Shown: one piece after another, positions 1-64,000 of the stretch
How positions within the stretch are numbered: the stretch's first letter is position 1
How the letters are laid out: each line of letters starts with the position of its first letter
Source of the DNA: Alentia gelatinosa
Lineage: Eukaryota; Annelida; Polychaeta; Phyllodocida; Polynoidae
Assembly (NCBI GenBank): GCA_950022655.1
Contig: OX465587.1
Location: 24,431,716-24,495,715 of the forward strand
Length of the DNA: 64,000 bases
Reading direction: 5' to 3'
Position numbers and translations under genes: made by a program
Notes under the pieces: model-generated
What the model was told of the DNA's origin: nothing
Database searches by the model: none
The model's input: only the letters and a program-made list of their open reading frames with translations

Positions 1-180
1 TATTGAATATCAGTACCAAAACATGGTCGACAACTACCATAATTCCCATCGAAAAACAGCTTTTTCTTTTACCACCACCAAATATGTGCAATGATGATAT
101 CTCAAACAGAACCACCGACTTTTGTACAGGTTGCATATAATCGGCGGCTTTTTTTGTTTGCAGGTGAAAACGCCACATTA
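1..180. repeat. Family A inverted-repeat element, right part
   Basis: Right-hand part of a dispersed inverted-repeat (MITE-like) family that recurs in this window. The end reads CAGGTGAAAACGCCACATTA, the inverse complement of the left ends seen at 46193 and 56487. Upstream it shares the internal phrase 'accgactt.tgtacagg.tgcatataatcggc' with the copies ending near 46590 and 63535. The left end is probably outside the window. No transposase frame is present, so it would be non-autonomous. Confidence 0.55.
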
Positions 181-1014
181 GGTGCTTACGCTAGAAACGA
201 AGCCATAAGGCTATGGTACCCTAATGTAGCTGTTCGGCGCCATTTCTGAACAAACGGTAAAACTTGGCCATTGAGAATGTCACGTGACACACCACTTGAT
301 CACGTGAGCAGTCGGCGACCACGTGACCAGCCCTGTTGGCCGTCATATCAGGACGTCTAATTGACGGTTTCCATGACAACTCCCGCGTGATGGCGTCGTC
401 ACTGAGGCCACTCAGGTCAGGGACACCCGTGTTGTCATTAGGGAAACCCCCTGGAGTCACGTGGTCGGGCAGACGACATTTGTGTTTTTTCCCGCCCTGG
501 TTTTCCTTTTAGAGAATTCCAACGTCACGCATTCATCTGAAGGTCAAGGTGACTAAAGTAGGTGTCAGGGTGGGCTTGCAATTGGTGTGTTCATGATGAG
601 TTAGAGATAAAGATTGGAAAGTCGTATCAAATTTACTATCGGTGGCATCACAAAGAATATCTTCATCTAATATGAAGACATCAAGGAAAATTCACTGGAT
701 TTGGAGCCAATTCATTGCATCGATGTCTTAAAAGCAATAGAACGTAACAATGTTTTATCTACAAGATAAAATTAGGATGTTACTGGGTTACCTATAATTC
801 TCTTATGTTGTGATTCTATTCAGTAAGACTGAGATTTGCTTGCACTGTTGGTGCATTGTGAATCCCAATTCATCTAAATTCACATAAATTATTCTTCACA
901 GGACACGTTATCAACCTAATTTTCACATCGTTGGCTTATAAACAGGAGAGAATGTCATATGTTTATATTAGAATTTATTACTTGACGATAACGTCTCAGG
1001 TAGGTTTCCAACTA
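181..1014. other. Non-coding stretch with E-box cluster
   Basis: No convincing gene is visible. The only long frame is a 79-residue minus-strand one at 221-460 without recognisable features. Four CACGTG E-boxes lie in 281-463 (separate entry). From about 600 the sequence is AT-rich with no repeat that I recognise. Confidence 0.5.
281..463. promoter_or_regulatory. Cluster of four CACGTG E-boxes
   Basis: CACGTG occurs at 281, 301, 320 and 458, the first within GTCACGTGAC. CACGTG is the binding core of bHLH-ZIP factors such as USF, MITF/TFE and MYC/MAX. Four in 183 bp is far more than expected by chance, so a regulatory role is plausible. No adjacent gene was identified, and nothing in the sequence proves function. 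Confidence 0.35.
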
Positions 1015-1160
1015 CAGTGGAACCCCGCGTAAGCCGACACCCTTCGTTCCGGGCCAAAGTTTCCGCTTACTCGGGGTGGCCGCTTACGCGAGGTTAAAAT
1101 AAACATCTAATAGTGGGATCCGTTCCGAACAAAGGTGTCCCGTTAGGCGGGGTTCTACTG
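1015..1160. mobile_element. pogo/Tigger-like MITE with TA duplication
   Basis: This 146-bp element begins CAGTGGAACCCCGCGTAAG and ends with GGCGGGGTTCTACTG, giving near-perfect terminal inverted repeats of about 17 bp. TA lies directly outside both ends (1013-1014 and 1161-1162), the target duplication of the Tc1/mariner-pogo superfamily. CAGTnGAACC ends are typical of pogo/Tigger elements. There is no coding capacity, so it is a non-autonomous derivative. Confidence 0.8.
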
Positions 1161-2929
1161 TATAACCAACAAAATTTTGTGGAGAAACACCTTAAAAAAG
1201 GATGATTACATAAAAGAAGGGAATCCTAGCGGAGTTGGCAGCAGGATGCATTGCTCTTATCACCATGAGCTACCGTTTGCAGACGCTATAGGCACGAGCA
1301 GCCAGCTTCTAACTCCTGACTCTCCCACCAGGCGACGCGATCAACGTTTGATCCACACTAACAATGCCCGGATGGAGCTCGTCATCAAAGTCACCCTCCT
1401 TTTTACGCCTTTTTAAAGATTTCTCCTTCCGGTTAATTTCATTTTTCAAGGTTTTATGGTTTTCGTTTGGGGGTAAGACTTTTTGGAGGATTTCGCAAAT
1501 TAGCCTTGCGTTTTGGGAGAACCTGGAACTGCCAGGGAATGTGACATCATGCCATCAGACTGATCATTACACCTAAAAGCACTAGGATAGAAAGAGAGAA
1601 AATGCGATTGCTGTCATCATCATTAGTCACCTATTGTTTATGAATCCGGCTCATTATAAACTATGGCAATGGCATGGAAACAATGTCATCAACTCGCCCA
1701 GCACACAGATTCGACTTTCCAACATCTATAGAGATGTTCCCAGCCACCGGCCGCTGAAATGTTTGCTTTTTGTGTGTGCGCCAAGGACTGCTGACGTCAT
1801 TAGATCAGGAGTTACGTCACGACCGACCACTTCCGGTTCAATGAATTAGGCGCGTAATTGATATGCGGCGACAGGGGTGCTTTAATAATGCACTGGCGGA
1901 GGCGCGGGCGGCACTGGCAGTGGGAGAAATGGGGCTTGAGATGTTACAGAATAAGGAAGGGAAAAACCAGAGTAAGTGTGGTAAAAATAGAAAGAAAATA
2001 AGCGAAACAGACATGGGTTTGGGAGGATGGTGGCAGCACAGTGGGGAATTTCATATCAATCCATCCATGCAGCAGTCTGGGTGGAGATTGACACCAGAAG
2101 TGGTCCGTGGAAGCGCGTTGCGGTGGAGATAATGGAGAAGGGGAGACGGGGGTGGTGGTTGAAGGCATGAAAGGGGGGGAGAGGGGGATCAAAACAAAGC
2201 CAGAACCAGGGCCACCACATCATGCATTAACCGTTAACACCGTTATAATGATGAGCATTGTCAGACGCCGTGTCAGCTTGAAAGCGTCCTCCTGATTGGC
2301 TATCACACTGTGTGACCTCCTTTCTTCTTGATATTAATTCTGGGTTTGTTTAAAAGAACAAATCTCCGGCATTATCAGGTAATTATGGTGATTACTGAAG
2401 TGTTTTAAACAAATGTAGCTGTTTCCGTTGCTAAAATGTCCATCAAGAATCTGTAGTTCGTTATTGTGATTGAAATTGTGTTCATGACATCAAATGCGCA
2501 GCTGCTGTGTTTGAAGAGTATACGAAAGGATGTATTAATAGAATAGATCCTGATTTCTCTCTGTTTATAACTTTAGAAAAAGTGACATCTTTCTCTAGAA
2601 TTATCAGTATACCTTCATTTAGCAATTTGAGCTTAACATTTTACCCAATTACAATATGTTCCATCGCATGGCAATTCTTTTAATGGAACTCCAAGAATCA
2701 GTCCAATTGTACGAATTGGACGTCAAACTACCCAAAAAAACAATCAAACCCAAGGAATACTAAGCAATGACATTTTCGCCCATGCTCATGACAAAATTAG
2801 AAAGGTTATTAAAAAGTGATGTTTTGTATACAACAGAATGACAGAACCAATTCCAACCCCTTAACTGCTACATATCTAGGCCCTGCAGCCATCTCTACCC
2901 CACTGTTACCCCTGACACTGACCCCACAG
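1161..2929. other. No supported gene
   Basis: Only short overlapping frames occur, none with recognisable motifs or splice context. A purine-rich stretch lies at about 1890-2190. The remainder is AT-rich unique-looking sequence with no tandem repeat or RNA gene that I can support. Confidence 0.45.
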
Positions 2930-3725
2930 ACGCCTTCACCGTTACCAAGCATACTAACGCCTCTACCAATAGTAACACTACTGACGCATTTCTGAATAGA
3001 TATATATTATATCTGTGATCAAACCTATTGCATTATAAACCAGCTTCCAGCATCTTAAACTGGATTATGAGTCACACTTTGTTGGGCGTAGTTGCACATT
3101 GGTATTATTCCATGTAAATCATTGTGAGTTATGTTAAAATTACATGCTATCTCGGTTTGGGATTTGGCCAATGCGATGAAAATCAGCCTAATGTAGGGCT
3201 GACGCTTAGGCCTCTTGTTCTGGAACATCCAAGGTTTGTTGTATCATCAATACATGTAACTTTTGACACCAATAAAGAAATTTCTTTAAAAAAAAAAAAA
3301 AAAAATTAGCGATCCCACTAACGCTTCTAGCAATAGTGAAACCACTGACACTTCTATAGTAATAGCTCAATGCCGCTGACGCTCCCATAATAATCACACT
3401 AACGCTTCTAGCCCTTGAGACCTCAACAAGAAGTGATCTTTCTGACGTCTCAACAAATAGTGATCCCATGGTCGCCTCTACCAATCTCACTCCCTCTGAC
3501 GCCTGTAACAAAAGCAATCATACTGACGCCTCTACCGATACCAGCGAAGCTTACGCCTCAACCAATAGCGATCAAACTGACGCCTATACCAAAAGCGATA
3601 CTGCTAACGTCTCTACCGATACCGGCCACGCTTACGCCTCAGCCAATAGCGATCCCACTGGCGCCTCTACCAATCTTACTCCCACTGACGCCTCAACCAA
3701 TATCGCTCCTACAGTGGCACTACCA
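2930..3725 (+). repeat. Degenerate 27-bp tandem repeat, interrupted
   Basis: Units of the type 'gacgcctctaccaatagcgat' plus 'cccact' recur with an exact 27-bp spacing (for example at 3498, 3525, 3552 and 3579). As 27 is a multiple of three, the array keeps one frame open on the plus strand (3468-4073) and yields a Thr/Ser/Asp/Ala-rich 9-residue repeat. The array starts near 2930, is broken by a poly(A)-tailed insertion at about 3030-3305, and resumes. Coding function is unproven: units are degenerate and no flanking exon was recognised. Confidence 0.7.
3030..3305 (+). mobile_element. Poly(A)-tailed retroposed fragment in the 27-bp array
   Basis: This unique sequence interrupts the 27-bp array. 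It ends with AATAAA (3271-3276), then 11 nt, then a run of 18 A (3288-3305), after which repeat sequence resumes ('agcgatcccactaacgc'). That is the signature of a reverse-transcribed, polyadenylated RNA, either a LINE 3' end or a processed transcript. The left boundary is uncertain (about 3000-3035) because an AT-rich stretch blurs it. No parent family is recognised. Confidence 0.6.
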
Positions 3726-3739
3726 GGTCCGACACAACC

Positions 3740-4060
3740 ACCGCTACACCACTACCGTCAGGGCCATCAAACCACCACCGCTGGCTCAACCGCGGCCGCC
3801 ACGCGTCCTTCCTGTGTTTTATGGGATGTCATTGGCGGGTGTGGATCCGGGGGATCCGGCGCGGCGCGGGGCCTGATCCCGGGGCCGGGGGCGCAAAGGC
3901 CGGGCCCTTTCAGCCCTAATTGGCCGCCCCTCCCCCTTCATCCCCCTCCCCCGCACACTCTGCAGGCAGCACCTGCTCCCCGCCCGGCCGTCTGCACGGG
4001 GACCACACGGCGGCCGCTCGATACGCCACCGGCCCGGGCAGGATGGAGTGAGCAGCTCTC
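3740..4060. promoter_or_regulatory. CpG/GC-rich patch
   Basis: A sharply GC-rich interval with many CpGs (for example 'ccgcggccgccacgcg', 'ggcgcggcgcggggcc'), bounded by AT-richer DNA. It has the composition of an invertebrate CpG-island promoter or exon. No TATA or initiator is clear, and the overlapping plus-strand frame (to 4073) becomes Pro-rich and looks like a composition artefact. Confidence 0.25.
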
Positions 4061-4565
4061 TGTTAAGGGTTGAGGGGGGCTGGGAAAGGAGCCCAACTTA
4101 ATACTCTCCTAATAGAGGCTACTGAAGGAGGTAGGGCGGGTCTCAATCACGAGGGGTCGGGTGTGGGTGTTGGTGGCATACTTGGGCATCCAAGAGCCAA
4201 TAGCGCCGGGTACGTTAGGCAAGGTCGGGTGTCTTAGGGGGAGATGCATGAGACCTTCAAAGAGTCGGTTAAGTTGTATGGAGTGTGGCCTTAAACAGTC
4301 ATTAAGCAAATGAAAGTTGGGTAAAGAAGCGGCTATAAAGCACCTCCGTACAGGTTTTACCTATTTGAAGGTGGTGGAAATCTGAGAGTAGGAGGGCTAT
4401 TAGGCGGTGGCGACCAGAAAGTAAGGAAAGGGAGAGGAGAGAGTGTGGGAGGTGACATTGGCACACAGGACGGACTGGTCGGTATCAGTCCTGTTGGAAT
4501 CAATGTTTTCCTCGATGAGAAAGGTGTTATAATCCTCATTGTGCTCTTATAGTCCATGCTGTTGG
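4061..4565. other. No supported gene
   Basis: Mixed-composition sequence with only short frames (66 residues or fewer) and no motif, tandem repeat or RNA structure that I recognise. Confidence 0.4.
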
Positions 4566-4680
4566 TAAAGCGAGTTTTCTACCTGACGAATATGGCTACC
4601 GATTATGGCATTTTGCACCAGTCACCGACTCCTTGCCATTTTTCGCCCAAAATCTTCAGATGGAAATCTAGAATCTAGAA
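4566..4680. repeat. Family A element, truncated copy
   Basis: This copy carries family phrases such as 'accgattatggcattttgcacc' followed by 'cagatggaaatc' at the right. The same phrases recur in 4734-5018 and 56484-57010. The terminal GTGGCG motifs are eroded, so this looks like an old, shortened copy lying beside the better preserved one. Confidence 0.4.
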
Positions 4681-4733
4681 ATTACAGGCCAACAATGTCT
4701 GTCTCAATATTCAGACAATACGGCACCACTGTT

Positions 4734-5018
4734 GTAGCGTTTCCACCTGCTGATTATGACCAACGATTATGGCATTTAGCACCGCCAACTATGTGATACT
4801 TGTTGTGCAATAATCGTCGGGTGGAATAAAAACCAAGGTAAACGAGTTAATCTTCAGACTGGTCAGGTCTCATATATTAAATAATCGGTGCACATGGAAC
4901 ACAAAATCGGTCGTCAGGCGGAAACAGAATATGTCTCAAATCGGTCCACTGACCGACCTTTGCACAGGGTGCACATGATCTAGGGGGTTTTCATTGTCAG
5001 GTGAAAAACGCCACAATA
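4734..5018. repeat. Family A inverted-repeat element
   Basis: This copy is about 285 bp long. It starts 'gtagcgtttccacctgctga' and ends 'caggtgaaaaacgccacaata', which are inverse complements apart from small changes. Internally it carries 'cgattatggcatttagcaccgcc' and 'aataatcggtgc', shared with other copies. It has no coding frame. The superfamily is undetermined because the flanking duplications are unclear. Confidence 0.65.
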
Positions 5019-5586
5019 GCGCCTTCCTGACTCATTGACGAAATATCTCTGAGTCTATATAATCGGTGGCGGAATGAAATTTCATATCATTCAGCCATCA
5101 GAGTTTCTTCTAATCGTCAAATGCAAAGGGTGTTTGTGATAAATGATCATTGGTAGGAATGAATTGTAAAGTGCTCAAATGACCAATGTCCGTTTTGTCG
5201 GCAGATGGAAAGCCTGCATTTGTTTCACGGAAACAGTCATCTCACTCTCAGTGCGCTTTACCCTGCTCCTGTATATATATATTGTCATTGACATAGTTGG
5301 TCGGATACGGAATTCCTTCTGAATAAACAGACCAGCAGCAGGTGTTTATTAGCGTCTCTGCACCTCTTCACTTCACACCTAGCCATTTTCTTTACCCCAT
5401 ACCTAACCAATGGTTTTTTTTAGTTTGAAGCAATTTATTTGAAAAAACTTCACGAATCATTTAATAGGATTCAATATTTTTCTTCACATGGTTTACCAAG
5501 AGACATCCAGAATTTAATCAAAACTTTTAAACTACAAATCAGGACAAGGAAGGATTAAAGAATATATTCAAATATACAGATGTTGT

Positions 5587-5643
<57 letters not shown>
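5587..5643. repeat. (TA)n microsatellite
   Basis: Nearly pure TA dinucleotide repeat of about 57 bp, followed by imperfect TA-rich sequence to about 5700. Confidence 0.95.
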
Positions 5644-5647
<4 letters not shown>

Positions 5648-5699
5648 TCATTCATCTACATATACATGTATATATATACATACATACATATATATATAC

Positions 5700-8003
5700 T
5701 CCCTTGGTATGAATTGGCAGTAGATTGCACAGAAGATCTTCCTCCTGTTATGGCCCTACCTGATATCTATCTGACAGCTTATAAGACTATGCTCAGGTAT
5801 CGAGTGCCTAGTGCTACGTCCTACATACAAGTGGCTGGCGAATCTGGCCACAAGAGTCTATCCACAGTCAACAGGCACGAGTGCGCCTGCGCCGTCCCCA
5901 CTCAAAGGACCAATATCCTTGCGCGGATGTAGCGCGCCGACATGGGCGGTGCTAAGTCTCAATTTAAAGTCCTTGACTCGGTTTTCCCTACGCCGAGGTC
6001 CTACTTTTGGCGACGGTTCCCGGAGCGTACTTTTCAATGGGGCAGCTATCACGTCGGCGCCCAATATGAGGCGGACACCAGCGAAAAACGGCGCCAATAA
6101 GCGTCGCCAAATGAGGCGTCTCTATTTGCCGACTGGTGGCCACGAGGAGGGGTGGTGAAGGGGGGCAGGGAGGGGTGCACCGAGGGGAGGGCGAGTCTAG
6201 GGCCGCTGGCGGGGTGGACGAGGAGGGGTGCCGCACCGCGAGTGGACTATTTGATGACGCCAAAGGATCCCTTGTCACCCACAGCGGTTGCCTTTGAGTA
6301 ATGTGCGCGCCTCTGATGAGAGTAAAGCGGCGTACGCCGGCGTGCGCCGCCCGGAAGTGGCGTGAAATGCGGCCTCCTCTGATCTCCAACCACATGCCGA
6401 CAGAGAGATGGACATCGTAATAATATGGTTTTAGTATTTCATCGTTGGAGTCCTTATGTCCATTTTCGCCAAAAAGACATATTCCTCCCATGCAACAGAA
6501 ACCATGGTGAAGGGGACATCATATAATGTATAATGAAGTTTCCCTATTGTGTTATTTTGGATCACATATGGAAATACACTGTCTATGATTGTTGTGAAAC
6601 ATCTATATGAACCGTTTTCCTATCCTATACACTTGTTGCATAACTTATTCAGGTAATTGTGCTCATTGCTAAAAAAACAAATCAAGATCAAAAGACAAGT
6701 ATCGGCCATTGCCGCTCTAACATCAAAACACCTGAATACATATATACATAGAACAAAACCAACCATCCCTACAAGGCAAGCTGTAACAGTCTTGTCGAAA
6801 ACCTAATGCTGGACGAGATCCTATGTAAATAGAAAGTATTTTGCAATGCCCTCAGACTAGGCAAATAGGGAAATATATATACACGACATATGGGGAGTAT
6901 GGGCGTGCGTGGGACTTCTCCAGGGTACTTAGGGCGTTATTGGAGATGCGTAGCGGTGGGATTGGGTCTATGGCCGCCATGACATTTTACAACGTTGGTT
7001 TAGTAGCTGCTGAGCTCACAGCCCCAGAGCTGAGGGTCTCGGGTGCAAATCCAGGCTTTTACCATTCACGACACCTCTCTGGGACCTAGTCGCTTGCCAG
7101 CGTCCCGAATAGCCTTGACGGCCGACCTTAGCCGAACAGAGACCGGAAATGTCGCCATGTAGGGCGAGAGGGGAGCTGTGAGGGGCTCGCGCATACGCCA
7201 ACATTGTCCACGGAACACTAGTGGCGCCGTTCCGTTTAGACCGCCCTCTAGTGGTGCTTGTGTCTACCTCCGTCCCCACGCTCCGCGCAGGCGCAGCCAC
7301 GCTAGCCCAAAAGGAATTGACATCTGGACGGAACTTCACAGTGGATTACTTGTCTCCAGGCAACGACAGGGAACCGGTACAGAGGGCAAGTTGTCTGCGA
7401 CCTCGGGGAACGACGAGACCAGGAATTAATCCTTATCAGCTTCAACCTTGAGCCTCATTTTTCTCCCCTCCCCTCTCTCTCCAAACACCACACAGCTTAT
7501 TATCATTATCTTGGCCGAGAAACGACTCATTTCTGATCAACTGATTTGCGCCATTCCCATCAAATCTGAAGAAAAACACACACGGTAAAAGACCAGGTCA
7601 AATGATGCCTTTTCTTATTAGTTCAATTCCAAATGAGGGCGTCATCCAGAAGTAGCACGAAAAAAGGTTTGGAGAAAAAAAATATGGCGAAATCAACTTC
7701 GATATCATTCCAAATGTAATACGATAAAACGAAGCCTAATTTGCGACTGTGTGACTGTTTTTGTGGTTCGATCTGCCATAAGGAACCCTGAAGGCGCCAT
7801 TAGCTAGTCTAGAGTCGTGCCTTACGTTATTTCAGAGAGAGAGAGGAAAGAATGTCTCACACACGAGACTTGATGAAGGAGGCTGGGTCTGTGTCTGCTG
7901 GCAGCAGACATCTTGGACTGGTCCCCCTTGCTGTCCGTGACGACTAAATCACGGCCGGAGCAGTCACGTGACTGAGTTTTCACAGTAGTTAGTGTCAGAC
8001 CTC
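5700..8003. other. No supported gene; CpG-rich patches
   Basis: Several overlapping frames (up to 167 residues, minus strand 5988-6491) occur in the GC-rich part at 5860-6370 but are shadows of composition on both strands. A second CpG-rich patch lies at 7180-7400 with CTCF-like motifs. About 7440-7990 is ordinary AT-rich sequence. No splice-consistent exon was recognised. Confidence 0.4.
7241..7257 (-). promoter_or_regulatory. CTCF-like motif
   Basis: The minus strand reads GCACCACTAGAGGGCGG, an excellent match to the bilaterian CTCF core (CCACTAGRKGGC type). A related half-match, ACACTAGTGGCGCC, lies 25 bp upstream. Binding is inferred from the motif only. Confidence 0.45.
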
Positions 8004-8140
8004 GCTACTAGATGGCACCTGCTCCATCTTCTAAAGGCAGACGATATTGACACTTCCGCTGACGTCGGAGCATGCGCAGTATTGATACTCTTGCTGATCA
8101 ATGAGGATGTACGACACCGACCGTCGCCCCGCCCAGCCGC
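8004..8140. promoter_or_regulatory. Promoter-like motif cluster (ETS, CRE, NRF1, GC box)
   Basis: Within about 130 bp lie a CTCF-like CTACTAGATGGCACCT (8004-8020), an ETS-type ACTTCCG (8052), a CRE-like TGACGTCG (8060-8067), an NRF1-like GCATGCGCAGT (8070-8080) and a CCCCGCCC GC box (about 8128). This combination is typical of housekeeping CpG promoters in animals. No first exon could be tied to it in either direction. Confidence 0.35.
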
Positions 8141-9024
8141 TGCCATCTACCTTGGGATCACTCTTCTACTAACGAAGGAAATGAATGCGTTTTTTTGTCT
8201 TTCCTGAAGTGATATATCTCCAGCGTCATCAATCAGTGCTCTGCTTTCTATTTCTTTAAGTCTATTTTCTTTCTTTTCTTCAGTCTGGGTATTCGATACA
8301 ATGGTTCAGGCCGAAACGAAGGACATTTTAGGGCAAATCAGCTGTTGAATAGGAAATTCCAATCAATGTTTTGAGCCATATGCGAATACATATAGCAATA
8401 CATAGATTCGACCAAACATTATGGCGGTCAGTCTGTGCCAGCGTGTTACTGTATATATACTCAGATAGCTTAGTAGTAACAAGCCATGTGTGCATTTCTG
8501 GGGCATGCAATTTATTGTATACTTGGCAAAATAACCACTTAGACTATGATGCTTCCAGCACATCCTTTGATATGGAATATATATCATAATCGGTGTTTGA
8601 GGTATACGAAATACAACGCAGTAATTCTAGGTGATTATCACTGTTTTCAGATTCTATAGCACGGTTACTGCTATTGTTAACTTCACAGATTTCCTCCAAT
8701 AGAAGTGGTGGTGAATATGCGAGTCCTTGACATCTGACTTCCGGATCAGTTTGTTTTGTCACCCTGTAAACACGTCTGCTCTGAAGGGTCGTTTGTCTGC
8801 GAGCAACAGGTGAGACTTGAATGTCGTCTGCCCGCACCACGGCGCCTTTTCCCGCCACCCGGCCTGGCTCGGGTTGCCCAACCCTGGAAGGGGGCGATAA
8901 CCAATTTCTGCGGGGCGCTTGTCCAAAGCAAACCGAGGCCCACCTCTTGTATATTCCTGCATCAACACCAGACCCCGGGAAACACACAAAGACCTTTCGT
9001 CGTACATACACAAAGGGCGGCCCA

Positions 9025-9060
9025 CTTCCCGCTTCCGGCGGCCCGACGCATGCGCAGTGA
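9025..9060. promoter_or_regulatory. ETS plus NRF1-like promoter motif pair
   Basis: GCTTCCGGC (9031-9039) is followed by GCATGCGCAGT (9048-9058), the same NRF1-like 11-mer as at 8070. It lies in a GC-rich interval (8820-9130) directly upstream of a TA repeat. An ATG at 9060 opens a frame beginning MGCVFS, but it runs straight into the TA repeat and is not called as a gene. Confidence 0.3.
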
Positions 9061-9145
9061 TGGGTTGTGTTTTTAGCGGTGCACAGCGGCGACGACGACG
9101 TATACGCTGTTACTTCTCTGAGGCGGGGTACAATAACGACACAGC

Positions 9146-9148
<3 letters not shown>

Positions 9149-9211
<63 letters not shown>
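9149..9211. repeat. (AT)n microsatellite
   Basis: Pure AT dinucleotide repeat of about 63 bp. Long apparent frames over it on both strands encode only Ile-Tyr repeats and are artefacts. Confidence 0.95.
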
Positions 9212-9215
<4 letters not shown>

Positions 9216-10662
9216 CACATACATATATGTGTGTATATGTAAGGGGAGGGTTGTATAATATGTACATGAGCTATAGCAGAAACCATCCAATATGTTTACA
9301 TAGCACAGATACACAGTTGCCTGAATCGGTGATTTTAATGATTTGACAAGGGGAAATGTCTGCAGCCTTCTTTCCCCATCATCCATAGGCATTCCATTGT
9401 TTATTGGTAATTGAATCTCTCATTGTCAGTGGTGGAGGTGTTAGACTTTCAGCTCAGTTGTCTCAAACTGACACGACAACCAAATTAGGAGCACATACAA
9501 TTACCCTGTTTGTTTTGTGATGAAGTCCCATAAGGAACGGGCACATCCATTGGTCGGAAACAGAAGAACGGGGACTAACGAGGTGGGCCGACACTGCCAT
9601 CTATAAATACTGCCGTTTATAAATATCTTGAAAGCTGGATAACATTGGTTTCACTACCAAATAAAGATTAACAGTTGGATTATTCTCCATCATGATTGGC
9701 TATTAGTATCATGAATTCATTGTTTGAAATATTTTGTTGTAGATAACTCTTGTCCAACCATCTGAATTCACTGGCATCACTCTGATCCCATTTTATCATG
9801 CTACTGCTACTGTATGTCAGGTTACCTCCCATCTAAAGTAAGGACCGACAACTTAAAAAAAAATTCTAAATACCCATTTCAAACATTTTTTACATCATTT
9901 CCCTGTTTATCTGTTGGTTTTGTAAATACTCTACTAATAAAGCACATAACTAAACTTTCTTGAAATTATGTAGCTATAATATGTTATCATATGTCTGACA
10001 CCAAATTCCCATTCGCGTTCTACACCTCTTGAATTTTGTACATCACTTGAAATGATTACATGCGCCACATTGCCAGCGAATGGTTGAAGGAATGATAGCT
10101 GAAGTCTCAAAATAGGACTCCTCTGTCTTGAGACTAGGACGGGGCCCTGGGGAAGGTCATGTCTATGGTGGCAGACAGATTTAGTCTTGCCATACAACGG
10201 TAGATTGACAGCTTCATTAGTTCTGCCCATATAGCTTAGAGCCTGATAGCGGTAAGGGCCACGACTTATGTGACTCAGTGTGTCACACACGACAGTCACA
10301 CCACTCTGACGGCACCCTGAACAAACGGTAAATGCCAATCTGCAGGCGTCGGCCTCAGTCTCAGGTCATGTCACCAGCTCGCCACAAAATCCACCGTTAT
10401 AATTGATGGACTTGGATAGAACACCGATCATTTAACTTATTCTTTCACGAGGACATTTTGATGGAGATTTAAACTGAACCTGCGCGTCGTTTACTGGAAG
10501 AATGAGCGGGTCACAAGTAACGGGCATTTTCTAATTATTGTCTAATGACCTTGTATTCTTTCCCAAGGTAAAATGAATATGTTCAGTCTGACAGAAGAAT
10601 GAAACCAATATTGCAGTTAAACAGTTTTTGCTCAAGTCATTTCTGTACATGTATAATTACAC
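9212..10662. other. Retroelement 5' flank, no supported gene
   Basis: AT-rich flank of the LTR element. A 134-codon open stretch on the minus strand (9934-10338) is the longest frame, but it starts at TTG and has no recognised domain or clear splice signals. It could be an exon or chance. ACAC at 10659-10662 is a candidate target-site duplicate for the retroelement. Confidence 0.4.
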
Positions 10663-10748
10663 AATTGTAATGACTTATGTAGTAATCTTACGTTTAAGAT
10701 TGTTTAGTTATTGTACTTGGTAAAATGGACCCGACCCGCCCCCCGGGT

Positions 10749-10829
10749 CACGTGTCAGGCGGCCCTGGCCTGAACCTCTATCTACCGTTGATTGGTGCTA
10801 GGTTCCAGCCAATCAGTAGTCTTTATATG
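10749..10829 (+). promoter_or_regulatory. LTR U3 promoter elements
   Basis: An E-box (CACGTG), two CCAAT boxes in opposite orientation and a TATA-like TTTATATG are spaced as in an RNA polymerase II promoter. Transcription would start about 30 bp downstream, near 10855. The same set is present at offset +7483 in the 3' LTR, where it could drive flanking DNA. This is motif-based inference. Confidence 0.55.
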
Positions 10830-10885
10830 TTATCAACGTTCATAATCTGTAATCGACACGAATATATGGAAGTGCTGTATCGGAA

Positions 10886-10891
10886 ATTAAA
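10886..10891 (+). terminator. LTR poly(A) signal ATTAAA
   Basis: ATTAAA, the commonest variant of AATAAA, is followed within about 30 bp by a GT-rich 'cttgtgttccc'. The functional copy for element transcripts would be the equivalent at 18369-18374 in the 3' LTR. Confidence 0.45.
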
Positions 10892-10943
10892 CAGACTTGT
10901 ACTGCCGCTTGTGTTCCCGACTCTACCTTGAAACATTACAATT

Positions 10944-10961
10944 TGGCGATCTTGCCAGGAT
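10944..10961 (+). other. Primer-binding site
   Basis: TGGCGATCTTGCCAGGAT starts 3 bp inside the canonical LTR end. TGG is the complement of a tRNA CCA end. The inverse complement resembles the 3' end of an arginine tRNA (T-stem CCTGG, discriminator G), as used by some insect gypsy-group elements. The tRNA assignment is tentative, from memory of tRNA ends. Confidence 0.7.
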
Positions 10962-10984
10962 CTGACCACGGGAACAATAGCAGC

Positions 10985-12139
10985 ATGGCGGACGAACATG
11001 CCAAGAAAAAGTTAGATCTATCAGTGGTAGAAGCTACACGAAGACGATTGTATGAATTCACGAAAAACATACCTGTGCTGGATGGAACGGACCGATCGAA
11101 ACTGCGTCAATGGGTGGACGCACTAGACTACGCAAAACGAAACATCAACCCGGGAGAGGCAATAATTCTCGAAGCAGTCTCCGCCAAAGCAAAAGACAAC
11201 TTAGCAAGGTATGTGGACCAGATCAAGGATGAATTTGCTAATAGAGTACCACCCAAGGCTCTCACGTGGACGGACCTGAAGGAAGCTATTCTGAAGCAGT
11301 TCATGAGTGCAGCAGAAATAAAACTTCTGCGACGTAAGGTGGAGAAGGCTCAACAAGGATCTTACGAGACTCTTCGGGAATATAGTGACCGTTTCATTGG
11401 AGATGTGCATCGCGCCTATAGTCCGACGGAGCGTAAAACTGAGTACCTATCGGGACAAATACGAGACTTCTTCATTGTGGGTATTCATAACACGCAACTT
11501 CGACACATGGTGGGTGGACAACGGCCCATCACATTGGAAGAGGCTATTGAAGGGGCTATACATAATGTGACTGTTTTAGATCTCGAGACCAATGATTTAG
11601 AACAGGCCGCTCTTCCTCCACCCCCTCCAGTAGAGGAATCTCCTCACTACAAGGAATTTTCCGGACTATTAAAATCCATGGAGAGACAGATGCAAGCCTT
11701 GGTAGTGGCGCTACGTCCTAACAAAAAAGACAATTCTGTGGAAGTAGCTGCTAATGATTCCAACATGGGCACAACGGCCTCCTCTCAGCGGTGTCTTTCT
11801 ACTTCGGAATCATCGTCCCAAGGGTGTTCCTCGTGCCACAAGTCGGGATGTGGCTCGCTCCCGAATCACACCGAAGCACAAGGTAACAACATCTTCTACA
11901 TGAGTTCGGCTCCTCCTCCCCAACGAGGCCGGGGACGGGGACGCGGTCGTGGAAGGGGCGGTAGGACCATGAACGTTGCCTCTAACATACAATGCTATAC
12001 ATGTTGGGGATATGGCCATATCGCAGTCAATTGTCCAAGTCCCTTATCTAATAATCAAGCATCAAACGGAAACGGGGGATGGAATGACAACCCTCAGTCC
12101 GGACCAGGCAACAACTCCTACTACCCTCAGGGAAACTGA
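10985..12139 (+). CDS. gag: Gag polyprotein
   Basis: Encodes a 384-residue structural protein that would assemble particles and package the element RNA. I chose the ATG at 10985 (just after the primer-binding site) because the upstream extension of the frame begins only at a TTG inside the LTR. Residues about 1-210 are charged and helical, with a retrotransposon-Gag-type layout (Trp-containing helices, 'LRxW', 'FxxxF'). A proline run and a Ser/Cys-rich linker follow, then an Arg-Gly-rich RNA-binding stretch at about 312-330. A single CCHC zinc knuckle (C-X2-C-X4-H-X4-C) lies at about 337-350. The last codons are CAG GGA AAC followed by TGA, a -1 frameshift signal into pol. No breaks are visible. 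I see no myristoylation signal at the N terminus. Confidence 0.95.
   Translation: MADEHAKKKLDLSVVEATRRRLYEFTKNIPVLDGTDRSKLRQWVDALDYAKRNINPGEAIILEAVSAKAKDNLARYVDQIKDEFANRVPPKALTWTDLKEAILKQFMSAAEIKLLRRKVEKAQQGSYETLREYSDRFIGDVHRAYSPTERKTEYLSGQIRDFFIVGIHNTQLRHMVGGQRPITLEEAIEGAIHNVTVLDLETNDLEQAALPPPPPVEESPHYKEFSGLLKSMERQMQALVVALRPNKKDNSVEVAANDSNMGTTASSQRCLSTSESSSQGCSSCHKSGCGSLPNHTEAQGNNIFYMSSAPPPQRGRGRGRGRGRGGRTMNVASNIQCYTCWGYGHIAVNCPSPLSNNQASNGNGGWNDNPQSGPGNNSYYPQGN
12130..12136 (+). promoter_or_regulatory. -1 ribosomal frameshift heptamer GGGAAAC
   Basis: In the gag frame the sequence reads G GGA AAC and then TGA, an exact X XXY YYZ slippery heptamer; GGGAAAC is a known retroviral -1 site. The pol frame is -1 relative to gag and is open upstream only to 12088, so any frameshift must occur within about 50 nt, and this is the site. 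A small GC stem (12141-12145 with 12153-12157) begins 4 nt downstream and may be the stimulatory structure; folding was not computed. Confidence 0.85.
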
Positions 12140-15100
12140 TGGCCGCGTCGGACGGTCGAGTATGTGTGGTTGTGCAACAGGGCAGCACTACTTTGCATAC
12201 GCTGATTGATTCTGGCGCGTCGCGTTCCTTGATTACCGTGGCAAAATGGGAGGAGATTTGTAAGGAAAATGATAGACCTCCAGTTTTGCGAAGTGGTGTT
12301 CCGTTGCGATCTTTATCGGGTCATGTGTTGCAAACAAGAGGCGTGGCTACCATCAATGTACTAAGCAAGGAAATATTCGTCTATATATGCGATCAATTAC
12401 AACATGATCTACTATTGGGTATTGACTCCATGGAAATACTGGACTGCCAGTTGGACTGTGTGAAACAGCAAGTTAAACTGGCTAACCATATCTTTGACTA
12501 TGGAAACTGTGAGGACACCAACCGGGAATTGGCTGGGGTTCATACCGAAGAGGACAATTGGAAACAACAATTTCCTAGTGTGTTTGCCGCAGACAATTTT
12601 CCCTTAAAAACGGCACCGGAGGTACAAATGCACATAGACGTAGGGCAGCATGCGCCTATTCGACAACGACCCTACCGAATCCCATTAACTCTCAGAACAA
12701 AAGTGAAGGATGAAATAGACAAATTATTGAGAGCAGGCGTAATAACACCTAGCGCTAGTCCCTGGTCGTCTCCATTGTTAATAATACCCAAAACAAATGG
12801 AGGTATACGATGCTGTTTAGATTTTCGCAAGATTAACATGTTGTGCAAAAAGGATGCACATCCACTACCTCACATCCAAGATATCTTCGACGCACTAGCA
12901 GGGGCAGCAGTTTTCTCAGTGATAGATCTAAAAAATGCGTATTATCAAATTGAGTTGACACCAGAAAGTCGCGAAGTCACTGCGTTCACAACACCTGGAG
13001 GATTGTATGAATTTCGGAGAATGCCTCAGGGCTACTGCAATAGTCCCGCCACATGGCAGCGCTATATCAATACAGTGCTGGCTCCGTTGTTGAACAAAAC
13101 GGTACTAGTCTACTTGGACGACATCATTGTCTACTCCCGAGATGAGAAACAGCACTCGCAGCACGTGCATGAGTTGTTCACACTGCTGGAGCAGCACAGA
13201 CTCACAGTTAACCCGGAAAAGTGCAAGTTCCGTCAGTCGGAGGTGCGTTTACTGGGATACATCGTAGGATGCTCAGGGGTCAGGGCAGATCCCAGGAAGG
13301 TGGAAGCCATCCAAGAGATGGCACCACCCTCGAATGTCAAAGAAGTACAAAGATTCTTAGGCTTAGCGGGTTATTACAGACAATGCATCCCGGGGTTTTC
13401 GGCCCTAGCTTCGCCGTTGGTAGAGCTCACAAGAAAAGGACAAAACTTTGACTGGTCGCCCGAAAGACAAATGGCATGGATCCGTCTACGAAACGCACTC
13501 ACATCCGATCAGGTGATGGCCTTTCCTGAGGTAAACAAGCCGTACAGGCTATACGTGGACGCTAGCATGAACTGTGTCGGAGGGATCTTGACACAAAATG
13601 ATGACACCGGTACAGAAAGACCAGTACAATACGTCTCAAAACAATTGAATGACAGTCAGCGCAAATGGGCAACCATTGAAAAAGAGGCTTATGCGGTGGT
13701 CTACGCCCTACAAAAGTTACGCCCTTATTTGCAAGGAGCAACCTTTACAGTCGTAACTGATCACAAGCCTTTAAGATCGATTTTTCAGCAAGAAATGAAG
13801 AATTCTAAACTTCAGAGATGGGCGGTATTACTCGCGGATTACGGGGCGCCGATAGAATATCGAAAAGGTGCCCACAATGTGCGAGCAGACATGCTGTCTA
13901 GACTCCCTCCAAACAACAAAGAAGTCAGGTCCGACGCTACAGTGTTGGAAGTAGCAGGTGTTGAACACGTCCCATCTTACGACACAGCCACTATCATGGT
14001 AAAAGGAGTAAAGATGTTATCAACAACTCCTTCGGTGGTAGACGTTTCAGATGTTTCAGACACAAACTGGGATGATCCTTTTGTAGACAAAAAAGAGTTG
14101 GTAAGGTGTCAAGCAGAATTACCACAATACCGTTTAGGTTTGAAAGATGAAGAAGAGTACATGATTCAAGAAGGGGTGCTGTATACGTTACGAACACTCA
14201 AAGGACTCAGTCACCCACGCATAGTGATACCTCCAGCCCTGGTCAAACAAACGGTACAATTGATACATCAAGACATAGGACATCAAGGAATGCAAAAGAC
14301 ATATGATCGTCTGGCCACACGCTACAAATGGCCAAACATGAAGAAAGACGTTCATCACTTGATTCTAAATTGCCCGCTATGTCTACTGTACAAACCAATC
14401 AAAACATACCCGCCGGCCAGACCCATGATACCTCCAACAGCTTCAAATGAAGTCATGGGAATTGACCTTATTGGCCCATTACCAACAAGCCATAAAGGTA
14501 ATCGATATGCCGTGGTAGCCATTGACCACTGCACAGGCTGGGTGGAGGTGGTACCAATCCCCGACAAACGTGCCATGCAAGTAGTCGCCTTCTTCAAAGA
14601 TGTATGGATACCAAGACACGGAAGTCCAAAAACAGTGGTCTCAGATAGAGGAACTGAGTTTCTGAATGCCGCCATAAGACAAATGTGTCATACACACAAA
14701 ATTGAATGGAGGTATTCAACGGCTTACCATCCGACCACTAATGCGAAAACAGAAAGGTTCAACAAAACGTTGAAATCTATCCTAACTAAATTGGTGGAAG
14801 GACATTCTGAAGAATGGGAACGCCATTTAGGAACTGCGCTGTGGGCATATCGATCTACCGTGTCAACAGTTACGGGATTTTCTCCCTATTTCTTACATCA
14901 TGGAAGGGAGCCTGTGGATCCAGAAGGGAAACACAAGATACCATGCGGGGAGGAACTGAATGTGCTAAAACATCAAATTGAACTAAGAGAAGCGGCCATA
15001 AAGGAAGCAAAGAAGAAAACAGAAATCCTACAAAGAAGAAATAAAGAACGTTTGGACAAAAGAGATAGGGCTCCAAAGTATTCTGTCGGCCAAGAGGTGT

Positions 15101-16164
15101 TACTTCAATCAATAAAACCGACCACCTTCCAACCGACATATCTGCATGGTTACATCGTAACGCATGAGAAAGACAACATCGTACAATTAGAACACTACAC
15201 GGGCAAGTCACTGCGCGTCAATGTCGATCGTTTGAGGGTTGTACCTCCCGGGATTACCTATCTGCCGGTGACATGTAATCAACCAAAGGCGGATAAACCA
15301 TCAAACGTTCGCACCCCGGCACTCGTGACACGAGACAAGTCAATGACAGATATCGCCAAGACAGTGTATGAAGCCTTACCTCCCGGCTGTATACAAAGGG
15401 ATTGTTACGTGCCAAAGGAGATAAGGCCGAGGTCGGTAAAATCAACAAACGACAAATCCTCAAACAACAAAACCCTAAAACGACGACAGACACGCCAACG
15501 GCAATGGGAACGTCTCAAACGATGTCATCAAAGTGAAGTACCAATACACGACTTATCGGGACAGCTGTCTGACATGCCCTCCGAATACACAACAGTAATC
15601 TCCACCGCAGACGTCAGCGAAGAATTATCTGACCACCTGATAGAGACTGTAAGGACGCCATCGGCGGAATCAACGATAACGGAACAAACCCGTACAACTA
15701 CAAGTGCTCCACAAACATCGTCGGGGTCCAGTTCTGACGGCGGAGGAAATCATCAAAGGATAAGGCGGTGGTCGGGGACCTCAGGTGCGAGACAGGAAGA
15801 TAACGCCCATGACATGTGTAGTGGTAACAGTAATCCCAGGCACTCTACCCCCCCGTCGTCGACGGTCCACCGGTCATCAGAGGGGGATGACAACGAGGGG
15901 AACACACAAAGTGACAAGGAGGTGACATGTGTCGACGGAAACAAAGAGATGACCGACACAGAGACCGATAGCAGTGAAGAGTCCAGACAAGGGGAAACAG
16001 ACTTAAAAAGGCCGGTCAATCAGAGTCGGTCCACTGTGTCTCCACCATCGAGCGTAAGCACACTACGAACACGTGCTGACTTCAGACGAGCATCGCGTCT
16101 ACCTGCAAGCACTGTAAATTACAAAGAATGGTCGTCCACATCCGAAGAGGAGATCAGTGCGTAA
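12139..16164 (+). CDS. pol: Pol polyprotein (PR-RT-RNase H-integrase)
   Basis: 1341 residues from the ATG at 12139, which overlaps the gag stop by one base (TGATG). It is probably made as Gag-Pol by -1 frameshift, alternatively by reinitiation. The aspartic protease has DSGAS at 24-28 and LLLGID at 91-96. The reverse transcriptase covers about 170-370 with YLDD at 325-328. RNase H shows D474, E514/E516 and D541. The integrase has an HHCC zinc finger (H710, H715, C745, C748) and the catalytic triad D776, D836, E872 with D-X35-E spacing. An SH3-like integrase C-terminal region lies at about 977-1040. The final 300 residues are a Ser/Thr/Asp-rich, low-complexity tail, long for this family. All catalytic residues are present and the frame is unbroken. 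The 3' end overlaps env by 37 nt. Confidence 0.97.
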   Translation: MAASDGRVCVVVQQGSTTLHTLIDSGASRSLITVAKWEEICKENDRPPVLRSGVPLRSLSGHVLQTRGVATINVLSKEIFVYICDQLQHDLLLGIDSMEILDCQLDCVKQQVKLANHIFDYGNCEDTNRELAGVHTEEDNWKQQFPSVFAADNFPLKTAPEVQMHIDVGQHAPIRQRPYRIPLTLRTKVKDEIDKLLRAGVITPSASPWSSPLLIIPKTNGGIRCCLDFRKINMLCKKDAHPLPHIQDIFDALAGAAVFSVIDLKNAYYQIELTPESREVTAFTTPGGLYEFRRMPQGYCNSPATWQRYINTVLAPLLNKTVLVYLDDIIVYSRDEKQHSQHVHELFTLLEQHRLTVNPEKCKFRQSEVRLLGYIVGCSGVRADPRKVEAIQEMAPPSNVKEVQRFLGLAGYYRQCIPGFSALASPLVELTRKGQNFDWSPERQMAWIRLRNALTSDQVMAFPEVNKPYRLYVDASMNCVGGILTQNDDTGTERPVQYVSKQLNDSQRKWATIEKEAYAVVYALQKLRPYLQGATFTVVTDHKPLRSIFQQEMKNSKLQRWAVLLADYGAPIEYRKGAHNVRADMLSRLPPNNKEVRSDATVLEVAGVEHVPSYDTATIMVKGVKMLSTTPSVVDVSDVSDTNWDDPFVDKKELVRCQAELPQYRLGLKDEEEYMIQEGVLYTLRTLKGLSHPRIVIPPALVKQTVQLIHQDIGHQGMQKTYDRLATRYKWPNMKKDVHHLILNCPLCLLYKPIKTYPPARPMIPPTASNEVMGIDLIGPLPTSHKGNRYAVVAIDHCTGWVEVVPIPDKRAMQVVAFFKDVWIPRHGSPKTVVSDRGTEFLNAAIRQMCHTHKIEWRYSTAYHPTTNAKTERFNKTLKSILTKLVEGHSEEWERHLGTALWAYRSTVSTVTGFSPYFLHHGREPVDPEGKHKIPCGEELNVLKHQIELREAAIKEAKKKTEILQRRNKERLDKRDRAPKYSVGQEVLLQSIKPTTFQPTYLHGYIVTHEKDNIVQLEHYTGKSLRVNVDRLRVVPPGITYLPVTCNQPKADKPSNVRTPALVTRDKSMTDIAKTVYEALPPGCIQRDCYVPKEIRPRSVKSTNDKSSNNKTLKRRQTRQRQWERLKRCHQSEVPIHDLSGQLSDMPSEYTTVISTADVSEELSDHLIETVRTPSAESTITEQTRTTTSAPQTSSGSSSDGGGNHQRIRRWSGTSGARQEDNAHDMCSGNSNPRHSTPPSSTVHRSSEGDDNEGNTQSDKEVTCVDGNKEMTDTETDSSEESRQGETDLKRPVNQSRSTVSPPSSVSTLRTRADFRRASRLPASTVNYKEWSSTSEEEISA

Positions 16165-17972
16165 AAACATGGACAGGAATAATATGGATTTTCCTATACC
16201 TCGTTGTGACGGTAATCTCGTCTCCAATATTACATAAAGATGGAGTGATGGTTACACTGGACGGCGAAACTAGGGTGGTATCGGCGTTATGGACCATCAT
16301 AGTCACCGTGGAATCACCCCAAAAACCGGACTTAACTAATTTGGTGAATCAGGTAAATGAATACCGCAACATGTCATCCACCCGAATCGATGAGACAACA
16401 GTGGCCATGTGGGATTTACGTCTGCAACACATCACACATACCATACAAGCAGGTGACCAGCAAATTCAGGAGGAAATTGGTGATTCTCGTCGGCAAAAAC
16501 GGGGTCTACGCTCGGTTTTAGCAGAATTGGCCAAAGCATGCATTGGAGTAGCGACGGAAGCAGATGTCAGAACACTATCCACACAAGTAAACGCGTTAGG
16601 TTCTTCTATAAAAAGACTACAACAACATGATGTCCAATTATTGTCGATGTTGAATTTAACCCAACAATACAGCGTCGCGAACCGAAGAGGGCTATTGGAA
16701 CTACAAGAACACGGTCGAAGACTACAGATAATAGTGGATCGCGTCAACAAACAGGTACAAGACCACATTTACGCTATACAAACCTTACAAATTCGGCAAT
16801 TGGTAGACCAAGTCTTAACTATTATGGAATTGTTGGTCAGCCAGTTTGCTAGCTCTGTAGACCTGTTCCACCAGCGTTTCATGCAACTAGAGAAAGGGAG
16901 CCTATCCAGAGACATACTGCGCCCTGCGGAACTCAAACAGATACTACGAGAGTTAGAGAAACAGGGACATGCGGTGTTGCCCATAGGATGGTATTATCGA
17001 CATGTTCAAATAGATTCTCTGTGGGCTCACAACGGACAAATTGTGTACAAGGTACTATTACCCGCAGTAACGAGAGACATCTACTTAACATATGAATTAC
17101 AGTACTTTCCGGTGAGATGGAGTGACACCTTCACACGGACCATTGTAGGAAAAGAACGAGTGGCTGTATCGTCCGGATCACGATCATCGTTTATCCCCTC
17201 CAATGATGTGTGCATGGGACAAGGACCGATGCTGTGTTTCCCAGCTGTACAATATAAACGACCATCATGTGAAGTACAATTGGTATCAGGCAACGGAGCG
17301 GATTCATGCAACATGACTGTTAAACCGACCCCTAGGGAGAAATCATTGGTTTTCCGCAATCTGCGCCATCCTTTTGTCATCACCATAGTACCACTGCAGC
17401 CCATAACCTTGACCCATCGCTGTCTTGGAAGTACAGCTCGACAAGAGACGGTATCGGTAATCACCCAAATAACGTTGAATGAGAAATGCGGACTGGAAAC
17501 GGACGACTGGGATATAAAAGGAGTAAACGTGGGATTCAGACGAGTAGAAATGAAGCCCGCAGTACCCATAACACTGCCCGCCTTGCAAATAGTATGGCCT
17601 CATCAGATGGACAAAGGCTTTCAGGAGGATGTCATGAAAATGGGTGAACTGACTGTGCCTATCAAAGACTTAGCGTTGTGGGATTTTCCCGGGTTGGATT
17701 CTCACGCTGAACATCTACCGCTGATCATTTCAGGACTGTCAATTGGTGTAGGAGACTTGTTACTTATTATGATTATAACGGTGGCAATTTGTGTGTATGT
17801 AAAACGTCGTTTTGTTTTTAAAAAATTGAAGACTACCATTATCGAAAGCGGTGATTCAAACAAAGACTCTAGGATCAACAATGCGGATAGTGTACATCTT
17901 CCGATTCTGCCTAGTGACACTGTGGTAACCACCTTGTATTCTGATGCCCGTGCTGCAACATCTTTAGCTTAG
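16128..17972 (+). CDS. env: Envelope (F-like fusion) glycoprotein
   Basis: Encodes 614 residues. An N-terminal hydrophobic stretch (about 16-31) is a signal peptide. The basic site RRQKR at 121-125 suits furin-type cleavage. It is followed at once by GLRSVLAELAKACIGVAT, which resembles an internal fusion peptide, and by a helical, leucine-rich region (about 145-300) likely to form a coiled coil. Three N-X-S/T glycosylation motifs are visible. A membrane span at about 532-558 precedes a roughly 56-residue basic tail. A short N-terminal subunit and a long C-terminal membrane-anchored subunit match the F proteins of baculoviruses and errantivirus Env. The start ATG lies inside the end of pol, so a spliced mRNA is expected; no splice sites were assigned. 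No disruption is seen. The family call is from architecture, not alignment. Confidence 0.88.
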   Translation: MVVHIRRGDQCVKTWTGIIWIFLYLVVTVISSPILHKDGVMVTLDGETRVVSALWTIIVTVESPQKPDLTNLVNQVNEYRNMSSTRIDETTVAMWDLRLQHITHTIQAGDQQIQEEIGDSRRQKRGLRSVLAELAKACIGVATEADVRTLSTQVNALGSSIKRLQQHDVQLLSMLNLTQQYSVANRRGLLELQEHGRRLQIIVDRVNKQVQDHIYAIQTLQIRQLVDQVLTIMELLVSQFASSVDLFHQRFMQLEKGSLSRDILRPAELKQILRELEKQGHAVLPIGWYYRHVQIDSLWAHNGQIVYKVLLPAVTRDIYLTYELQYFPVRWSDTFTRTIVGKERVAVSSGSRSSFIPSNDVCMGQGPMLCFPAVQYKRPSCEVQLVSGNGADSCNMTVKPTPREKSLVFRNLRHPFVITIVPLQPITLTHRCLGSTARQETVSVITQITLNEKCGLETDDWDIKGVNVGFRRVEMKPAVPITLPALQIVWPHQMDKGFQEDVMKMGELTVPIKDLALWDFPGLDSHAEHLPLIISGLSIGVGDLLLIMIITVAICVYVKRRFVFKKLKTTIIESGDSNKDSRINNADSVHLPILPSDTVVTTLYSDARAATSLA

Positions 17973-18148
17973 ACTACGATACTTATCTTGGTTACTATTG
18001 TCAGATTCTCATAAGTGAAGGAATCGACGTAGCTTCTTAAAGCCTACGACTGAGTAAAATGTATGTAACTATTTTTTGAAATTAGATTTAGCCGATTGTG
18101 TTTAACTTCTGTTCAATTGATTGTATGTTTCTTGGAAGAGGGAGGAAT
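17973..18148 (+). other. 3' untranslated region with polypurine tract
   Basis: This short non-coding leader to the 3' LTR ends in a purine-only run, GGAAGAGGGAGGAA (18134-18147), one base before the LTR TG. The run is the expected primer for plus-strand DNA synthesis. The region is otherwise AT-rich, with no frame. Confidence 0.85.
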
Positions 18149-18423
18149 TGTAATGACTTATGTAGTAATCTTACGTTTAAGATTGTTTAGTTATTGTACT
18201 TGGTAAAATGGACCCGACCCGCCCCCCGGGTCACGTGTCAGGCGGCCCTGGCCTGAACCTCTATCTACCGTTGATTGGTGCTAGGTTCCAGCCAATCAGT
18301 AGTCTTTATATGTTATCAACGTTCATAATCTGTAATCGACACGAATATATGGAAGTGCTGTATCGGAAATTAAACAGACTTGTACTGCCGCTTGTGTTCC
18401 CGACTCTACCTTGAAACATTACA
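18149..18423 (+). repeat. 3' LTR
   Basis: This 275-bp copy of the 5' LTR has no difference that I could find and the same TGTAATG...CATTACA ends. ATTAAA at 18369-18374 would direct polyadenylation of element transcripts. Its U3 E-box, CCAAT boxes and TATA face out into the 3' flank. Confidence 0.97.
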
Positions 18424-18720
18424 CAGGCAACTACACTGCTTAGTCATTATCCTACCCCTAATATAAAATCCCATAGGCTTAACATTGAATTTCCGTATGC
18501 CACACTGACTGGCATACGGAGTTTTATAAACCACTAGTGGCATACAGAATTGTTATCACGTAATATTTCAAAATTGAGGAGATGGAGTATAGGATAAAAT
18601 CAAAACCTGGAGTATAGGATAAAATCAAAACCTGATAACTGGAGTTTTGGCTCCGGACTTCACTCGGCTTCGCCTCGTGAAATCACTTTGCCAAACTCCA
18701 GTTATGGCATACAGTGGCCA
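18424..18720. repeat. Foldback/hairpin-rich repeat beside the 3' LTR
   Basis: This segment contains a perfect hairpin (TCCGTATGCCA at 18492-18502 with its complement at 18510-18520, 7-nt loop). It also has a direct 25-bp duplication (18584-18608 and 18609-18633). A longer foldback pairs ATAACTGGAGTTTTGGC (18635-18651) with GCCAAACTCCAGTTAT (18690-18705) around a GGCTTCGCC loop. The phrase 'ggcatacag' recurs at both sides. It is probably a foldback element, of a family not recognised. Confidence 0.6.
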
Positions 18721-21700
18721 AGATTAAAACTCATCCAGTTTTATGATAATATCAATTTTGACGCCTCATTCATCTCGTCCACGTACATATATATATAGTC
18801 CTGCTTGTCTTTCTCTACCGTGGATATTGCAATGCAGAACTCATGCTTCTGATGAAGTTCCCACATTAGTTCTCGGTCACATTGAGACTTTGAGAAACAA
18901 TGATATTGAAAGAACTTTTACGTTTCTCAGATGAATGTAATTTCTTTGATCTAATTCAATCAACAAAGATTTACGACGTATTATATTCGTCTATTGGCGG
19001 CTTTCTATACACTAGTCACAATGAACAAGAAACACCACACAAACAGATACAATGGCAGGTACAAACATCATACAAAAGTACAAATTCGCTAATTGATAAG
19101 TCTGAATACCTATTACAAAACATCCAGTTGAGATATTCCTTAACCAATCTTTTAACAACTCAAAATGTCATTGCATCAGATGCATTATCTTCAAACCACA
19201 TATATCCTTAGTCATAAAGAGACAGACACAATTGTACTGACATATGCAATTATTAAATGATTTTTTGGTGTCTTTTTTCATAGATACGATGCCTGGTGTG
19301 TGGCTGAGACTAAAAACGGAGGCACCGAGGAGTGAGACACGAGCACACACCGGGGTGGATGCTGGCACCCTACATGACATGGCAGAGCGACTTGTCGCCA
19401 TCTTGCTCTGGGCCTGCGCAGTGAATCATGGGAAGGCAGCGGCCTCGTTTGGGGTTGGCGACGCCAGGGGGCGCGTCAGCGGCGTCCCTTTTATGAACTT
19501 CGATTTCCAATATCTTGTTTGACTCAATTTCATGCTTTTTTAGCCTGACATGTTTCGTGCGGTGAGCGTAACTTTTCAGAGAGGGCTCATCGGAGTGTGC
19601 AACGCCACCTCTTCTCGCGGAACTCCAAAGCAAAGCCATAATCCCACTAATTATTAAACTGTGTCACCGGCGGGAAAGGCGTCTGAAACTTAATTTCGAG
19701 TCTAGAGTGAAGTTAGTAAAGAAGATAGAACATCACACGCCATGGCCTTTGTCATATGCTAAGAACATTATGTATATATCAAAGAGGAGGCAGAGTAAAT
19801 ACACCATGTATAAGGATTTATAAGTAACCTAACATTCATGATGTCTTCCTATCCTTCATACCCCATATGAATAGAGCTACAGAACACGATAAGGAATCAT
19901 GCCGCCTGTGATGAAAACCAAATTCCCTATTGATTTTGTTTCTGGTAAACACGTCCACCAACTAGAGTACTATTATCGTCTAGGTTCTCAGACCGGAAGC
20001 CGAGGTTATCCGGCGCGGAAAGGGGCGAGGCCCAACATGGGGCCGCGCGGAGCGTGGTCGTATCGGCTGGCATGATTGGTTAGGTGTGGTTGGATAAAAG
20101 GGTTTGGATTAGGGGTGTTTGGGCAGGCGCTGCCGTCTAGAGCCCGGGGTTAAAGGTCGGGGGTTCGTTGGGGATCCCCCTGCGATATAAGGCGGGCGTA
20201 GATTTTAACAAGCACCCCGGGAGGGCTTGGAGTAAGGCCGGGTGGACACTGCCCGTGGCGGATCAGAGTAACGGGGGACGGGGACGTGTACCGCCGGTGC
20301 GGGGCTTGGCGGGGGGTTAAATCACAATGTGCTGCAGAGGGCAGCCAGGGGTTAGGGTACACGGAGGCAAACACGAGCATAAACTAGTAATATAGATAAG
20401 GAGCACCTACACAGGCGCATGTGGCACAGGGTAAGGGTTATCGCACCGGCGATAGAGATAAGGGGTGGTTAAGTAGAGGCAGGGGGTGGATAGAAGGGTG
20501 GAGAGGTAGAGGCAGATGGTAAAGTAGCAGTTACTATCGGGTGCCTTGGTGATGGTGGTGCGGCGTCGGGATGAGGGGGAGGAGGGATGGAGTGAGGGGT
20601 ACGTGTGGGATAAGGGTGGGGGATGTTGGGGAAGCCACGACCAGAAGCCACTGGGTGTACACTCCCTACTCACGGCATGGCCAGCTAGAGGAGCGGGACC
20701 AGTCCTCACCCTGCCACGAGCCTGCCACCCCAACCACCCGCTCCCACCTCCACCACCGTCGCCGCCGCCACCGCCACCGCCACCGCTGGCGACCGACCAG
20801 GGGGTGATTTGAGAGGAGGACAAAGTTCCAGTCAGCAATCAATGGCGCTTGAAAAAGAGGGGAATTATAAGAAACGCCGGTGACGGCGCCGTCTCCGCCG
20901 GCCCACATCGATCCCCGCACTACCTCCCCGCTAGATGGCGCGGGCTTATCGCCCGGAGGGTCCCGACGGGCCCGTGCGGGCAGCCTTGTGCAGGCCCGGT
21001 ACCCTCCTCCAGGGTGAGGACCGATCGGCACTGTCCCTGACCCTTTCACAACCCCCTTCAACCCTCACATCACCCCCGCTCCTCCCCTACGATTCCCTCA
21101 TCCCAAGGGATCTTTAGAGTCTAGGCCTAAACTGGGGCCTCGTCATAGTCTCCTTCGCTTTGCCTGATTACCGATTTTTCTGGAGTTAATTCGGTGTTGC
21201 ATCCACAATGTGGAGTGATAAAAGAAGGACTTATCAGTGAAATCATTATTGCTGTCAATGAGCTATTCTTCCTCGAACTTCTTCACTTTTTTAAAACCTT
21301 ATTGGCATGACGTTGTAATATAATGTGAGAGAAATGTCACATTACTCTCACATCCTTTCCTATCTTCACAATTCTAACTAAAAATACTAAAAGTATACGA
21401 TTAAATATCTAGAACCCTAGATTAACAGCCTTTGTTAACTAAACAATGATTTTCAAGATGTATCACTAAATGTTGATATCAACGCGGAACTTGTCATAAT
21501 ACAGACCAACTTCACTCTTTCTGACATTTATGAAATAATTTGTTTTGAAAAAAGACAATGGTTACATATGATGATTTATACTATAACACAGAGTAGACTA
21601 TGACATGTGCAATCTTATAGGATATCATACCGATGCTAATATCTATTCATTTCAAACTAGGAACTATAAGGTCCGGTATCAACCTAAACTTACGATAGAG

Positions 21701-24700
21701 CTTTAAAACCTCTTGATGCGCTACAATGCATAATGACAAAAATCATACACAATTGCGTTCCTCTTTTACTTACCTAAGAGGAACATCGGCGTGCATTGTA
21801 ATTGGTTTTTAGATATATCGCAAGGTCTATTGTAGACGATTTAGTGGAGGCTGGGCCTAAAGTACAATGGCAATATTTCTGTATAGTTTTCCTATGATAC
21901 ATGTTACATTTGGAATAATGTGCTGTAATAGCTGTGGGGTAGGCAATAGTATTGTCCCTTGCAAAACACACCTAAAGAAACATGTCAGCCATCAATGAAC
22001 GTTTTTAAAAAGGGCGTTGGTTCGACTCTCTCAAAAGCACCGAACAAAGTAGGTATCGATAATTTATGAGGTACACACCAAACGTTGTCTAAAATGTTTT
22101 CCAAAACAAACTCACTTAACTGTTCCTGTCAGGCGGCGCTGCAGCCAAAGTTGTGCCTGTTAAAAGCAGGACCAATACATTCCCAGCCCGAGTGACAAAC
22201 TTCTCTGGAGATTAAGCGCCAGGGGTCCTTATCGGATGAGCCTTCTGCACGATTCTGATGCGAGCAGCTCTCATAGTGTGGAGCAGCTCCTGTCTGCTAC
22301 ATTCTGGGGGCATTTCCTCCGTGTCGACAGGCGATGTATATGGACGGCGCCCACTATACTTAAGGACGTCCCCAGCAGCACGCTACACTAACTTATATTT
22401 CCGGGAAGCCACTGCTACATACCAGGGACTTCATAGTGCCTCTTCTTTAAAAAAAACATCTATTGGTTGACGCACCCCTTTTGCTCTCTCTGGGAGATCA
22501 GGGGGTACATTAAGGTAATTGACAGATCACACTTGGCTTATATATAGTCGGCCCTGAGCCCACATGAAGGATTGTGTGCGGGTGGGGCCGTATGTGTGCG
22601 TGTGCGCAAAGGGTGGGTTTGCTTCTGCGGGCGGACCAGACAAATCAAAACAAACGATGCACACCACGACTCAAGTTGAATACTAAACTTGAGCGACGTC
22701 CGGAGGGCCCTCTCTTCTCGTACTTAGCTCTCGGCGCCCGGAAGGTCTTTAGGGCTTTATGAAAGGGCCCTGAACGCGCCCTGTCAGTGTAGGGGGGAGG
22801 GCGCGCACTGACGTGTGTGTGTGGGTGTGTAGGAGGTCTTAGCGTCCTCAATGGACTCGCAGGGGGCTGTCATATCTCGGCTGGTCTCCATGAAGGGAAA
22901 GGGAGGAGAGAGCGGGAGGGATGGAGGAGAGGGAAGGGTGGTTCTCGTGTCTCCAAGCCGGCGACGTTACTTTCGGCGAGGCAACTTGTGCATGCAGAGG
23001 GCACTACACAAACAAGTAGCCTTTTAGAAGGTCATGCAAGGGTGTGGCGCGTGGGTGGTGTATATATTGTGAATAATGTACGGAACGGCCGCAGCTTTTA
23101 ATGCACGCATAGTGCAAATGACTCCCATATATAGTACCAGCTAATGGGACAAGACAACATAAATATAGCGCTCTCTGTATTTCTACTCTATGAATACGGA
23201 CGTGTATTTTGTAAATGCCGTCTAAATGTTGGCAGTTCACTTCGGATATATTTATGGCTTTTTACATCGCAGACTATTCACGTACATGTGTTTGAGATTA
23301 ACTTGGCATAAAATAACACATTTTGTAGGCAGTTATATCCTGGGGATGTATGTGGAATTTAAATTCACAACCTGCATAATCTCAATAATGAGACTGGCCT
23401 GTAACACTACATATTGCATCTAAGAAATACACACATAGATATGATTATTTAGTATAGAGGCAATGTAGGGGCATCGTTGGACCAACGATACAGGTGTAGT
23501 CATTAGTGTAATTCCGGAGTGACACAATTATGTGCTCTACTTTGATAATTCATGTGCATTTATCATCAGCCTGAGTCTGCATGATGTACACATAATGCGC
23601 TTAACGTACATTTCGCTGTCTCACTCACCTACATAGTTAATGTAACCATCCCATCAGTTTACATACCACACACAGACAGCTCCATAGAGATGGAGTATCC
23701 AACACACGTCTCATTAGTTAAGTCACCTCTGTGTATTTTTCTTGGCCTGCTTTAGATAACCAGTGTGTTTGCAAAGCATACGAGCCAGAAGCCGGGGAGA
23801 TCCAAGCATCCCTGCCACATGTGAATCAAAGCTGACCACTTCGTACCCCATGTACACCCCACCCACTTTACAGTGAAGGTTCTGTTGATATGGCCATTCG
23901 TAAATAGATCCATATCAAAAGTGTGTTTTCCTTGATTTCCTGAGATCAGATAAACAGGATCAAATTACACGCATCTGCCGTCAATATGTTAAGAAAAGTA
24001 AGTAAGGACGTAACCTTCTTGAGATATTTGATCATCATTGTAGACCGCTAATAGTAAAATGGCGAGTCATATCCAATAAGAAAATTGTGGCTTTGTAACT
24101 ACCTTTAGCTGCGTAATCAATTAACTTCATTTAATGACCCAGGTCACTTTCATAGTTATGTAAAACTAGGAGCAAATGGTATGCTCATCATTGATGAATG
24201 AGCGTGGAATTATAGATAAATAACAATTAAAGGTTTGATTTATATTCAGTCTATAGGTATGGGTCACCTTCTGTAACCCAGTTGCACCCAGTCAACTTAC
24301 CATTTCTACAACTCCCTGACTAGGATCCAAAATATATCAAGCATCTGTTGGTCAATGAGGTATTATAGTCTCTGGTGACTGGTCATTGTCAGCTGGGCAC
24401 GCCTCTAAGACTAGGACACTAGCCCTCTGCTCTTTTCCCAATGTCACAGTGCTAGCACGAAGATGGTTAAGGGTAAACTTTTGCAGCAAGCACGAAGTAC
24501 ATGTGACCACCCTCACCTATAACAGAGTATATGAGCATGTTGCCTACCCTCAATAAAAGGGATGTGGAGTCTAAACCAAAACATATATCCAATGATGAAT
24601 ATGTTCGTGTCCAGAGTGAAAACAATACACTTGGATAATAAAATTATAACAGAGAGAGTAGAATACGTATCCGCTCAAACCCACTCCAGCTACGTAAGAA

Positions 24701-25640
24701 CCATTGCTTTTCTCGTCTGAATTGTAGGGTTCAATTTCCCGGAGACAAGCTTACTTCCGATATTGTCGGCGACAATTACCCCTACGAGGTGCATGATCCT
24801 ATGAGATTTTGATTTCAAACACGTTTAAAATTCGTACGGTCATTTTGGTGAGACAAATGTGTCTAATGCTGAGTCTCCGATTAAATATGGATCTTAACCA
24901 ATAGGATGTTTTCCAACGCCTCTTGCACCTCAAGGGTATGTGAGCCCTGGGGTGAACATTCACTGTGGCTATGTCTGAGACTAGGTACCAAATGTGTCCT
25001 TCCGTGTGAACCAAATTCGCCATTTTTCCTTGAGACTGCTAAAAGTACCTTGTAGTGAGAATTCTGTACCAAAGGAGAATTGCCCGAGACTAGGCTAAAA
25101 GTGTGGAGTACACCTGTCTCAGGCACATTCGTCTCTACGTATGAATCCCACTTTAGCTTCTAATACATGAATGGTAAGCCTGGCTTCGCAGTACATGAAT
25201 GGTAAGCCTGGCTTCATATAGACTCCCTTCAGAATTGTCGGTCTAGTCACACGAGCCATTGGCTATCAATAAATGGCCACACAGAGCAGAGAAAATTGAT
25301 TGGCTTAATGAAGCAGGTATCTGCAGTTGCCTATGCAGAGATCAAAGCGCATTACAGCTGTATTATGCATGTAATACCCCGACATCAAAGACCATCCGCA
25401 TATGGGGCCTAACCCCCAAGAGTCCAAATGCAATTTAGTCTCTGATCGATCCTATTCCCAGAGTGAACGTCGGGTATATCTATAGTTAGGAAAGAGTATT
25501 TACATATCAGGGTATATATATAAATGTATTAAAATAATTCATTGCTTCCTGATGAGTTATTTGTTAAAGGAAAGGTTGTAGCTTCGTTTAATGAGATTTG
25601 GTGTAGCAAAATCTATATAAAAGCAGCCATTGTGATTTCC

Positions 25641-25642
<2 letters not shown>
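18721..25642. other. Long stretch without a supported gene
   Basis: Short frames only (103 residues at 18900-19211 is the longest plain one, unrecognised). GC-rich, CpG-containing patches occur at 19380-19480, 19990-20060, 20540-21020 (with a CTCF-like TCCCCGCTAGATGGCGC at 20925) and 22560-22990. The 20750-20800 part is a (GCC)-rich run that gives Pro/Gly/Arg frames on both strands. From 23100 to 25600 it is ordinary AT-rich sequence. A 24-bp direct duplication ('tacatgaatggtaagcctgg' plus 'cttc') lies near 25165-25213. Confidence 0.4.
20925..20941 (+). promoter_or_regulatory. CTCF-like motif
   Basis: TCCCCGCTAGATGGCGC closely matches the CTCF core and sits in a CpG-rich patch. Motif evidence only. 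Confidence 0.4.

Positions 25643-25719
<77 letters not shown>
25643..25719. repeat. (AT)n microsatellite
   Basis: Pure AT dinucleotide repeat of about 77 bp. The overlapping 108-residue plus and 73-residue minus frames are Ile-Tyr artefacts. Confidence 0.95.
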
Positions 25720-25720
<1 letters not shown>

Positions 25721-28700
25721 GTTACTTGACGTGTGCCACAGTGACTGCACAAGGCATCCGCGTACGATCAGATTAAACCATTGGTGCATGCTTATCAGTG
25801 CTCGCCCGATAGAGATTCTTTCTTTTCTATTCATACATATCTACCCAAGGCACCCCCTCAGAGAATAACACATACATACCATCACACAGATTTAGTCTGA
25901 GCATAGATTCACCTCGATGCTCGGACCCCTCCCCCAACCCTCCAGGCCCCTATATATACCAGCGGCCGGCTCCTCCAGTGGAACAGGGGGTGGTTGGCGG
26001 GGTGTCGCCCGGCTGGTGACGTACGGAGGAAACACCTCAGTGACTAGCAGATCTACGACGGGCATGATCCAGTGTATTCTCCAGGGCGGACTGCAGTGGA
26101 AGCAGCAGGTGGCCTGGATACCTGCTCACAGCTGATGCGGGAATATAGCAGTCTGGACCGGTATGAATATGATTATAAAGTCTAGTCTGATATTCTAATA
26201 CGTTATAAAGGGTTGAAAATTATGTGGCATTTTAACGACTTAAACTCTACTTTCCTCATATCAGACTTGGAATCCTTTTTTTTTTTTAATCTTCAACGTG
26301 CATATTCAGTGCGCATACAACTTTAGTCTGCAGGATTATGCTAGCACATTATGCCACCTCCTACTTCTCTATAAATTACGAAGATGTTCATATGCATTAT
26401 AACTCTTTCCCTCAATATTTATTCATAACTTTCTATTAGTGTGAAAAATATAGCTTTTTATACTCTTGACCATCACATTTTTATATTGATGCATCACGTT
26501 AAATAGGTCGCGTCTGACATATTGTCACATTTGTACATTCAGTATAGGAAAATATACTGCCGAAAGAGTCCTGCAGTGTAGCGATTCCTAACTAACTCTT
26601 ACCATGCTCAACTTAGTTGTTCTACACTCACTGATACAGAATGAGAACCAAATCATTGAATTACAAGCCAGTAACCTATTTAAATCACTCTCAGGGAACC
26701 GTTGAGCACGATATTTACAGTCTCTTTGGATGCCATTGCAAGTAGATCCAAGTCCTCGGTTCCTCGACTGGCAACACTTCTTTGTCTCCACGAAGTATCA
26801 GCCAATAGCGTTCAGACATGTATGCGTTGTTCCATGAAGTGGTGAAGTGGAATTAGATGTCTATTCACTGTGAACTGACGGCCGTGAGAGCGGACCCTTT
26901 TTATGGGCTGACGTCCTCCAGGGTTTAATCTATGCGGGCTATAAACGCTCTCAGTCATGCCATCTGCGAGGCCCAATCACTGTATTCATTTCGCATGCGT
27001 CTCCTAAGCCTTCCCTCAATAGGTCAATAAAATTTTTTTTGGTAGAGTAGAATCAACCCTCCACTAGCCACACTCCCCCTAGGGCAAAGAAAGACGGTGC
27101 TAATATTGACCCAGTCCTGTACACCCAGGATTACAGATATTATAATAACTACATTACCATCTAATAATCTCCCATCAAATGCTACATGAGAACGACAAAG
27201 GCCTCCTTAGAATAGATTGATACAGGGAACAATAAGAAGCTTATACTTTAATCCCAGACACAGATCTTTAGGGGACCCTGTCTGGCTTTACTTAATCTAG
27301 TAACCACGAGTGGTAGATCCCAGAGCTGCAGCCTTCTGTAGTCAGGACTGACCTCATTAGGACAGCTCAATAAAAACCCAATAGAATTGCACAGCTTTCT
27401 GGTACTGCAGGATATAGATTCGACACGGTGCTTAGTGTTAATTTGGGCTGATGAGAATCGTACTTTATCTAATTTACATCGGTCGCTGCTGATTGCGAGG
27501 AGATGTAATTTCTTTTACAAATGTGGATTTCGATCGAAGAGAAATGTCATTTCAATTAGATAATAAAGCTTCAGTATGAGGTAATTTGCTGAGCGTTTCA
27601 TGGTGTTTTACGGCATCTGCAGATTATGGCACCAGAGACATAGATATGGATTAAATTAGAATTCCTCACATGTGATATTTGATATGGTGATTAGATGATG
27701 GAATATAATTAATTTGTACTTTTCACGCGCACGATTTATTTTTTGTTTAAGAAGCTTTTATTTCCATGAATAACATCAATCCATTTGCAAGAGGCGTACA
27801 ACTAGGATTCCTCGCATAAGATAAGCATCCAATTCACACATTATATTGTATTGTCAATGCTTCCTAAGAACTGTCTCTTTAGATAACATGTCTATTTAGG
27901 TCTGCTGGCTTAACAAGGCACTTGTGGCAGGGAATATTGTTTAATTGAATTAATAAAGTATAGACACTTGAATTTTGAATAGGACGTGATTATTTCATTA
28001 TCATGGGAAAGTGATAGACCGCGACTGGACAGTACGCGCACTGACGGAAAAATAATCGCTATCAGTGCTTTATGCTGACCAGCCTATATACCCAGATTAT
28101 GTTTGTTTAAATCTACTGTTTATACCGATACCAATATCTATATTTTTCCTGGAAAACCAATCCATAAACGCCAAATTAAATGGGCCTGTTCCAATGGTAT
28201 TTACCTATTTTACCCATGAGAATAAAACACTATTTGTTTAACCAGCATTAGGAAAATCTGGACACTGTACCAGTGGGCACTGCTCTATGCAGAGCCCAAG
28301 GGAGCTACTTTTGATGATTTTACGAGTGTTGAAATCGGTGTGTAGTTTGACACCGAACAACCTTGAACTCCTACCCTCATGAGGGACGCCGCGTCCGCTC
28401 CTTACCAAACCACCGCGCCGAGTACGAGAAACGGCCACCAGGGGATTTCTGATCACTTACGTCTTGACTGACTTCTGACAGGACCGCCAGGTGGCCAACA
28501 TCATTTATTTATTTGTCGGATGGTGTTTGTTTATCAGCCAACTGAGCCCTGATGCGATTATCTCTACGGGGTACCACGTGACCTGCGTTCAGCCAATCAA
28601 ATGATCAAAGACGACAGCACACCTAACTCCCTCTGGTGAGTATTATAAAGGTGATAGCGCATGCGGGGTAGGTGTCCGGTGGATATCTACACCAGGGGCT

Positions 28701-29924
28701 GCGGCAGGGCGGGGAGCGGGTGGGTGAGGGCACTGTGTATTTGTTTTAATATGTAGGACGGGCCAGTGGTCGTGTAGCCAAGGTTTCCGTGTGTTTACCT
28801 AACACATGCAACACAACTGATATGAAGAAAAATAATTGCGGGACAGGTGGTCGAAAGTATACACCAGCGGGATTACTTACATTTAGAACAAATAATGAAG
28901 CAAAGGCTTCAAATCCGAAGATATTCTGTTGGTAAAATACATTTTCCGTGCGTGGCTCGCAAGTAGAACTAATTAATTAGACATATGGCACTAGCTACAG
29001 AAAATTCAACGGGGAAGACAAACGGGATCTTCTATGAGATTTAACACACACAAAAACAAGCAATAGAAATTAAAAATCGAGAAAAGCAATAGAAATAAAA
29101 AATCAGAATCAACAGAAACAAAATTTCACAGCGGAGACGCAACTTCTGTAGTAAGTCAACCAAACAGAAATAATCAATATTTGTGTTCCTCCCCAGGCAA
29201 TAATACTGGCGTTTATTTTCTTTGTTGTATGAATGTAATCAGCTTTATTATGATGGTGCGTAGTAAAATGCCGAGGGATCTAGAAGAGTCATACATATAC
29301 ACTCAACTCTATCCGACTCCTGGTTTTCTATTATGCCAATATTACGAGTTGTTTACGATATTTCCTCAGGATTTATGGATGAGGTCAGAAGGGGGAGGAC
29401 GGAAAGGTATGTCCTTCCTCATCTGGGTGGCATTTATTTGTCCGTATGTTTAGGAGTATGTTGGTAGCAGACTTCATAGTTGGTGATGAAGTTCCTTGAT
29501 TAGATTGTGTGCCGCAATTGACTGGGTCTGAAGGAGGTTGCCCTGATTTATGAAAAATCAAGTTGTCTCCTCTTGACATGAAGATAAAACTACATGATAC
29601 TAAAGCTAGAACCTTAACCTCATGCAAGTGTGATTTTAAGGTTTATCCCTAGTTTGACACAGTATACTGTATTCTGGCAACCGTATGACATTTTGGCGCG
29701 AATAGATTAGAAGTATAAATAAAAATCTTTACACCATTTGGATACGGATATGAGATGGGTTCTTGGAGGTGGCGCGTTCACAGATAAGGGGTGACAGGAG
29801 GGAAGATAGAGAAATATGCAAGTGTGCATTATAAAATGAGGTTGAGAAAGGAACGACGGGTCTAATGCAGGGTTGAGGCTAAGTGGATGGAAGAATAAAT
29901 ACAGTACGGATGGAGACACAGATC
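25721..29924. other. AT-rich stretch, no supported gene
   Basis: No frame above 90 residues and no recognisable domain. The interval 27420-28000 is dense in TAAT/ATTA homeodomain-type cores, and 28440-28700 carries a CTCF-like site (28483-28498), a CACGTG E-box, a CCAAT box and a TATAAAG. It could be a developmental regulatory region, but conservation cannot be tested here. A T-run of about 12 lies at 26276-26287. Confidence 0.35.
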
Positions 29925-32070
29925 TTAGGGATGGGACAGAAAGGATGGGTCACTGAGTGGAGTGAGTGTAGAGAGAGGCGGGGCTTGCAGCTGGATGGGA
30001 CAGAGAAGATGGGTTATTGAGTGGAGTAAGTGTAGACAGCGGTTGGGCTTGCAGCTGCATGGGACAGAGAGGATGGGTCGCTGAGTGGAGTGAGTATAGA
30101 GAGGGGCGGGGCTTGCAGTGGGATGGGACATAAAGAATTGGTCGCTGAGTGGAGTGAGGGTAGACAGGGATGGGGCTTGCAGCGGGATGGAACAAAAGGG
30201 ATAGTTCACTTAGTAGAGTTATGGTAGAGAGGGGTTGGGCTTGCAGCTGGATGGAATAGAGAGGATGGGTCACAGAGTGGAGGGAGTGTAGAGAGGGGCA
30301 GCGCTTGTGGCGGGATGAAACATAAAGGATGGGTCGCTGAGTGGAGAGAGTGTAGAAAGGGATAGGGCTTGCAGTGGTATGGGATATAGAAGATGGTTCA
30401 CCGACTTGAGTGAGTGTAGAGAGAGGCGGGGCTTGCGGTGGGATGGGACAGAGAGGATTATTGAGTGGAGCAAGTGTAGACAGCGGTTGGGCTTGCAGCT
30501 GGATGGAACAGAGAGGATGGGTCGCTGAGTGGAGTGAGTATAGAGAGGGGCGGGGCTTGCAGCTGGATGGGACAGAGAGGATAGGTCACTGAGTGGAGTG
30601 AGTGTAGAGAGGGGCGGGGCTTGCAGCTGGATGGGACAGAGAGAGTGGGAGGCTGAGCGGAGTGAGTCTAGAGAGGGACGGGGCTTACGGCGGGATGGGA
30701 CAGAGAGAGTGGGAGGCTGAGTGGAGTGAGTGTATAGAGGGGCGGGGCTTGCGGCGGGATGGGACAGAGAGAGTGGGAGGCTGAGCGGAGTGAGTGTAGA
30801 GAGGGGCGGGGCTTACGGCGGGATGGGACAGAGAGAGTGGGAGGCTGAGCGGAGTGAGTGTAGAGAGGGGCGGGGCTTACGGCGGGATGGGACAGAGAGA
30901 GTGGGAGGCTGAGCGGAGTGAGTGTAGAGAGGGGCGGAGCTTACGGCGGGATGGGACAGAGAGAGTGGGAGGCTGAGTGGAGTGAGTGTATAGAGGGGCG
31001 GGGCTTGCGGCGGGATGGGACAGAGAGAGTGGGAGGCTGAGTGGAGTGAGTGTAGAGAGGGTCGGGGCTTACGGCGGGATGGGACAGAGAGAGTGGGAGG
31101 CTGAGTGGAGTGAGTGTAGAGAGGGTCGGGGCTTACGGCGGGATGGGACAGAGAGAGTGGGAGGCTGAGTGGAGTAAGTGTAGAGAGGGTCGGGGCTTAC
31201 GGCGGGATGGGACAGAGAGAGTGGGAGGCTGAGTGGAGTGAGTGTAGAGAGGGTCGGGGCTTACGGCGGGATGGGACAGAGAGAGTGGGAGGCTGAGCGG
31301 AGTGAGTGTAGCGAGGGGCGGGGCTAGCAGCTGGATGGAATAGAGAGGATGGGTCACAGAGTGGAGGGAGTGTAGAGAGGGGCAGCGCTTGTGGCGGGAT
31401 GAAACATAAAGGATGGGTCGCTGAGTGGAGAGAGTGTAGAAAGGGATAGGGCTTGCAGTGGTATGGGATATAGAAGATGGTTCACTGACTTGAGTGAGTG
31501 TAGAGAGAGGCAGGGCTTGCGGTGGGATGGGACAGAGAGAGTGGGAGGCTGAGTGGAGTGAGTGTAGAGAGGGTCGGGGCTTACGGCGGGATGGGACAGA
31601 GAGAGTGGGAGGCTGAGTGGAGTGAGTGTAGAGAGGGTCGGGGCTTGCAGCGGTATGGGACAGAGAAGATGGTTCACTGAGTGGAGTGAGTGTAGAGAGG
31701 GGCGGGGCTTGCAGCGGGATCGGACAGAGAGAGTGGGTCGCTGAGCGGAGTGAGTGTAGAGAGGGGCGGGGCTTGTGGCGGGATGGGACAGAGAGAGTGG
31801 GAGGCTGAGTGGAGTGAGTGTAGAGAGGGTCGGGGCTTACGGCGGGATGGGACAGAGAGAGTGGGAGGCTGAGTGGAGTGAGTGTAGAGAGGGTCGGGGC
31901 TTGCAGCGGTATGGGACAGAGAAGATGGTTCACTGAGTGGAGTGAGTGTAGAGAGGGGCGGGGCTTGCAGCGGGATCGGACAGAGAGAGTGGGTCGCTGA
32001 GCGGAGTGAGTGTATCGAGAGGCGGGGCTTGCGGCGGGATGGGACAGAGAGAGTGGGAGGCTGAGCGGAC
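29925..32070. repeat. 64-bp minisatellite with higher-order repeats
   Basis: About 33 head-to-tail units of 64 bp, each containing 'gggatgggacagagag', 'gaggctgagtggagtgagtg' and a GGGGCGGGGCTT GC-box. Early units (to 30420) are diverged and the middle units nearly identical. A roughly 200-bp variant block at 30247 recurs at 31331 (offset 1084 bp, about 17 units), and another at 31631 recurs at 31887 (offset 256 bp, exactly four units). This indicates recent unequal exchange of multi-unit blocks. Long frames across it (up to 384 residues on the minus strand) are Pro/Ser/Leu repeats forced by composition and are not called as genes. Confidence 0.95.
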
Positions 32071-35000
32071 GGCTGGGAGATGAACACCAAGACGAGGTCG
32101 TGTTTGTATTACGTAATGAAGCTGGTTCCCGCCGGAACCCGCCGCCTCTTCCTACCAGCGACATCCGGGCCACGCCGCGCCCACCACTTCTCGCCGTGAC
32201 GCCCGAGAAAAGGCGAGATGAAAGCCGCCATTTTTGTTCTTTGTTGTGAACGGCAGCGCAATTTGCATAGCTGTTAGTCAAAGTCAAGCTGCAGGAGCGG
32301 AGCCCTGGCTGAGATTGAGGTTGGAGGATGCTTTGCAGGCAGATACTCTACTGCTGGCACGGGTCACCACGAAGGTTCAATTGATCTACTGAGCACCACA
32401 ATGAATACAGAGTGTCACAGCCAGGGACATTTAATATCTCCAAAATGTGTTATTTAATACAAAACCAATATACTTCATCTATAGAAATTCAATTCGTGCG
32501 AAAATATAAGAATATCAATCAGATACCTATATTGACATATATTCCAGTGGTATTTATCGAGGTTTCAATTATTTATAACCCCAAGTATGCGAGAACCGTT
32601 TAGGGTTTACTCTCCCAGTGATGTATTTTCAACGCCTACTGGGGAAACTGTGTCACAAAGGATTGACGCTGGCGATGCGTGACATGAATGGAGTGCAATC
32701 ACGAACCAGCCATAAAAAGACTCCCGTAAGAAGTAACTAAGGTCCAAATATAATAGTCCCAGCGTAGCTCAAAGGAATCATTGGGAGTTCTCTCTAGTTA
32801 TATAGAATGCAGGGAAATGTGTACTGAAGTTGATCTTGTAGAAGATGTGTTTGGTACAAACGCCAATTATTACTGCCCTGTCTTAAAGGAGAAGGTTCGA
32901 ACTAAATTCTGCTAGCAACATACATTTGAATTCACTTCTACCCTTCGCACGCGTATTATCCTCGTGCAAAACCTGTCCTTAATTCCTATTTTTATTACTG
33001 GAGTGATTTCGAATTTTAGAAAAGATTAATGAGAGTTACAGAGAGAAAACACACATAAAAACGATTCATCTTTCACCCTCCGACCTTACAAGGCCTGATG
33101 AAGAAGAATGACCATTGGGCAAATTGAATTCAAAGGGTGGATTCAAATATGATACCTCGTGTCCCGTCCTCCCCTAAACCAATCATAACCTAGCAAATAG
33201 AACCCACACCCTCCACTGTTATGCACGTGGCACAAAAGAGAGGTCCTACAAATGAACCCACATACTTCAAATTTTCCTTTTGATTAAACAATTACAAGTC
33301 TATGTCTATTCAAAAGAAGTCTTTCTGGAAGTCATTGTGTTTGTGAAATACTTGTGGCATTGACTGGTTTACACTAAAACTAGTAATGGGGTATCATCAT
33401 TCAATCTTGGATGTTGCCCAAATACTGAACATTACTATAATTATATAAGACGTTAAGAACTTAATCAGCATCATTTCCATGCGGATGAAGCCCATAAGAG
33501 GTTTGCCTTGTCCGCTGTGCTACATCTAATGCTTTCCTGTCGCTATAACTGACAACACCATGGCTGCCTCCACGTCATAAAATACCAAAGATCATCGGCA
33601 ATAACCACTTAATATTCAGCACCTCCTGCCAATACATTCTCCTTATCTGTAATCTTAGTTTCAGACAACTTTAATGGGACACTCCTAAATACTGTCTCCA
33701 TTGCCCTGGCAGCACACGACCATGATGCTTTAGTGAACGCGTCTTGAAACGTGTCACTTCCGGGTTAGCAATGATAAAAGACAGGTGGCGGCACCTGTTG
33801 GCCTGAACGCCGACCTCAAGCTGACCTCTGACTGGAGGTACGGCGGCCCCGGCAAAACTAATTAAATCTGGATGGGATTATTAGCTCGTTAGAGATCCCC
33901 CTGACTGTCGTTTGTCAGTCCTGATCATGTCTGGACGGGACAGGCAGTCGGAATCCATAAATATAATTACATCCAACGTTCCTCGCCAGCAGGCCCGTGT
34001 ATTGTGGTATCATTGGTATTGCGACGGGCAAGGGGGCGTTTCTAAAATAAAATAAAATTATTTTTACTACACCAGGTGATGGATCTTATATCTTCTTATG
34101 ATTATTGTCAATGAACATTAAATGTTATGGAAGTTGAGTTGAATATTTATTTTAAATAAATGCTCATCAACAAGCAAGTTATGACTCAAAGCTTGGGAAT
34201 TGCTGGATGTGAGACAACAATACATGTTTGCATCTCCTACTCCAGGCACTTTTAGATAAAACTGACAAGCAAAACTTAGAAAGTAAATTGTAATTGTATA
34301 TTAAATAGTTTACGTGTTTGTGATATACGAGATATAGACACAAACGTACTTTCAAAAATTGACGGGCTCATGAATTTTCAGGTCTAAAGCTAATAAAATA
34401 TATTAGAATCTTTCACATATGATTGCTTGTCATATTCTTGATACATGTTGACCACCTGATATCCTTTTCAAGTCCGGGTTAGGTTTTCTGCGTTGTGATA
34501 AATTGGTCATATATCTTTTTTCTAAATGTTTGATATTTGCTGAACACACAAGTACAAATGAAGGTTACTGAGAAGTAGGGGAGCGATAATGAGGCATATT
34601 GAGAAAGGGCCAGCTGAGGCTTATGGGGAGGCTCGTAAGAGATGGCCGAGGTGCCCACAGTGCAGAGAAGACGCACAGAGGAGACGATACCATGGTAGGT
34701 ACCGCTCAGCCTTAGCCGCAGACCGGTCCCCTGCCCGCTAGCAATGGTTGCACATATGTTGTCGCTCGAGGGTCCGCACTCGGTCTGTACCCAGCCTCAC
34801 CCACTCGCTGTGATGTATTGCTTGGAGGTACGTAGCCGCGCTCCACCCGGCTTTGATGCTGCTTCCCGGACGACACCCCAGGGTCACAGCCTGACCCGGA
34901 TCCGGAAACGATGGTATCACGTGACGCGTGCGGGCCGTGCACACTAGATGGCGGTAGCTCCTGCTCTCTTCTTTTCTGAATTTCTCACTGTTTCGGAGTT

Positions 35001-35132
35001 TCGCCCTCTGGAGATTATTTTACTGAATTGGCGTTACACTGGTAGTACTAGCTGGCCGGTGGTTAGTTGGATGCAGCAGAAACCAGAGGCAGTTAAGAGC
35101 TGAAGCTTCCAGACAGCACATAATAATATCAA
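32071..35132. other. No supported gene
   Basis: Mostly AT-rich with only short frames. Around 33750-33990 a compact stretch contains 'ctaattaaat', 'gggattattagc' and 'ataattac' homeodomain-type cores, unusually dense and enhancer-like. A CTCF-like CACACTAGATGGCGGTAG lies at 34939-34956, 20 bp from a CACGTG E-box, in a small CpG-rich patch (34700-34960). Confidence 0.35.
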
Positions 35133-35266
35133 GAGACGTCACGAGTTTGAGTCTGAGTTTATTTATGCCACGCATTTTGTTGGCTCCATAATTTCACGAG
35201 TCGAAGACGGACCCAACAAAATGCGTGGCATAGATCTATAAGCTCAAACTAAAACGAGTGGCGTCT
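35133..35266. repeat. Foldback element (MITE-like)
   Basis: Outer arms AGACGTCACGAGTTTGAG and the complement of CGAGTGGCGTCT mark the ends. Inner arms ATGCCACGCATTTTGTTGG (35165-35183) and its exact complement (35213-35231) form a 19-bp perfect stem with a roughly 29-nt loop. The whole 134-bp unit is an imperfect palindrome with no coding content. Target duplication is not clear. Confidence 0.75.
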
Positions 35267-38200
35267 AGATTTTATCCTACCCTGTTCCTATATTTTTTTC
35301 AGTATAGGATGTATACTAGATCTACATATGCCTAGAGGGAACCAGTGGTTGAGACAATATTGGATAAGGGTCGAACTCCTGAGCGTATAGTAAAGCTCAA
35401 GTAATGTGTAGCTATCGGCCATAAAGTTGACAATTTCTCTCTCAGTGCACAGCCCTAGACTTGTCATGATAAATCACAGACAGTCATAGATTACTCATAC
35501 AGGGTGACTACCATTATATATCACACAGACATAGTCTGACCTCATGGGCATGATTATCGATTATAAATGAGAGCCTTCTCCACCCACGCTCTCTTTCCAG
35601 GAACCAATGATGAGTTCGTCTAAAACAGGAACTGCAGTGCATCTTCATTTAGTCTCTTACTCCCTAATGTCCAGTCACGTGTAAAATATAGACTGACCAT
35701 GAAAAGTGCGCTTTCACTTAACCCAATCATGCATCTCCTGGTGACGGACTAATTGATATATTCGTGCCCGCATCCTTCCCAATCTCCCCTGTGCTCCATT
35801 GCACACAATGACTTCTGGAGTCACAGTCAAGGATTCTATTTGCAGGGAACTAGGGCAAGAAGTCAAAGGTTAAATTGAGTCCTCGTGAGAAGTACCAACT
35901 ACTTGGTGAAAAATGTCTCAGGCAGCTGACACTAATGGGTTGACCTAGTCATTATTATTGCACTGGCAAAAGTTTATTATCTAACTGTGCACCATCCTTG
36001 TCAGGTTATGTATCTGTGATGAAAATAAGGATGACGTGTAAAATGTGGATGGACTTAACATTTTCCATTGGGCGCTTCCTATAAGTGTGTATTGAAAGAT
36101 ATGGCGTTTCATTTTTCTAAATCTCAAGACACCTGATTTCATTTGATATGCAGTTGTCAAATCCAAAGTCGACATTTCTTTCATACAAGTTGCTTCTAAG
36201 TGCCCCACCTATATGTTTTATAGTCACTGGAATGAAGTCGTGGGGGCTAAACAATTTCTGCTTATTAAATCCATTTAGATCACATATATGTCTGATTCTA
36301 ATAAAAGCCAAAAGAAAACCAAAATACATCCCTGACTGCAAAACAGATCCGGTTTTCGTACCAGAATTGGCTCAAAATGAGCGAATCTGGTTACAACTTG
36401 AGTCGTAGTTTGGCAAGTGTTGTCTGTTCAGACTAGGAGCACCTCAGTCAAGAAACTCGTGGTCTGCAGCGAACCTGAGCTCCTACCAAGTAGCAGTCAG
36501 GGGGGCGGGGGAGGGTCAGTGTTGTGTGAGTGGCGCCTATTTGCGGCCGGTGGTGATGGGGGAGGAGGGGAACGACCTGCTATACACGACTTCTACCCGC
36601 GCCCGGCCTTTAGATGTTTTCTGCCTTCATCATGGTGGACTTTGACTCATGGCCCCAGTCTGCGTCGGCGGTCCTATGGGGCGCCACGTGTTATTAAACC
36701 TCGGTTTTCTCAAGTGGATGGATATGGAGAGGATGTACTGGCAATCCATTCCCTCAAAGTCGAGTCTATGAGTATGTATATCCGACTGGAGGTCACCCAT
36801 TTTTTACCAAGTGAATTGTGGCCAGACCCGTTGTTTAAATAAGTGAAAACAGATCATTTAAAGGGCGTAAGAGATATGATAATGGTCATGTATTTCAAAC
36901 TATGAATAATTAACAGTAATCATAACTAAAATAATCTGAATCTCTACTATCGAAACTTCCAATAATCATCCCACATCAAATACGCCAGTTTAATTTCCCA
37001 ACGAGAACCAATTCATAGAACTGTATTTAAAACTCCACCCACTTAGCTCCACTGTATCATTTTAATCTGGGCGCCCCATCATACTCCAGTCTAGGCGCTA
37101 TCCATCTTGTTTGCGGCGGCTGACAACTTGGAGGGTTAGAGCTGAGACGTAGATCTAAGGCTGAAGAGGGTGGAGACAAGTTTCACCAAATGTCCCTTAC
37201 AGACATAGCCGAGTGAACTATTCGTCCTCATTTACTCTCCACGGATTTCCCGCTAACTTGTTGACTTCTACCGCAGGTGTCTCCAATATCCGGCTCCACG
37301 AAGATATGTCCATGGTATCGGCAACGCTGTCATATTGTATTATAGTTAATATTCATGGAATTATGTGGTTTTGAAAATGAAGGCAATAATATCTGTACGG
37401 CGTACTCCATTCTGGAGTTAGTCAGTTAAAAAGTCAAACTGGAATATTTTCGTAAACAACAGCTGATATAGGTTATGGTGACATTCAAAATAGTCGGCCT
37501 TGTCAACCCGCTGTTGGTTCATCCATCATTCATTACATTTGTCTGTGCTGGGCAAGTCAGCACCTCGCATACTATGTTACTTTCCTGTCTGTATATTTGC
37601 TGTCAAGGTCGGTCTCATCCTAATTAACAGTTGCTGTATGATTTCCAATCGGATAATGCATTTTTTTTAAATAAAATACATAAACAATGACAAGTAAGTG
37701 TATCATTGGTAGGAAAATAAAGGTCGTTGACTCAAAGATATATTCTTATCCAACGCTGTCTTAGATTATGAGTAAAGTAAATCCCTGTGAAGGATGGTAT
37801 CATATAAGATGTACCATGGATAGAAAACCGTCCTCCATAGATATACCACCAAAGTCAGATTACCTCCTAGTGATATATTGCATGGATATGCGGAAATGAA
37901 TAAAATGGTATCATGATCTCCATTGGAATAGACCACTTTCCAGGAGTTTGGTCAGTGAATAGCGTAGTTCCTAATTCAACATGACTACCGTAGTTTTAAC
38001 ACATGGCCTCTGGTTCCCCACTGCTATAGGGCAGAGTATACAGGTCTGGATTCTGGATTGGGAACACGACCGTATCTCTTACACCTTTCTAAAGCCCACC
38101 CTGAAACACTGTTTCAACTAATACAGTGGCCAATGGTAAACAAATGTTTCTCATAGTTTACGTCCTACCTTCACACAGGAACACTCAGGCTTAGACAGGA

Positions 38201-41094
38201 AACGAGCTTACCTGAAAAGATAAAAGAGAATCGAAGATAAGTTTTAAACGCTCAGTAGAGTATCTCACAACATCAACATGTTTGTGTGGCAGACAGACCA
38301 GGTAGGAATAGATATACTCTATTCGTTTTATAACACTTTTATTGACTTACTATAAAATATGAGTTTAAGCATCTTAGACTATAACTATATCTGTAGGGAG
38401 TTACCTTGAGGCACTATGTCTACTATTATATGAAGCCCAAAGGTTTTCTATTGCCTGCAAAACATATGGTGCTATCGGTATTGCAGAAATGTCTTAGTAC
38501 CTGAAGGAAAGAAAGTTCAGATATTTGTTGGAATGATATATTCTATAACCTGTATAAACGATTCTTCCATGTAAGCTAGATACTTCTTTGCAAGGTGTTC
38601 TGGTAAGAAAAGAAGATAATTGACTTAAGGAAAGATGCTCCTGTTAAATTGCAGAACCAAAGGAATTTTCTTAATATATTGTCCTTCAATACAGATATAC
38701 CAGTGGGCAGGAAACTATCGATTGTTGCAAAAGACATACATTTGCTTGACTGTCTATAGTTGCTATCTGCCTGCTATCATCCAACAGTGTGATCCTAAAT
38801 TCAATAGTATTACCGATACAAATCTCGTAACGATCATTTCTTCTCCGTGTTAATTACACGCTTTTCATCCATTTGCCTTCACATTATATTAGATTCCGTG
38901 TAATCTTTTAAGCAGACGACAATTTATCGCCGCCCTCTGACCACACCACGTGGTCGGGTCACATGATCATGACATCACGTGACGTCACGACCACGCCATA
39001 TAAGCCAGTGATGAGTCTGGATTGATTTTCTTATGTCACCACGTCATTGGCCCATGAAGTGTGCTTATTAGAGGCTATTTAGTGGGCATTACCAGCCGGG
39101 AGAATGGGCAGGGTGGCGGTGGTCGCCTGGGGACCAACGGAAAATGGGGTTCCTGCCTCTCCTGGCATAGAATCCGTTGGGCTGTATCAGTGCCGCTTGA
39201 CCCATGAATATTGCAATCGCCTGTGGCTAGTATATCATGTATGTATCATTGTTATTATACAGACTCGGAGCGGCGGATGTGTGTTGTCTGTAGCACTACT
39301 GTCGCCATCTATTAATAGGAGTGAGATGTTTACGGCGCACTGCCGATTCTATCATTCGTTACCTCCTACTAACTGCGACCATACATGAAGTATACAATGT
39401 TTGGGTTATGCAATAAATATATGTCCTGTTTCAGATGCTTCTAAGAATTTTGAATGGTGTGTTTACGTGTGTGGTGTAATAGCACTGAATTTCAGATATT
39501 GCAGCTGATCACATTTATTGTTCCTTGGTTCAAAGAGTGCTTGAAATGTAGAGTCCTGAATAAATAGTGTAGAACCATTAGAACAGAACAATTCGGGAAC
39601 AAGTAAGACCGTTCTTGGAAAAGATTATATATGCTAGGTTGAATCTCAAAAATAGGATTACCAACATCCTAAGTGCTATTTAAACTATAAAGTGTCGATG
39701 CATAGCTGCACATATGTTTCGCGTTAGTATAAGTAATCCTTAATGTTGTGATTGCAATGAGTCTGCTGCTTCCAAATATGTGGTGTTCTTGCTCCACAAA
39801 TCCCATAAATCTCTCAATCAGCAAGTGTAACCAGGATGTTCCCGATGTCATTTATAAAACTAGGCTGCATATATCTGCGTTATCTCGCGGGAATTCGACG
39901 GTAACGCGGATTTAAGGGAGGTGTGGAAAGTACCACGTCCTCCATCTTCTGATAATGCTTTTATATAGACAGTTATTTATTTTATCACTGGCGTATATTG
40001 CGTTAAAAACAGACATGGGATTCGGCCAAGATCAGGTGGGCGATAGGCCCATCATTGGTGGGTAATACCTCTATATGGGCAGTTTATAAGCCACGCCACC
40101 AACTGCATTTTGCCCCGGTTATCCTTAAAGCTAGCGCCACCTGGGATTCGGGGGATGGTATTCTGTGCTGGTGAGTCAAGTCTCAGTCCTGGAGTGTTTG
40201 ATCAATCTTAATATGGAACCCATACGTGTTATACACTACATTCAACTTGACCTTTGGCTTTTGGACAAGGATGCATGAAATAAGCATCGATGGGTAAAGA
40301 TACTCTTCTGCAATATGAATATTTTAGTATTTCAATCTTATGCTTTCTATATTTCTCCAAGTCCCATTTTCCTTTCTTGCGTGTGAGAAAAACAATGGGC
40401 TTGGTGGTTCCAATTAGAGGAAATATCTATGTAACATCAATTAATTTCTTTACTCAAGTAGAGAGTGCCAACGTTTTCCTTGCCATTTCTCATATATAAT
40501 TCTGATACAGATGATTTTATTAGAAAATAGAAATACAATGTATGGTTTTTTTATTACTAGATAACAATAATTAAATGACTGTGGATAATACGTTAATATA
40601 ACTAATAACTCAATGTAGGTGTATCCTCATAAAAAAAACCGCTATGTGTGACTACGATATGGAAGATCGCCTATAATGTATGGCGAATATTGCTATCGTT
40701 AAACTCATTACTGAATTTTAAAAGAATGTACGGAGCGCTGTTGCGGCACTCTCCCAGCAGTAGCGGAACACCCGCGTTAGAGTGGGGCACCTGGATAAGA
40801 GGGGTTATGGGCGTGACAGCCCGGTACACCCCCCTCCCTCCCCCGTCACTGTGGCGAGCGGCTCAGCGGCTGCTCACACCCGCTCTTCACGGGGCGAGCA
40901 GATAATGCGTCCACATTAATTACCGCCACCACCTCCGCCCACGGATACAATCAATCTCCGCGAGTTGAGATAACTGTGAAGCGTAGAGAAGCAGATGAAG
41001 GATAACCCACGGGACAAAAGACGCGAGATTGGGGTTGGGATTAGAAGTGGGTGGCGCAGGAACGGGTGTGTGTGTTTGTCTAACAGTGAGAGAA
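35267..41094. other. No supported gene
   Basis: Frames are short or low-complexity (141 residues at 36417-36842, Gly-rich and unrecognised). Around 38928-39010 there is a CTCF-like site (minus strand), two CACGTG E-boxes and a CATATAAG, resembling a compact promoter. A second minus-strand CTCF-like site lies at 40131-40147. The remainder is AT-rich unique-looking sequence. Confidence 0.35.
38928..39004. promoter_or_regulatory. CTCF-like site, E-boxes and TATA-like box
   Basis: GTCAGAGGGCGGCGAT on the minus strand (ends near 38928) matches a CTCF core. CACGTG follows at about 38948 and within ATCACGTGACGTCACG near 38975, then CCATATAAG at about 38995. The arrangement suggests a promoter reading rightwards, but no downstream exon was recognised. 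Confidence 0.3.
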
Positions 41095-41190
41095 GGGGGT
41101 ATGGAGAGAGGAAGATAGACACAGAGAGACAGAGAGACAGAGAGGGAGAGAGAGAGAGAGAGAGGGGGAGAGAGAGGGAGAGGGAGGAAA
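41095..41190. repeat. Purine-rich (GA)n tract
   Basis: About 95 bp of imperfect GAGA/GACAGAGA repeat. The overlapping Arg-Glu and Leu-Ser frames on the two strands are artefacts. Confidence 0.85.
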
Positions 41191-43399
41191 GGGAAGTTAT
41201 CGATATTTATTACGATCAAACCTTTGCTGAGTGTATCAGTCGTCAAATTCATGTTGTTAAAACATTACTATTGACATTTGCCACCACTAATCATGGGTTT
41301 CATTGGTCTTTATGTATAGGTGTCAAGTATAATTAGAGCATAATATCCTGGTGTTTTATCACATGTAAACTCCTCCCTATGAGAGGAATTCCCTAGAAAC
41401 AGCAGGTCTACACGGCAATAGGCTTAAAAAGGCCACACAGCGAACCCTTATGCATATAGAAGGATGAAGTCAAGGTTATGGGATACAATGACACAGAACA
41501 TCTATACATGTATATCAAAATTTTTATGCAAAACAGATATAGACTACAGTGCCATACGTCTACGATAGACATTATAATGTCCCTACAAACCGATTATAAT
41601 ACACACTGATGTTCCTACTCTAGATGTTTGTCTAAGATAAAGATGTTCCCGATTTTCTATATTTGACGACATTATGCATTGTAGCGTATCGGGAGGTTTT
41701 AAATATCGTAGTAGGTGCATAGACGCCGGGCCTAATACAGCTAAAAGAATGGAATAAAATTGATCACAAAATCAATATAGACTATAATAAATAATCAGTA
41801 TTCACTTATAGGATATCTTACTGTCTGGCTCTATCCCCACCCTCACCAGTCCCCCCTTCCTCGTAGTGCAAGAAACTGCCCTGATTTCCCCCATCCGGAC
41901 TGGAAGCACCCACTTATACCTAAAAGCCACCTCCCCATCCCAGAGATGGGCATCTCCGACTGCCTCTGCGTTGCCCTGTTATCTGCTTTATTATCTGATC
42001 ATAGGGCCCAGTGATCGGCCGGGATCCAGGGGGCTCGAGACCCCGTCCCAGTTCGGATCATGACAAGTAGTTGTCACAGCTGGACACTGGAGTTTTTACG
42101 ACCGGCGGATCCTGCCCCGCCGGGTCCTCCAGTGGCGGCAGTATTGGTGGCGGAACACAAAAGGGGCTGCATCATCTCTCCAGGATACATAAGTCGTACA
42201 AGTATCACACCCCCGTGAGTTAAGATTCAAGTATAAATCTAAATTATATGTATCATGTTTGTTGTCATATGTGTCTATGTTTGACATGTGTAAGGAAGAA
42301 CGCCTGCAGGCGATTACTACTTGTCGTTAAGCCTACTGAATAAAAAAATAAAAAAATCCAAATAAATGTATCATACATGTATCTTTATATATGTAAGTTA
42401 ACCGGTATACATAAGGTGTACAGATATGATACAGGTATATGAATAGTATGTCTTTTATATACGAATGATACATATTTCATTAAAAGTACATTTTAGCAAA
42501 TCACTAGGTGATGGGTATCGGTGATATTTAGAGTATCTCAGAATTAGGACACAGTGAGCGTGTGTGAGTATGCGTGTGTAGTGGGAGGTCTGATTAATAT
42601 GCGAGAGGAAAGCCCTTCTTCATGCTCCTGTGGATGTGGGCCTGACCGTTATCAGGTTGTGCTATGGCTATCTCCACATTTATTGTGCTTTATGGCGGTC
42701 TTCCATCCCCGCCAGGCCTATCAGATCCCCCACATCCTCCTCCAGCGTAGCCCGGGAGGAGGGGGCTCCAGCCACGCCTGGCTCTAACTGCACCAGGAAA
42801 TCCCCGAGAATATCGTGTCGATTTATTTGTTTATAGCAGTTCTGCTCGTTCTGTGCGAAAGCCTCGTCGAAATGTATTTTCCGGTCCGGATATTGCATCT
42901 ATAATATAGAGTAGCTCTGGTTCAGCGGGCGTCATACAGTACGGTATACTCCTATATTTATATGCTGAACTGGGAATATAAGACTTCCTCCATGCGTAGA
43001 TTACTTATGCATATTATATTGATCAAATTTTCTTCCCGAAAACTAGTCAGATTCCTTTCAGAAATACTACTTGGGAAGGTGACATGGGATTGACATTCTG
43101 AGCAAATAGAATTGTGTGCACCTCTCTGTTGCGATATTATAGAAAACAGATTGTAAAGAAGAGGTAGATATTGCAGTTCAAAGTAAATGGAGGGAAAATC
43201 ATTTGCACATTCTGTTGACACACAAAATAGTACACACGGAAGTAGCTGTTCTTCAAAGGTCAGGAGTAAATCATTGTCGGCAATGGCAGGCTGGGAATAA
43301 CAAGGGCAAACACGGGTCAATGTTGTCTTAAAATTGCAGATTTCCCCGATGTTTGCCCCCCTTCTCTATAAAAACGGAACGACCTTGTCTGCACTTTTT
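41191..43399. other. No supported gene
   Basis: Short frames only; a 120-residue minus-strand frame (42958-43320) shows no domain. A strong CTCF-like CCTCCAGTGGCGGCAG lies at 42125-42141 beside 'ggtggcgg'. The sequence at 42340-42500 is TA-rich. Confidence 0.35.
42125..42141 (+). promoter_or_regulatory. CTCF-like motif
   Basis: TCCTCCAGTGGCGGCAG matches the CTCF core (CCASYAGRKGGCRS) almost fully. Motif evidence only. Confidence 0.4.
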
Positions 43400-43765
43400 T
43401 TTATACATATAAAGCCATTTTCCATTGGTCGATTATTCGCCACTGATCTGCAGTCGGGAACCACCGATAGATAGTTATAATACACCGATGCAAGATTAGT
43501 GAATGGAAACAACATGGTAATTGAAATGGTCACAAATTAATTTGGCGAAGATTGCCCAATAAGGCCACAACCGACTGACAGTCAAAATGAAAACGCCTTG
43601 ATTTCATCTGTAAGGCGCAAGCTATTAGTATGAACATTAAATCGGTATGGACCTGTAAAAGGCAAAAGAAACAGGGCATACACTGCAGCCTCACCGATTA
43701 TTTAATACCGATGTGCAGTCGGTAGCATCACCGACATACTTTTAGGAGAACTCAAACAATCGGTG
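43400..43765. repeat. Possible family A copy, diverged
   Basis: Contains 'ccattttccattggtcgattattcgcc' near the left and several 'accgat/atcggtg' phrases up to 43765, which are the internal signature of family A. The GTGGCG terminal motif is not preserved, so the ends are approximate. Confidence 0.3.
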
Positions 43766-43904
43766 CCAATGTCGCCGGCCAATAGAGATTGGCCTATACA
43801 TTGATGATCGGCCTGAGCGACAAAGGGCGGTGTCGGCTTCAGCGGACTCTTTAGATTTCACTTTCTCTGTTTCAAGGTGATATGTATTCGGCACTTTAAC
43901 ATTA

Positions 43905-43916
43905 CTGTAAAGTGGA
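43905..43916. repeat. SINE target-site duplication, left
   Basis: CTGTAAAGTGGA, repeated exactly at 44232-44243, flanks the SINE insertion. Confidence 0.9.
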
Positions 43917-44231
43917 TTGCTTGTTTGTTTGGTTTGATTTAACGCCCAGTCAACCATTATAGGTCCTTACCATACTTTCTCACGGTTGTTTTACACCACG
44001 AGTGTGGTGATGGAATCTATCTAATTAATTCAGGCAGAAATCTCACCCCTACACATTTACCGAGGTGAGAGTTCTTTCACTTCCAACGCCACATAGACAT
44101 GGTATGAGAAGGATTGGCCTTTGATATAGTAGTAAATCTACCACTGCTGGGGTGGGACTTGAACCCACAAAGTCCTACAACTTTGGGGTTACAAGTCCGG
44201 TACTCTAACCACTGAGCTAACTCCCCACCCC
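43917..44231 (-). mobile_element. Full-length tRNA-derived SINE
   Basis: A 315-bp SINE on the minus strand. The head (44231 down to about 44140) is tRNA-like. It has box A TTAGCTCAGTGG (44209-44220), an anticodon loop CTTGTAA (44189-44195, anticodon TGT, threonine-like) and box B GGGTTCAAGTCCC (44154-44166). The acceptor and anticodon stems no longer pair well, so it is not a working tRNA. The body is unrelated and ends in GGGCGTTAAATCAAACCAAA followed by CAAACAAGCAA, resembling tails of molluscan SINEs (from memory). Perfect 12-bp duplications CTGTAAAGTGGA flank it, proving retroposition by a LINE machinery and a fairly recent date. Confidence 0.92.
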
Positions 44232-44243
44232 CTGTAAAGTGGA
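44232..44243. repeat. SINE target-site duplication, right
   Basis: CTGTAAAGTGGA, identical to 43905-43916. It lies immediately upstream of the SINE head in its own orientation. Confidence 0.9.
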
Positions 44244-46192
44244 AAATGATTATTCATTTTGATTTGATATGCCAAGATGCAGATATATCTCGTATATATT
44301 CTATCAAAAATATATTAAGATAGCACATTTTTCTGGGGAAATCTTATCGAATTTATAACAAATAGTATAATATGAAACGGAATCTCTAAAACGGATGCCC
44401 TCTAAGGGATGATTGACTGGTGCCCAACAAAGTCTTCCATATGGTGTAAAAGTGACGCACCACAGTGTTTAGAGCGATTAACAATGCCCGGATGTGCCTC
44501 AGGGCGCACGTAACGCGCAAATGCAGTCGGGAAGCAGGTTCAACCAATGGGCAGCGATGCGCAGATGATATCTTTTGTGGCCTTTCCATCTCCTTTTTAT
44601 CGGCAGTGGGTAACTTTGTTAGGCCGCTATAGGGATGCATTGCACCAGCTCAGATCCACTTAGTGGATTTTGTAAGGTGATACCTACTAAGGAGATTACG
44701 CTGGTCTCTGGCTGGCAACATGCTGTGGGGTAAGGGGGGATGCTGAACGCGGGTACCAGCGCGTGCTCCTTATTACAGAGGGGACATCCGGTGTCGTAAC
44801 GACGGTCGGACATCTCTCGTCGTAGTCGTAGGTCGAATTACAGCGATCGGTCGTTGGATTATCGGTCGTTGGAGACTGCGCTGTCTGCTGGTCACCGGCG
44901 ACCGTTTCTTATAGTCATTTGTCGCTGGTAGCTTTCCTCCTCTTACTGGTCGCTTGTTGGTCCTCGCTTCTCGCTGGTCTCTTTCCGGTAACTCGCTTTA
45001 GGGCTAGTCGCTCGTTGTTGGCTGCCTACTGGAGTTCAGAGAGAGATTGCATGTGGTCGGGCGACCGGAATATTGCGACAGGGCCAGCACTTAACTGGGT
45101 GGGCCAGTGGGCGGGCGTAGTAGTCAGGGCAGAGAATGGGCAGAGAATGGCAGCACGGCAGCAGTGAAATTGACTTGCGCGCTGGAATAAACGCCGAACT
45201 TATGGGTATCTTTGAGATGTAGGAATCAATTACGTGCGAGTCGTCGATCCCGGCGGCCGGCGAGCCGGTTAGGTCGGCCGGCTATTGAATCAGGCACCTC
45301 GCGCGCCCGCCGCTCCTGTCGCCGACCCCGGCCATAGTAAACTGTGCAAATGAAATCAGGGCGGGGCCTTTTGCTGCCTTGTAAGTGACACACGGTCACA
45401 GCAGACTACGTCCTGAACCTGGTCCCCTTCAAATCCCCCCTCGACCCGAATCTATTCTCTCCAGGTCTGCCTCGATCCCTGATTCTCCGTCTGCCCTCTG
45501 GTCCCCTGTCTGCCCATTCCTTTCCCGCTGGCCAGCCTGACTTACATCCCTTCCATTGTGACTGTCCTCCTTGTTCATGACCCCATTAAGTTTTCCAGTG
45601 TTTCTGTCTTCCATTCTCCTCTCCCTCTCCGCCGGCCTGCGCCTTTGTATTGAGCATTGTCTCTCCTCCATCTCTAACTTCTCCATTGCTGTGTCCCATT
45701 GACTTGGAATACCTTGTTCTTTCATATTCACTCTTTTTCATCCTCCTTTCCTTCATATTACATACGTATATCACAATCTGGGAATCCCTCTCCATGGTTT
45801 TCTCTGTTTTCTCTGTGGCTGACTCTCCCTTAAGACAACTCAACCATCATATTGCTTTTATGAAATCTTTAAGTCTACCTCCATCTCCCTTTCTCCTTTT
45901 CTCTCTGTCGTCTATTCGTCTATGTTTACCTGACACTTCGTATTATTCTATATGGCTAGATACATCTGACTCCTACTTTTGTGTTTACCACATTTACAAA
46001 TGATCTGGCCACGTCTGTTCTGTTTCCCGTAACTCCCACTGTTTTCCCCCCTTGTTTCCCATCATGTATAGCCACATGCACATCATTCTTACTTGCTCCA
46101 CTTGGTTTCTTCTCTTCCTCTCCTCTTTGTCCTATTCCCCCGACACTTTGCACCGTAATCCCATTTTGCGCACCGACATTCACCACCCTTAA
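44244..46192. other. No supported gene; short-motif and CpG-rich patches
   Basis: Between 44790 and 45025 variants of 'ggtcgttgg' and 'cgctggtc' recur irregularly, a degenerate short repeat. A CpG-rich block at 45230-45370 contains 'ccggcggccggcgagccgg' and an octamer-like TGCAAATGA, promoter-like. The sequence at 45420-46160 is pyrimidine-rich, giving Ser/Pro/Leu frames that are not called. Confidence 0.35.
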
Positions 46193-46590
46193 GTGGCGTT
46201 TCCACTTGCCGATTGTGACCACCGAGTGCGACATTTAGCACCGCCGACCGATTATGTGACACATTTGGTATACAACAATTCTCAGGTGGAAACAAAAAGA
46301 ATCAACGATTTTTCTCTCCAACCTTGCGCAACATAGTATATCACCACCTACTAACTTTCAAGGCCACCGACGAAACTAAGATTGAATTAAACTTTGGCTG
46401 AATGAATTTGACTGTCAAAATTCGCTGGGTGACTTCTATAATTCCCTTTTTATTGAAAGACAACGTTTATTCAGACTACCACCGATTAATCACACCGATG
46501 ATATCTCAAGCAGAACCACTGACCGACTTGTATACAGGGTTCGATGGCTATTCTCTCGGTGACGTTTTCGTCGGCAGGCTGAAACGCCAC
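46193..46590. repeat. Family A inverted-repeat element, full copy
   Basis: The best-preserved ends of the family: GTGGCGTTTCCACTTGCCGA on the left and TCGGCAGGCTGAAACGCCAC on the right, inverse complements apart from a few changes. TTAA precedes the left end and ATTA follows the right end, so the target preference may be TTA(A). Internal 'accgacttgtatacagggt' and 'catttagcaccgcc' are shared with other copies. No coding frame spans it. Confidence 0.75.
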
Positions 46591-48185
46591 ATTATACATA
46601 GAACTGCACAGAGCTCTGTCTTGAAGATTGCGCCAACTCCAGGGTTCCCGTTTAACGCTGATCTCAATATGAGGTTAGACTGGGTCACGTGACGAATGGC
46701 GTCTCAGACTGAGCATGGGAACGCGACCACGTGACTGGCTGTGCCCCGTGGGCTTATTTATTCCCTTTCTCTCCACCGTGCCTTCTAGGCCTCATCGGCA
46801 TCTTTTATTTTTCCGGCTATTTTCTATAGAGTTCGCGAGGTGGGTTGGCCGTAGGGCGGAAACGTGGCCACCAATGATGAGCCATGCAACAACACCGGCG
46901 CATATCCAGCCCTTAAGTCAATACTCCCAATATTTCCTGTCCCTTTGTAAACTCTCCGGACGACATTCGTATTCCGAGAACGACTCCAGGTTTCCTTCTA
47001 AACATTCGCTAGTTGGGCGACGTCACGAGGCCTTGTATACACACGAGAATGTAAATATATCACCCCCCCCCCCTAATCATACCTAATTCTTTCTCACTTA
47101 ATTTGAGGAACTTGTTTCTAATTACAATGATAATATAATTGATGCATAAAACAATGATACTATAATTCATGCATAAATGGTCAGACGTAGGCTGAAATCT
47201 CTCTAGAAACGGCTTCGAGAAACTGCATCATCATATGAAACGAGTTTGTTTAGTTTTGCTGTGTATTCCATACCCTTACAATATGAATAGAAATTGATAA
47301 GATAAGTGGTACATGTGCTTTTAGAATTATATTTGGAAGATAATAAATTGCAGACAGTGGTTGGGGATAGTGACTATTTCTGAAGCATACATGTCATGTT
47401 TATGACCTAATTTACGGAGAAGACACTGGAAAAAATCTTATTAGGAACTCATATTTACATGAATCGTGTATACATGATGTAATAAATGTGAATAAACAAC
47501 TGCAAAAGTGCGCCGTTATGGTTCCCAGAGACACGTATTAATGGGATTCACTGTGCTATGGGAGCAGTAGAAGTCTAGATTGCTTGTGGGATCGACATGA
47601 TTTACAAGTTGAGAAGCAATTAACATGACCAATAGGCTTAGCGTGACAACAGGTTGATCTAAATGACTCAGGACACACACTGCTGTGAACTGGCGTGCAC
47701 TCTGTTAACCAGCGTGGTCGATGCATTCCACACCTCCGCCGGTTTTCTGCAAATCATTACCAACTGTTTCCGCCGAGCTGTCTTTTTGTCAGCCACACTA
47801 AGCCTAATCCGTTTTCAGGTATTAGCTTTGCTGAAAACATCGATTTCGCCCACCAACGTCTGTCTTTCATCCCAATCGCCTGAATGCAAATAAAGATCTT
47901 TCAAATCTTGTTGCGTCTTTAGAATTGAGTTGCTTTCCGTGTAACCACCACTGGAGCTGCATCGCCAACGCCAGGGCCCCGCACCACCCAGCAAACTTTA
48001 TTCAATTCCTAACAGAATTGTTCCCTGATTGGGGGTGACAAAATAGAAGCGACAAGGAAACCAGCTTTTGGTTTTTAGTCAGGCTCACCAGCTGAATAAT
48101 CAATGGGCAGGTAATTGGTGGGTATGGGGGCGGCAGGGCTATACATTAAGCTCGTCTATGTCGCGTGGTGAGGGTTCATAGCGAG
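46591..48185. other. No supported gene
   Basis: CACGTG E-boxes lie near 46685 and 46729 in a small CpG-rich patch. A C9 run is at 47065-47075. A 123-residue plus frame (46715-47086) has no recognised feature. The rest is AT-rich. Confidence 0.35.
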
Positions 48186-48193
48186 GCGAATCC

Positions 48194-48227
48194 TATATAT
48201 CGGCATCCGAGCGAACAGCAATCAGTG
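48194..48227 (+). promoter_or_regulatory. TATA box plus initiator
   Basis: TATATAT (48194-48200) is followed by TCAGTG (48222-48227), with the initiator A 30 bp from the first T of the TATA. That is the canonical animal core-promoter spacing, and TCAGT matches the arthropod/lophotrochozoan initiator. A short open frame starts 15 nt downstream. Confidence 0.45.
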
Positions 48228-48238
48228 ACTCTGGCAAG

Positions 48239-48337
48239 ATGTCTAAGGGACGAATGAGTATGGCAGCTATAGAGTCTATAGAACCGTGCTTACTTCTTGA
48301 TTTTCTACTACAAGCCACTCATATCGATGTCATGTAG
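48239..48337 (+). CDS. Short frame downstream of TATA-Inr, hypothetical
   Basis: The first ATG after the putative start site opens a 32-codon frame beginning MSKGRMSMAA and ending at TAG (48335-48337). It is too short to identify. A possible splice donor, GA|GTATGG, lies within its first 10 codons, so the real product could be the first exon of a spliced gene. It is supported only by promoter geometry; it could equally be chance. Confidence 0.2.
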   Translation: MSKGRMSMAAIESIEPCLLLDFLLQATHIDVM

Positions 48338-48637
48338 CTTCTGATATAGGGAAACATATCTATAACTATAATATAGTCTAATATATATATATATATATAT
48401 GCGGATCAGTGTATTTCGTATATAATCTGCTCGCGGTTTGTGTTTGAGGAAAATATCACATTCCACTGAACGGAGATGGAAGGCATCGTATCATATCATT
48501 ATTTATCAGGAGTCAATAATCTGCCAAGTATATTGGTGTTCTGAGCAGAGCCTTAGAAGTGCTCTGGTGTGGGACTGAGTCATTATTTACTATTCATCAA
48601 TCACATTTTGAATTATCTACCCGGCAGGTATCATTTA

Positions 48638-48927
48638 TTATCTCACCCCAGATATTTTTTCTCCATAGACTTAACATTGGGAACTCGTATCTAATGCCCA
48701 TGAGATATTTAGGAAAAATATCCAATGGGGGATTATGTCACAAATGTTAGCCCATTAGTCAATGTAAAGGGTGAGATAAATTCAGAAACCCATTCAAGTT
48801 TAGGGGCAGAGCTCAATCCCATCTCGTTTGAATCGCTACATAGTTCACGCGGCTTCTCCTTGTGAATTACTACGCGATTCAAACTCGTTTGGGTTACAAG
48901 CTCTGACCCTAAACTTTCATGGGTTTC
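48638..48927 (+). repeat. Two-part foldback element, family D, copy 1
   Basis: Two adjoining inverted-repeat modules. The first (48638-48780) is bounded by TTATCTCACCCC and GGGTGAGATAAA. The second (48785-48927) is an imperfect palindrome from GAAACCCATT to ATGGGTTTC, with a loop near 'cacgcggcttctccttgtgaattac'. The same pair of modules, joined by the same 'ttca', occurs in reverse orientation at 54365-54652. No coding capacity. Confidence 0.85.
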
Positions 48928-50049
48928 CTCTATAGACTGGAAAGCAATGCTTCAGAAAACCTTGTTATGTTTTAGTTAATGGGAATAATTGACTAAAACA
49001 TAAAAATATTCTTCCGTGCGTGTAAATGAATCATATATTGTCTCTGTCATGTATTTAATCGATGGGTGATTGTAATATCATGTGTGTAAATGAATCTTCC
49101 TTAAACTCCTCCAAATCAAACTACATAACTGTAAAGGCAAGTTTTCTATACGACTCTAAAAACCAAAGAAGCCACGCGGCTTTTAACACAGTTGCACCCA
49201 ATAGCTATCTCTATTCACACAGCTATCACCTCTGCATGGGAATACCCGAGTAGAAGTAACAGAATCGGACACGATTACAGAGCACACCGTTGAACATCAT
49301 ACATTCTCTCCCTTGTCTGCCGTTCGCGAGCAGACGACCTTTGTCTCGTGGTTGCCGCCAAAAGTAAGACCACGCATGCGCCTCCGGGGATAAAGTGCTT
49401 TTAATGGCGGACTGCGGCTGTCAAATGCCGACAGAGGGCGCGGCGGGCGCTACCCGACATGCGGTAGACTGCCTGAGGGCGTGGGGCATATACAGAGCGC
49501 ACGGAAGAAGGGGAACTAAAATGGGACAAGAAACGGTTTAGATGAAACGTATAACTTATAAACATAGGTACTCATGGATTTTGAGTACATATGTACAGAA
49601 TAACGATGTGAAATAACCATGGGCAGAAAGATATATTTGATATACAAATTTTGATCATGAGATGTATATATAGGACCAAGACAATAGGTAAAGGTCAAAG
49701 TTTAGGTGGATAAAGACGTAGGTGCATATGAAACATAGAGAAACAAGGGCAAGGAACAGACCAATACTTATACGTAAGCACAAGCACAATAGATATGAAG
49801 CATAGTGTGAAAAATCCACACAGAATGAGGATAACCAATCAAGAGTTATTTTAAAGTCCTAAGAGAGCATGACAACACATACAAATACAATAATTAGTCC
49901 CTTGACAAAGACGAAGTAGCACTGGGATGGAAACACAACGTTTAACCTTGGAGAGCACTGCCTTCTCTAACACAGGGACACCTAGACACAAACACACAGA
50001 GAGAGAAACACAGAGTCGCATAGCCATACGGACTCAAACAGACCCACAA
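48928..50049. other. No supported gene; CpG-rich patch
   Basis: AT-rich apart from 49320-49500, where a CpG-rich patch holds an NRF1-like CGCATGCGCC and a CTCF-like CGACAGAGGGCGCGGC (49428-49446). No exon was recognised. Confidence 0.35.
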
Positions 50050-50300
50050 TTCACCAATAGCGGGGAGGAGTTTGGGGGCGGGCGCCGCTAGGTGGCGGGG
50101 GCGGCGCCACCAGTGATGGCCGCCGGGTGTCGCTGATGTATGATCACGTGGGAGCGGCCGTCACGTCTGGCCCGCGGCGCGAGATTACGGGTGAGATTTA
50201 CGGCGGCGGGAGTGCTTATTCAACGCGCGACATATTGGTAGCCGTTATCGCGGCACCGCGCTGCCGCCCGCCGCCCCGAAGACTCAATCATAATGACCGT
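50050..50300. promoter_or_regulatory. CpG-island-like patch
   Basis: Very CpG-rich DNA with a CTCF-like CGCCGCTAGGTGGCGGG (50083-50099), a CACGTG E-box (about 50145) and a GCGCATGC NRF1-like site (about 50307). It directly abuts the 65-bp minisatellite. Frames starting here run into the minisatellite and are not trusted. Confidence 0.35.
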
Positions 50301-50335
50301 TTGTGCGCATGCCCGTGCAGCCTGTCACGGCAAGA

Positions 50336-51300
50336 AGCCCCAGACCTGTCCAGCAGCAGACTGCCCGCACTGCCAATACCTCCCCATATGCAGCCACCCC
50401 ACCCAGACCTGTCCACCACTAGGCTGCCCGCACTGCCCCCTCCCTCCCCATATGCAGCCACCCCACCCCAGACCTGTCCACCATCAGACTGCCCGCACTG
50501 CCCCCTCCCTCCCCATATGCAGCCACCCCACCCCAGACCTGTCTACCACCAGACTGCCCGCACTGCCCCCTCCCTCCCCATATACAGCCACCCCACCCCA
50601 GACCTGTCTACCACCAGACTGCCCGCACTGCCCCCTCCCTCCCCATATGCAGCCACCCCAACCCAGACCTGTCCACCACCAGGATGCCCACATTGCCCCC
50701 TACCTCCCCATATGCAGCCACCCCACCCCAGACCTGTCCACCAGCAGGCTGCCCGCACTGCCCCCTCCCTCCCCATATGCAGCCACCCCACCCCAGACCT
50801 GTCCACCACTAGGGTGCCTGCACTGCCCCCTCCCTCCCCATATGCAGCCACCCCACCCCAGACCTGTCCACCAGCAGGCTGCCCGCACTGCCCCCTCCCT
50901 CCCCATATGCAGCCACCCCACCCCAGACCTGTCCACCACCAGACTGCCCGCACTGCCCCCTACCTCCCCATATGCAGCCACGCCACCCCAGACCTGTCCA
51001 CCAGCAGGCTGCCTGCACTGCCCGCTCCCTCCTCATATGCAGCCACCCCACCCCAGACCTGACCACCACCAGGATGCCCGCACTGCCCCCTCCCTCCCCA
51101 TATGCAGTCACCCCACTCCAGACCTGTCCACCACTAGACTGCCCGCACTGCCCCCTCCCTCCCCATATGCCGCCACCCCACCCCAGACCTGTCCACCATC
51201 AGACTGCCCGCACTGCCCCCTCCCTCCCCATATGCAGCCACCCCACCCCAGACCTGACCACCACCAGGATGCCCGCACTGCCTCCCCCACCCTCCCCGTA
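50336..51300. repeat. 65-bp C-rich minisatellite
   Basis: About 15 units with 65-bp spacing (for example CCCCATATGC at 50446, 50511 and 50576). Each unit reads 'ccccatatgcagccacccca', 'ccccagacctgtccacca' and 'gcccgcactgccccctccct'. The G-strand of each unit has GGGGAGGGAGGGGG followed by GCGGG, a four-run G-quadruplex motif. All six frames stay open for long stretches (up to 353 residues), which is a composition effect; none is called as a gene. Confidence 0.95.
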
Positions 51301-51725
51301 TGTAACCACCCCGCTGAAGAAATTATCTGGAACCGTGGTGACAAACAAAACTAAAAATGAATAAAACTGAAATGGAGCACAACCATCACCACACAGAACA
51401 TGACGTGAGGGAAAGAGGGAGGGAGGTAGAGGAATCAGGGATGGGACTGATTTCCACATCTGACAAACTGTAGGCGAGTCCACGCCTTGAACCATCTATT
51501 TCTCCCCTCCTGTATTTCTGCTTAGATGACAGGACTATCTCTGCGACGGGTTGCTCGTTCGGGGACCACATTCTAACTGCGAACATAGTCCTAGTCGTTT
51601 CTGGATATATTTCATAGCAATTGTCCTATTTATCATCCATATGCATAGCATATGATAAACTCAAGGACATTGGTGATCCCTGACAAGGCAACTCTACTAG
51701 TTATATATAAAACCATGTATGTGTT

Positions 51726-51769
<44 letters not shown>

Positions 51770-52327
51770 ATATAAATGCATATACGTTATATGTATATAC
51801 ATACTGTTTATGCTGCCCGTCGATGCACCTACATGTATGCCACCGCGCATAAATACCCCTTTAGGCGGTGCTTTTTGGCCGGCAGATAACCAGCCATGAA
51901 GGCTGTGGTAGAGGAAGCCATCTGTTTTGGCGGCAGATCAATTGGGACGCTCCTCTGTTGTACGTTGGCGCATGCACACGTTATGTGCCCGGTGCAGCTT
52001 TACCCATCTGTGAAACCTATTCTCGCCCCATTTAGAAAACGCTCATTGGAAGCTGTTTACTGAGTACCCGGTGCAAACATGATGCAGGGCAGGGTTTTAT
52101 TGTCATCTGATTAAATCGCACCGATAGACATACATCATTTAGGGAAGGCCCGGAGTAGTTCTCTGCCTTATACTGCGTGAAACATCAGCAGTGCAATGAG
52201 GTCATGTTACGCTCTGAGTCCAATTATATATACATATAGGTATGCATGTACATCAATGGTGGCTGAGTGCGATGTCTACGATCAGTCACCGTTGATAACC
52301 TTATTTCCTTAACTAGCTGCTGTTTAA
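51301..52327. other. No supported gene; TA repeat
   Basis: Contains a TA-rich microsatellite at about 51726-51760. Otherwise short frames only, with no motif that I recognise. Confidence 0.4.
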
Positions 52328-52612
52328 CTCTTTCAGTCCGAGCAATGCCTGGAGGCATTCCCACCCAGGGGACGAGCATTGCCTGGAGGCATTCCCACCC
52401 AGGGGACGAGCAATTCCTCCAGGCATTGTTTATGTGTCACCATCACAAACGTTATGTTTTATGAAAAATAATAAATAGATTTACACTATTTTTTCACAAC
52501 AAATAAAAAATACTATGTTCATAAATATAGTCTCGTCCCCTTGGGGTATATAGCAGTATCCTGCCTCGTCCTATAGTGTGCACGCTCCCCATTCAGGCTC
52601 AGACAAAAAGAG
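52328..52612. mobile_element. TTAA-flanked MITE (piggyBac-like)
   Basis: TTAA lies directly outside both ends (52324-52327 and 52613-52616). The termini CTCTTTCAGTCCGAGC and the complement of GCTCAGACAAAAAGAG form a roughly 16-bp inverted repeat with three mismatches. TTAA targets and TTAACyCTTT-like ends are typical of piggyBac. Inside, a 34-bp unit carrying 'gcctggaggcattcccaccc' is duplicated from 52339, followed by a partial inverted copy. No transposase. Confidence 0.75.
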
Positions 52613-52616
52613 TTAA

Positions 52617-54364
52617 AGCACGCTTTTTACCATTACTTGTAAAGGTTTGTATGCACCAAATTTCTATATGAACATGTTTGTTCCGTTGTTGATTACAACC
52701 CTGAGAAACTGTTTGCGCCTGTCATTTTCATCATGAAGTCCCAACTAAAAAATACTCTCCCGGTGCCTTCAGATCCCAAACCCCTCAGTTTCAGCCATCT
52801 TTTTCCAATGCACCATGTGCTTAAACCCTGCTGGCCATCGCAGCTTTACAAGGATATACTGGAAAATTGCCTCAATAGAATTATGCTTTTATGCATTGAC
52901 TCTGCCTGATATGAATCACTGGGATATAAATGTATAGCACATCTACCATAAACTGGTGCTTTGTCCCGGGCCAATTTCGACTGTCAGGTCGAGTTGTTGG
53001 TCGAACAGCTCACAGATATCTTGAGCTGCTCAGACCAGCTTTGCCCCATTTTGTTAGAACTGATAAGGCTCCCCTGGATAATTCTAGAATTATTCTGTTT
53101 TGTTTTCTCTTCAGTGATGGCAGCAGAACGATAGGCAATACCAATACTCTTTATGGTCCAGGTGTACACAATCATGATGGTTGAGTGTGGGCAATATATT
53201 CGCTGGTAGAGACATAACGGCAGTGTCATTACAACTCCTATGAAATACTGTCCTCTGCTAGGAGTACAGTATTAATTATGTTCAGGCTAATTGAGAGGTA
53301 GTGAATGAGCTATGAATCGATGACTGAAAATGGCTCCTTTCTTGTTTTGAGGTTTATGATGATAAGAGAACGTATTGACTAAGCCGAAACACAACTGACG
53401 TTCTCGGCCTTTGTAACATAACTACGTCCCTCCAAAAAGACCAACCAACAACCTCGGACGACCAACACTAGGGGCTCAATAACCATGCTTTCTCTTAGAA
53501 TTGCCCAGTGGTTAGTGGTGGAGTGTGGTGCATGATGGCTTTAAATCGTCTTATTTTCATTTTATCAATAAATAAAGAGTAGAAATGACTTACGTACGAA
53601 ATCTCTCAACCTTTTGTGTGTTTCTCTCGCCTATTGTTACTGTAAAATGGGTAAGCTGGGATGGACAGTTGAGTTCTGTCCATTGCCAAAATATACCAAA
53701 CACACAAACTAAATGAAATTTTATTGTCGAAAATTAAATTCTATAAATTAATTCAAATTGAGCTCTGTATATTACGCTACGAATACCCAGAGCAGTAGAG
53801 TAACACCTGAAACCTAAAGCGACATCTCTACTACACACGCATCCACACGAGGTCTTGTTCCGCATGGCAGTGTGCCTCGCCTTGCCAGTCCAGCCTCGTT
53901 CTTGGGACAAGATCAAGTCACGTGGACAATGCTATCGTGGTCTACGCAAGCGCATTGATCAAAGCAGTCCCCTGATACACTGCTGACTGCCTGACCTAAC
54001 AACCCTCATATGCTAACACTCCTGCTCTAGAGATACATAGCAGCAGTAGATATAGCAACCCCAGTGACATGTCTCCCAACTCCCACCTCAGCACCTCGCT
54101 CATCGTTCCTCTCCAGCAGACGACTTTGCTCCGTGGGTTTCCCGCTCAAATCAGGCACGTCGTCGTGGACGAGCGATAACAGAGGATATGGAAACACGTA
54201 TCGGGCTTTATCGTGTTCTAATTGGCAGAGATTTCTGGCACTCACGGTTTTAGATGTGTAGCTGACGTCGGCTCGCCGTCTCCAGCCTCCCGCCATACTG
54301 GTTGCTTTACAACCCAGAATAAGTGCGCCATATCGCAAGCCATACTATATGCTATACTATGAAG
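52617..54364. other. No supported gene; possible first exon on minus strand
   Basis: Short frames only. On the minus strand an ATG at 54296, reading MAGGWRRRADVS..., runs 17 codons to a consensus donor GTGAGT (plus-strand 54240-54245) in a small CpG-rich patch. It could be a first coding exon, but nothing downstream confirms it. Confidence 0.3.
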
Positions 54365-54652
54365 GAAACCTATGAGATTTTAGGGTCTGAGCTCGTATCC
54401 CATCGAGTTTGAATCACGTAGTAATTCATAAGGCGAAGCCGCGTGAATTACGTAGTGATTCAAACGAAATGGGATCGAGCTCTGACACTAAACTCAAATG
54501 GGTTTCTGAATTTATCTCACCCATAACATGGATTAATGGGGTATCATTTGTAACATAATCCCCATTGGATATTTTTCCTAAATATCTAATGGGCATTAGA
54601 TACGAATTCCCAATGTTAAGTCTATGGAGAAAAAATACCGGGGTGAGATAAA
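54365..54652 (-). repeat. Two-part foldback element, family D, copy 2
   Basis: Reverse-orientation copy of the element at 48638-48927. The palindromic module (54365-54506, loop 'aaggcgaagccgcgtgaatt') comes first on the plus strand. Then the module bounded by TTATCTCACCC (54512) and GGGTGAGATAAA (54641-54652). The copies clearly align but differ at many positions. Confidence 0.85.
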
Positions 54653-54659
54653 GCCCTCA

Positions 54660-55600
54660 ATATCACCCTCTACGCAGCCTGCCATACAGCCTACCATATC
54701 ACAAGCCACATCACAAGCCATACCACAGGCCATACAATTCTTAATAGAGCCAATCATAACACGCACCACAGCATGTCATACAGCCTGCCATGTCACTCAC
54801 CGTGGACCATGGACCCTACCGTACTAAACGAAAACTGGCTGACTGTCTTCGTACATCAAAAAGGTGCAGTGAAATAATCGATTAAATACATTCCAGTGCC
54901 GTAGGCAGAGGGATGTATCAGAACAATAATTTACCAAGCGTCTTGAAGTACGAAGACAGTCAGCCTGTTTTCGTATTATCATATAGCAAAAAATTGTGAG
55001 ATTTTCCTAGTCACGTGATCACATACCCCGTACGTCACAGTGTACGTCACAGCTGTCCATCATGATGCCCATCATACCGCTTGCCAGAAACACATCATCC
55101 CACCTGCAATACCGTCTGCCATACCGATCACCATGCAACTCATCTCACTGTCTGTCTTACTACCCGCAAGGCACCATGCTATACCTCTTTAGAGAACACA
55201 TAGCTATTGTGTCATTGAGGAAGCTGTCTTGCCTCTGACGCCAAACAAAACAGATGACGGGTCCAGTTTTCAATGGATTTCATTTTAAATATGCTTTTGG
55301 CTTGTCATAGAGGGGTGTTAGCTGTATTACGATTATATAGATCATAACAGCAGATGATAGTGTTTGTCCCCAGACTACAGTGGCGCTATGTAACAAATTC
55401 CAGGCGGATGGTAGTAGAACTAGCAATCACTCAGTGTTCTGTATCACCAACTCTGCAGGCTACCATATCAATCGCTAAACAGCCCACCAATAACCTGCAA
55501 AAAACATATGTCATACTGCCCACCATTGCGCCTGCCATACCACCTGCGATGCTGGCCACCATGGTGATTGCAATACTGTCCACCAAACCTAACCAGCCGA
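54660..55600. repeat. Degenerate short repeat rich in 'catacagcctgcc'
   Basis: Phrases of the type 'gccatac.gcctgccatac' recur in three patches (about 54670-54800, 55040-55190 and 55450-55600) with irregular spacing, probably an old, decayed minisatellite. It is interrupted by the inverted-repeat element at 54829-54973 and other sequence. Confidence 0.5.
54829..54973. mobile_element. MITE with 26-bp terminal inverted repeats
   Basis: The left end starts CGAAAACTGGCTGACTGTCT and runs on to TCGTAC. The right end is the inverse complement, with one mismatch in 26. The 145-bp element lies inside the degenerate 'catacagcctgcc' array, which dates it later than that array. The few bases outside (AC-TAAA / TATTAT) suggest the repeat may extend slightly. 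No coding content. Confidence 0.8.
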
Positions 55601-56483
55601 CACGGTCCCATGTAGTCACCATCCAACTAGGCTTATCATGTAACAAACCTAGCTGTATCCCTCGCCTGACCCGGGGCCTAAGGGCCTGAGAACTGCATAT
55701 CTCGTGACCAGGGTCTCAGAAAACTAGGCTTGTCAATTCACTCAGCCTCACTTAGCAGTCCGCCGAATAGGCACTTTGCCTGTCAGGTCTAGGGTTACAA
55801 CAAGCCTGGACGAAGCCTAATAGAACCTGGTTTACTTAACGCCTAACCACCCCAGAGACATGGCCTTGGCATGGTTCTTTAAGTCCAGTTAATTTAATCT
55901 TATAAGTTCTCTCCAATTCCCGCAGAACTTATTGCCTTACAGACCTATAATCGAAGTGATTCATTTCGGATAATGATAAGCGTATCCACCCCCTTTTGAC
56001 CTAAAAACGTCAATTTAGTGACATGCAGAACCTACAAACGGAGGCTAATCACCTGCCAGTCTGCGTTTACGTGGCCCACTTCTTTAAATCTTTGATTCGG
56101 GGAATTTTGTTGGACTTTGGACTTAATCCTGACAGTGAATAAGTTTTCTTGACGGCTGGCTTATTTCATTAATTCAGTCACATTACCACTGCAGCTAGCT
56201 GAATCCATTGGATCTTTCAGAGGGTCTTACCGTTTTTTCATCGTCTGAAGGTTTAACGGTAGAACATTTCTGATAAGAGTAGCATCCTAGGATTAGGTAG
56301 TTTATCTATACATTCAAATCCCATGCAAAACCTCCATGAATCTGCGTAAGAGATAACTTCAACCGATTCCAAACAACAATAGTAACGTGCTTTGTCAACC
56401 TTATCATGATTCCCTCAGTGGTAGCTAAGATGATTATGTTCCAAATACCCTGACTAATGCGGAACCATTAGATATTTCCATCT
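55601..56483. other. No supported gene
   Basis: Ordinary AT-rich sequence with short frames only and no repeat or RNA gene that I can support. Confidence 0.4.
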
Positions 56484-57010
56484 AATGTGGCGTTTCCACC
56501 TGCAGGGGAAAAAGCCATCTATTATATACCACCGTTACAAAAGTCTCTCGGTGGTGCTGCTTGATATGTCAGCGGTGCAAATAATCGGTGTTTTTTTTAT
56601 ACTCAAATTCATTTAGCGACCGATTAATTCAACACGGATACATCTTGTCGGTGCTATTAAAAGTCAGTCGGTAGTGCTGTATTGTGTAAAGGGGGTGTTC
56701 CACTGGCCCGACGGTAGCAGATTCTGTAGCCAGACAATCGCCGATCATTATCGGATGCCCTAGAATTTCTCAAATCTTTGAAAATGGTCATTTATTTAAC
56801 TATTATTATCAGAATTAAATAAATTACAATACGTGAGCTTCCTCTACAGGGCCCAGGAACAATTGATCGGGTGAGAAATCGGCCTGGTGGAGCACACCCT
56901 TATGTTGAAAAAAATCCCCGACTCTTTTTTTTCACCCGACGCAACACATTTTCGGTCGGCGGTGCTAAATGCCATACTCGGTGGTCAAAATCGGCAGATG
57001 GAAACTACAC
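56484..57010. repeat. Family A element with nested insertion
   Basis: The left end is TAATGTGGCGTTTCCACCTG and the right end TCGGCAGATGGAAACTACAC. The interior is dense in 'aatcggtg' and 'tcggtggtgctaaatgcca' phrases. It is longer than the roughly 285-400-bp copies because a second inverted-repeat element sits at 56693-56899. Confidence 0.7.
56693..56899. mobile_element. Second MITE nested in family A copy
   Basis: It starts GGGTGTTCCACTGGCC and ends GGCCTGGTGGAGCACACCC, inverse complements apart from a 2-base gap and two changes. Its 207 bp interrupt the family A interior, so it inserted later. No clear target duplication, no frame. Superfamily unknown. Confidence 0.65.
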
Positions 57011-57539
57011 ATAACCTGCATCAAAATACTTTTTCAATATACTGCTTACGCTAGGCTGCAGGTTGCGGTTTCATGTCCTTGTTTGGGCCTGGGCCTATTC
57101 ACGAACGCCTATACTACTATGTTTGAAGGCGGGGAAGCCTAGTGCGTGTCTCTGAGCCAAGTAGCATAAAGAAGGAGCATTTGACTCGGGCATGCACTAC
57201 ATCAATGCATCATGAATACATGACCTAGATTTATGATGGCCTTCTTCGTGCTGCTGCCTGTCATGTTGTGATTAAAACCGCTTCTAAGGAGCGCTCTATC
57301 CCATATTGTGCAGCATTTACTTTTGCTATGGGTTTCCCGTAATAAAAGACTACCAGGCAGCTCCTTGGGGCTGGGCAATTTTGACGTGAGACCAGTATGC
57401 GTAATAATACAATGTTCTCCTCGAGGGGAATCCAATAACCCAAATTCCTAGCCGCCTTCCAGGAGCCCCAAAAACATCAGGCAGTGCAGGCTATTTGGCC
57501 GATTTAAGGACCCTGTCTAAATATTAATATAGTGTCTCA
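57011..57539. other. No supported gene
   Basis: Frames of at most 77 residues without recognisable features. No repeats seen. Confidence 0.4.
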
Positions 57540-58025
57540 CTCTGCGCACCTCCCCGCCCCTAGCGGCTCTGGGTGGAACTACCCTGGGGAAGTGCCTCGT
57601 GTTACCATTATTTGCTCGTTCCTGAGTCGGGGGCACACGCCGGTCCTGGCCACCAGGCGGAGCGCAGAGCTCCTGTAGCGAGAATTCATCCCCCCTGTGG
57701 AGAACGGGCACACTAATAGGCGGACCTAGTGGCGGTGCCGGGCCTGTAATAGTGCCATTTCCTGCCACCGAGAGCGGCCGCTTACTTAGAAGATGGTACA
57801 TCGACCGCTCAAATATTTGCCGAGGCCTGGCCACACCTCATAATGGTGGCCGGCCGCCAACCGTGCGGTTTGAACTTTTTCCCCCTCCTGCCTGCTCCTA
57901 CACCACGGCCCGCCCCCTCAACGTAGGAGTCACAGGGGCTTATCTGATTGGCCGGCCGGTCGCACGTGACCAACTCACGCGGCGGGCGAGAGTTCCCGAG
58001 CCAAAAACGAGCATTCGCAGACCCT
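57540..58025. promoter_or_regulatory. CpG-rich patch with CCAAT and E-box
   Basis: GC- and CpG-rich, with a CTCF-like GCCACCAGGCGGAGCGC (57648-57665), 'ctgattggccgg' (CCAAT on the minus strand) and GCACGTGACC near 57963. Composition and motifs resemble a housekeeping promoter. Overlapping frames on both strands (about 100 residues) are not convincing genes. Confidence 0.3.
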
Positions 58026-58439
58026 TCTCATCCTCGTGCATCCTCGTGAGAATTTGACCGAGATTGTAGTCCTTAAAGACCGCCAAATGCAATAACACCA
58101 CATGCATATTCGCCCCCTCTCACGTCCTTATAGTCACGGGCCTTCCAATAGTCTCTGTTTGATCTAAAACTCCCTCCAAACACTATACTCCTTGCTTGCT
58201 GAAGCTCCAACAGATATCTGACCTTATAATATACCTTGGATTTCTTTTCACTGCAGATAGTAGTCTTAAGTCCCTCCCACGCCCAGCATCACCGTCATTA
58301 TTGCCACCTTGATCACGATCAACCGTAAAATGCATGTCATATTCGGCGCCACAGGAAGGTAGGATAAAAGTAGCCCCCTCTCCCCTGCCTCGCCTGCCCT
58401 GCCTTCCCATCCACCCCCACACCAGCTATGATCGACGCG

Positions 58440-58620
58440 GACCGTGTTCCTATTCCCTTCACAGCGCGCCAATCAGTGCGCGGAAAGCAGACGACAATCC
58501 GCCGCAATTACCGACCGCCTTTGGCGCCAACGCCCGGCCGTGGTTGCGCGCGCACACAACACGTCGCCCAGCCTCTGATTTGCACCGTATTCTCAGAGGA
58601 TGTCGCAGGAGCCGTATCGT
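58440..58620. promoter_or_regulatory. CpG-rich patch with E2F palindrome and CCAAT
   Basis: Contains GCGCGCCAATCAG (about 58464) and TTTGGCGCCAA (about 58519), a palindromic E2F-type site, within CpG-rich DNA. The arrangement recalls promoters of cell-cycle genes. The 256-residue plus frame from 58334 is Pro/Ser/Arg-rich and crosses the (TCCC)n repeat, so it is not called. Confidence 0.35.
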
Positions 58621-58695
58621 AGCCACTCACCATATTTCCCCGCTACCATCCTGCCTTCCATCCATCCACCCACCCAACCGTTCCCAGCACCCCTG

Positions 58696-58730
58696 CCCCC
58701 TCCCTCCCTCCCTCCCTCCCTCCCTCCCCC
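58696..58730. repeat. (TCCC)n simple repeat
   Basis: About eight units of CTCC/TCCC followed by a further C run. Confidence 0.9.
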
Positions 58731-59293
58731 TCAGCCGACCCCACACGACTTCCTCCCGCCCTCCTTCGATCAGCGCGGCGCCGACCCCGCTGGACCCCCG
58801 ACCGACACCAGGAATAGCAAATCCATTCCATCCTACGAGAATTTATACCAAGCCCTCTGCCTTCTCCGTCCTACGACTACTGCCTCTTCTCCTGTGCCTA
58901 CCGAATACTGAACAGCTCCTTGTGGGTACAGGGGGCGGGGTAGACCGCCGATCCAACAGCCACCGCCCCGCCCACCGAAATCACCAACATGGTACTCCTG
59001 GGGTGCATTTACTTTCAATTATGCCTTATTTTGGACGAGGAGGCAGAGGTGCTGGGTTTTTATTCCCTTACGTTATTATGGAAATAGGAAGAAACAAGGT
59101 TTGACATTCATTGGTAAGTTATAGGACACTGATAGAAACAAGTGTTGTTTTGGAGAGGTTTGATAGATGTTTGTTCTACTGAGAAATATAAACTGCTCAG
59201 GTTTGCAAATATGGCAACCAAGTTGATGCAAATTTTCATTCGAAACTGTTTTCAAGGGATTTTTTCCGAATGCATATTCTGTAAGTATAATTA

Positions 59294-60059
<766 letters not shown>

Positions 60060-61515
60060 CGGGCAGTGGTGGTATTGAGAGGGGTGTCACGACAGTGGTG
60101 GTATTGAGAGGGGTGTCATGTCAGTGGTGGTATTGAGAGTGGTGTCATGTCAGTGGTGGTATTGAGAGGGGTGTCATGTCAGTGGTGGTATTGAGAGGGG
60201 TGTCATGTCAGTGGTGGTATTGAGAGGGGTGTCATGTCGGTGGTGGTATTGAGAGTGGTGTCATGTCAGTGGTGGTATTGAGAGGGGTGTCATGTCAGTG
60301 GTGGTATTGAGAGGGGTGTCATGTCAGTGGTGGTATTGAGAGGGGTGTCATGTCAGAGGTGGTATTGAGAGGGGCATCATGTCAGTGGTGGTATTTAGAG
60401 AGGTGTCATGTCAGTGGTGGTATTGAGAGGGGCGTCATGTCAGTGGTGGTATTGAGAGGGGTGTCATGTCAGTGGTGGTATTGAGAGTGGTGTCATGTCA
60501 GTGGTGGTATTGAGAGTGGTGTCATGTCAGTGGTGGTATTGAGAGTGGTGTCATGTCAGTGGTGGTATTGAGAGTGGTGTCATGTCAGTGGTGGTATTGA
60601 GAGGGGTGTCATGGCAGTGGTGGTATTGAGAGGGGTGTCATGTCAGTGGTGGTATTGAGAGGGGTGTCATGTCAGAGGTGGTATTGAGAGGGGCGTCATG
60701 TCAGTGGTGGTATTTAGAGAGGTGTCATGTCAGTGGTGGTATTGAGAGGGGCGTCATGTCAGTGGTGGTATTGAGAGGGGTGTCATGTCAGTGGTGGTAT
60801 TGAGAGTGGTGTCATGTCAGTGGTGGTATTGAGAGTGGTGTCATGTCAGTGGTGGTATTGAGAGTGGTGTCATGTCAGTGGTGGTATTGAGAGTGGTGTC
60901 ATGTCAGTGGTGGTATTGAGAGGGGTGTCATGTCAGTGGTGGTATTGAGAGGGGTGTCATGTCAGTGGTGGTATTGAGAGGGGTGTCATGTCAGTGGTGG
61001 TATTGAGAGGGGTGTCATGTCAGTGGTGGTATTGAGAGGGGTGTCATGTCAGTGGTGGTATTGAGAGGGGTGTCATGTCAGTGGTGGTATTGAGAGGGGT
61101 GTCATGTCAGTGGTGGTATTGAGAGGGGTGTCATGTCAGTGGTGGTATTGAGATGGGTGTCATGTCAGTGGTGGTATAGAAAGTGGTGTCATGTCAGTGA
61201 TGGTATTGCGATGGGGTCATGTCAGTGGCGGGGCTGACAAGGGATGGTATTGGGAGTATTATCATGTTAGTGATGGTTTTGATAGTGGTGTCATGTTAGT
61301 TGTAGTATTGACAATAGTGTCATGTCAGTGGTAGTATTGACAGTGGTGCCATGTCAGTCATTGTATTGTCTGGTGATGTCATGTCAGTCATAGTGTTGTC
61401 CAGTGGTGTCATGTCAGTGGTGGCATAAACGTTGGTGTCATGTCAGTGGTAGTATTGACAGTGGTGTCAGTAGTGATATTGGCAATGGCGTCAGTAGTGG
61501 CATTGACAGTGGTAT
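60060..61515. repeat. 29-bp minisatellite with 11-unit higher-order repeat
   Basis: About 38 nearly perfect 29-bp units ('agtggtggtattgagagggg' plus 'tgtcatgtc') run to about 61190, then decay over 300 bp into diverged units. Variant units (GTCAGAGGTGG followed by a 'tatttagagagg' unit) at 60352 recur at 60671, an offset of 319 bp or exactly 11 units. This shows duplication of an 11-unit block. No coding frame. Confidence 0.95.
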
Positions 61516-63239
61516 AGTGGAGGGGGTAGTACTAATCCACATTATATGATCGTGGAACGAGTCCCGACATCATAGCGCACATGCCTAGAGCAATAAAGAG
61601 GTACGTATGTATATGAGCGCCGTCAGTAGTATCAATTTTGCCGAGTCTGTCTATAGGATGCAGTCAGTCAACCACGGGCTGGGAGCGGGTGAAGGGCTTG
61701 AAAAACCGTTTGTTGCGTGTCTATAGTATGTTGTTAATACACTTACCACCGACCACAGTCCCACCACTATGCCCCAACACAAAAGCCACCCCAACACCCT
61801 CACGCTACACCCCACGCCTCCTACCCCAACTCTATTCCTTGTGAGGTCTTCCCTTTCTATATTCAAGCGGCGAGCTTAATATGGACATTACGGTAGCTGT
61901 AGAGGGATTTCATTGGAATTCACTTTATCCTTACAATGAGCATTCGCTGCGATAAAAATAAAACAAAGTATAACAGTATTTTTAAGCTTGATTGATAAGC
62001 ATATGCTATAGAGCAATGGTATTGGTAGAGAGCTTAACATACATCAACATGACAACGTATATTACTGTTTCTATAAATCTAGAAGTCATTGGTATATATC
62101 GTGATCAACTTTTATCATGAAAGGAAAGTAGTAGAAATATTTGAATCATTTTGATTATATGTTTTTCGTTTCTAGATTGAAATCCTTGTTGGGAATTTTT
62201 TTTAAAGAAAGAACTAACTTCTTTACGTGATATACCTATCTTTTTCAGAAGCCTTCTAACATATTACCCATCTGTATAACCTTCATCCCAAACTTCCACA
62301 CTTCTCCATACCTCTCAGGATCATCCTCATCAATTTCTTATTCCGCTCTTAAATTCTCCCACCCTCTACATCCGATTCCAAATTCCACCTAACTGAATAC
62401 TCCTATTGGCCTTTCTTCAGCACCTCCTAACTGTCAATCCCTAACATGACCCTTCCTCCAGCGCTTCCCGGGGGATGTCCTGTCCATTGTCCCTCAGTCC
62501 CTGCCTCCATTGACGGCGGTCTCCAGTGGCCCCGTGTATGCTGGTCGATGACGTTGACGTAAGCTCGGTAAAAGGCCTCCTGGTGTGACTATAGTCCCCG
62601 TAATTGTCGCCACTTCCCTGTGCCCTGTTCGCCACTTAGCCACCCGCCAGGCTTGCCACCCCTCTCGTCACCGTTTGCATTTACTGACAGAACCAATGCG
62701 GGGAAGCCGGCCCCACTTCTCTCCCTCCCTGAAAACCATGACCTATGGCCGCCATACGCCCGCGCCAGCATTGGTGTCACCAACAGGAGAAGTATTACCT
62801 GTACAACCACGGTCAATAAACGTCACCCACAGGCAAAATAACCTATACCATCACATATACACAATATCGACTGGTTTCAGATACAAGCGGCCGTATACTC
62901 CGAGAGGTTGACGCGGGGTAATATCTGAATACATGCGAAGATATTGCATTAGGTTGACTCCGAGGAACATACTCTAGCGGCTTTTTTTCTGAAACTATTG
63001 TATTCATCATCTACCTATATCCAACTGTTGGCGGTCCGATATTAGTCTACTTTATCTATGCGCAATATTTCCATACGCACAATCTTTCCGTAAACGCCGT
63101 TTTTGGACCGGAGCATACAAAATATCGTATGCGACGGGTTGGTCCATACACCTTGTTTTAGGTGGATAATGAACATGTTTATTCAAAGTTGTATTGGTCC
63201 TAATCGTTACCATTGAAAGTCGACTTTTGTGAACACCGA
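61516..63239. other. No supported gene
   Basis: AT-rich at 61860-62240, then pyrimidine-rich with short frames of 108 residues or fewer. No recognisable domain, repeat or RNA gene. Confidence 0.4.
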
Positions 63240-63535
63240 TGAAATCAAACCATGTTAAAATAATATATGGTGGCGACCAGAAATTGGTCGGTGGCCACCT
63301 GCATTTCCATCTGAAAACAGCATATTTTCCACAGTTTTCTACGTCAATTTAAGGAGGGTTGATATTCAGCCTAGTCAGAACCTATACATATTGAATAATC
63401 GGTGCATTTAGAGTGTGTACTTTGAGTTTAACGATTGTTATCACAAACAGATTTTCAGGGAGGACCACGGACCGACTTCTGTACAGGGTGCATATAATCG
63501 GCAGGGTTTTCGTCGTGGAAGTGGACACGCAACAT
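63240..63535. repeat. Family A copy, diverged
   Basis: Shares 'aataatcggtgcatttag' and 'accgacttctgtacagggtg' plus 'catataatcggc' with the copies at 1-180 and 46193-46590. The ends are eroded ('ggtggccacctgcatttcc' left, 'gtggacacgcaacatca' right). Confidence 0.5.
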
Positions 63536-63879
63536 CAGGGTTTATATAAATGTCGTCTGACGTCACACAAGCTGCAGACGACATTTTCCTTTCGTATCTC
63601 CCAAGCTGAATGCTTGGACGTAAGATAGCGTCACCACAGCGTTGGGAACTCGTTAGAGGGTGTCGCGAGGTACGCACAAAGAGCTGATTGGAGACCTTGC
63701 GCTCAGAGCGGGAACATGTAATCATCTTAATTGCAATGTTATTTGATTGATCTCAGAATTGGGTGAAGTGGCCAGAATCACTTAAGAATATAAAGCATTT
63801 CTTATGTTCTTTCCTCTCCCTTCCTCCTATCCTACCTAGCTTCCTCCTCCTTTCTTTCCCAATATAATTCTCCCTCCAT

Positions 63880-64000
63880 CTAGCTCACTCTCACTCTCTC
63901 CATCTCTAGCTCACTCTCACACTCTCTATCTCTAGCTCACTCTCACTCTCTCTATCTCTAGCTCATTCTCACTCTCTCCATCTCTAGCTCATTCTCACTC
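63880..64000. repeat. 26-bp pyrimidine minisatellite, cut by window end
   Basis: 'tagctcactctcactctct' plus 'ccatctc' repeats with exact 26-bp spacing (63881, 63907, 63933, 63959, 63985) and continues to the last base, so the array extends beyond the window. Confidence 0.9.

What the first reader, a model, noticed from the sequence alone, without database searches (positions are those of the whole stretch)
10666..18423. Intact, very young envelope-bearing LTR retroelement
Seen: paired 275-bp LTRs with no difference found, three unbroken genes, all catalytic motifs present, primer-binding site and polypurine tract in place. Established: env-bearing Ty3/gypsy elements (errantiviruses) can behave as retroviruses. 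Inference: this copy may be transcriptionally and even horizontally active in its host, which looks like a marine invertebrate; such elements are much less studied outside insects.
Basis: partly seen in the sequence, partly recalled or inferred. Interest (0 to 1): 0.88.

Follow-up and report, generated by a model that had tools for sequence, protein, structure and literature searches.

The report
Young envelope-bearing retroelement in annelid swarm
The window holds one unbroken, retrovirus-like jumping element with an envelope-type gene, in the genome of what is likely a segmented worm that has 258 sites with the same predicted replication-primer sequence; it is predicted to spread like a retrovirus, but no activity was measured.

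Summary
In detail: identical 275-bp LTRs, open gag, pol and env, primer site and purine tract. It is a Ty3/gypsy retroelement whose env belongs to a baculovirus-F-like family. In the 1.23-Gb assembly no second full-length copy of its family was found, only a 99% solo LTR with a 4-bp target duplication. The window copy has no such duplication.

It sits in a swarm. An env search scored 72 loci (of 1,098 candidates), 69 without stops; the nearest are 51-55% identical. The 18-base primer site occurs exactly 258 times. Of 20 env loci examined at their ends, 19 have an LTR pair, 14 of them identical. LTR families are discrete (27 among 41 sites).

Gag-pol is most likely made by -1 frameshifting: GGGAAAC before the gag stop (17 of 19 related junction pieces), then a covarying RNA hairpin; the ATG that seems to start pol is in none of 16 aligned relatives.

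The mitochondrial contig looks annelid, so the host is likely an annelid. Env-bearing gypsy elements are already reported across metazoans, so this is a new member of a known kind. Transcription, particles and infection were not tested.

The parts
10666..10940 (+). 5' LTR, TGTAATG...CATTACA, 275 bp; CCAAT boxes, TATA-like TTTATAT at 10822 and ATTAAA at 10886 read by eye
   Evidence: identical to 3' LTR; boundaries confirmed by a solo LTR of the same family with target duplication
10944..10961 (+). predicted primer-binding site TGGCGATCTTGCCAGGAT, 3 nt downstream of the LTR; the tRNA was not identified
   Evidence: present in 20 of 20 related 5' pieces, 17 exact and 3 with one base changed; 258 exact sites in the genome
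10985..12139 (+). gag, 384 aa from ATG, CCHC zinc knuckle near 11990-12040, stop TGA at 12137-12139
12130..12136 (+). slippery heptamer GGGAAAC in phase for a -1 shift, directly before the gag stop
   Evidence: same in 17 of 19 related junction pieces
12145..12218 (+). RNA hairpin, 8 nt downstream of the heptamer, predicted frameshift stimulator
12139..16164 (+). [quoted passage not shown]
16128..17972 (+). env, 614 aa: furin-type site RQKR|G at 16491-16502, six Cys invariant in the family; signal peptide, fusion-peptide-like stretch and C-terminal membrane anchor read by eye
18136..18145 (+). polypurine tract AAGAGGGAGG, 3 nt before the 3' LTR
18149..18423 (+). 3' LTR, 275 bp
10662..10665 (.). 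4 bp left of the element (CAAT); does not match the 4 bp right of it
18424..18427 (.). 4 bp right of the element (CAGG); no target-site duplication

Best explanation
The window holds a structurally complete Ty3/gypsy retroelement with identical LTRs and an envelope-type gene, one of many related elements in a likely annelid genome, and it likely replicates as an errantivirus-type endogenous retrovirus. Shown from sequence: LTRs, open gag, pol and env, a purine tract, a primer-type site shared by related copies, an in-phase GGGAAAC before the gag stop, and behind it a predicted hairpin supported by covariation. Inferred steps: Pol II would transcribe it from the LTR; Gag is translated, and a fraction of ribosomes would slip -1 at GGGAAAC to make Gag-Pol; reverse transcription would be primed by a host tRNA at the conserved 18-base site; integrase would insert the DNA with 4-bp duplications, as seen at related copies; Env, probably from a spliced RNA, would be cleaved at RQKR and act as an F-type fusion protein that lets particles pass between cells. 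The missing target duplication of this copy is best read as a later recombination or an aberrant insertion end.
For: LTR identity 275/275; three open genes and Pfam domains; best PDB match for pol is the Ty3 polyprotein (E 1.1e-91). Env family: 69 of 72 scored genomic env loci have no stop, nearest about 51-55% identical; two related genomic envs (of 9 scanned singly) and one outside protein (32% identical to the window env) pass the Baculo_F cut-off; furin-type site and six Cys invariant in 19 aligned envs. Frameshift: heptamer in 17 of 19 related junction pieces; hairpin covariation 0.246 against 0.158 in shuffles, 0 of 500 reaching it, and at most 0.101 in slid controls; the codons at the base of the stem are fixed to one synonym in 17 of 17 while a neighbouring Ala codon is free. 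Swarm youth: 14 of 19 LTR pairs 100% identical and 15 of 19 with exact 4-bp duplications; 258 exact primer sites against 0 for the reversed pattern.
Against: No transcript, small RNA or particle data. The window env is below the Baculo_F cut-off on its own (15.9 against 24.1 bits), and five of nine genomic envs scanned singly show no Baculo_F match at E<=0.01. No target duplication. Only one full-length copy of this family was found, so recent amplification is shown for the swarm, not for this family. The AlphaFold model of env is useless (pLDDT 37), so the F-type fold is not shown structurally. No named errantivirus reference sequences were available for the pol tree. LTR pairs were examined for 20 of the 72 scored env loci, taken from the best matches, five of them (L006-L010) one family. 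Frameshift: two of the five measures of the pair count do not exceed shuffles (169 and 309 of 500), shuffles ignore relatedness, the window sequence alone folds only modestly better than its shuffles, and two codons in the predicted loop (CAG, GGC) are also nearly fixed (16 of 17 each), so fixed codons are not confined to the stem.
Confidence: 0.86

Rival explanations
1. Pol is not made by frameshifting but by termination-reinitiation at the TGATG overlap of the gag stop and the pol ATG.
For: In the window gag ends with TGA and pol has an ATG sharing its A; one outside relative also begins with an in-frame M at a matching place (P0006). Two of the 19 junction pieces examined showed no heptamer.
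Against: The ATG occurs in 1 of the 17 aligned junctions (the window only), while GGGAAAC is in all 17 of them and the hairpin covaries. The alignment was made only from junctions that have the heptamer. The two pieces without one (L058, L072) may simply miss the junction; this was not checked.
Confidence: 0.05
2. The copy is a recombination product: its two ends come from different insertions of the family, or one end was rearranged, so LTR identity does not date an insertion at this site.
For: No 4-bp target duplication (CAAT against CAGG) whereas 15 of 19 related pairs have one next to TG...CA.
Against: Only one other close LTR of the family was found and its duplication (CTGG) fits neither flank; the 5' flank is single-copy so no empty site could be seen; an unusual end (left AAT kept, right ACA lost) would give a shared ACAC (read), so an aberrant insertion is possible.
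Confidence: 0.4
3. Env has been kept for a host use or as a passenger, and the element spreads only inside cells.
For: No measured infectivity; insect elements that reverted to intracellular life are known (PMC12992720, passages). One close env pair (L027 against L028) differs by a single nonsynonymous change.
Against: Env is open, and the furin-type site and six Cys are invariant in 19 aligned members (fusion-peptide-like stretch and membrane anchor judged by eye). Three other close env pairs have dN below dS (0.0058 against 0.0238, 0.0029 against 0.0121, 0.0044 against 0.0097; 9 to 18 differences each).
Confidence: 0.12

Closest known systems
Envelope-carrying gypsy elements of metazoans ('metazoan errantiviruses', Chary and Hayashi 2025, eLife 108449; not held, seen only as cited in passages of PMC13172572 and PMC12859917)
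   Same: env-carrying gypsy elements, reported widely across animal phyla
   Different: Membership among their 289 representatives could not be checked; nothing about annelids or a frameshift signal was seen in the passages read
Insect errantiviruses (gypsy, ZAM, idefix, Tirant)
   Same: gag-pol-env order, F-type env with furin site, fusion peptide and membrane anchor (motifs as listed in PMC12992720, passages)
   Different: primer site unlike the ones I recall for insect elements; window env only 15.9 bits to Baculo_F; insect members not available for a tree
Ty3/gypsy clades described in annelids and molluscs (C-clade, CsRN1, MolGy and others; PMC8556966 passages)
   Same: host group (if the host is an annelid) and pol type
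   Different: no envelope gene noted in the passages read; lineage of the window pol among these clades not tested
PEG10 and retroviral G_GGA_AAC frameshift sites (PMC5009743 and PMC7212762 passages)
   Same: same heptamer; PEG10 also has a downstream RNA stimulator
   Different: mechanistic likeness only, no claim of descent; a pseudoknot is reported for PEG10, here a hairpin is predicted and a pseudoknot was not tested

Membership tests
Metaviridae (Ty3/gypsy) | pol order protease, RT, RNase H, integrase | tested here: met
   protease only by its DSGA motif (Pfam 13.9 bits, below cut-off)
Metaviridae (Ty3/gypsy) | RT nearest to Ty3 among named solved structures | tested here: met
   Ty3-G polyprotein E 1.1e-91, an RT/RNase H entry without source name (4ol8) 1.6e-76, next a Gag-Pol polyprotein 1.5e-46
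Metaviridae (Ty3/gypsy) | paired LTRs, tRNA-type primer site, purine tract, short target duplication | tested here: inconclusive
   LTRs and purine tract present, primer site present but its tRNA not identified; duplication absent at this copy, present at the family's solo LTR and 15 of 19 relatives
Errantivirus-type (env-bearing gypsy) | env related to baculovirus F protein | tested here: inconclusive
   window env 15.9 bits, cut-off 24.1; 9 of 19 aligned family members match at E<=0.01; L006, L033 and P0004 pass the cut-off
Errantivirus-type (env-bearing gypsy) | furin site followed by fusion peptide, conserved Cys, membrane anchor | tested here: met
   furin-type site and six Cys invariant in 19 of 19, the other two judged by eye
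Errantivirus-type (env-bearing gypsy) | pol clusters with known errantiviruses | not tested
   only unnamed homologues available; nearest P0005-P0007 form a supported clade with it
Errantivirus-type (env-bearing gypsy) | infectious particles | not testable with these tools
   no expression or particle data
-1 programmed frameshift gag-pol | in-phase X XXY YYZ heptamer in the gag-pol overlap | tested here: met
-1 programmed frameshift gag-pol | conserved RNA structure a few nt downstream | tested here: met
   8-nt spacer; single-sequence fold only modestly better than shuffles (z -0.19, -2.20 and -1.39 for 61, 81 and 121 nt)
-1 programmed frameshift gag-pol | measured frameshift product | not testable with these tools
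   needs a reporter or proteomics

The most novel reading that the evidence does not exclude
One annelid genome is under continuing invasion by a swarm of many distinct, infectious errantivirus-type retroviruses: dozens of env-bearing families that differ by up to about half of their Env residues, each a recent burst of one to a few near-identical copies, sharing one primer site and one frameshift signal. The window element would be a fresh single arrival of such a lineage.
Probability: 0.3. Interest if true: 0.78.

Novelty: new member of a known kind. Interest (0 to 1): 0.5.

Why it matters
Env-bearing gypsy elements are the invertebrate counterpart of endogenous retroviruses, and to my knowledge their biology is known mostly from flies. 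Here one genome offers many independent families side by side, most of those examined with open env and identical LTRs, so that questions such as whether env is kept by selection, how often such elements reinvade, and how gag-pol ratios are set become testable by comparison. The covarying frameshift hairpin, shared by families whose Env proteins are only about half identical, is a concrete, testable part.

Tried and rejected
Termination-reinitiation of pol was rejected on comparative grounds. AlphaFold of env with two rows gave pLDDT 37 and was not used; no fold search was run. Sequence searches of env against the PDB gave nothing that I trust. A second env search with alignment A1 found none, and a scan of IMG/VR with env confirmed no relative (4 pattern matches, none confirmed). 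No empty site could be found because the 5' flank is single-copy; the 3' flank search did not complete. The tRNA that would prime the element was not identified (pattern search did not complete; ARAGORN found no tRNA in the window). Chary and Hayashi's paper is not held. A search for papers with annelid, endogenous retrovirus, gypsy and env gene together returned 0; this says nothing about papers outside that library or other wordings. An intended unbiased sample of LTR pairs at 20 systematic primer sites stopped after the 5' pieces, so whether those sites carry env is not known.

In one search the 30 env loci gave 21 families at 90% identity; one of the 21 (L029) is an artefact because my script picked a pol ORF there, so the figure used is 20 families among 29 loci (L022 is in it as a shortened reading). 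In one search the mismatch list for L003 was made in the wrong orientation and is ignored; the BLAST line of the same call (99.3% over 275) is used.
Full report
What is there. The element runs from 10666 to 18423 (7,758 bp). Its LTRs, 10666-10940 and 18149-18423, are identical over 275 bp. The repeat program extends the match 3 bp to the left (AAT), which is the short spacer between the purine tract and the 3' LTR and happens also to precede the 5' LTR. LTR ends are TGTAATG...CATTACA. The boundaries are confirmed by a solo LTR of the same family on another contig (C7), which is 99.3% identical over 275 bp and flanked by the 4-bp duplication CTGG. Gag, pol and env are open. Pfam hits, with those below cut-off, are; the closest solved structure to pol by sequence is the Ty3 polyprotein.

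The 4 bp on the left (CAAT) and right (CAGG) of the element differ. Among 19 related LTR pairs, 15 have an exact 4-bp duplication next to TG...CA, 3 have a matching word set off by 3 nt on the left (my script allowed 0 to 8 nt), and 1 has none. So the window copy is unusual. The 5' flank is single-copy in the assembly, so no paralogous empty site was found to decide between recombination and an aberrant insertion. A shift of 3 nt at both ends would give a shared ACAC, which I regard as possible but unproved.

Copies of the family. In the 1.234-Gb, 101-contig assembly the LTR finds the two window LTRs, the solo LTR and one 70% partial match. A 1-kb pol piece finds itself at 100% and then nothing above 70% in 40 scored of 158 candidates. 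Hence the window copy is the only full-length member found; the tool warns that its counts are lower bounds. Zero differences in 275 bp bounds the LTR divergence at 1.1% (95%); without a mutation rate for this host no age in years is given.

The swarm. With the env protein, 72 loci were scored out of 1,098 candidates of the first look; 69 of the 72 have no stop and 3 have one TGA; listed identities other than the window's own are 48-55%. Among 29 env loci that I could read, 20 families separate at 90% identity (corrected for one artefact). The exact 18-base primer site occurs 258 times, its reversed control 0 times. I examined the ends of 20 env loci (L006-L021 and L023-L026 of the 30 loci given; the window's own, L022 and L027-L034 were not used; L006-L010 are one family). 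A primer site is present in 20 of 20 5' pieces and an LTR pair was found in 19 of 20; 14 of those 19 pairs are 100% identical, the others 99.6, 99.6, 99.2, 97.4 and 95.4%. These loci are the best env matches, so they lean towards intact copies. The last 230 nt before the primer site of 41 sites (these 20 loci, 20 sites taken as every fifth of the 100 listed, and the window) fall into 27 families, the same at the three cut-offs tried (80, 90 and 95%); the 20 systematic sites fall into 10 families, one of them with 7 of the 20. Their env content was not examined. This is a set of discrete families.

Env. In an alignment of 18 genomic envs and one outside protein (P0004, the only hit of a large protein search, 32% identical) the furin-type site R-x-(K/R)-R followed by G and six cysteines are invariant. 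Nine of the 19 match Pfam Baculo_F at E<=0.01. Of ten scanned singly, L006, L033 (26.0 bits each) and P0004 (32.2) pass the cut-off of 24.1, L011 and L012 fall below it, and five show no match; the window env itself has 15.9. The family is therefore F-type by some of its members, and the window protein by belonging to them. The structure prediction failed (pLDDT 37). A tree leaves the window env on a branch of its own, unresolved among the genomic envs.

Gag-pol expression. Gag ends CAG GGA AAC TGA. The heptamer G GGA AAC lies in phase for a -1 shift into pol. In 17 of 19 related junction pieces the same heptamer lies directly before the stop; the pieces for L012 and L032 showed none, and I did not check whether they hold the junction. 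The stop itself varies (TGA, TAG, TAA), and the ATG that seems to start pol in the window is found in none of the 16 other junctions aligned (of the 17 positive junctions L007 was left out as a copy of L006). The RNAalifold structure starts 8 nt after the heptamer, has 25 pairs, and 94.6% of its cells pair. Cells changed on both sides number 30 against 12.5 in shuffles (0 of 500 as high), covariation is 0.246 against 0.158 (0 of 500), and slid controls reach at most 0.101; two measures (pairs and types) do not exceed shuffles (169 and 309 of 500), and the tool warns that related sequences can beat shuffles without structure. The Ala GCG, Ser TCT and Gly GGC codons that form the base of the stem are fixed in 17 of 17, while the neighbouring Ala codon is free; but a Gln CAG and a Gly GGC in the predicted loop are also nearly fixed (16 of 17 each), which a simple hairpin does not explain and a loop contact or pseudoknot might (not tested). 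On the window sequence alone the fold is only modestly better than shuffles (z -2.20 at best). G_GGA_AAC is among the most shift-prone heptamers with mammalian ribosomes (PMC5009743, passages) and is the PEG10 site (PMC7212762, passage).

Pol. The nearest outside pols are P0005 (52%), P0006 and P0007 (50%), which form a clade with it in a 121-row tree (SH-aLRT 100). One position of the RT (MPQG) has Q in this element alone among 121 (106 F, 10 M, 4 Y); Q there is what I recall from retroviral RTs.

Host. Contig C101 (15,368 bp) looks like a mitochondrial genome: read with code 5 (the only code tried), long frames that I recognise by eye as nad1-nad3-nad2-cox1-cox2-cox3-nad6-cytb-atp6-nad5-nad4L-nad4 lie on one strand in that circular order, with large-subunit rRNA matches before nad1. 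Annelid mitochondrial genes are reported to lie all on one strand (PMC4505326, passages) and their protein gene order to be shared by most annelid families compared (PMC4866719, passages); the exact order is recalled, not read. Fifteen contigs, C1-C15, are of chromosome size (C15 is 38.6 Mb); the 19 later contigs whose length I saw are at most 205 kb. The host is therefore likely an annelid; whether marine is unknown.

Comparison with what is known. Env-carrying gypsy elements are reported to be widespread in metazoans, including cnidarians, ctenophores and tunicates (PMC12859917 and PMC13172572, passages). A survey of LTR elements in polychaetes has 0 occurrences of 'envelope' or 'errantivir' in its main text. 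The element is thus a new member of a known kind; the size and youth of the swarm in one likely annelid and its shared frameshift signal are what I would follow up.

Noticed in passing
window 12139-16164, RT residue 297: RT motif MPQG instead of the MPFG/LPFG usual in the aligned relatives; Q in 1 of 121, the window's own.
   Followed up: partly
A4 columns 49-54 (window 12178-12183): Gln CAG and Gly GGC codons in the predicted loop of the frameshift hairpin are fixed in 16 of 17 though unpaired; a loop contact or pseudoknot is possible.
   Followed up: no
L035, L038, L049 (5' pieces of L006, L009, L020): Target duplication separated from the 5' LTR by exactly 3 nt in 3 of 19 pairs, as if the U3 end had been integrated unprocessed.
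   Followed up: partly
L042: Two primer sites of the swarm in opposite orientation within 3.8 kb, suggesting one element inserted in or beside another.
   Followed up: no
window 29928-32069, 50338-51312, 60064-61228: Large minisatellites with units of 64, 65 and 29 bp.
   Followed up: no
window 44148-44226 (-): Rfam tRNA match of 33.6 bits that ARAGORN does not report; perhaps a tRNA-derived SINE.
   Followed up: no
window 24164-24451 and L003 470-620, 2882-3148: A dispersed repeat (75-79% identity) on both sides of the solo LTR and in the window.
   Followed up: no
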